Source of the DNA: Thomasclavelia sp.
GTDB lineage: Bacteria; Bacillota_I; Bacilli_A; Erysipelotrichales; Coprobacillaceae
Assembly: GCA_028749475.1 (NCBI GenBank)
Contig: JAQVWN010000017.1
Coordinates: 1 to 36,810 of the forward strand
Length of the DNA stretch: 36,810 nt
Reading direction: 5' to 3'
Shown here: positions 1 through 36,810 of the stretch, one piece after another
Layout: each line of letters starts with the position of its first letter
Numbering within the stretch: the stretch's first letter is position 1
Translations under genes and position numbers: made by a program
Notes under the pieces: generated by a model
Told to the model about the DNA's origin: nothing
What the model saw: the letters and a program-made list of their open reading frames with translations, nothing else
Databases searched by the model: none

Positions 1-9
1 GAGTAATCA

Positions 10-1323
10 TTATCTTTTTCTTATTATAAAGGAAACTCCATTATCTTTATTAATAGCTTCAATATTATAGCCATACATTGTAACTGTTTTATGAACAATA
101 GAAAGTCCTAAACCAAATTCTCCTTTTGATCCTTTACGATATGGTTCAAATAGTTGTTTAGTTAATGCTTCATCAATTGGTTCTCCATCGTTATGTATTT
201 CTAAATAACCATCTTTTAGTATAATGATTATTTCTTCTTTAACATATCGATAAGCATTTTCCAAAATGTTTTCTAAACAAATACGCCAGTGTTCATCAAC
301 ACCTTTAAAGTTTATTTCATCACCTTTAAAATCAATATTTATTTCTGGATGCATTACTGTAAATTGTTCTTTAATATCACTGATTAAATCAAACATATTT
401 GTTTGACTATCACAGTCTTCATCAGACAAATAATCTAGTCTATTTAAATATAGTAAGGTTCTAACTTTATCATTTAATCGATCAGCATTATCAAGTATTA
501 CATCTAATGAAGCATCTTTATCTCCATAAGGATATACTCCATCTTTAACCGATTGGGTATAGGTCTTAATTAAAGCAATAGGAGTTTTTAAATCATGAGA
601 AATATTATGAATCATTTCTTCTTTGATTTTTGATTGGTTGTCCAATTCTTCTTTCATATCAACTAAAGACGTCGCTAAAGAACCAATCTCATCATGTCTG
701 TTAATTTTTAACGTAGCATCTTTACCTTCTTTAATGGCTTTAATATAGTTTTCTATTTTCTTTAAAGGGCTTATTGTAAATAAGATAAAGATGAACATAA
801 CTAGACCAACTCCGGCTAGAAGTCCATATAAAACACTTATAATTTGTTGGTTAACTGTTGTAGCTAGTTTATCAGAATAATCTGAATACATAACTGATAT
901 TAAGTAAGTATTATCATCTTCTTTAGTAATTCGATAAAAGATTGTTTGATCTGACACTTCACCGGTTGATTCAATATACTTCTTATCATAGTTCACACAT
1001 TTTGCTAGGTCATATTGATATGCAGAATAAAATTCTTGAGACAAACGATTTGGCATATCTGTCATGACAGATGTAATATAGTTGTCTTGAAGATTATATT
1101 CATAGTGATAGATGAATTTATCACTTTTAGCCTTTGAGTAGTTACCATAATTTATATAATTCTTTTGGGCATCTTCAAGGGTAGAGTAAGACTCATCGGC
1201 TACAATAGAATTTAAATTTTTATTAACTATGGGAGTAACGACAAATATAACTGCGATGAATAGTACCAAAAAGATTAAAGCCAGTTGAGCTAATAATGAA
1301 AATCTCTTCTTTTTTATACTCAT
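10..1323 (-). CDS. Membrane sensor histidine kinase of a two-component system
   Basis: This 437-residue protein has the full sensor-kinase layout. There is a first membrane segment at about residues 11-33, an extracytoplasmic sensor region of about 125 residues, a second membrane segment at about 161-184, and a HAMP-like linker to about 235. The dimerisation helix carries HNISHDLKTP, with the phospho-accepting His at 243. The ATP-binding domain has an N box at 351-360 (ENILENAYRY), a G1-like NDGEP at 378-382 and a G2 GLGLS at 404-408. It is expected to autophosphorylate and pass phosphate to the regulator encoded immediately upstream. The start codon shares one base with the regulator's stop (TAATG), so the pair is probably translationally coupled. 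The sensor region matches no ligand domain I can name, so the signal is unknown. The gene is complete. Confidence 0.95.
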   Translation of the reverse strand: MSIKKKRFSLLAQLALIFLVLFIAVIFVVTPIVNKNLNSIVADESYSTLEDAQKNYINYGNYSKAKSDKFIYHYEYNLQDNYITSVMTDMPNRLSQEFYSAYQYDLAKCVNYDKKYIESTGEVSDQTIFYRITKEDDNTYLISVMYSDYSDKLATTVNQQIISVLYGLLAGVGLVMFIFILFTISPLKKIENYIKAIKEGKDATLKINRHDEIGSLATSLVDMKEELDNQSKIKEEMIHNISHDLKTPIALIKTYTQSVKDGVYPYGDKDASLDVILDNADRLNDKVRTLLYLNRLDYLSDEDCDSQTNMFDLISDIKEQFTVMHPEINIDFKGDEINFKGVDEHWRICLENILENAYRYVKEEIIIILKDGYLEIHNDGEPIDEALTKQLFEPYRKGSKGEFGLGLSIVHKTVTMYGYNIEAINKDNGVSFIIRKR

Positions 1324-1976
1324 TAGTCTAAACGATAACCAAATCCATAAATAGTTCTAATATTTATTTCTGGCATCTTTTTTCTTAGTCTTCTTAAAGT
1401 ATCATCAACAACTCGATCGCTACCAAAATAGTTTTCATCCCAAACTTTACTTAAAACTTGCTCCCTTGAAATAGCGATACCTTTATTTGATACAAAATAC
1501 ACCAATAGTTCATACTCTTTAGTAGTAAGTACTACTTCATTACCAGCAAAGAACACTCTTCTTTTTTCTAAGTCTATTGTATATCCATCTATTTCTAGTT
1601 TAGTAGGATCATCATATGCTCTTTTAAGTAAATTAGATATTCTAAGAATAACTTCTTTGATATTAAAAGGCTTAGTTATATAATCATCAGAACCTTTTTC
1701 TAAGCCAAGGATTCGATCAAATTCTTGATCACGCGCTGACATAAATATAATTGGCATCTTTGGTTTAGATTCTTTAATTCGATTAAATAAATCAAAACCT
1801 GATTCTTCATCTAACATAATATCTACTAACCATAAATGGACATCATCGTCCTTATGTCTTAAAGCTTCCGCGTATGTATAAAAAGAAAATACTTGATATC
1901 CTTCCTTTTCTAAATATGTTCTTAATAAATCATTTAAATTCTTTTCATCATCTATTATATTGATTTTAAATTTCAT
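1323..1976 (-). CDS. OmpR/PhoB-family DNA-binding response regulator
   Basis: The protein is 217 residues from the preferred start. The receiver domain (about 1-118) has the acidic pair D9/D10, the phospho-accepting D52 (in LVDIML), S80 and K102 (TKPF). The C-terminal winged helix (about 125-217) contains the recognition region RVVDDTLRRLRKK and ends in the typical YGFGYRL. A GTG further upstream at 1985 is in frame, but it lies inside the Shine-Dalgarno AGAGGTGAG. The ATG at 1976, about four bases downstream of that site, is therefore the better start. It partners the sensor kinase that overlaps its stop codon. The gene follows glmM but is separated from it by a hairpin terminator, so it may be partly uncoupled from the cdaA operon. 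The regulon is not evident. Confidence 0.94.
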   Translation of the reverse strand: MKFKINIIDDEKNLNDLLRTYLEKEGYQVFSFYTYAEALRHKDDDVHLWLVDIMLDEESGFDLFNRIKESKPKMPIIFMSARDQEFDRILGLEKGSDDYITKPFNIKEVILRISNLLKRAYDDPTKLEIDGYTIDLEKRRVFFAGNEVVLTTKEYELLVYFVSNKGIAISREQVLSKVWDENYFGSDRVVDDTLRRLRKKMPEINIRTIYGFGYRLD

Positions 1977-1980
1977 TCTT

Positions 1981-1989
1981 CTCACCTCT
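1981..1989 (-). promoter_or_regulatory. Ribosome binding site that fixes the response-regulator start
   Basis: On the minus strand this reads AGAGGTGAG. It contains the in-frame GTG that would otherwise be the longest start, which argues for initiation at the ATG at 1976. Confidence 0.7.
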
Positions 1990-2000
1990 ATTCTATATTA

Positions 2001-2031
2001 TAAAAAATATTGCCATAATATATGGCAATAT
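2001..2031 (-). terminator. Intrinsic terminator after glmM
   Basis: A perfect 10-base-pair stem (ATATTGCCAT with ATGGCAATAT, 2007-2016 and 2022-2031) with a five-base loop is followed on the minus strand by a U-run. It lies between the glmM stop and the response-regulator ribosome binding site. It should end or reduce transcription of the cdaA-cdaR-glmM operon before the two-component genes. Confidence 0.75.
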
Positions 2032-2049
2032 TGTGTGACATTGTGTTAA

Positions 2050-3408
2050 TTATCTTTTTATTACTAATCCTTGTTCGTTCATGACAGTAACAATGTCTTT
2101 AACTTTTTGAGCACATAATTGATCTGTACCGGCTTCAACCATTACTCTTATTACTGGTTCAGTTCCAGATTCTCTTACTAATACTCTTCCTTCAGTGCCA
2201 AGTTCTTCTTCAACTTTTTCTACCGCTTTAATAACTGCAGGGTTTTCTCTAGCCTCTTTTTTATCGCGAACAGGGACGTTTTGCATAAGTTGTGGGTAAA
2301 TTCTTACTTCTTCAGTTAAAGCAGCAAGAGTAGTCTTAGATTCAATAACAGCTTCCATTACTTTAAGTGAAGTTAAAATTCCATCTCCGGTAGTTGCATG
2401 TTTAGAAAAGATGATATGACCTGATTGCTCTCCACCAAGACAGAAACCATTTTTAACCATGTTTTCATTAACATATTTATCACCAACAGCAGTTTTTTCA
2501 TAATCAATACCTATTTTATCAAAGGCTTTATACAAACCAAGATTTGACATAATAGTTGTAACAACTGTATTACCTTCTAATTCATTATGTTCTTTTAAAT
2601 ATTTACCACATACATACATGATAAGATCACCATCAACTACGCGACCAAATTCATCAACAGCTATACATCTATCAGCATCTCCGTCATAAGCAAATCCAAT
2701 ATCTAATGCATTTTCACGGACATATTGTTGTAATACTTCAATATGAGTAGATCCACAATTAGTATTAATATTTAAACCATCAGGTCGATCATTAATAACA
2801 TATGTTTTAGCTCCTAAAGCATCGAACACTGCTTTAGCGATACTTGAACTACTACCATTAGCACAGTCTAATCCGACTCTAAAGTTTTTAAAAGCTCTAG
2901 TTGGAATTGACATTAAATATCCAATATAACGATTACGTCCAACTGAATAATCTAAAGCACATCCAATATTATCTTTAGTAGCGAAAGGAATTTCATCAAT
3001 TTCACCATCAATATATTTTTCAATTAGATTTTCTACTTTAGCGTCCATCTTATGTCCATTACTATCAAGTAGTTTAATTCCATTATCATGATATGGATTG
3101 TGAGAAGCACTAATCATAATTCCACAATCAAAACCATCGCTTCTTACAATATAAGAAACTGAAGGTGTTGTCGTAACATGTAAAAGTGAAACATCAGCTC
3201 CACTGGCTGTTAAACCAGCAACTAAAGCATATTCAAACATGTAAGAACTTCTTCTTGTATCTTTTCCAATTACAACATTAGCTTTATCTTTAGCTCCTTG
3301 TTGAGAAAAATACCAACCAACATAACGTCCTACTTTATACGCATGTTCAACAGTCAAATCTACGTTAGCTTCTCCTCTAAAACCATCTGTACCAAAATAT
3401 TTACCCAT
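2050..3408 (-). CDS. glmM: Phosphoglucosamine mutase GlmM
   Basis: GlmM interconverts glucosamine-6-phosphate and glucosamine-1-phosphate, the step leading to UDP-GlcNAc and peptidoglycan. At 452 residues it has the family's usual length. Visible motifs in order are the N-terminal KYFGTDGFRG, the active-site phosphoserine loop SASHNP (S102), the Mg-binding DGDAD (242-246), the sugar-binding GGEQSGH (325-331) and the C-terminal phosphate loop RESGTEP. The start has a TAGGAG site nine bases upstream and lies 9 bases after cdaR. It is the third gene of the conserved cdaA-cdaR-glmM operon. In other Firmicutes GlmM binds and inhibits CdaA, so wall-precursor supply and c-di-AMP level are tied together. 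Confidence 0.97.
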   Translation of the reverse strand: MGKYFGTDGFRGEANVDLTVEHAYKVGRYVGWYFSQQGAKDKANVVIGKDTRRSSYMFEYALVAGLTASGADVSLLHVTTTPSVSYIVRSDGFDCGIMISASHNPYHDNGIKLLDSNGHKMDAKVENLIEKYIDGEIDEIPFATKDNIGCALDYSVGRNRYIGYLMSIPTRAFKNFRVGLDCANGSSSSIAKAVFDALGAKTYVINDRPDGLNINTNCGSTHIEVLQQYVRENALDIGFAYDGDADRCIAVDEFGRVVDGDLIMYVCGKYLKEHNELEGNTVVTTIMSNLGLYKAFDKIGIDYEKTAVGDKYVNENMVKNGFCLGGEQSGHIIFSKHATTGDGILTSLKVMEAVIESKTTLAALTEEVRIYPQLMQNVPVRDKKEARENPAVIKAVEKVEEELGTEGRVLVRESGTEPVIRVMVEAGTDQLCAQKVKDIVTVMNEQGLVIKR

Positions 3409-3417
3409 AATTTTCTC

Positions 3418-4815
3418 CTATTTTTTTCTTATTCTAACTGTTACTGAAGCACTTGAATTAATCACAATTGAAAGTGAATTGTTTGTTGGTGTTGTAACAT
3501 GTACTTCAAACGATCTACTTGTTGCCTTACTTTCATCACAATCAATGTAACATTTTATATCATCATTGGTTAAACTATTTACTACTTCTCCTACTCCAGT
3601 AATAGTCACCTGAGCTTTTGAAGAAACAGTTCCACTGTATCCACTATAAGTATTAGTCGCCTCAATATCTAGACTATTAAACACTTTAGTAGTATTAGCC
3701 TGAGCTATTTCTAGTTGAGCATCTACTGTTTCATATTCTAATTTATTTACACTATCAGGTTTAACTAATTTTAAACCTTTAAGAGAAACACTTGATGATA
3801 GATTAGATAAATCTACACTAACTGGAATACTAGTTATCTTATCTAAATCAGATTTATCCCCATAAATCTTAACCTTTTCTTCACTAAATTCAATACTTTT
3901 TACGCCATACCCTTCAATACAACTGTTTTTATAATCAGCAAGCAAAGGAACCGACTTAGAATATGAAGATACTGTACAATCGACAGTGGCTCTTTTAGGA
4001 ATAATATCAACATTCAATTTTTTACCAGAGCGATCATATGCCACAATCTTAGAAGATTGTTGGAATGAATTAGTTACACCATCTAAATCTACTAAAGCAA
4101 CTACTTGATATACTTTATCGATACTCTCTTGAGCTCCGGAAACTTCAACTTTTTTATGATTAATGTTATTAACAGCGACAGAGTATTTAGAATCCATCTT
4201 TGATTGATGAATAAACTTATAACCAAGTTCAAAAGTTTTTGTGACCTTTTGCGTTAGTTTAATGGTAACTGTTTGAGGTTTTATTAAGACTTCTAAATCA
4301 TCAGGAAAATCTTTAGCTTTTAATTCTACTGTATGTTCTCCTTCATTTAAACCTGAACAATCAACATAAACTGAATAACTCTTAGATAGTTTTAATGAAG
4401 ATATATCAACTGAATTTCCTATCACTCCAACATTAACACTATCAGGAAGTCCAGAAATAGAATAATCACTTTCTAGCCCTTCTACTTCAACTGGAACATT
4501 TTTTAAATAATCTCCAGTATTAGGTGATGCAAATAAAGAACTAAAAGAACCACCAGTAACACTAAATAGTAAAATCATCGCTAGTAACAATGATAGAATT
4601 TTAATTGAAAACTTTGATTGTAACATCTTATCTAAAAGAGTATTAAACCAATTCACTACTCGCAATATTACCCCCGTAACACTTTGAGCTAATTTTTGAT
4701 CATGATGAACTTGTTTTTTTTCATTTGTCGAAGAATCATCAGTCTTTTTTTCTTTGTTTACAACATTCAAAAAGAAGTCAGTTGTTGATTCAGAACGTTT
4801 TTCTTTCTTACTCAT
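3418..4815 (-). CDS. cdaR: CdaR (YbbR-domain) regulator of the diadenylate cyclase
   Basis: The protein is 465 residues from the preferred start. It has a hydrophilic cytoplasmic N terminus of about 68 residues, longer than in Bacillus, then one membrane segment at about 70-88. An extracytoplasmic part of about 370 residues follows, made of repeated beta-rich YbbR modules (recurring pattern of PxxVxVxxxxxxLxxI). It modulates CdaA activity at the membrane. Alternative in-frame ATGs lie at 4839 and 4821. The ATG at 4815 forms ATGAGTAA with the cdaA stop (8-base overlap) and has AAGAAGGTG just upstream, so I prefer it. The sequence diverges fast outside the structural pattern, as is usual for this family; the identification rests on the fold pattern plus the operon context. 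Confidence 0.92.
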   Translation of the reverse strand: MSKKEKRSESTTDFFLNVVNKEKKTDDSSTNEKKQVHHDQKLAQSVTGVILRVVNWFNTLLDKMLQSKFSIKILSLLLAMILLFSVTGGSFSSLFASPNTGDYLKNVPVEVEGLESDYSISGLPDSVNVGVIGNSVDISSLKLSKSYSVYVDCSGLNEGEHTVELKAKDFPDDLEVLIKPQTVTIKLTQKVTKTFELGYKFIHQSKMDSKYSVAVNNINHKKVEVSGAQESIDKVYQVVALVDLDGVTNSFQQSSKIVAYDRSGKKLNVDIIPKRATVDCTVSSYSKSVPLLADYKNSCIEGYGVKSIEFSEEKVKIYGDKSDLDKITSIPVSVDLSNLSSSVSLKGLKLVKPDSVNKLEYETVDAQLEIAQANTTKVFNSLDIEATNTYSGYSGTVSSKAQVTITGVGEVVNSLTNDDIKCYIDCDESKATSRSFEVHVTTPTNNSLSIVINSSASVTVRIRKK

Positions 4816-5611
4816 CAGCATCACCTTCTTCATTGTCATACCATCTTAACTCTCTTACTAAATTTGCTTTAACTTCTTGACGAGGAATTTTAGTTAATTT
4901 CCCATCAATTGCAAAAGAGATAGTACCAGTTTCTTCAGATACAACGACAGTTAAAGCATCAGTTACTTCGCTAATACCTAAAGCTGCTCTATGTCTAGCT
5001 CCATATAAAGGAGAAAGTTCTTGTTTAGTTGGTGGAAAAAAAGCGGCAGCACAAACAATTCTATTATCACATATAATAGCTGCGCCATCATGAAGCGGAG
5101 TTCCTTCCCAAAAAATAGTATTAAATAATTCTGATTTAATGTCAGCGTTTATTTTTGTACCTGTATTTATATAATCCATTAGGGATTGTTTTCTTTCAAA
5201 TGTTATTAAAGCACCTGTTTGTGTTTCAGATAATTTAGTTATAGCATCAACCAATTCATCCATAATGTATTCTTTTTCATTGTCAGATAAATTGTTTTTA
5301 TGTTCAACATTAGTACGTCCCATTTTTTCTAATAATGCTCTAATTTCAGGTTGGAAAATAACTACTATTGCAACTATTCCCCAAGTCATTACTGTATCTA
5401 CTAAATAGCTCATAGCAGTAAGTCCAAATAAACTAGTAATTAGTTTTAAAACTAACACTAAAAGGATTCCTTTAAATAATTGCATAGTACGCATATTTTG
5501 TTTAACCATTGAAATTAAAAGGTATAAGACATACCAAACTAAGGCAAGGTCAATTATTGTTCTAATAACATTAATGAATAGTCCCCACGAAATTGTAATT
5601 GCACCAATCAT
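4808..5611 (-). CDS. cdaA: Membrane diadenylate cyclase CdaA (c-di-AMP synthase)
   Basis: CdaA makes cyclic di-AMP from two ATP, a signal for potassium and osmolyte homeostasis and cell-wall integrity in Firmicutes. The 267-residue protein has three membrane helices in the first 90 residues. A cytoplasmic DAC domain (about 105-260) follows, with the catalytic DGA (175-177) and RHR (206-208, in GARHRAALG). The usual motif context is GTRHRAALG, so Thr to Ala is a minor variation. It is the first gene of the operon; an extended -10 promoter lies 25 bases upstream. The ribosome binding site is weak (AGTAGG). Confidence 0.97.
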   Translation of the reverse strand: MIGAITISWGLFINVIRTIIDLALVWYVLYLLISMVKQNMRTMQLFKGILLVLVLKLITSLFGLTAMSYLVDTVMTWGIVAIVVIFQPEIRALLEKMGRTNVEHKNNLSDNEKEYIMDELVDAITKLSETQTGALITFERKQSLMDYINTGTKINADIKSELFNTIFWEGTPLHDGAAIICDNRIVCAAAFFPPTKQELSPLYGARHRAALGISEVTDALTVVVSEETGTISFAIDGKLTKIPRQEVKANLVRELRWYDNEEGDADE

Positions 5612-5635
5612 ATTTTATACCTACTTTCTTTTTCC

Positions 5636-5644
5636 ATTATACCA
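5636..5644 (-). promoter_or_regulatory. Extended -10 promoter of the cdaA-cdaR-glmM operon
   Basis: On the minus strand TGGTATAAT is a perfect extended -10 (TGn plus TATAAT). The -35 position at the normal spacing is only T-rich, which fits an extended -10 promoter. It sits just downstream of the gltD terminator and 25 bases before the cdaA start. Confidence 0.65.
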
Positions 5645-5675
5645 TTCAAACCACTAACAAAAAAGAAATATATAA

Positions 5676-5705
5676 GTAAAAAGAGATTACATAATTGTAA
5701 TCTCT
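5676..5705 (-). terminator. Intrinsic terminator of the gltBD operon
   Basis: A perfect 10-base-pair stem (AGAGATTACA with TGTAATCTCT) and a TAAT loop, followed on the minus strand by TTTTTAC. It begins six bases after the gltD stop codon. Confidence 0.85.
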
Positions 5706-5710
5706 TAATA

Positions 5711-7183
5711 TTATAAATTGGAAAATCCCATTAATTCTTCATCAACTGCTTTAGCTACTTCTCGACCTTCTCTAATAGCCCATACTACTAATGATTGTCC
5801 TCGACGCATATCACCAGCGACATATATTTTCTTTTGAGAAGTTAAATAGTTAGTATCTAACACATTACCTCTTGGAGTAGTTTTAACATTAAATGCTTTT
5901 AACACTTCTTCTTCTGCTCCAATGAACCCGGCTGCAATAAGAACTAAATCAGCTTTTATTTTCTTTTCACTACCTTTAACTTCTTCCATTGAAAACTTTC
6001 CATCAGTTACTTTAGGTTCTAAAGAAATAAGTTCAATTTCTTTAACATTATTATCTTTATCTAAGATAAATTCTTTTACTGTTGTTTGATAAATTCTAGG
6101 ATCTTTTTTAAAGACAGCGATAGATTCATTTTGACCATAATCTGTCTTTTTAATCATTGGCCATTCAGGCCAAGGATTTTCCTTCTTTCTAGATAATGGT
6201 GGTTCAGGCATCATTTCTAGTTGAGTGACACTTTTACATCCAAGTCTAATTGCTGAACCAACACAATCATTACCAGTGTCTCCTCCACCAATAACAACTA
6301 CATTCATATCTTTAGTCTTAGGATATGCCTTGTCTTCAAGATTTGAATTAAGTAAAGACTTAGTAACACTAGTTAGATAGTCAACTGCAAAGTAAATACC
6401 TTTTCCTTCTCTTCCCTTAGCGTTAATATCACGAGCTTTTTTACTTCCACAAGCTAGAATTAAAGAATCAAATTCTTTTAATAATTTATCTACTGCTTTT
6501 TTAGTATTTATATTTTCATTACATTTAAAAGTAATTCCACTTTCTTCCATTAATTTAATTCTTCGATCAACGATATTTTTTTCTAACTTCATATTAGGAA
6601 TACCATACATTAATAAACCACCTGGTTTATCATCTCTTTCAAAGACTGTAACATTGTATCCTCTTCTATTAAGTTGATCAGCTGCTGCAAGGCCAGATGG
6701 CCCAGAACCAACAATAGCAATTGATTTATCAATTCTAGTATTTGGTGTATTAGGGGCAATCCAACCAGCTTTAAAAGCTGTTTCAATTATTTCATGTTCA
6801 TTTTCTCTTACTGATACTGGATCTGTATCTTGTCCACAGGTACAAGCTGCTTCACATAAAGCTGGACATACTCGAGATGTAAATTCAGGAAAATTATTGG
6901 TTTTTAGAAGTCTTTTAACTGCTTCTTTATAATTTCCCCGATAAACTAAATCATTCCATTCAGGAACTAAATTATTTAGTGGACATCCAGATGTTTTACC
7001 CATTAAATCTTTCCCTGATTGACAAAATGGAACTCCACAATCCATACATCTAGCTGCTTGTTTAGATTGTTCTTCCTTAGAAAGATACTTATGGAATTCA
7101 TTAAAGTTTTTAATTCTTTTTAAGGGTTCTATTTCTTTACTATTTTCACGTTCTATTTCTAAAAATCCTGTTGGTTTTCCCAT
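5711..7183 (-). CDS. gltD: Glutamate synthase (NADPH) small subunit GltD
   Basis: This 490-residue FAD- and Fe-S-containing subunit passes electrons from NADPH to the large subunit for conversion of glutamine plus 2-oxoglutarate to two glutamates. The N-terminal domain carries two cysteine clusters (C46, C49, C54, C67 and C106, C110, C114, C116) for 4Fe-4S centres. The FAD-binding GSGPSG is at 159-164 and the NADPH-binding VIGGGDTG at 297-304. The C-terminal YVAGDMRRGQSLVVWAIREGR is the usual second FAD-contact region. It starts two bases after gltB, and its ribosome binding site lies in the last gltB codons. It is complete and of family-typical length. Confidence 0.97.
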   Translation of the reverse strand: MGKPTGFLEIERENSKEIEPLKRIKNFNEFHKYLSKEEQSKQAARCMDCGVPFCQSGKDLMGKTSGCPLNNLVPEWNDLVYRGNYKEAVKRLLKTNNFPEFTSRVCPALCEAACTCGQDTDPVSVRENEHEIIETAFKAGWIAPNTPNTRIDKSIAIVGSGPSGLAAADQLNRRGYNVTVFERDDKPGGLLMYGIPNMKLEKNIVDRRIKLMEESGITFKCNENINTKKAVDKLLKEFDSLILACGSKKARDINAKGREGKGIYFAVDYLTSVTKSLLNSNLEDKAYPKTKDMNVVVIGGGDTGNDCVGSAIRLGCKSVTQLEMMPEPPLSRKKENPWPEWPMIKKTDYGQNESIAVFKKDPRIYQTTVKEFILDKDNNVKEIELISLEPKVTDGKFSMEEVKGSEKKIKADLVLIAAGFIGAEEEVLKAFNVKTTPRGNVLDTNYLTSQKKIYVAGDMRRGQSLVVWAIREGREVAKAVDEELMGFSNL

Positions 7184-7185
7184 AG

Positions 7186-10100
7186 TTATCTTCCTTTCTT
7201 TAAAGCATTAAACGCTTCAACTTTAGCTTGTTCATCAGTTAGACCTTGTTGTTTGAAATCAGCAATTGATTTCATCATTGCTTTATATTCAAAAGGTATT
7301 ACCTTTTTGAATAATGTTAGATGATGTTCAAAATCATCTAAGATATTTTTAGCTACTTTACTTCCTGTATATTTATAATGTTTTTCAATTAAATCTTTCA
7401 ATTCTTCCTCATCATATTTGGAATGAATTGGGAAGTAATCAACTAAAGATTTATTAATCTTTGAATAGAAAGTATTATGGGGATCATAAATATAGGCATG
7501 TCCACCTGACATTCCAGCAGCGAAGTTACGGCCAGTTTCACCTAAGACAACAACTACTCCCCCTGTCATATATTCTAATCCATGATCTCCTACACCTTCA
7601 ACTACAGCTTTGGCTCCAGAATTACGTACTGCAAATCTTTCACCAGCAATACCATTAATATAGGCTTCTCCACTTGTAGCTCCATATAAGGCAACATTTC
7701 CAATAATAATGTTTTCTTCTGGAACTAAATTAGATCCATCGCTTGGAGACACAATTAATTTACCTCCTGATAAACCTTTTCCAAAGTAATCATTACTGTC
7801 ACCTTTAAGGTTAAGAGTTAACCCTGAAGGAATAAATGCTCCAAAACTTTGTCCTCCGGCTCCATAACAATTTACCTTGTAAGTATCTTCTTTTAATTCA
7901 TTACCACAAGTATTAGTGATTTCACTACCAAACATTGTTCCAAAAGAACGATCGGTATTAGTGATTTCAACATCAATTGTTCCTGGTTTTTTATCTTTCA
8001 ACAATTTAGAGAAGTTCTTTTTAAGAACTGTTGTATCTTTTACTGCATCTAATTTGAAATCATATTTATCTTTTTCATTAAAATGATTATATTTATTTTT
8101 AGCGTATTCACTATCAATTACTCTTGATAAATCAATATTAGTAGAGCCTTCTCTAACTTCTAACAAGTCAGCTCTTCCAACCATTTCATCAATAGTTCTA
8201 AATCCAAGTTGAGCCATATATTCTCTTAACTCTTGAGCAATAAATCTCATAAAGTTTTCAACATATTCTGGTTTTCCTTTAAATCTTTTTCTAAGGATTG
8301 GATTTTGAGTAGCTACTCCAACTGGACATGTATCCAGATTACATACTCTCATCATTACACATCCCATTGTTACAAGAGGAGCAGTTGCAAAGCCATATTC
8401 TTCAGCTCCTAGTAATGTAGCAATAGCAATATCTTTACCACTCATCAGTTTACCATCAGTTTCAATAATGACATGACTTCTTAAGTCATTTTGAATTAAT
8501 GTTTGGTGGGCTTCAGCAAGTCCTAATTCCCAAGGAAGTCCCGCATTATAGACTGAGTTTTTAGGCGCAGCTCCAGTTCCTCCATCATATCCAGAAATAA
8601 GAATTACTTGGCTTCCTGCTTTGGCAACTCCAGCAGCAACAGTTCCAACCCCAGCTTCAGATACTAACTTAACTGAAATTCGAGCTTTATTATTAGCGTT
8701 CTTTAAGTCATATATTAATTGAGCTAAGTCTTCTATTGAATAGATATCATGATGAGGTGGTGGTGAAATTAAAGCAACACCTGGTGTTGAATGTCTAGTT
8801 TTAGCAACCCATGGATAAACTTTCATTGAAGGTAAGTGTCCACCTTCGCCTGGTTTTGCTCCTTGAGCCATTTTAATTTGGATTTCTTTAGCTGAACATA
8901 AGTATTCACTAGTTACCCCAAATCTTCCAGAAGCTACTTGTTTAATAGCTGAACATTTAGAATCACCATTAGCAAGAGGAACGAATCTTTCTGGATCTTC
9001 TCCTCCTTCTCCACTATTAGACTTACCTTTAAGTCTATTCATGGCGATTGCAAGAGTTTCATGAGCTTCTTTAGAAATTGATCCATATGACATTGCTCCA
9101 GTTTTAAATCTTTGAACAATCTTTTCTACTGGTTCTACTTCTTCTAAAGGAATTGATTTGACCTTTTTGAAGGTTAATAATCCTCTAAGAGAAATATCCT
9201 TTTCTTCTTCATTAACCAATTTAGTATATTCTTTAAATAAACTATAATCACCATTTCTAGTTGCTAGTTGTAATGTATGAATAGTTTGAGGATTATATAA
9301 GTGTTTTTCTTTTCCAGAACGGACTTTATGTTCTCCTGATGAATCTAAAGTAATATCTACTGGTAATCCTAATGGATCAAAAACTAAATTATGATGGTAT
9401 TCAACTTCAGCTTCAATATCTTTAATATTTTTTCCTTCTATTCTAGTAATAGTCTTTGGAAAATACTTATCAACAAATTCTTTAGCTAATCCGATAGCTT
9501 CAAAGTTTTGAGAGCCACGATAAGACTGAATAGTTGAAATACCCATTTTAGATGCTATCTTTACTATTCCACTTAAGATACCATGATTATAATCATCCAC
9601 GGCAGCGTAGTAATCTTTATCAAGTAAACCATTGTCAATCATATCAAAGATTGTATCTTGAGCTACATAACCACATATTGCACTTGCTCCATAACCAAGT
9701 AATGTGGCATAGTGATGTACTTCTCTAGGTTCACCTGATTCAATAATTAGAGCCATACTATTTCTTTTTTTAGTTCTTACAAGATATGAGTTTAAGGCTC
9801 CTGTTGCAAGTAAAGAAGGAATTGGTAAGTGATTTTCATCTACTCCTCGATCAGATACAATTATAATATTTGCTCCTTGATTAAAGGCTTTATCTGTTTC
9901 AACGAATAATTTATCTAATGCTTTTTCAAGAGAAGTATTCTTCATATAAATAGAAGATACAGTAGCTACTTTAAATCCTGGTTTTTTAATATTTTTTATT
10001 TTAAGTAAATCAGTATTTGATAATATTGGATGATCTATTTTAAGTAAATGAGCATTACTAGCCTTATCTTTTAACATATTACCATCGCGACCAATATAAA

Positions 10101-11691
10101 CACTTGTTGAAGTAATTATTTCTTCTCTAATAGCATCGATTGGTGGATTAGTAACTTGGGCAAATAATTGTTTGAAATAATTAAATAATGGTGGATGTTT
10201 TTTAGAAAGGACTGCAAGAGGAGCATCATTACCCATAGCGATAATAGCTTCACTACCTGAAAGAGCCATCTTTCTAATATAGTCATTAACATCTTCATAA
10301 GAGTAACCAAATACCTTTTGAAGTTTAGTTAATTCTTCATTTTCGTATCTTTCTACTCTAACATTAGGAATTCTAATATCTGATAACTTAATCAAATTAG
10401 ATTCCAACCATTCACCATAAGGTTGTTTTAAAGCATATGTTTCTTTTAAAGAATCATCATCAATTAATTCACCTTTTTTAGTATCGACTAAAAGCATTTT
10501 ACCTGGTCTTAAACGTTCTTTTAAAACAATGTCTTGTTCATCAACAGGAAGAGCTCCTACTTCTGATGAAAGAATTAAATAATCATCTCTAGTAATATAA
10601 TATCTAGATGGTCTTAGACCATTACGATCGAGTACTGCCCCCATTACATCACCATCAGTAAATAGAATAGAAGCTGGTCCATCCCAAGGTTCCATTAAAG
10701 TTGAATTATATTCATAGAAATCTTTTTTAGTTTGAGACATACTACGATCATTTTCATAAGGTTCAGGGATACACATCATAACTGCTCTTGGAAGATCCAT
10801 TCCAGACATCACTAAGAATTCTAATGTATTATCTAACATTGCTGAATCTGATCCAGATGCATCGATTACAGGATATACTTTACTAGTATCTATTGCCTTA
10901 GTTTCCATATTTTCTTCACGGGATAACATATTATTGGCATTACCTTTAATAGTATTGATTTCTCCATTATGAACCATAAATCTATTAGGGTGAGCACGAC
11001 GCCATGAAGGCATAGTATTAGTTGAGAATCTTGAATGAACAAGGGCGATAGCACTTTTATAATCTTCATCTTGAAGATCATTAAAGAATGAACGTAATTG
11101 TCCTACTAAAAACATTCCTTTATAGACAATTGTACGTGATGAAAGAGAACATACATAAGTATGATCAAAGTCAGATTGTTCAAAAATACGTCTTGCAGTA
11201 TATAGTTTTCTATCAAAAGGTAAACCTTTATCTAAACCATGAGGTTTTTTAATAAAACATTGATAGATAGCTGGCATAGCTTCAATGGCTTTTTCACCTA
11301 GGACATTAGGTGTAGTTGGTACTTTACGCCATCCTAAAAATTCCATTTCTTCTTTTTTTATAATTGTTTCAAACATTTTCATAACCCGGTTACGATAATG
11401 TTCATCAGTTGGTAAAAAGAACATTCCTACTCCTACTTTACCTTCTAAAGGTAAAGTAAAATCAGTAATTGTCTTTTTAAAGAAAGAGTATGGTATTTGG
11501 GTAAGGATTCCTACTCCATCACCAGTTTTACCAGCTGCATCTTTACCAGCACGATGTTCTAATTGTTCGACTATTTTTAAAGCGTTGCTAACAGTGATAT
11601 GAGTCTTAACACCTTTAATGTTAACAACAGCCCCAATACCACAATTATCATGTTCAAATGACTTATCATATAGTCCTTTTACTTTGTTCAT
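7186..11691 (-). CDS. gltB: Glutamate synthase (NADPH) large subunit GltB
   Basis: At 1501 residues this is a full-length GltB. The N-terminal class II glutaminase domain begins after a 16-residue propeptide, with the catalytic Cys17 in NCGIGAVV. The central and FMN-binding synthase domains follow (GAMSYGSIS and the SGYDGGTGAAP glycine loop). The 3Fe-4S ligands are C1111, C1117 and C1122 (spacing CX5CX4C). The C-terminal beta-helix has repeated GG/GA turns (for example GVGDHGLEYMTGG). It makes glutamate from glutamine and 2-oxoglutarate. A clear SD (GGGAGG) precedes the start, and a promoter with an upstream palindrome lies 30-70 bases further up. It is transcribed with gltD. No frameshift is seen across 4.5 kb. 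Confidence 0.98.
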   Translation of the reverse strand: MNKVKGLYDKSFEHDNCGIGAVVNIKGVKTHITVSNALKIVEQLEHRAGKDAAGKTGDGVGILTQIPYSFFKKTITDFTLPLEGKVGVGMFFLPTDEHYRNRVMKMFETIIKKEEMEFLGWRKVPTTPNVLGEKAIEAMPAIYQCFIKKPHGLDKGLPFDRKLYTARRIFEQSDFDHTYVCSLSSRTIVYKGMFLVGQLRSFFNDLQDEDYKSAIALVHSRFSTNTMPSWRRAHPNRFMVHNGEINTIKGNANNMLSREENMETKAIDTSKVYPVIDASGSDSAMLDNTLEFLVMSGMDLPRAVMMCIPEPYENDRSMSQTKKDFYEYNSTLMEPWDGPASILFTDGDVMGAVLDRNGLRPSRYYITRDDYLILSSEVGALPVDEQDIVLKERLRPGKMLLVDTKKGELIDDDSLKETYALKQPYGEWLESNLIKLSDIRIPNVRVERYENEELTKLQKVFGYSYEDVNDYIRKMALSGSEAIIAMGNDAPLAVLSKKHPPLFNYFKQLFAQVTNPPIDAIREEIITSTSVYIGRDGNMLKDKASNAHLLKIDHPILSNTDLLKIKNIKKPGFKVATVSSIYMKNTSLEKALDKLFVETDKAFNQGANIIIVSDRGVDENHLPIPSLLATGALNSYLVRTKKRNSMALIIESGEPREVHHYATLLGYGASAICGYVAQDTIFDMIDNGLLDKDYYAAVDDYNHGILSGIVKIASKMGISTIQSYRGSQNFEAIGLAKEFVDKYFPKTITRIEGKNIKDIEAEVEYHHNLVFDPLGLPVDITLDSSGEHKVRSGKEKHLYNPQTIHTLQLATRNGDYSLFKEYTKLVNEEEKDISLRGLLTFKKVKSIPLEEVEPVEKIVQRFKTGAMSYGSISKEAHETLAIAMNRLKGKSNSGEGGEDPERFVPLANGDSKCSAIKQVASGRFGVTSEYLCSAKEIQIKMAQGAKPGEGGHLPSMKVYPWVAKTRHSTPGVALISPPPHHDIYSIEDLAQLIYDLKNANNKARISVKLVSEAGVGTVAAGVAKAGSQVILISGYDGGTGAAPKNSVYNAGLPWELGLAEAHQTLIQNDLRSHVIIETDGKLMSGKDIAIATLLGAEEYGFATAPLVTMGCVMMRVCNLDTCPVGVATQNPILRKRFKGKPEYVENFMRFIAQELREYMAQLGFRTIDEMVGRADLLEVREGSTNIDLSRVIDSEYAKNKYNHFNEKDKYDFKLDAVKDTTVLKKNFSKLLKDKKPGTIDVEITNTDRSFGTMFGSEITNTCGNELKEDTYKVNCYGAGGQSFGAFIPSGLTLNLKGDSNDYFGKGLSGGKLIVSPSDGSNLVPEENIIIGNVALYGATSGEAYINGIAGERFAVRNSGAKAVVEGVGDHGLEYMTGGVVVVLGETGRNFAAGMSGGHAYIYDPHNTFYSKINKSLVDYFPIHSKYDEEELKDLIEKHYKYTGSKVAKNILDDFEHHLTLFKKVIPFEYKAMMKSIADFKQQGLTDEQAKVEAFNALKKGR

Positions 11692-11719
11692 TTATCTTCC
11701 TCCCTTGAATAGTGAATAT

Positions 11720-11748
11720 ATATTACAATATTTAGAAAATTATGTAAA
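11720..11748 (-). promoter_or_regulatory. Promoter of gltB-gltD
   Basis: On the minus strand TTTACA (11743-11748) and TAATAT (11720-11725) are separated by exactly 17 bases. It lies about 29 bases upstream of the gltB start. The -10 is only a 4/6 match to TATAAT, as expected for a promoter that needs an activator. Confidence 0.55.
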
Positions 11749-11749
11749 G

Positions 11750-11763
11750 AATTGTATACAATT
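11750..11763. promoter_or_regulatory. Perfect palindrome next to the gltB -35 (possible operator or activator site)
   Basis: AATTGTATACAATT is a perfect 14-base palindrome ending one base upstream of the predicted gltB -35. In Bacillus the gltAB operon is activated by the LysR-type regulator GltC from sites just upstream of -35. The position fits an activator site, but no GltC-type gene is in this window and the binding protein is unknown. Confidence 0.4.
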
Positions 11764-11930
11764 TAGGATATTCATAAATATGTAAAAATTATTTTTTTAT
11801 ATTTTACGTAATAATGCGGTTTTTAAAGGAATGTAATAATATTTTATTAAAGTAAGTGATTATTTTTTACTATTTTAATAAATTTTTATTTATCAATAAT
11901 TAAAAAAAATATCTTTTTTTGCATTTATAT
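11764..11930. other. AT-rich spacer between divergent gltB and pduL
   Basis: The whole intergenic region (11692-11983) is 292 bases. Apart from the two promoters and the palindrome, this part is nearly pure A/T, with no open frame, no convincing hairpin and no RNA gene that I can recognise. Confidence 0.6.
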
Positions 11931-11959
11931 TGAATAAAGTTCGTATTTGTTCGATAATT
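11931..11959 (+). promoter_or_regulatory. Promoter of pduL
   Basis: TTGAAT (11931-11936) and GATAAT (11954-11959) are spaced by 17 bases. The ribosome binding site AAGGAG follows at 11971-11976, seven bases before the ATG. Confidence 0.6.
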
Positions 11960-11983
11960 GTATAGTAAAAAGGAGAAATAATA

Positions 11984-12556
11984 ATGGACAATAAATTTAT
12001 TGTAGAAACAAGTGCTCGTCATATTCATTTATCAGATAAAGACTTAGCTACTTTATTTGGAGAAGGATACCAACTAACTAATAAAAAGGATCTTTCTCAA
12101 CCAGGACAATTTGCTTGTGAAGAAAAAGTAACTGTTGTGGGAGCTAAATCTCAACAAAACATGACTATTCTTGGACCAACAAGAAAAGATACTCAAGTTG
12201 AAATCTCACTTACTGATGCTAGAAGCCTTGGACTTCAAGCTCAAGTTAGAGAATCAGGTGATATTGAAGGTACTGCTGGTTGTAAACTTGTAGGGCCTAA
12301 AGGTGAAGTAGAAATTCCATGTGGAGTTATCGCTGCTAAAAGACATATTCACTTAACTGAAGAAGATGCTTCTAAATTTGGAGTTAAAAACGGTGAAATC
12401 GTTAAAGTTGAATTAGATACTAATGGTAGATCACTTGTATTTGGTGATGTTGTATGTAGAGTATCAAATAACTACGCTACAGCTATGCATATTGATACTG
12501 ATGAAAGTAATGCAGCTGGATGTGGAAGAGAAGTTTACGGAAAAATAGTAAAATAA
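11984..12556 (+). CDS. pduL: Phosphate acyltransferase PduL (phosphotransacetylase type)
   Basis: PduL converts acyl-CoA plus phosphate to acyl-phosphate plus CoA. It is unrelated to the Pta enzyme but does the same step towards acetate and ATP. The 190-residue protein shows the two halves of the family, each opening with a metal-binding motif: ARHIHLS (H13, H15) and KRHIHLT (H121, H123). A third conserved His lies in AMHID near the C terminus. There is no N-terminal encapsulation peptide and no microcompartment gene nearby, so a free cytosolic enzyme in fermentative acetate formation is likely. It is the only plus-strand gene here, with its own promoter and terminator. No acetate kinase is in the window. 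Confidence 0.93.
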   Translation: MDNKFIVETSARHIHLSDKDLATLFGEGYQLTNKKDLSQPGQFACEEKVTVVGAKSQQNMTILGPTRKDTQVEISLTDARSLGLQAQVRESGDIEGTAGCKLVGPKGEVEIPCGVIAAKRHIHLTEEDASKFGVKNGEIVKVELDTNGRSLVFGDVVCRVSNNYATAMHIDTDESNAAGCGREVYGKIVK

Positions 12557-12579
12557 AAACTGGCTTAGCCAGTTTTTTT
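12556..12579 (+). terminator. Terminator of pduL (works in both directions)
   Basis: The stem AAAACTGG/CCAGTTTT with a short CTTAG loop is followed by a run of seven T. It begins at the last base of the pduL stop codon. The A-run on the other side lets it also act on minus-strand transcripts coming from the HU gene. Confidence 0.85.
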
Positions 12580-12583
12580 ATTT

Positions 12584-12614
12584 AAAAACCTCCATCAATG
12601 ATAGAGGTTTTTTT
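12584..12614 (-). terminator. Second bidirectional terminator, between pduL and HU
   Basis: The stem AAAAACCTC/GAGGTTTTT has an 11-base loop and T-runs on both strands. It lies 13 bases after the HU stop, so it mainly serves HU and backs up pduL termination. Confidence 0.8.
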
Positions 12615-12627
12615 GTGTAAATTATTA

Positions 12628-12903
12628 TTATTTATTTACAGCTTTTTTAAGAGCAGAGCTTGCTTTGAATGCAGGAGCTTTACTAGCAGCAATTTCCATT
12701 GTTTCACCAGTTCTTGGGTTACGTCCAGTTCTAGCGTTTCTTTCTCTAACTTCGAAGTTACCAAATCCTTTGATAGCTACTTTATCACCTTTTACTAAAG
12801 CTTTAGTAATTTCATCGATAAATGCAGCTACTGCTTTGTCAGCATCAGTTTTAGTCATTCCAGTTTGAGCAGCAATTGCTTCTACTAATTCAGTCTTATT
12901 CAT
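12628..12903 (-). CDS. hup: HU-type DNA-binding protein
   Basis: This 91-residue nucleoid protein starts MNKTELVEAIA. It has the family signature GFGNFEVRERNARTGRNPRTG, with the DNA-intercalating arm around RNPRTG, and the usual lysine-rich end. It binds and bends DNA without strong sequence preference. It converges with pduL and is separated from the upstream aldolase-like gene by 92 bases holding its own promoter and a cre-like box. The IHF-like alternative is unlikely in this group. Confidence 0.97.
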   Translation of the reverse strand: MNKTELVEAIAAQTGMTKTDADKAVAAFIDEITKALVKGDKVAIKGFGNFEVRERNARTGRNPRTGETMEIAASKAPAFKASSALKKAVNK

Positions 12904-12953
12904 TTTTTAAATCTCCAATCTTTCTTTTTAATTTAGGTTTACCCTATGAAGTA

Positions 12954-12982
12954 ATGATACTACTTGTGTGAAGCGTTTTCAA
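12954..12982 (-). promoter_or_regulatory. Promoter of the HU gene
   Basis: On the minus strand TTGAAA (12977-12982) and TATCAT (12954-12959) are 17 bases apart. The -35 shares bases with the cre-like box. The untranslated leader is about 45 bases, ending with a GGAG site before the ATG. Confidence 0.6.
12968..12981 (-). promoter_or_regulatory. cre-like box (CcpA site) overlapping the HU -35
   Basis: On the minus strand TGAAAACGCTTCAC matches the first 12 positions of the catabolite-responsive element TGWAARCGYTWNCW and fails at the last two. It covers most of the -35 and the start of the spacer, a position where CcpA binding would block RNA polymerase. CcpA itself is not in the window. Confidence 0.5.
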
Positions 12983-12995
12983 TCATTTATTACTA

Positions 12996-14036
12996 TTACA
13001 TATACTTTTTAAACGTTGATATAAAGCCATCTACATCGCTTTTTTGGGTGTTAAATGATGTCACTAATCGAGCACAAGAATTATTGTCATCAATTGGTTG
13101 AAAAATCATAAAATTGTAATCTTGATGAAGTTTTTCAATTAACTCATTACTAAGAATTATAAATAATTGATTAGTAGGTGACTCAAGATAAAATTGAACA
13201 TTTAACTCTCTTAATTGTTTTGCCATATACTGAGCCATATCTGTTTGATGTTTTCCTATTTCTTCATAAAGATTATCTTTAAAAAGTTCTAGAAATTGAA
13301 TTCCTAAGATTCTTCCTTTAGCCATCATCAAACCATGATTTTTAATTTGATATCTAAAATCATTTTTTAATTCATCATTTACAATAACTAAGCATTCACC
13401 CATTAATGCCCCATTTTTAGTCCCACCAATATAGAAAACATCACTATAATTGACGAGATCTTTTAAAGAAGGAGCACCTTCTACACATAAGGCCGATGCA
13501 AGTCTAGCTCCATCAATGTATAAATAGAGATTGTGTTGCTTACAATAATTATAAATGTCTTTTAGTTCTTCTAATGAATATACTGTTCCATATTCTGTTG
13601 GTTGAGAAATATAGACCATACTTGGCATTACCATATGTTCATCTGGATGTTCATTAAGGATTGATTCAATCATTTTCACATTTAGTTTCCCATTAATATG
13701 GGGTCTAGTTAATACCTTATGGCCAGTTGATTCAACTGCTCCTGTTTCATGAACATTAATATGCCCAGAATCGCAGGCAATAACTGCTTGATACCTTTTT
13801 AAAATAGTATCAATAACTAAAGCATTAGTTCCTGTTCCATTTGGTAAAAAATGAACATCAATGTTATTGTTGTTTACTTTTTTCTTTAAAGCATTAGTTG
13901 CTTGAAGACAATAATCATCTAATCCATAACCAACTGTTTGCTCTAAATTAGTTTTAACTAGAGCTTCTAATATTTTAGGATGAGTTCCTTCACTATAATC
14001 ATTTTCAAAACTATATTTCATATTCTTTACTAAATA

Positions 14037-14057
<21 letters not shown>
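12996..14057 (-). CDS. Low-specificity threonine aldolase-like PLP enzyme
   Basis: It belongs to the beta-eliminating lyase/threonine aldolase group of fold-type I PLP enzymes. These cleave threonine or allo-threonine to glycine and acetaldehyde. Motifs include NDYSEGTHP near the start, PNGTGTNA, the PLP-ring Asp in IDGARL (D182) and the Schiff-base Lys in GGTKNGALMG (K214). The start is uncertain. The longest frame begins two bases after the upstream glycosidase stop, but this ATG lies inside a hairpin and has its GGAG 13 bases away. Family N termini match better from the ATG at 14021 (MKYSFENDY), which has no clear SD. It is the last gene of a four-gene unit. The in vivo substrate is not proven by sequence. 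Confidence 0.9.
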
Positions 14058-15523
<1,466 letters not shown>

Positions 15524-16423
15524 TTATAAATATTGTTTTAAGAATTCATCTAGAGTCTTTTTATAATCATCATCCTCAAGTAATTCAAACAAATATTTTT
15601 CATCTTTTAATATAAATAAAGTCTTTGGTCCACGGTTATTGTTGTAAAGTTGATAAACCATCTTTAATGGAACAAAATCATCTGTTTTAGTATGAACATA
15701 TAATGTTGGTATATCATTATGACGAACTTTATCAATAGTACTATTTTTAAGGTTGATCTTAATTGCTTTTTTAACTTTAGCACTAACAATTGGCATAACT
15801 GGAATTGTTGGCATGTAGTAATCTTTGGTTACTCGATAACCTAAAATATCATATGGTGATGTATATGCTCCATCAGAGATAATACAAGACACATTCTTAA
15901 GTAAATGTTTACCACTAGCGTTTAAGATTGTATTAGCACCACATTCTTTACCAAACATGATTATTTTTTGATCTTCACCAAAAGTCTTTAAAATATAATC
16001 ATTCCATTTTACTAAATCATCTACATCTTTTATTCCAAATCCTCTAATATATCCATCACTTTGACCATGAGCACATGAATCAATAAGTAGAAAATTAGAA
16101 TCAGGCAATTTTTCTTTTAAGAATGGGACATATAAAGACATATCTTTACAATCTAAAGCAAAAGGATGAGTTACAAGAACAGTTGATTTTGCCCCTTCTT
16201 TTTCAAGAAGAACTCCATGAAGATTTACCCCTTGAGTATTTTTAATATAAACATCTTTACCTTGATATTTACTTTCTAGAATACTTGGACGATCATCTTC
16301 TTTATGATGTCGATACATCAATGCTGTAGATGTTTTATTTGCGAACGCTACAGTTGCTCCTGCTGCTGATGCAACTGCTGCCACACCAGCAAGTCCAATT
16401 AGTTTTTTACTATTATTTTTCAT
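15524..16423 (-). CDS. Membrane-anchored alpha/beta-hydrolase-fold protein, catalytic residues missing
   Basis: This is a 299-residue protein with an N-terminal membrane anchor (about 8-29, rich in Ala/Gly/Val). An alpha/beta-hydrolase fold follows, resembling the anchored Bacillus YqkD type: VLVTHPFALDCKD oxyanion strand, DSCAHGQSDG, nucleophile-elbow strand IIMFGKECGAN, and TKTDDFVP acid loop. The elbow reads GKECG (158-162), so the position normally held by Ser is E160. No His follows H244, so the catalytic His is also absent; D248/D249 remain. The fold seems kept but ordinary esterase chemistry should not work. Its start overlaps the preceding stop as TAATG. A divergent enzyme or a binding/scaffold protein are both possible. 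Confidence 0.75.
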   Translation of the reverse strand: MKNNSKKLIGLAGVAAVASAAGATVAFANKTSTALMYRHHKEDDRPSILESKYQGKDVYIKNTQGVNLHGVLLEKEGAKSTVLVTHPFALDCKDMSLYVPFLKEKLPDSNFLLIDSCAHGQSDGYIRGFGIKDVDDLVKWNDYILKTFGEDQKIIMFGKECGANTILNASGKHLLKNVSCIISDGAYTSPYDILGYRVTKDYYMPTIPVMPIVSAKVKKAIKINLKNSTIDKVRHNDIPTLYVHTKTDDFVPLKMVYQLYNNNRGPKTLFILKDEKYLFELLEDDDYKKTLDEFLKQYL

Positions 16424-17625
16424 TATTTATAGCCTCCAAAATTTTCCATTAATAATCTATTTATATTTGCAACTTGTTCAAATGAAGATAATCGGTATTC
16501 TTCATTATCCATTCTAGCTGCATAAAACTTTATAGCCACTTCTAATTCTTCTTTAATAATAGGAAGATACTTTTTAGGGAATGTGTCTATTTGAAAACAA
16601 ACAAATACAAAAGTATTATAATCTTGTTTAAATAATTCAATTAATAAATCATATCCTTCATTATGAATAATGCTATTTCCAATAGCTAGTTCTAAGTCAT
16701 GATTAGCAAATGTTAGTATGTCTAACATTACTCTTCTTATAACATCAAGGTTGGCTTCTCTAAAGGCATCCTTATCACTCAAAAACACTGCTTTTAAATA
16801 AGGAAGAACAATATTATTTTCATTATTTTCTTCAACTTTTTCCTCACAGTATTTTAATAATTCTTTAAGGATCTTTGGCCTTGACATAACTAAAGTTCCA
16901 AAGTCAGTCATAATCGCAAAAGTAAATCTTTCAAATCTTACAATTCGATAACATGTCAGCATCAATTCATCTTTAGTTTCTTTATAAAAGCTATCAATAT
17001 TATCATAGACCATTCTAATTATCTTTCTAAAATTATATAAATGATATTGATATTGAGTATCCAGGAACTTTGTATTAGTTCCTTCCCATTCATATTCATA
17101 TAAAATTTTATCTAAAAGAAGTTCAATGGAAACCATAAATTTATGATAACTTTTCATTTTTAGAAGTAATTGTAAATAAGGAATAAAAAAGTCATAGAAT
17201 GAGTCTACTGCTTCTTGATTAGTTCCTCGATGATACTCTAAATAATCTAGGATATTACGATAGTCCACTGGTTCTAATGGTTGCCCTCTTGTTGGATGAG
17301 ATTCAATATAATATTCAAAGATGTGACAATGAAGTATTGAAGGATATTCATTTACATCAATAATCTTTTGCAAGGCATCTTTAATAATATATTCTTCTTC
17401 TTGTTCGTGAAGACTAACAGAGAAATTATATTCTATTTCATCATGAGAATAATCTAAGGTTAGAAAAACATTAATTTCTCTAAATTGTGAATCTAAAATA
17501 TAATATCTAAATTTATGTTCATATTTTTTTGTCTGGACCATTGAATGGCATCGATACTTTCCAATGTATTGACTTTTATGTTTGTCTAAATAATCATTTA
17601 TGCATGGTCTTATCAACGTCATCAC
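16423..17625 (-). CDS. Unrecognised 400-residue protein coupled to the hydrolase-like gene
   Basis: I do not recognise a family. The first part (about 20-95) looks like a small alpha/beta domain with alternating strands rich in Tyr and Phe. From about residue 115 it is helical, with long amphipathic stretches, many Glu/Lys/Tyr and no glycine-rich loops. There is no signal peptide, membrane segment, cysteine cluster or nucleotide-binding motif. It is the first gene of the four-gene unit and its stop overlaps the start of the hydrolase-like gene. AGAGGTG sits immediately before ATGATG, so initiation may be at 17625, at 17622 or at a TTG just inside. Codon use looks like that of its neighbours, arguing for a real native gene. 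Confidence 0.8.
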   Translation of the reverse strand: MMTLIRPCINDYLDKHKSQYIGKYRCHSMVQTKKYEHKFRYYILDSQFREINVFLTLDYSHDEIEYNFSVSLHEQEEEYIIKDALQKIIDVNEYPSILHCHIFEYYIESHPTRGQPLEPVDYRNILDYLEYHRGTNQEAVDSFYDFFIPYLQLLLKMKSYHKFMVSIELLLDKILYEYEWEGTNTKFLDTQYQYHLYNFRKIIRMVYDNIDSFYKETKDELMLTCYRIVRFERFTFAIMTDFGTLVMSRPKILKELLKYCEEKVEENNENNIVLPYLKAVFLSDKDAFREANLDVIRRVMLDILTFANHDLELAIGNSIIHNEGYDLLIELFKQDYNTFVFVCFQIDTFPKKYLPIIKEELEVAIKFYAARMDNEEYRLSSFEQVANINRLLMENFGGYK

Positions 17626-17709
17626 CTCTTTCTAATATTAACATTTATAATTAACTTTTTAAACAAATATGTAGTTGATAAGTATATTCAAAAGAACTTT
17701 ATTAGATAA

Positions 17710-17741
17710 TAAAAATAAAACAATCTATGATTGTTTTATTT
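17710..17741 (-). terminator. Terminator of the ecf-truA-PHP operon, overlapping the stop codon
   Basis: A perfect 13-base-pair stem (AAATAAAACAATC with GATTGTTTTATTT, 17713-17725 and 17729-17741) with a three-base loop. On the minus strand it is followed by a mostly U stretch. The stop codon of the PHP gene (17736-17738) lies in the upstream arm. Confidence 0.75.
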
Positions 17742-18617
17742 ATTTCCTTTTTTGTATTTGATTTCATCAACCAAATTCAAATTATATTTTTTAATATAGT
17801 TTAATAATACTCGATAATCAGTATCATTAAAATCTTTAGGATTATGAGCATCTATACCGATGATTACTTTATTTTGATAATTTCCAGCTAGTCTGAACAT
17901 AATATGTGAAGTATAAGGATAAGTAATCATTCCTTCTTTATTCCTTACACCTCTTCTAATACCTCCAGCATTAAGTTCTAAGGGAACATCATATTCTAAA
18001 GATAATTTACATATTTTATCCATGGCTTGAATACAATAATCATCTATTTTGTCTCTTCCTAGTAGAAATAAATCAGGATGAGCTAAATAGCTAAATAAAT
18101 GCGTTCTAAAGGCGTTATGAATATCTTCGACATAATCGTCTATTTCTTTGTTTGAAAGGCCCTCATGGCCATAGTATTTGTTTGCTAGATTACATTTATC
18201 GAAATGATTACCTAGAATTAAATAATCCACTTCATTAGTATCTAAGAGATGTTGAAAATAAGGAAGATATTCTTCAAAGTACTCACATTCATAACCTTGA
18301 TAGATATCAATTTTATTTTTATATTTTTCTTTTAGTTCTTTCACCTTGTCTTCATGATCGTTTTTTGTTTTATAAGGCATTCTCATATTAGGACCATCAC
18401 AAATAAATTGATGGGTTGCTGTCACAAAAGAATGAGGATCTAAAAAAGTTTTTGGTAAATTCTTTAAAATATGTTTTCGATACTTAGGATATGGTACATG
18501 TTCAGAGAAACCAAGAATATCATATTCTTTATTAATGGCTGCTCTAACCATATCTTCTTCATTTCCAATTGCGTGCCCGCATCGATATGTATGGGTATGA
18601 TAATTAGTCTTCTTCAT
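17736..18617 (-). CDS. PHP-family histidinol-phosphatase-like metal phosphatase
   Basis: This 293-residue protein is a complete PHP domain, with the metal ligands in the usual order: HTHTYRCGH (H7, H9, H15), GFSEH (E39/H40), GYECE (E110), LGNHF (H138), AHPD (H180) and GIDAH (D256, H258). The closest characterised relatives are HisK/HisJ-type histidinol phosphatases, which release phosphate from histidinol phosphate. No other histidine gene is here, so the real substrate could be another phosphomonoester. It overlaps truA by 14 bases with SD GAGGTAA, and closes the ECF-truA operon in place of the rplM-rpsI pair found after truA in Bacillus. Confidence 0.88.
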   Translation of the reverse strand: MKKTNYHTHTYRCGHAIGNEEDMVRAAINKEYDILGFSEHVPYPKYRKHILKNLPKTFLDPHSFVTATHQFICDGPNMRMPYKTKNDHEDKVKELKEKYKNKIDIYQGYECEYFEEYLPYFQHLLDTNEVDYLILGNHFDKCNLANKYYGHEGLSNKEIDDYVEDIHNAFRTHLFSYLAHPDLFLLGRDKIDDYCIQAMDKICKLSLEYDVPLELNAGGIRRGVRNKEGMITYPYTSHIMFRLAGNYQNKVIIGIDAHNPKDFNDTDYRVLLNYIKKYNLNLVDEIKYKKGNK

Positions 18618-19338
18618 AACTTACCTCATAAAGATATAAGCCTTGTGGCTTAGCTTTAAATAAACATTTTTCTTTGCCTTTACTGTCTAATAGTTGTTTT
18701 AAATACTCTTTAGTTTTTCTTTTTTGCCCGACTTGAATTAAAGCTCCTACTATATGTCGAACCATATATCTCCTAAAGCCATTGCCAACCAATGAAAAGA
18801 TAATAACACCGTTTTCTTCTTCAATATCTATTGAATAAATATTTCTTATGGTATTACCATATTCATCATGAGCACAATAAGATGCAAAATCATATTCTCC
18901 TATAAAGATCTTAGCAGCATCTTTCATTGAGTCAATATCTAATTTTCTTCCAAATTGAAATATATGATTGGTATCTAATGGGTTGTATTCTTTAGTATTT
19001 AAAAAATAACGATATTCTTTTTTAGTAGCACAGTATCTTGAATGAAATTCATCTGAAACTTCTTCACAACTTTTAATATAAATATCATTTGGTAGAAAAT
19101 GATTAATGGCTCTTTTCCATTGTTCAATTGGAAGGTTCTTTGAAGTATCAAAATGAAATACTTGATTTAAGGCATGAACTTTTCGGTCTGTTCGACCAGA
19201 ACCATGAATAATTATATTTTCACCAGTTATATTTTTAAGTGCTTTTTGAATTTCTCCTTGTGTAGTACGAAATTCTTTTTGAACCTGCCAACCATGAAAG
19301 TTTGTTCCATCATAACTACATATACATTTTATTCTCAT
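18604..19338 (-). CDS. truA: tRNA pseudouridine(38-40) synthase TruA
   Basis: TruA makes pseudouridine at positions 38-40 of the anticodon arm. At 244 residues it has the normal length. Motifs are YDGTNFHGWQ at the N terminus, the catalytic Asp D51 in GSGRTDRKVHA, FHSRY, and GNGFRRYMVRHIVG near the C terminus. The catalytic loop is usually GRTDxGVHA; here the Gly is Lys, a small oddity. Its start overlaps the ecfT stop as ATGA, and its 3' end overlaps the phosphatase gene. Confidence 0.96.
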   Translation of the reverse strand: MRIKCICSYDGTNFHGWQVQKEFRTTQGEIQKALKNITGENIIIHGSGRTDRKVHALNQVFHFDTSKNLPIEQWKRAINHFLPNDIYIKSCEEVSDEFHSRYCATKKEYRYFLNTKEYNPLDTNHIFQFGRKLDIDSMKDAAKIFIGEYDFASYCAHDEYGNTIRNIYSIDIEEENGVIIFSLVGNGFRRYMVRHIVGALIQVGQKRKTKEYLKQLLDSKGKEKCLFKAKPQGLYLYEVSYEED

Positions 19339-20135
19339 ATTACAAAACTCATTACAATTACTCCAACACTAAATATCAAAGTAACACCTAAACACATAGT
19401 ATCCGTATTATTCCATGATAATGTTTGATATCTAGTTCTTGTTGCAGATGGATTGTAATTACGACTTTCCATAGCGTTAGCTAATTCTTCTGCTCTTTCA
19501 AAGGCTGATATGAATAACGGAATTATTAAAGATATAATTGATTTAATTTTTTCCATTATACTACCTTCACTAAAGTCTACTCCTCGACTTGCTTGAGCTT
19601 TCATTATTCTTTTTGTTTCATCTAATAAATCTGGGATAAATCTAAGAGCAATACTAATCATCATTGCTAGTTCATGAACAGGGAACTTAAATCTTTTCAA
19701 GGGATTTAAAAGTGACTCAATAGCTAGCGTCATTTCTAATGGTTTAGTAGATGATGTAATTATTGTAGTAAGAGTGATGATTAAAACTAATCTAATAGCA
19801 ATATAGGCAGATTGTCTTAAAGCTCCAGAGTAGATTTTAAACCCATTAATATTACATACTACACTACCTGTATTGATTAAAAAGATATTAAAGAACATTA
19901 AAAACAACATCATAAAAATCATTGGTTTGATTGCTTTTAGAATCTGTTTAAGTGATATTTTTGAAAGAAGTGCACATATTAAAACATACACTGCTAAAAC
20001 TCCATATCCAATAAATCCAGCATCAAAGAATACAGCCACTAAAAATATTAATAAAGTTACAATCTTTAAACGAGGATCAAGGCGATGAATTAATGAATTG
20101 GTAGGAATGTATTTTCCAAATGTCATATTATCCAT
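19335..20135 (-). CDS. ecfT: ECF transporter transmembrane component EcfT
   Basis: EcfT is the membrane scaffold that joins two ATPases to exchangeable substrate-binding S components for vitamins and metals. The 266-residue protein has several membrane helices (about 25-60, 70-90, 110-130, 198-212, 245-265). The two Arg-containing coupling motifs are QASRG (181-185) and AMESRNY (221-227, usually AMEARGY). An AGGAGG site lies eight bases before the start, and the gene overlaps ecfA2 by eight bases. It ends in TGA within ATGA, evidence that TGA is a stop in this organism. Confidence 0.95.
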   Translation of the reverse strand: MDNMTFGKYIPTNSLIHRLDPRLKIVTLLIFLVAVFFDAGFIGYGVLAVYVLICALLSKISLKQILKAIKPMIFMMLFLMFFNIFLINTGSVVCNINGFKIYSGALRQSAYIAIRLVLIITLTTIITSSTKPLEMTLAIESLLNPLKRFKFPVHELAMMISIALRFIPDLLDETKRIMKAQASRGVDFSEGSIMEKIKSIISLIIPLFISAFERAEELANAMESRNYNPSATRTRYQTLSWNNTDTMCLGVTLIFSVGVIVMSFVI

Positions 20136-20979
20136 TTAGTTGTCCTCCTAAAGCATCAATTAATTCATCAGTAGTTTTAATAGAAGGATCTAAATGATAA
20201 CCATTTTGATTTAATGTCAAAATAAATGAAGTGATTTGAGGTAGATCGATTCCTAGTTGATTTAAGTATTCTTCATCTTTAAAGACATTATCTACTTTGT
20301 CTTTTCTTTCTAACTTACCTTTATGCATTACTACAACTTCATCACAGTATTTAAGAACATGATTCATATCATGAGTAACTAAAATAATTGTTACTCCGGT
20401 TTCATTAATCTTTTTGAATAAATCCATCATTTCTTTAGCCCCTTGGGGGTCTAAACCAGCTGTAGGTTCATCTAAAATTAAGATATCTGGTTCCATTGCT
20501 AAAATACCCGCAATAGCTACTCTTCTTTTTTGACCACCTGAAAGATCAAATGGTGACTTGGTAAGATATTCTTCATCTAAGCCAACCAGTTTTAGCATTT
20601 TATGTGCAATATTTTTAGCTTCTTTTTCTTCAACGCCAAAATTAATAGGTCCAAAGATAATATCTTTTTCAATTGTTTCTTCAAACAATTGATATTCCGG
20701 AAATTGAAATACAAGCCCGGCTTTTTTTCTTAAAGGCTTTAATTTATCATGTTTTTTATTAGCTGTAATAACGAATTCATCAATCTTGACAGTTCCGCTA
20801 GTAGGTAATAATAAAGCGTTAATATGTTGGATAAGAGTTGATTTTCCTGAACCAGTTTGACCAATTATAGCTGTAAATGTTCCATCATCAATTTTTAAAC
20901 TTACATCCGTTAATGCTTTATATTCAAAAGGGGTTTTAAGTCCATATATATGGCTTACTTCTTCAAAGTTAATTGACAT
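20128..20979 (-). CDS. ecfA2: ECF transporter ATPase EcfA2
   Basis: This 283-residue ABC ATPase has Walker A GQTGSGKST, Q-loop FQFPEYQLFEET, signature LSGGQKRR, Walker B ILILDEPTAGLDP and switch VTHDM. The FPEYQLF Q-loop is typical of the second ATPase of the group II ECF module, and the order ecfA1-ecfA2-ecfT is the conserved one. It overlaps ecfA1 by 25 bases and ecfT by eight. No S component is encoded here, consistent with a shared energising module serving several S proteins elsewhere. Confidence 0.96.
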   Translation of the reverse strand: MSINFEEVSHIYGLKTPFEYKALTDVSLKIDDGTFTAIIGQTGSGKSTLIQHINALLLPTSGTVKIDEFVITANKKHDKLKPLRKKAGLVFQFPEYQLFEETIEKDIIFGPINFGVEEKEAKNIAHKMLKLVGLDEEYLTKSPFDLSGGQKRRVAIAGILAMEPDILILDEPTAGLDPQGAKEMMDLFKKINETGVTIILVTHDMNHVLKYCDEVVVMHKGKLERKDKVDNVFKDEEYLNQLGIDLPQITSFILTLNQNGYHLDPSIKTTDELIDALGGQLNG

Positions 20980-21785
20980 AATTCTTTTACCATTTCCTCA
21001 TAAGATGTAGTTTCTTTTAAAGATATCCCTTTTTCTTTTAACCCCTTAGTAATTTTTAAGGAAAAGGGAATATCTAATTTAAGTTTATTTAAAAGTTTTT
21101 GATTACTTAAAACAGCAGTCGGATTACCTGTTTTTTCTATCTTACCTTGATTTAAAAGGATAACCTCATCAGCCTTTGTGGCTTCTTCAATGTCATGAGT
21201 AATAGAAATAATAGTAATATCTTTTTCTTTATTTAATTCTTTTATTAAAGAATTAATTTCTCTTTTACCAATTGGATCAAGCATACTTGTTGCTTCATCT
21301 AAAATAATAATTGAAGGACTCATTGCCATAATTCCAGCAATTGCGACTCTTTGTTTTTGACCACCAGAAAGTTTAGTTGGTTCATGGTCTAAAAAATCTA
21401 GCATTCCAACTTTACTAGCATATTTTGTAATTATGGCATCCATTTCTTCATGCGGAACACACATATTTTCTAGGCCAAAAGCGATATCATCTCTAACAGT
21501 ACTACCAATAAATTGGTTATCAGGATTTTGAAAGACAATTCCGATTTTTTCTCGAACTTTATATAAGTTTTCTAGATTTAATTGATAACCAGAAATATTA
21601 ATATCACCATTTTCTTTTCCCAATAAACCAATTAAGAGTTTAGCGATAGTACTTTTTCCACTACCATTGTGACCAAGTAAAACAGTATAACTTCCTTTTT
21701 TGATATTAAATGAGATATCATCTAAGACTCTTTGATTACTTTGATAAGAAAAAGATAAATTTTTAACTTCAATAATATTTTCCAT
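20955..21785 (-). CDS. ecfA1: ECF transporter ATPase EcfA1
   Basis: From the preferred start this is a 276-residue ABC ATPase with Walker A GHNGSGKST (38-46), Q-loop FQNPDNQFIGST, signature LSGGQKQRVA, Walker B IIILDEATSMLDP and switch ITHDI. A longer frame reaches back to 21836, but that extension runs into the operon promoter. The ATG at 21785 has GAGG (21791-21794) at the right distance and gives the family N terminus IIEVKNLSFSY. It opens the five-gene operon ecfA1-ecfA2-ecfT-truA-PHP. Confidence 0.95.
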   Translation of the reverse strand: MENIIEVKNLSFSYQSNQRVLDDISFNIKKGSYTVLLGHNGSGKSTIAKLLIGLLGKENGDINISGYQLNLENLYKVREKIGIVFQNPDNQFIGSTVRDDIAFGLENMCVPHEEMDAIITKYASKVGMLDFLDHEPTKLSGGQKQRVAIAGIMAMSPSIIILDEATSMLDPIGKREINSLIKELNKEKDITIISITHDIEEATKADEVILLNQGKIEKTGNPTAVLSNQKLLNKLKLDIPFSLKITKGLKEKGISLKETTSYEEMVKELCQLTLKK

Positions 21786-21807
21786 TAGGTCCTCTTGTTT
21801 CTGTATA

Positions 21808-21836
21808 ATTCTATTATTTATCACTTTATTAGTCAA
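21808..21836 (-). promoter_or_regulatory. Promoter of the ecfA1 operon
   Basis: On the minus strand TTGACT (21831-21836) and TAGAAT (21808-21813) are exactly 17 bases apart. They lie upstream of the ecfA1 ATG and downstream of the rplQ terminator. This separates the transporter genes from the ribosomal superoperon. Confidence 0.7.
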
Positions 21837-21898
21837 TTGATATACTAATGAATTATCTTTACGATAGTAACATAATAATTCTCTTTTATAAACTTAAA

Positions 21899-21929
21899 TT
21901 AAAAAAGCTATGAATAAATTCATAGCTTT
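21899..21929 (-). terminator. Terminator of the S10-spc-alpha superoperon (after rplQ)
   Basis: AAAGCTATGAAT (21904-21915) and ATTCATAGCTTT (21918-21929) form a 12-base inverted repeat with a tight turn. It is followed on the minus strand by six U and an AU-rich stretch. It starts ten bases after the rplQ stop. Confidence 0.85.
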
Positions 21930-21938
21930 AAATAATTA

Positions 21939-22304
21939 CTATTTTGTAAGTGTAAGGATAGCCATTGGGGCATTGTCACCTTTACGGTTATAAGTCTTTA
22001 AGATACGAGTGTATCCACCATCAACATCCTTGAATTTAGGTGCAACATCATCAAATAAGATTTGAACTGCTGTCTTACCAGTGTTTTCATCAATTACATT
22101 ATGTAAATCTGCAGCTGCTTGTCTTCTTGCATGAAGATCACCACGTTTACCTAAAGTAATGAATTCATCTACAACACTACTTACTTCTTTAGCTCTAGTT
22201 TCTGTAGTTTCAATTTTTCCATTAACGATAACTTCAGTAGCTAAGCTATTTAACATTGATTTACGAATGTCTGAAGTACGTCCTAATTTTCTATTTTTAG
22301 CCAC
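21939..22304 (-). CDS. rplQ: Large-subunit ribosomal protein L17
   Basis: The 121-residue protein has the L17 signature: [24 protein letters not shown] at the start (basic KLGR loop) and [11 protein letters not shown] at the end. It binds 23S rRNA near the exit tunnel. It is the last gene of the alpha part of the superoperon, 24 bases after rpoA, and is followed by the strong terminator. The length is typical of Firmicutes. Confidence 0.98.
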
Positions 22305-22328
22305 GTCTAAGTGCTCCTTCCATAATTA

Positions 22329-23273
22329 TTAATCTACTGATTTAAATCCTAAACCAAGTTCTACTAACTTTTCAGTAACCTCTTTAAGAGATTTTTTACC
22401 TAAGTTACGAACTTTGATCATATCATCTTCTGATTTACTAGCTAAATCTTGAACAGTTTGGATACCTGCTCTCTTTAAACAGTTGTATGAACGAACAGAT
22501 AAATCTAATTCTTCAATAGTCATATCTAAGACTTTATCAGTTGTATCTTCTTCAACTTCTGCCATTACTTCCATGTTAGAAGCGAAGTTGTTCATTTCTA
22601 CAAACATATTTAAATGTTCAACAAGAATCTTAGAAGCGATACTTACAGCATCAAAAGGTTTTAATGCACCATTTGTTTCGACTTCTAAAGTAAGTTGATC
22701 ATATTTTGCACTTTCACCAACTCTAGTTGGTTCTACATGATATGCAACTTTTTCAATTGGAGAATAAATTGAATCAGTTGGAATTATTCCAATTTCATTA
22801 ATCTCTTTTTTGTTTTGGTCTGCACTTGCATAACCGCGATCTTTTTTAGCGTATAATTCAATATATAAGTGACCACCTTCAGAGACATGAGCTAATTCGA
22901 TATCATTTGAAATCATTTTGACTTCAGCAGGACATTGAATATCAGCACCTGTTACTGTTGCAGGTCCTTTAACATCGATTACCATCTTAACCGGTTCATC
23001 ACCATCGATATCAAAAACTAATTTTTTGATTTGTAAGATGATATAAGTAACATCTTCAACTATTCCATCAAGTGATGCAAATTCATGAATAGCACCATCA
23101 ACTTTAATAGCGTAAACTGCACATCCTGGTAAAGAGCTAAGTAATACTCTTCTAAGAGCATTACCTAAAGTAGTTCCAAATCCTCTTTCTAGAGGTTCTA
23201 CAACGAATTTACCATAGTTTTCAGTTTCATCATATTTTTCTATATTAATATTAGCTTTTTCAAATTTATGCAT
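22329..23273 (-). CDS. rpoA: RNA polymerase alpha subunit RpoA
   Basis: At 314 residues the protein has both domains. The N-terminal dimerisation domain (about 1-230) contains the family stretch GFGTTLGNALRRVLLSSLPG. The C-terminal promoter-contact domain (about 245-314) contains LDLSVRSYNCLKRAGI and RNLGKKSL, the UP-element- and activator-binding helix-hairpin-helix. It nucleates core polymerase assembly. Placement between rpsK and rplQ is the standard alpha-operon order. Confidence 0.98.
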   Translation of the reverse strand: MHKFEKANINIEKYDETENYGKFVVEPLERGFGTTLGNALRRVLLSSLPGCAVYAIKVDGAIHEFASLDGIVEDVTYIILQIKKLVFDIDGDEPVKMVIDVKGPATVTGADIQCPAEVKMISNDIELAHVSEGGHLYIELYAKKDRGYASADQNKKEINEIGIIPTDSIYSPIEKVAYHVEPTRVGESAKYDQLTLEVETNGALKPFDAVSIASKILVEHLNMFVEMNNFASNMEVMAEVEEDTTDKVLDMTIEELDLSVRSYNCLKRAGIQTVQDLASKSEDDMIKVRNLGKKSLKEVTEKLVELGLGFKSVD

Positions 23274-23321
23274 GTTTTCCTCCTCTTTCCTCTTGGAATT
23301 ATCAATATATTTAATTAAATA

Positions 23322-23714
23322 TTAACCACGAGGACGTTTTGGTGGACGACATCCATTATGTGGGATTGGTGTAACGTCTGTAATAGCAGTTACTTCTAAT
23401 CCTGCAGCTTGTAAAGCTCTTACTGCTGCTTCACGTCCAGGTCCAGGACCTTTAACGTTTACTTCTACGCTCTTAACTCCATGATCCATAGATGCTTTTG
23501 CAGCAGCTTCAGATGCCATTTGAGCAGCGTATGGTGTAGATTTCTTAGAACCTTTAAATCCTAAAGCACCAGCACTAGACCAAGATAAAACGTTTCCGTT
23601 TTCGTCTGTGATAGTAACGATAGTATTATTGAAAGTTGAATGAATATGAGCTACACCCTTTGCGATATTTTTCTTTGCACGTTTCTTACCACGTACTTGT
23701 TTTACTTTTGCCAT
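23322..23714 (-). CDS. rpsK: Small-subunit ribosomal protein S11
   Basis: The 130-residue protein shows the S11 core [18 protein letters not shown], the [11 protein letters not shown]-like segment (here [11 protein letters not shown]) and the highly conserved C-terminal [12 protein letters not shown]. It lies on the 30S platform near the mRNA exit. It is 15 bases after rpsM with a good SD, and the following gap to rpoA is 48 bases without an obvious hairpin. Confidence 0.98.
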
Positions 23715-23729
23715 TGTTCTTCAACCCTC

Positions 23730-24101
23730 CTATACAGCTTGTTTCTTTCCTGCAATTGGTTTTGCTTTACCCTTACGAGTACGAGCATTAGTCTTAGTCT
23801 TTTGACCACGAACAGGAAGACCTTTACGATGACGGATTCCTCTGTAAGATCCAATTTCCATTAATCTCTTAATGTTTAATTGAGTTTCTCTACGAAGATC
23901 TCCTTCAACTTTAATTGTTTCAACTTCTTTACGAATCTTAGTAACTTCTTCTTCAGTTAAATCTTTAACTCTAGTATCTTCTGAGATTCCAGCAGCTTTA
24001 CAGATTTTAGAAGCAGTAGTTGAACCGATTCCATAAATATATGTAAGTGATATTACAACACGTTTGTCACGTGGGATATCAACACCAGCAATACGAGCCA
24101 T
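23730..24101 (-). CDS. rpsM: Small-subunit ribosomal protein S13
   Basis: The 123-residue protein begins [16 protein letters not shown] and has the helix-turn-helix segment YGIGSTTA. The conserved [25 protein letters not shown] tail contacts the P-site tRNA and the 16S head. It lies between rpmJ and rpsK, as in most bacteria, 15 bases after rpmJ. Confidence 0.98.
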
Positions 24102-24116
24102 TAATAATTTCCTCCT

Positions 24117-24230
24117 CTATCCTTGTCTTTGTTTATGCTTAGGGTTTTCGCAAATTACCATTACGCGCCCTTTTCTTTTAATTACTCTGCATTTTTCACA
24201 CATCGGTTTTACAGATGCTCTTACTTTCAT
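24117..24230 (-). CDS. rpmJ: Large-subunit ribosomal protein L36 (zinc-binding form)
   Basis: This small gene encodes 37 residues, starting [21 protein letters not shown] and ending PKHKQRQG before a TAG stop. The zinc ligands are the CEKC pair (C11, C14), C27 and H32, so this is the C+ form. It stands between infA and rpsM, its canonical place, with an AGGAGG-type site upstream. Confidence 0.97.
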
Positions 24231-24251
24231 GATTCATACCTCCTTTAGGTA

Positions 24252-24473
24252 TTATTTATGTCTAAATGTAATTCGCCCACGTGTTAAGTCGTATGGAGAA
24301 ATTTCTACAGTAACCTTATCCCCCGGTAAAATGCGAATGTAATGCATACGGATTTTACCAGAAACGTGAGCCAAGATTTCTACTCCATTTTCAAGTGCTA
24401 CTTTGAACATTGCATTTGGTAATGTTTCAAGTACAGTAGCTTCTACTTCAATAACGTCATCTTTTTTTGCCAT
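24252..24473 (-). CDS. infA: Translation initiation factor IF-1
   Basis: IF-1 binds the 30S A site during initiation. From the ATG at 24473 the protein is 73 residues, [14 protein letters not shown] through to [12 protein letters not shown], an OB fold of family length. An in-frame ATG at 24542 would add 23 residues overlapping the map 3' end. This is rejected because AAGGAG (24480-24485) is correctly spaced for 24473 and the added residues do not belong to the family. Confidence 0.97.
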
Positions 24474-24479
24474 ATTTAT

Positions 24480-24485
24480 CTCCTT
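24480..24485 (-). promoter_or_regulatory. Ribosome binding site that fixes the infA start
   Basis: AAGGAG on the minus strand, six bases before the ATG at 24473, decides against the longer in-frame start inside map. Confidence 0.75.
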
Positions 24486-24486
24486 A

Positions 24487-25233
24487 TTAAAGTTTAGTAA
24501 GAATTTCACATTCGTTATCTCTAATAACGACTGTGTGTTCATAATGTGCCGCTAAGGTGCGGTCTTTAGTTACTACTGTCCATCCGTCTTTTAAAGTTTC
24601 AGTTTCATCTTTTCCTAGATGAGCCATTGGCTCAATAGCGATGCACATTCCACTTTTAAGGCGAGGACCTTTTCCTGCTTCTCCATAATTAGGGACGGCT
24701 GGATCTTCATGAACTTCAGTTCCGATTCCATGTCCAGTATAATTTTTGGGAGTAGTACAGCCATTACTTTCAAGATAAACTTGAACTGCATGACCAATAT
24801 CTGATAAACGATTACCAGCTTTAGCTTGTTTCAAACCTTCATATAAAGATTGTTCACAAACTTCTAGTAGATGTTTAGCTTCATCAGAAATATTACCAAC
24901 CGGGTAACTCCAAGCAGAATCACCATGGTAACCTTTATAACAAGCCCCAACATCGACAGATATAATATCTCCATCTTTTAATTTTGTATCATCTGGAATT
25001 CCATGAACTACGACTTCATTTATTGAAGTACAAACAGCTGCTGGAAATCCATACAAATTTAAGAAAGAAGGAGTAGCGCCATTATCGCGAATAACCTTTT
25101 CGCAAATTTCATTAATTTGTTTAGTAGTTATTCCTGGAACTATTACATCTTTTAGTTTTTGATGAACAAGCGCCACGATATGTCCTGCTTGTCTCATCAA
25201 GTCGATTTCTCGTTCATCTCTAGTAACTATCAT
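24487..25233 (-). CDS. map: Methionine aminopeptidase, type I
   Basis: Map removes the N-terminal Met from new proteins. This 248-residue type Ia enzyme has the five metal ligands D94, D105, H168, E201 and E232 and the substrate-side H77. They lie in [45 protein letters not shown] and YEHTVVI. The start ATG shares a base with the adk stop (TAATG). It lies before infA, the Bacillus order. Confidence 0.97.
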
Positions 25234-25880
25234 TATTTAGCCTCCAAGGCTTTTTTGATATCAGCAAAGACGTCTTCCATAGATTGATCACCATTTATAT
25301 TAGTGAGTTCACCTTTCATTGAATAATAATCAATTAGAGGTTTAGTTTGTTTGTTATAAGTATCTAAACGAACCTTCACAGCTTCTTCACTTTCATCAGG
25401 TCTTTGATAAAGTTTTCCGCCACATTTATCACAAATACCTTCCACTTTAGGTGGATTGAATTCTAAGTGATAACTAGCTCCACAGTCTGGACAAGTTCTT
25501 CTTCCAGCAAGTCTTTTAGTAAGTTTACCAAAATCGATATCTAAATTGATGATTGCATCAATTTTGAAATCAAATTGTTTAGCCATATTTTCAAGTTCTC
25601 TTGCTTGAATGATTGTTCTTGGGAAACCATCTAAAATGAATCCGTTAGGGAAATCATTTTCTTCGATATAATCTTTGACCATTTGAATAGTATAGTCATC
25701 AGGTACTAAGTGTCCAAATTGAATAAAGTATTTTGCGATAACACCATATTTAGTTTCTTCCTTTAAAGCTTTTCTAAAGATGTCTCCTGTGGAGATTTGA
25801 GTTAACCCATATTCTTTTACTAAATTAGCAGCTTGAGTACCTTTTCCTGCACCAGGAGGCCCCATAAGAATAATATTCAT
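25233..25880 (-). CDS. adk: Adenylate kinase, zinc-containing lid
   Basis: Adk interconverts ATP plus AMP and two ADP. The 215-residue long-form enzyme has P-loop GPPGAGKG (7-14), AMP-binding GFILDGFPRT and four lid cysteines (C130, C133, C150, C153). These form a zinc site typical of Gram-positive enzymes. It follows secY after 20 bases and overlaps map by one base. Confidence 0.98.
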   Translation of the reverse strand: MNIILMGPPGAGKGTQAANLVKEYGLTQISTGDIFRKALKEETKYGVIAKYFIQFGHLVPDDYTIQMVKDYIEENDFPNGFILDGFPRTIIQARELENMAKQFDFKIDAIINLDIDFGKLTKRLAGRRTCPDCGASYHLEFNPPKVEGICDKCGGKLYQRPDESEEAVKVRLDTYNKQTKPLIDYYSMKGELTNINGDQSMEDVFADIKKALEAK

Positions 25881-25900
25881 TATTATGCCTTCTTTCTATA

Positions 25901-27193
25901 CTATTTACGAATATAACCGTGATATTCTTTTCTAGTTACAAATGTTTTAATTTGTTTAACAGTTTCTAATGCAACACCAGTTACGATAATAAGTCCTGTA
26001 CCACCAAGTGATAAAGACGCATTACTTGTTTGTGTCCATAGAACTGGAGTAATAATTGGAATTGCAGCAATAATACATAGTGTTAATGCTCCAACAACAG
26101 TTACTCTATTTAATACAATTTTTAAATATCTCTTAGTATCTAAACCAGTTCTAACTCCTGGAATTGATCCACCATTCTTTTTAAGATCATCACTGATTTT
26201 TTCAGAGTCAATCTGTAAGTTTGAATAGAAGAATGTAAATCCAATAATCATTAGGATATATAAACAAAATCCTATTGGTTTTTGATAATTAAAGATATCA
26301 TTTATCATTGTTGTAGTTGAGCTAGTAGCCATAAACGATACAACCGTTCTTGGTGCAGCTAGGACACTACTTGCAAAGATTACAGGGATAACTCCTGAAC
26401 TATTAATCTTAATAGGCATATGAGTTTGATCCTTAGTTCTCATTGTTGTATTAGAACTTGTTGCATAAACGATAGGTACTTTACGAACTGAACCTTCAGT
26501 AAAGACTACGAATACGACAATTGCCAAATAAACAATTACGAATAGGACATACCATAAGATATCAAGAACCATACCACTATCATAACTTACAAGGTTGTTG
26601 TAAGTTGTAATAAATGAGTTAGGTAAGTTAGAAACGATACCTGTAAAGATTAGTAATGATACACCATTACCAATTCCTTTGTTTGTGATTTGGTCACCTA
26701 ACCAAATAGCAAACATACTTCCAGCCATCATAATTATTACAACATAAGCATATGACCAAATAGATGTATCAGTAAGAATTCCATAACCAGTATCGAAAGC
26801 ATAAGTTAATACTCCACCTTGAAGGGCAGATAAGAACATTGTTAATATTCTTGTAACTCTGTCTTTCTTCTTTTTACCAGTATTTCCTTCTTTACGCCAA
26901 CGTGTTAACGCTGGAATAACATCCATTGATAATAATTCAATGATGATTGAAGAAGTGATATATGGAGTAACTCCTAAAGAGAATAAAGAAAATCTTTCTA
27001 AAGTTCCTCCTCCAAGCAGATTCATAATTCCAAATATACCTTCATTAGTACTATTAGAAGATAATGAACCGATATTAACACCTGGAATTGTTACTCCGGC
27101 ACCTAAACGATAAACGAATAAGATACCTAGAGTAAATATTACTTTTTGACGAAGTTCACCTTTTTTGAATACATTTTTTAAAAATGTAAGCAT
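25901..27193 (-). CDS. secY: Protein translocase channel subunit SecY
   Basis: The 430-residue protein has ten membrane helices and the SecY signatures GVTPYITSSIIIELL (helix 2 region), GNGVSLLIFTGI and the cytoplasmic loop SDDLKKNGGSIPGVR with the SecA-contact Arg. It forms the membrane channel with SecE and SecG. The start is one base after the rplO stop, and its SD (GAGGTGATC) is formed by the last rplO codons, so the two are tightly coupled. Confidence 0.98.
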   Translation of the reverse strand: MLTFLKNVFKKGELRQKVIFTLGILFVYRLGAGVTIPGVNIGSLSSNSTNEGIFGIMNLLGGGTLERFSLFSLGVTPYITSSIIIELLSMDVIPALTRWRKEGNTGKKKKDRVTRILTMFLSALQGGVLTYAFDTGYGILTDTSIWSYAYVVIIMMAGSMFAIWLGDQITNKGIGNGVSLLIFTGIVSNLPNSFITTYNNLVSYDSGMVLDILWYVLFVIVYLAIVVFVVFTEGSVRKVPIVYATSSNTTMRTKDQTHMPIKINSSGVIPVIFASSVLAAPRTVVSFMATSSTTTMINDIFNYQKPIGFCLYILMIIGFTFFYSNLQIDSEKISDDLKKNGGSIPGVRTGLDTKRYLKIVLNRVTVVGALTLCIIAAIPIITPVLWTQTSNASLSLGGTGLIIVTGVALETVKQIKTFVTRKEYHGYIRK

Positions 27194-27194
27194 C

Positions 27195-27635
27195 TTAGAT
27201 CACCTCAGTTTTTCCACCTGCAGCTTCAATTGCAGCAATTGCAGATTTAGAAAATTTATTAGCTTTTACAGTTAATTTCTTAGTTAATTCTCCATTACCT
27301 AAGACTTTAATACCATCTAATTCTTTTTTTACTAACCCTGCTTCTTTTAATGCCTTTGCATCTACTGTAGCACCATCTTTGAATGAATTTAATTGTTCAA
27401 GATTGATGATTGAATATTCAACTCTATTAAAATTTGTGAATCCACGTTTTGGTAAACGCATGAATAAAGGTGTTTGTCCACCTTCGAATCCAGGTTTTTT
27501 ACCTCCACCAGATCTAGCGCCTTGACCTTTTTGTCCACGTCCAGCTGTCTTACCAGTTCCTGAACTTGTTCCACGACCAACACGTTTTCTAGTTTTACGA
27601 GATCCTTCAGTATATTGTAATTCGTGTAGTTTCAT
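27195..27635 (-). CDS. rplO: Large-subunit ribosomal protein L15
   Basis: At 146 residues it starts [22 protein letters not shown], followed by the Gly/Arg-rich extension ([20 protein letters not shown]) that threads into 23S rRNA. The globular end has the GGKTEVI terminus. It lies between rpmD and secY as usual, 11 bases after rpmD. Confidence 0.98.
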
Positions 27636-27646
27636 TTTTACACCTC

Positions 27647-27829
27647 CTATTTTTCTTCTACTTTTACTAGGTGTGATACAACATTAATCATTCCTTTGAT
27701 TAATTCATTGTCATCTTTTTCTACTGTTTTATGCATTTTAGTTAAACCTAAAGCTTTAAGAGTACTCTTTTGTTTTGCTAAGCAACCAATTGGACTCTTA
27801 ACTAATGTTATACTTAATTTTTTAGCCAT
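27647..27829 (-). CDS. rpmD: Large-subunit ribosomal protein L30
   Basis: The 60-residue protein contains the L30 core [23 protein letters not shown] and [15 protein letters not shown]. Length and position between rpsE and rplO are normal. The SD region reads GGGGGC-like just before the start, 12 bases after rpsE. Confidence 0.97.
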
Positions 27830-27841
27830 CTTAATTGCCCC

Positions 27842-28411
27842 CTAACCAAAAATTTCTTCTACTTTCTTATCTCTAAGTTCAGCTACTTCATTAACAGTTT
27901 TTAATGAAGCTAGACCTTCCATAGTAGCTCTAACCATGTTAATTGGTGTACGGCTTCCTAAAGATTTAGATAAGATGTCTGAGTATCCTGCAAGTTCCAC
28001 AACAGCACGAACTGGTCCACCAGCGATGATTCCAGTACCTTGAGATGCAGGTTTAATGAATACTCTACCTGAACCATAGACACCAGTAACTTCATGAGTA
28101 GTAGTACCATGAACATTTGGAACTGTGATTACATTACGTTTAGCATTTTCACATGCTTTTCTGATTGCGTCAGGTACTTCGTTTGCTTTACCAGTACCAA
28201 AACCAACACGACCTTTTCTATCACCAATTACTACAAGTGCAGCAAAACGCATTTTACGTCCACCTTTTACAACTTTAGTAATACGGTTAATAGTAACAAC
28301 TCGTTCTTCAAATTCTTTTTCTTCTCTTCTTGGTGCTCTTCTATTATTACCTTTTCTTCTAGGTCCTTGTTTTCTGTCACCATTATTAGTTCTTGGTTTA
28401 CGTTGTTCCAT
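27842..28411 (-). CDS. rpsE: Small-subunit ribosomal protein S5 with a basic N-terminal extension
   Basis: The S5 core starts near residue 30 ([24 protein letters not shown]) and includes the [19 protein letters not shown] and [16 protein letters not shown] segments. S5 is part of the mRNA-unwinding entry and controls accuracy. The total is 189 residues against about 166 in Bacillus. The extra N-terminal stretch is almost all Arg, Lys, Asn, Gly and Pro and is probably disordered and RNA-contacting. No later ATG with an SD would remove it; the start has AAAGGGG upstream. Confidence 0.97.
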
Positions 28412-28423
28412 ATTTACCCCTTT

Positions 28424-28780
28424 CTAGAATTCTAATCCGCCTTCTCTAGCAGCTTCTGCTAGGGCTTTTACACGACCATGATATACATAACCACCACGAT
28501 CAAATACTACATTTTTAATTTTCTTTGCAGCTGCTCTTTTTGCAAGTTCAGTTCCTACTTTAGTTGCAGCTTCAACATTTGCACCGTTTTCAAGTTTCAT
28601 ATCTACACTTGATGCGCTAACTAGTGTTTTTCCATCAACGTCATCAATGATTTGAGCATGAATATGAGAGTTTGAACGGAACACGTTTAATCTAGGACAT
28701 TCAGCAGTTCCACTAATTTTAGTACGAACTCTAGAATGACGTTTTACACGTATATCATTACGTGATTGAGATTTAGCCAT
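28424..28780 (-). CDS. rplR: Large-subunit ribosomal protein L18
   Basis: The 118-residue 5S-rRNA-binding protein has a basic N terminus ([19 protein letters not shown]), [19 protein letters not shown], and the conserved end [28 protein letters not shown]. It works with L5 in 5S docking. It lies between rplF and rpsE in standard order. Confidence 0.98.
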
Positions 28781-28807
28781 TGATATAGCTCCTTTCTTAC
28801 TCTAAAA

Positions 28808-29353
28808 CTACTTCTTACCAGCAGTTTTTCCTTCTTTTCTGATGATTCTTTCATCAACATATTTAATTCCTTTACCTTTATAAGGTTCTGGTTTTTTAAC
28901 AGCTCTAATTCTAGCAGCAATTTCACCGACACGTTCCTTAGAAATTCCAGAAACAATGATTTTTGTATTTTCAGGAGCTTCAATTTTAACTCCTTCTTCA
29001 GCTTCGATTTCTACTGGATGAGAATAACCTACGTTAAGTACTAAGTTGTTCCCTTTCATTTGAGCACGGTAACCAATACCGACGATTTGAAGTTCTTTTT
29101 TATAACCATCATGAACACCTGTGATCATGTTAGCGATTAAAGCTCTTGTAGTCCCATGTAATTGTTTATGGGTTTTTTGTTCACTACTTCTTTTCACTGT
29201 GATTTCACCATCATTTTGTTCGATTGTGATAACTGGTGAAAATTGTCTTGTTAGTGTTCCTTTGCTTCCTTTTACAGTAACTGTATTATCTTTAGCGATT
29301 TCAACAGTAACTCCTTCAGGTATCGCAATTTTTTTATTACCGATACGAGACAT
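28808..29353 (-). CDS. rplF: Large-subunit ribosomal protein L6
   Basis: At 181 residues with the two duplicated L6 domains, it starts [15 protein letters not shown] and has the conserved C-terminal [27 protein letters not shown]. It lies near the factor-binding site of the 50S subunit. It is 23 bases after rpsH with an AGGAGG site. Confidence 0.98.
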
Positions 29354-29376
29354 CAGTTATACCTCCTATAAATTTA

Positions 29377-29772
29377 TTACCAAACGTAAGCTAATACTTC
29401 TCCACCGACTTTTTTATTTCTTGCTTCTTTATCAGTCATTAATCCTTGTGAAGTTGATAAGATAACAATTCCTAAACCATTTAATACCTTAGGAATTTCA
29501 TCTACTTTAGCATAAACACGGAATCCTGGTTTTGAGATTCTTTTTAAATTTGTAATTACTTTGTCATCTCCTCTATATTTTAGAGTGATGTTGATATTTT
29601 TGATGGCACCTTCGCCTTCAACTTTATATCCTGCAATGAATCCTTCGTTTTTTAAGATTTCAGCAATATCTTGCTTAGTCTTTGATGCTGGAATAGAAAC
29701 TTCATCATGATGTTGTCTATTCGCATTACGGATTCTTGTTAACATATCTGCAATTGGATCTGTCATTGACAT
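29377..29772 (-). CDS. rpsH: Small-subunit ribosomal protein S8
   Basis: The 131-residue protein begins [17 protein letters not shown], like Bacillus S8 ([11 protein letters not shown]). It ends in the conserved [33 protein letters not shown]. It binds the central domain of 16S rRNA. In enterobacteria S8 represses the spc operon through an L5-leader site; no equivalent is obvious in the short gap before rplE here. Confidence 0.98.
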
Positions 29773-29790
29773 GAATATATCCTCCTTCTT

Positions 29791-29976
29791 TTACCAGCTT
29801 GATTTTTTAACACCTGGGATTTCACCTTTGTAAGCTAATTCGCGGAAGCAAATTCTACAAAGTTTAAACTTTCTAATTACTGAATGTGGTCTACCACAAC
29901 GTTCGCAACGTGTATATTCACGTACTTTATATTTTTGAGGACGTTGTTGTTTTACTTTCATTGATGTTTTAGCCAT
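29791..29976 (-). CDS. rpsN: Small-subunit ribosomal protein S14, zinc-ribbon type
   Basis: The short (61-residue) S14 form carries four zinc ligands: C24, C27, C40 and C43, in [21 protein letters not shown]. It ends in [11 protein letters not shown]. This is the type Z protein of Gram-positive bacteria. A zinc-free paralogue is not seen in this window. It lies between rplE and rpsH, 12 bases after rplE. Confidence 0.98.
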
Positions 29977-29988
29977 TATTAAGTCCTC

Positions 29989-30534
29989 CTATCTTTTCTT
30001 TTTGAAAGGCATTCCTAATTGAGCTAGTAATTCATGACCTTCTTCATCATTAGTAGCACTAGTTACAATTACGATGTCCATCCCTCTTAATTTATTTACT
30101 TTATCAAAATCAATTTCAGGGAAAATTAATTGTTCTTTAACACCTAAAGTATAATTTCCTCTTCCATCAAATGAATTGTTAGATACACCTCTAAAATCTC
30201 TTACACGAGGTAATGAAATATTGATTAGCTTATCTAAGAATTCATACATTCTTTCACCACGTAAAGTAGCTTTACATCCAATTGGAGCACCTTCACGTAA
30301 TTTGAATCCAGCGATTGATTTTTTTGCTGTAGTAATTAATGGTTTTTGACCAGTGATTAGAGTTAATTCATTTACTGATTCATCTAAGAATTTAGAATTA
30401 TTAACAGCATCACCAACACCAATATTTAATACGATCTTTTCAATCTTTGGAGCTTGCATCTTTGATGTATAATTGAACTTATCCATTAATGATTTTACGA
30501 TTTCGTTATTATAACGTTCTTGTAAACGATTCAT
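29989..30534 (-). CDS. rplE: Large-subunit ribosomal protein L5
   Basis: The 181-residue protein has the L5 core [19 protein letters not shown], the P-site-loop region [17 protein letters not shown] and the end [16 protein letters not shown]. It binds 5S rRNA and contacts the P-site tRNA. It follows rplX after 18 bases with an AAAGGAG site. Confidence 0.98.
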
Positions 30535-30552
30535 TTGTTTCTCCTTTCACTA

Positions 30553-30879
30553 TTACTTTTTAACTTTAATTTCAGCACCTGTTTTTCTATTAACACGTAC
30601 TTTAGTTTTTTTACCATTTTTATCTTCAGTTACCTTGAAACCAAGTTTAACTGCAGATTTGTTTTTAGAATCATAGTAACCAACTTTAGAAACTGCTATT
30701 GGAGCTTCTCTAGTTACGATTCCACCTTCAGGGTCAGCTTGTGATGGTTTAATATGTTTAGTTACATTATTAACACCTTCAACGATTACTTTATCATTTA
30801 AGACTTGTAATACTTCACCTGTTTTACCTTTGTCTTTTCCTGCAATAACTTTTACAGTATCTCCTACACGGATTTTCAT
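30553..30879 (-). CDS. rplX: Large-subunit ribosomal protein L24
   Basis: The 108-residue protein has a KOW motif at its start ([22 protein letters not shown]) and the [20 protein letters not shown] segment. It is an early-assembly protein near the exit tunnel. The position between rplN and rplE is standard; the gap of 11 bases holds an AGGAGG-type site. Confidence 0.98.
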
Positions 30880-30890
30880 CTGCGTTCCTC

Positions 30891-31259
30891 CTATAATACT
30901 TCTGGAGCAAGTGAAACTATCTTCATAAAGTTAGCATCTCTCAACTCTCTAGCGACTGGTCCGAAGATACGAGTTCCTTTTGGAGACTTATCTTCTTGAA
31001 TAATTACGCATGCGTTATCATCGAATTTGATGAATGATCCATTTTCACGACCAACACCATATCTTGAACGAACGATAACTGCTCTTACTACTTCACCTTT
31101 TTTAACACTTCCACCTGGAGTTGCTTGCTTTACTGTTGCAACAACAACATCTCCAATGTTACTTGTTTTTCTATTAGAACCACCTAAGTTTCTAATAACA
31201 AGCACTTCTTTAGCACCTGTGTTATCAGCGACTTTTAATCTACTTTCGTTTTGTATCAT
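30891..31259 (-). CDS. rplN: Large-subunit ribosomal protein L14
   Basis: The 122-residue protein starts [22 protein letters not shown] and contains [15 protein letters not shown] and the end [18 protein letters not shown]. It makes an intersubunit bridge with the 16S rRNA. It opens the spc part after the S10 part; there is no terminator or clear promoter in the 30-base gap from rpsQ, so S10 and spc look like one transcript here. Confidence 0.98.
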
Positions 31260-31289
31260 TTGTGGTTAACCTCCTTTTTTAGAGTTAAA

Positions 31290-31550
31290 TTAAACTGTTT
31301 CTGCTTTTTTAACAATTTCAACTAATCTGAATCTTTTTAAAGCAGATAATGGTCTTGTAGACATGATTTTAACTAAGTCTCCTTCTTTTGCTTCATTATT
31401 TTCATCATGAGCATAGAATTTAGTAGAAGATTTAATTCTCTTACCATATAACTTATGTTTTACATGTGTTTCTACCATAACTGTGATAGTTTTATCTGAT
31501 TTTGCAGATACAACTTTTCCAGTATATACTTTACGACTATTTCTTTCCAT
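31290..31550 (-). CDS. rpsQ: Small-subunit ribosomal protein S17
   Basis: The 86-residue OB-fold protein starts [24 protein letters not shown]. It has the conserved [23 protein letters not shown] loop and [17 protein letters not shown]. It is a primary 16S-binding protein and lies 11 bases after rpmC. Confidence 0.98.
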
Positions 31551-31561
31551 GTTATATCTCC

Positions 31562-31759
31562 TTAATCTTGATTAAGTTCTCTTTCTCTAATGATAGTCTT
31601 AATTCTAGCAATAGATTTACGAACTGTTTTAATACGTGCAGTATTTTCTAATTGTCCTGTAGCTTGTTGGAATCTTAGTCCAAATAGCTCTTTTTTGTAT
31701 TCTTCAACTTTTGCTTCTAAAGCTGCGTTGTCTAATTCTTTTATTTCTTGAACTGTCAT
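31562..31759 (-). CDS. rpmC: Large-subunit ribosomal protein L29
   Basis: The 65-residue all-helical protein has the L29 signature [33 protein letters not shown]. It sits at the tunnel exit, a docking site for trigger factor and SRP. It begins two bases after the rplP stop. Confidence 0.98.
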
Positions 31760-31761
31760 GA

Positions 31762-32172
31762 CTATTGTTCCTTTCCAACGATTTTACATTTAATTGGAAG
31801 TTTGTGTGAAGCAAGTCTTAATGCTTCTTTTTGTGTAGCGGCATCGATTTCACCAGTTTCAAATAAGACACGCCCTTGTTTTACAACGGCTACCCATTCT
31901 TCTGGAGAACCTTTACCAGATCCCATACGTACTTCCAATGGTTTCTTTGTTTTTGCTAAATGAGGGAAAATTCTAATCCAAACTTTACCACCACGGTTCA
32001 TATAACGATTTATAGCAACACGGGCAGCTTCAATTTGACGAGAAGTAATCCAAGCACCTTCAGTAGCTACTAAACCATAGTCACCGAATGCGATTGTGTT
32101 TCCACCTTTAGTTTTACCTTCATATGAAATTCTATGAGGTCTTCTATATTTAGTTCTCTTAGGCATCAACAT
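31762..32172 (-). CDS. rplP: Large-subunit ribosomal protein L16
   Basis: The 136-residue protein has the N-terminal [11 protein letters not shown], the [27 protein letters not shown] core and [24 protein letters not shown]. It helps position A-site tRNA. Two ATGs are near each other. The upstream one gives MLMPKR, matching the MLLPKR start of Bacillus L16, so it is kept. It is two bases after rpsC. Confidence 0.97.
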
Positions 32173-32174
32173 GA

Positions 32175-32828
32175 TTATTTATCCCCTTTCTTTTTTTCAG
32201 GAAGGATTTCACCTTTACAAATCCATACTTTAACTCCTAATTTTCCGTATGTTGTATCTGCTTCAGCAGTAGCATAATCGATATCAGCTCTTAATGTATG
32301 AAGAGGAACATTCCCTTCAGAATATCCTTCAGCACGAGCAATATCAGCTCCACCTAAACGTCCTGAAACGTTAGTTTTAATTCCTTTAGCTCCAGCTCTC
32401 ATAGCTCTTTGGATAGCTCTTTTTTGAACTGTTCTAAATGAAGCACGGTTTTCTAATTGTTCAGCAATGCTGTTAGCAACTAATTGTGCTTCGATATCTG
32501 GATTTTTAACTTCCACGATATTGATAAACACTTGTTTACCATCTACCATTTTTGCAACTTCTTTTCTTAAAGCATCTACTGCTTCTCCATCTTTACCGAT
32601 TACTACACCAGGTCTAGATGTATGAACAAAAATGTTAATTCTATTCTTAGATCTTTCGATTTCTACTCTTGATACATAAGCATTCTTTAATTTCTTAAGT
32701 AAGAAATCACGAACACGGATATCTTCATGTAATAAACCTGCGAAATCTTGATCATTTGCGTACCATCTTGATTCCCAATTGCGGTTAACACCGACACGTA
32801 ATCCAACTGGACTTACTTTTTGACCCAT
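32175..32828 (-). CDS. rpsC: Small-subunit ribosomal protein S3
   Basis: The 217-residue protein has an N-terminal helical part ([24 protein letters not shown]) and a KH domain with the GKDG loop (78-81). The C-terminal S3 domain contains [38 protein letters not shown]. It helps form the mRNA entry site. It ends in an acidic/basic KKKGDK; the gap to rplV is 11 bases. Confidence 0.98.
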
Positions 32829-32839
32829 TCTAGTACCTC

Positions 32840-33172
32840 CTATCTTTCATCAACCACACAAGTAATGTGGCATGTTCTTTTTAAAATTCTTGTTCCGCTT
32901 CCTTTAGCACGAGCGCGGAATCTCTTTAATGTAGGACCTTCGTCTACATAAATTGCTTTTACATATAAATTATCAGCTTCAGCACTTTCATTGTAAACTG
33001 CATTTTGTGCTGCTGATTTTACGACTTTCATGATTGCAGGTGCTGCACTCTTATTAGTATATTCTAAGATACCAAGTGCTTCTTTAACATCTTTACCTCT
33101 TACTAAATCTACTACTAGTCTAGCTTTTTGAGGTGATACGCGAATCATTTTAGCTGTTGCTTTTGCTTCCAT
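32840..33172 (-). CDS. rplV: Large-subunit ribosomal protein L22
   Basis: The 110-residue protein starts [27 protein letters not shown]. It carries the tunnel hairpin region around [25 protein letters not shown], the part that lines the exit tunnel at the macrolide site. Length and position are normal. Confidence 0.98.
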
Positions 33173-33190
33173 GTTTTAGTTCTCCTCTCT

Positions 33191-33469
33191 CTAAGCTGCT
33201 TTATCTTTGTCTGCTGCATTGTGACCTTTGAAAGTTCTAGTTGGAACGAATTCACCTAACTTGTGACCAACCATATCTTCAGTTACATATACAGGTACAT
33301 GTTCTCTTCCGTTATACACTGCGAAAGTGTGTTCAATAAATGAAGGGAAGATTGTAGAACGTCTTGACCAAGTTTTGATAACTTCTTTTTTTCCTGATTC
33401 ATTTAATGCTTCAACTTTTTTCATTAAATGTTCATCACAGAAAGGTCCCTTTTTTAAACTACGTGACAT
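33191..33469 (-). CDS. rpsS: Small-subunit ribosomal protein S19
   Basis: The 92-residue protein starts [19 protein letters not shown] and has [42 protein letters not shown] and the RTFKGH end. It binds the 16S head with S13. It lies between rplB and rplV, 14 bases after rplB. Confidence 0.98.
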
Positions 33470-33483
33470 ATTTTCTTCCTCCT

Positions 33484-34317
33484 TTATTTACCATTACGAC
33501 GACGTACAATTAATTGAGTAGACGCCTTTTTGGCTTTTCTAGTTTTAACACCCATAGCTTTTTTACCCCAAGGTGTCATTGGAGCTTTACGACCGATTGA
33601 TGTTTTACCTTCACCACCACCATGAGGGTGATCGTTAGGGTTCATTACAGATCCACGTACAGTAGGTCTTACACCCATCCATCTAGTTCTTCCAGCTTTA
33701 CCAACGTTAACTAAGCTGTAGTCTTCATTTCCAACTACACCAACAGTTGCACGGCAGTTACCAAGAACTTTTCTTACTTCACCAGAAGCAAGTCTTAAAA
33801 TTACATATTTATCTTCTTTACCAAGGATTTGTGCAGACACACCAGCAGATCTTGCCATTTGTCCACCTTTACCAGGTTGAAGTTCAATATTATGAATTAC
33901 AGTACCTTCAGGCATGTTCATCATTTCTAATGCATTACCAACTTTAATATCAGCAGTTTGACCAGAAATAATTCTAGTTCCAACTTCTAATCCTTTTGGA
34001 GCTAAGATATATCTTTTTTCTCCATCTAAGTAATTGATTAATGCAATGTTTGCTGATCTGTTAGGATCATATTCAATAGTTGCTACAACACCTTCGATAT
34101 TGTCTTTGTTTCTTTTGAAATCAATTAGACGATATTTTTGTTTGTGTCCACCACCATGGTGACGAGTAGTAATAACACCTTGGTTATTTCTTCCACCATT
34201 TTTAGATTTTTTAGCAACTAAAGATTTTTGTGGTTTAGCAGCAGTTAACTCTTCTTTAGTAAGAGTTGTCATGTTACGACGACCATTAGTGACTGGCTTA
34301 TAATTTTTGATTGCCAT
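33484..34317 (-). CDS. rplB: Large-subunit ribosomal protein L2
   Basis: The 277-residue protein starts [17 protein letters not shown]. The core has [26 protein letters not shown]. The C-terminal [19 protein letters not shown] contains the conserved His near the peptidyl-transferase centre. The gap from rplW is 48 bases, the largest in the S10 part. It holds a short 5-base-pair hairpin (TGGAA/TTCCA at 34342-34356) and an AGGAGG site. Confidence 0.98.
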
Positions 34318-34365
34318 CTTTAGTTTCCTCCTGTTATTTTCTGGAACAGTATTCCAATAATTAAA

Positions 34366-34656
34366 CTATTCTTCACCGAAGAAGTTAATTTCATTACCTT
34401 CTTCAAGTGTTACTATTGCTTTTCTTCTTTTATTAGTTTTACCAACATATTGACCCATTCTTTTTGATTTAGCTTTACAGTTCATTACATTAACTTTGCT
34501 AACTTTAACATCAAACATTTTTTCTACTGCATGTTTGATTTCAGTTTTATTAGCATCTAAATCAACATCAAATGTGTATTTATTTTGGCTATCTTTAAGA
34601 ATTAAAGACTTTTCAGTAAGTACTGGTTTTTTTAATACATCTGTAATATGTGCCAT
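34366..34656 (-). CDS. rplW: Large-subunit ribosomal protein L23
   Basis: The 96-residue protein has [46 protein letters not shown] and the loop [22 protein letters not shown]. It lies at the tunnel exit, with contacts to trigger factor and SRP. Its ATG shares one base with the rplD stop (TAATG). Confidence 0.98.
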
Positions 34657-35279
34657 TATGCAAGTACCTCCTCAACAGCTTTAATTGCAGCTTCGCTCAT
34701 AATTAGCTTATTGCTGTCTAGAATGTCATAAACATTTACATGTTTAGCATCTAATAATTTAACTCCTGGGATATTATTAGCAGCTCTAGCCACATTTTCA
34801 TTAATTTCATCTAAGATGATTAATGTTTTTTGTGGAGCTTCTAAGTTTGTTAATACCTTAACCATTTCTTTTGTTTTTGGAGTTGTGATTTCAATTCCTT
34901 CTAAAGCCATGAATTCTTTATCAGCTACTTTACTAGATAAAGCAGATTTTAAAGCTAATCTTCCGACTTTACGATTTACTTTGAATGAATAAGATCTAGG
35001 TGTTGGACCAAATACAGTTCCTCCTCCACGCCATTGTGGTGCACGGATTGATCCTTGTCTAGCTCTACCTGTACCTTTTTGACGCCATGGTTTCTTACCA
35101 CCACCAGCAACTTCAGTACGGTTTTTTACTTTATGAGTACCTTGTCTTAAAGATGCTCTTTGAAGTAAGACCATATCATAAATAGCTTGTTTATTTGGTT
35201 CAATTCCAAATACAGCTTCATTTAATTTAAGTTCTTTACCTTCAGCACCTTCTTGGTTGTATACTTTTACTTTAAGCAT
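34656..35279 (-). CDS. rplD: Large-subunit ribosomal protein L4
   Basis: The 207-residue protein has the long tunnel loop (about 45-95: [33 protein letters not shown]...). The globular domain includes [25 protein letters not shown]. In enterobacteria L4 also represses its own S10 operon by binding the mRNA leader. The structured leader before rpsJ here is a candidate target. Confidence 0.98.
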
Positions 35280-35302
35280 AACTTCGTGTCCTCCTTCCTA
35301 AA

Positions 35303-36091
35303 TTACTCAGCAGCTTCAACTTTTTCAGTTGCAGCTTCATCTTTAGTTTCTTCTTTAACTTCTTCAACTGGAGCAGCAGTTTCTTCAACTGGAGCAGCAG
35401 CTTCTTCTACTGGAGTTTCTTCCTTAGTAGATAGATCTACTAATTCGTGAGATTCCTTAACAGCACCATTTCCTTTGATTGCAGATTTAACTACTACCAT
35501 ACCTTTTACAGGTCCAGGAACTGATCCTTTGATTAATAATAAATTGTTTTCTGTATCTACAGCTACAACTTCAAGATTTTGAATTGTTACTGTAACATTT
35601 CCAGTTTGTCCTGGTAAGTGTTTACCGGGAGCAATTCTGTTTGGAGCGATTGGTCCCATTGACCCAACAATTCTGTGGGCTCCTGAACCATGTCCTTTAG
35701 GACCGATACTTTGTCCGTGTCTTTTAATAACACCTTGATAACCTTTACCTTTTGAAGTTCCAGTTACATCTACAACTTCACCAGCTACGAAGCTATCAAC
35801 TTTAATACTATCTCCAACTTCATAACTCATCATTTCGTCTAAACGAAATTCTTTGATGAAGCGCTTAGGAGCAGTGTTAGCTTTTTTTGCAATTCCTTGT
35901 TCAGCTTTGTTTGCTAGTTTTTCTCTTTTGTCTTCGAAACCAACTTTTACAGCATCATAACCATCAGTAGCAACTGTTTTCTTTTGTAATACAACGTTGT
36001 CTGTTGCTTCGATAACAGTTACAGGGATTAGTAATCCATCTGTTGTGAAGACTTGAGTCATTCCGATCTTACGACCTAAGATTCCTTTCAT
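35303..36091 (-). CDS. rplC: Large-subunit ribosomal protein L3 with an acidic repeat tail
   Basis: Residues 1 to about 206 are ordinary L3: [15 protein letters not shown], the [13 protein letters not shown] loop, [11 protein letters not shown] and the end [14 protein letters not shown]. From about 210 to 262 there is an added tail rich in Glu, Ala, Val and Pro, with AAPVEE repeated. It is strongly acidic, unlike the basic core, and is likely disordered. Bacterial L3 proteins are usually about 205-215 residues long. The frame is open to a normal TAA stop with an intact rplD SD following, so this is a real extension, not a frameshift artefact. Confidence 0.96.
35360..35420 (-). repeat. 21-base tandem repeat inside the rplC tail
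   Basis: Two identical 20-base blocks (35360-35379 and 35381-35400) with a one-base linker are followed by a diverged third copy to about 35420. They encode the AAPVEE-type repeats of the L3 tail. The 21-base unit keeps the reading frame, so copy number could vary by slippage without breaking the gene. Confidence 0.8.
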
Positions 36092-36112
36092 GAGTTACAC
36101 CATTTACCTTTC

Positions 36113-36421
36113 TTATAATTTAATTTCGATGTCTACACCACTTGGTAATTCTAATCTTGTTAGAACATCAACTGTTTCAGGTGTAGGGTTCACAATGTCA
36201 ATTAGACGTTTGTGAGTTCTGATTTCAAATTGTTCACGTGAATCTTTGTCTTTGTGAACAGCTCTAAGTACTGTATAAACTTCCTTTTCAGTTGGAAGAG
36301 GTACAGGACCAATTACTTGAGCACCAGATTTCTTTGCAGCTCCGATAATTTTTTCTACAGAGTTGTCTAGAATTTTGTGATCAAAAGATTTTAATCTAAT
36401 TCTAATTTTGTCATTTGCCAT
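36113..36421 (-). CDS. rpsJ: Small-subunit ribosomal protein S10
   Basis: From the ATG at 36421 the protein is 102 residues: [25 protein letters not shown] and the conserved [16 protein letters not shown] and [13 protein letters not shown]10 is a head protein, also known as NusE for its role in antitermination. An in-frame ATG at 36445 would add eight residues across the SD and is rejected; AAAGGAG sits about seven bases before 36421. It is the first gene of the superoperon. Confidence 0.97.
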
Positions 36422-36437
36422 GAGTTTTCTCCTTTCA

Positions 36438-36545
36438 TATAGCAAGGTTTGATCCTACTCAGTGCGAATTACCTGAAACATGCCGTTTTCATGACAACGC
36501 CTTTCGGTGTTTCAGCAACCTCGCACATCTACATAGAGGTCAACG
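36438..36545 (-). ncRNA. Structured 5' leader of the S10 operon (probable ribosomal-protein-binding leader)
   Basis: The RNA has an outer helix GUGCGA/UCGCAC (36521-36526 with 36462-36467). An inner perfect 8-base-pair helix CUGAAACA/UGUUUCAG follows (36508-36515 with 36473-36480). The 27-base apical part contains GAAAGGCG and GAAAAC segments. Such purine segments resemble the L4-binding part of 23S rRNA domain I (GGGAAAGGCGAAAAG in E. coli, from memory). The leader lies between the S10 promoter and the rpsJ SD, where L4-type feedback leaders occur. The structure is read directly; the ligand and function are inferred. Confidence 0.6.
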
Positions 36546-36550
36546 TTAAC

Positions 36551-36579
36551 ATTATAGAGAAAAAGCCTTGTAATTACAA
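36551..36579 (-). promoter_or_regulatory. Promoter of the S10-spc-alpha superoperon
   Basis: On the minus strand TTGTAA (36574-36579) and a perfect TATAAT (36551-36556) are spaced by 17 bases. Transcription would begin near 36544, giving a leader of about 120 bases. The -35 lies inside the palindrome described separately. Read-through from the rRNA operon is also possible. Confidence 0.7.
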
Positions 36580-36587
36580 GACTTTTT
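36560..36587. terminator. Palindrome with flanking A/T runs between 5S and the S10 promoter
   Basis: CTTGTAATTACAAG (36567-36580) is a perfect palindrome. It extends outward as AAAAAG/CTTTTT with one mismatch. It has the form of a bidirectional intrinsic terminator for rRNA read-through. As it also contains the S10 -35, it could instead be, or double as, an operator. Confidence 0.5.
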
Positions 36588-36691
36588 TTACTTTTTTTAA
36601 ACTAATTTTTTATTGGTTAAATCACTATTTTTAACACTTTAATTTATTTAAGAAAATTAATACTCAAACTAAAAAAAAGGTATAAAAAAAG
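36588..36691. other. AT-rich spacer between 5S rRNA and the palindrome
   Basis: No tRNA, open frame or stable hairpin is seen in this stretch. On the minus strand, two U-runs (of seven and eight) directly follow the 5S gene. Confidence 0.5.
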
Positions 36692-36692
36692 A

Positions 36693-36800
36693 ACTGGCAA
36701 TGTGCTATTGTCGCACCGTAGTACTATCGTCGCCGCTGTGATGCTTAACTTCTGTGTTCGGGATGGGAACAGGTGTGTCCATCATGCTATCAATACCAGA
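36693..36800 (-). rRNA. rrf: 5S ribosomal RNA
   Basis: Read on the minus strand, it has the invariant loop region CCCAUCCCGAACACAGAAGUUAAGC and the closing helix CUGGUAUUG/CAUUGCCAG, about 108 bases long. Flanking AAAAAG before and CTTTTT after are complementary and could extend the end helix as a precursor-processing stem. The U-run after that stem may also help termination. The ends are accurate to a few bases. The rest of the rRNA operon would lie beyond the window. Confidence 0.93.
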
Positions 36801-36810
36801 TCTTCTTTTT

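Follow-up and report, generated by a model that had tools for sequence, protein, structure and literature searches.

In alpha/beta-hydrolases, the nucleophile, the histidine and the acid of the triad each have a catalytic role, and the question raised by the locus described here is what a protein does that has kept the fold and lost much of this machinery. The protein, P0001, is encoded on the reverse strand by an open frame at 15524..16423 of the window, i.e., the whole stretch of 36,810 nucleotides that was analysed. In the initial annotation it was suggested to be a pseudo-enzyme, a binding or sensory protein, or an enzyme with new chemistry based on Glu160 and Cys161. These possibilities are weighed below against a predicted structure, orthologues and canonical relatives, and the genes that accompany it.

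Predicted fold and active-site residues

The frame codes for 299 residues, and the alpha/beta-hydrolase fold predicted for them is complete. The model (pLDDT 85.7, pTM 0.85), for which 25 aligned family members served as input, has the central sheet and the nucleophile-elbow topology, in agreement with the preserved fold claimed at the outset. Its top match among solved structures is the Pyrococcus furiosus esterase Pf2001 (PDB code 5g59), which superposes with a Z score of 26.1 and an rmsd of 2.7 for 260 residues at 18% identity. The same esterase was returned when solved structures were searched with the single sequence, along with what were mostly chance matches. Against the Pfam model Abhydrolase_1 (PF00561), the window protein scores 25.5 bits versus a gathering cut-off of 25.8, and 14 of the 25 aligned family members match this model at E 0.01.

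The nucleophile elbow (15938..15952, reverse strand) is encoded by the codons GGT AAA GAA TGT GGT, read from 15952 to 15938, and comprises residues 158–162, GKECG. Glu160 replaces the serine, and the codons are clean, as originally described. Alignment with canonical sequences puts the pair His86-Pro87 (16163..16168, reverse strand) at the canonical His-Gly of the oxyanion loop; this loop had been considered retained, which holds for His86 and fails for the glycine, now Pro87. The acid-loop region is kept as stated, with Asp248 (15680..15682, reverse strand) as the acid of the former triad. At the site of the catalytic histidine, the alignment places Lys276-Tyr277 (15593..15598, reverse strand), and the final 55 residues are indeed free of histidine, His244 lying just ahead of them. 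Among the features of catalytic alpha/beta-hydrolases, the window protein is missing a Ser, Cys or Asp nucleophile, the HG oxyanion pair and the His after strand 8; the acid after strand 7 is present.

A hydrophobic segment close to the N-terminus (residues 8–26; 16346..16402, reverse strand) is a possible membrane anchor. It is rich in Ala and Gly, with a mean Kyte-Doolittle value of 1.92 versus a median of 1.50 for 30 family rows, and in the model a helix extends over residues 6–35, with low pLDDT for residues 1–18. The anchor had been listed among the retained elements; the segment is there, but being only moderately hydrophobic it is no more than an anchor candidate, and charge and Cys counts favoured neither orientation for it.

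Loss of the nucleophile across the family

The bacterial family was sampled through 43 genomes, which belong to Coprobacillaceae and kin as judged by the names of matched records; these include Faecalibacillus, Thomasclavelia, Massilimicrobiota, Longibaculum, Candidatus Stoquefichus and Sharpea. NCBI assigns Faecalibacillus and Sharpea to Coprobacillaceae and Massilimicrobiota to Erysipelotrichaceae, all within Erysipelotrichales. At the genus level, the search set was the window's own genome only. A scan of genome contigs with the single protein gave no match, and a scan based on an alignment then gave 29 named loci. Some homologue is present in all 43 family genomes, and the profile scores fall into two groups. 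An orthologue was found in 41 genomes (profile E 1.3e-72 or better), the best listed match beyond the family having E 2.5e-52. The remaining two genomes, G008 (69% complete) and G018, have canonical-type matches only.

None of the 41 orthologues has the nucleophile Ser. The position is Glu in 19, Gly in 21 and Asn in one, as read from 33 orthologue rows (Glu 15, Gly 17, Asn 1) and from a separate alignment of eight more (Glu 4, Gly 4). The GKECG motif as such is not conserved among orthologues; what is conserved is the absence of the serine. Cys161 occurs in the window protein alone. Orthologues with a normal GxSxG and a His would have pointed to local decay: as for the nucleophile there are none, and as for the histidine the picture is mixed, since 14 of the 18 Gly/Asn rows have His where the catalytic one belongs, versus 0 of the 15 Glu rows. 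The acid position is Asp in 28 of 33 orthologue rows. In the 31 pseudo-hydrolase rows that reach the oxyanion Gly site, the residue is Pro in 16, Gly in seven, Ala in four, Arg in two and Glu in two; among the 39 canonical rows, which include one duplicate, 95% have Gly.

At the His loop, 13 of the 15 Glu rows have Lys, Arg or His followed by Tyr, whereas the 15 Gly/Asn rows are gapped at this point. Glu at position 160 and the basic residue at 276 vary together in these alignments, which fits a salt bridge, but the pattern also follows the clades.

The canonical control consisted of 36 loci chosen by score from many matches and spread over genera, together with L002 and the matches in G018 and G008; removal of one duplicate of the G008 match leaves 38 distinct homologues. 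Read as an outgroup, these show Ser, Asp and His without exception. L002 is a paralogue in the window's own genome, with its triad intact. One canonical sequence, L172 (G260), which has a long branch among the canonical rows, combines an intact triad with an HP-type oxyanion loop (HPLGMD, compared with HPFALD in the window protein).

Single origin and ancestral state

In the tree, which has 68 rows, a branch with SH-aLRT 100 separates the 30 pseudo-hydrolase rows from all others, and this branch survives removal of the elbow, acid and His columns. The trees are quick ones without bootstrap and with some long branches, and the incomplete pseudo-hydrolase rows L054, L061 and L062 and the duplicate L177 were dropped from them. 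Nucleophile states require four changes across the whole tree, three of these inside the pseudo-hydrolase rows. Glu is found in the window's subclade, in the early-branching L045 and also in L060, and Gly in most of the second subclade. The simplest reading of these states is perhaps a Glu ancestor with Gly arising later, the long rows making the order uncertain.

Selection and family-specific sites

The pseudo-hydrolase is under purifying selection despite the missing nucleophile. Nine species pairs gave dN/dS of 0.022–0.158, similar to the range for the partner gene described below (0.030–0.122, nine pairs) and for a neighbouring PHP-domain gene (0.081–0.187, eight pairs); several dS values exceed 1 and are rough. 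A pair of GH1 glycosidase genes (L048/L066; 30% identity, omega 0.69) was excluded as non-equivalent copies.

These results bear on the proposal that the gene is decaying, or is a pseudogene, in the window's genome only. Such decay would explain the missing triad, and damaged copies do occur: those in G001 and G022 are broken, and the copy in G021 is split between contigs. But the serine is lost throughout the lineage, omega is low and the window frame is intact, and we reject local decay as hardly credible. At one locus (L189; G001:C1:756402-758531, a single-contig genome), the partner frame is in two pieces and the pseudo-hydrolase frame has no start, due to either decay or a sequencing error.

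Canonical sites that are at least 85% conserved in the 39 canonical rows and altered in the pseudo-hydrolase family are the oxyanion Gly at 87, position 108, Arg at 117, Ser160, positions 174 and 186, and Gly245. The family has its own conserved sites, namely Tyr37, Asn62, Thr81, Asp123, Tyr125, Arg127, Asn141, Gly149, Asn164, Ile166, Leu175, Ser183, Gly185, Ala186, Phe270, Lys273 and Tyr279, the last being Phe in the window protein itself. Residues 55–299 contain 16 of these sites, and ten of them fall in loops past the C-terminal ends of the strands, on the active-site face, which comprise 79 of 245 positions (hypergeometric p 0.01); because these loops were drawn after the sites had been seen, the enrichment is suggestive only. 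For the lost canonical sites, enrichment at the active-site loops is not significant (4/7, p 0.15).

A different Ser/His pair in the site had been named as a finding that would speak against a dead active site. The only Ser and His that are invariant in the 25 family rows are Ser122 and His86. Both are equally invariant in the canonical rows, so on the alignments a new pair is rejected.

A conserved partner gene

Directly upstream of the pseudo-hydrolase lies a gene for a protein of ~400 residues without known family (16423..17625, reverse strand). In the window, its stop and the start of the pseudo-hydrolase have one base in common (TAATG). In the other intact loci measured, the distance from the partner stop to the longest-frame start of the pseudo-hydrolase is between -20 and +15 bases. 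The two genes adjoin in 40 of 41 orthologue genomes, a count made up of 32 of 33 loci read in sequence and eight others by coordinates; the exception is G021, where contig ends separate the pair. The partner is present in 42 of the 43 family genomes (missing in G008 and broken in G001) and at E 0.001 gave no match in 272 other genomes of the order. When 395 genomes were drawn from the whole class, it was matched in 17 family genomes and in two genomes outside (G607, E 1.2e-4, and G612, E 4.8e-6), where weak, partial matches lie within frames of ~870 residues elsewhere in the class.

The partner matches no Pfam family at E 0.001 and no NCBIfam family at 0.1. Weaker Pfam matches are scattered, the best of them (E 0.0062) found in one of 20 members, and a sequence search of solved structures gave no match. 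The model of the partner (pLDDT 89.5) has four N-terminal strands followed mainly by helices. Its fold has no confident match; the best Foldseek hit has E 0.13, and the best VIA score (Z 8.0, rmsd 7.3) is usual for helical repeats, which does not amount to proof of a new fold.

Distance matrices of the partner and the pseudo-hydrolase correlate with r 0.84, and with a partial r of 0.70 given the PHP protein, for 25 of 33 loci. The values for the pairs that involve the PHP protein are 0.42 and 0.12. Eight loci were omitted, namely those with no called PHP gene, those that are themselves incomplete, and L055 with its overlong PHP frame, and L054 and L063 were omitted from the partner tree. Since genes of one operon have a common history, a correlation of this kind is weak evidence for contact. 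Counting against the function proposed below, G018 has retained a partner that evolves fast, with the longest partner branch (2.01), and no pseudo-hydrolase was found in its assembly. The G018 partner (L173:532-1710) adjoins an apparent ABC transporter ATPase gene, with no pseudo-hydrolase beside it.

Neighbouring genes

The conserved neighbour upstream of the partner encodes a HisJ-like PHP-domain protein (17736..18617, reverse strand; PF02811, 6.9e-13), and its cluster is represented in 29 of 36 stretches examined. In the window, only 110 bases separate the PHP gene from the partner. At three loci (L188:902-1162, L173:2046-2315 and L189:3039-3362), a small gene for about 87–108 residues is found just upstream of the partner.

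A GH1 glycosidase gene (14060..15508, reverse strand; PF00232, 3.6e-168) begins 15 bases downstream of the pseudo-hydrolase. Two motifs, which we take to be those holding the catalytic Glu residues, are both present in the window GH1. Of the 33 pseudo-hydrolase loci, 19 have a GH1 as the next downstream gene (18 of these genes belong to the GH1 cluster, and the other is a 961-residue frame that starts like GH1); the remaining 14 do not. The 961-residue frame (L066:6412-9294, G032) has twice the usual length and may represent two GH1 units fused in tandem. Genus g11 has a shortened GH1, of 343 residues at L046:7944-8972 (G019), which is one of the 19 loci, and of 304 residues at L188:3281-4192 (G020), a separate stretch. 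Both catalytic-Glu motifs are lost in L046; in L188 they are altered, with Glu still alignable at each. As judged by these motifs, the g11 GH1 is possibly a second dead enzyme in the operon.

In the window's subclade, the module lies behind apparent truA and ecfT-ecfA genes (window 18604-20135 and upstream). The frames that precede these resemble rpsM-rpsK-rpoA-rplQ by length and order. The second subclade has the same order of PHP, partner and hydrolase in different surroundings.

Proposed function and alternatives

The combination by which a pseudoenzyme is recognized is found here: the fold is kept, the nucleophile is lost in all orthologues read, and the gene is under selection. Together with the single clade formed by the 30 serine-free rows in the tree, this favours the pseudo-enzyme or binding protein put forward in the initial annotation, the function itself being a matter of proposal. 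As the relatives too are without the key residue and nevertheless keep the protein and its neighbour gene, a binding or scaffold protein is more probable here than an enzyme. We consider it probable, if by no means certain, that the protein is non-catalytic and works as a scaffold or adaptor subunit, tethered to the membrane and bound to the ~400-residue partner. A binding role best explains the observations because the nucleophile is gone throughout, most rows have also lost the oxyanion Gly and the window's subclade the His, the fold and gene are constrained, and the gene is coupled to one partner.

According to this proposal, the protein would already have been a pseudoenzyme in the common ancestor of most of the family (Coprobacillaceae and kin), having arisen from a YqkD-like serine hydrolase. 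The label YqkD-like is taken over from the initial annotation and is provisional. Replacement would have affected the nucleophile, in most cases the oxyanion Gly, and the His in the subclade of the window, and the fold, the acid Asp and most scaffold residues would have stayed. We infer from this a loss of catalysis. The N-terminal helix may tether the pseudo-hydrolase to the membrane, where it would form a stable complex with the co-translated partner and act as its adaptor or scaffold subunit. The remodelled face of the former active site could then be an interface, or a pocket for a ligand that is not hydrolysed. Since Asp is mostly kept and His is present in most Gly/Asn rows, some chemistry may be possible in the Gly/Asn subclade, as far as the alignments indicate.

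The face of the former active site can also be read in terms of a sensor or receptor of the GID1 type, in which the pocket binds a small molecule without cutting it, perhaps a glycoside or a lipid connected with the neighbouring GH1, and passes a signal on through the partner. The acid Asp in 28 of 33 rows, the post hoc enrichment of family-specific sites in the loops of the active-site face, and the GH1 as next gene in 19 of 33 loci are all in line with such a sensor, and an excerpt of PMC3531792 provides a precedent in that the GID1 receptor is thought to stem from loss of the His. However, the former oxyanion and nucleophile residues differ between the subclades, which is unusual for one conserved ligand, and in 14 loci GH1 does not come next. 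We therefore regard a sensor as rather unlikely.

Different chemistry, with Glu160 as nucleophile or acid together with Asp248 and Lys, Arg or His at 276, would make sense of the basic residue and Tyr that accompany Glu in 13 of 15 rows and give way to a gap in 15 Gly/Asn rows. A bacterial cluster of alpha/beta-hydrolases in which Asp replaces the Ser, described in part of PMC11878206, shows that a substitution of this kind has a parallel. Position 160 is Gly or Asn in 22 of the 41 orthologues, though, the oxyanion Gly is lost, and the covariation of Glu with a basic residue tracks clades and suits a salt bridge equally well. Because Glu is not conserved and the Glu rows are without a His base, catalysis by Glu160 is very unlikely, and chemistry at Cys161, unique to the window protein, is rejected.

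Beyond the scaffold or adaptor role that we prefer for the protein, we tentatively suggest, as possible rather than probable, a family-specific non-enzymatic complex of gut bacteria, present in nearly every member. It would consist of a membrane-tethered dead hydrolase and a co-translated partner without recognised relatives, and GH1, with its catalytic motifs degraded in one genus, would often join them as a third component. In that case, folds that once belonged to enzymes would have been taken over for structural or sensory parts of a cell-envelope or signalling module as yet undescribed.

Comparison with known systems

A search of titles and abstracts of open PMC papers returned no literature on this family. 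The fold of the window protein is common to the YqkD-like/Abhydrolase_1/Hydrolase_4 serine hydrolases, represented by L002 and Pf2001 (5g59), and His86, Gly120, Ser122, Gly124, Gly130, Gly158, Gly162 and Pro239 are conserved in canonical hydrolases and the pseudo-hydrolase family alike. Unlike the canonical hydrolases, the window protein has no nucleophile Ser and no His, an altered oxyanion Gly, and a set of conserved residues of its own. The family offers a clean bacterial example of a probable conversion of an enzyme to a non-enzyme deep in a family, and genomes are plentiful both with and without the change. The intact-triad paralogue in the window's genome is a natural control, and because the partner is fixed, the new function can be tested directly. 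If these gut-bacterial proteins were named "alpha/beta hydrolase" after their fold alone, function prediction would be led astray.

Several families provide parallels. Human NDRG2 and NDRG3, as described in an excerpt of PMC7022630, have the full alpha/beta-hydrolase fold, in which non-reactive residues stand in for the triad. The NDRG proteins are human, whereas the window protein comes from a bacterium, may have a membrane anchor and is paired with a constant operon partner; the likeness considered is that of the fold. Among bacterial families, passages of PMC11878206 describe DUF3530 (PF12048) as having the fold without the triad and a conserved neighbourhood, and DUF687 (PF05095) as a proposed inactive scaffolding membrane protein with the same fold. 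The 25 aligned family members match five Pfam families (E up to 0.01), and neither DUF3530 nor DUF687 is one of them. In eukaryotes, the enzyme fold has turned into an adhesion protein in the neuroligins (part of PMC5943944) and into the gibberellin receptor GID1 (part of PMC3531792), in both cases after loss of the triad; GID1 keeps Ser and Asp, whereas the window family has lost the Ser. Non-enzymatic alpha/beta-hydrolases are an accepted kind of protein, and we assign the window family to this kind, as a member of no named family.
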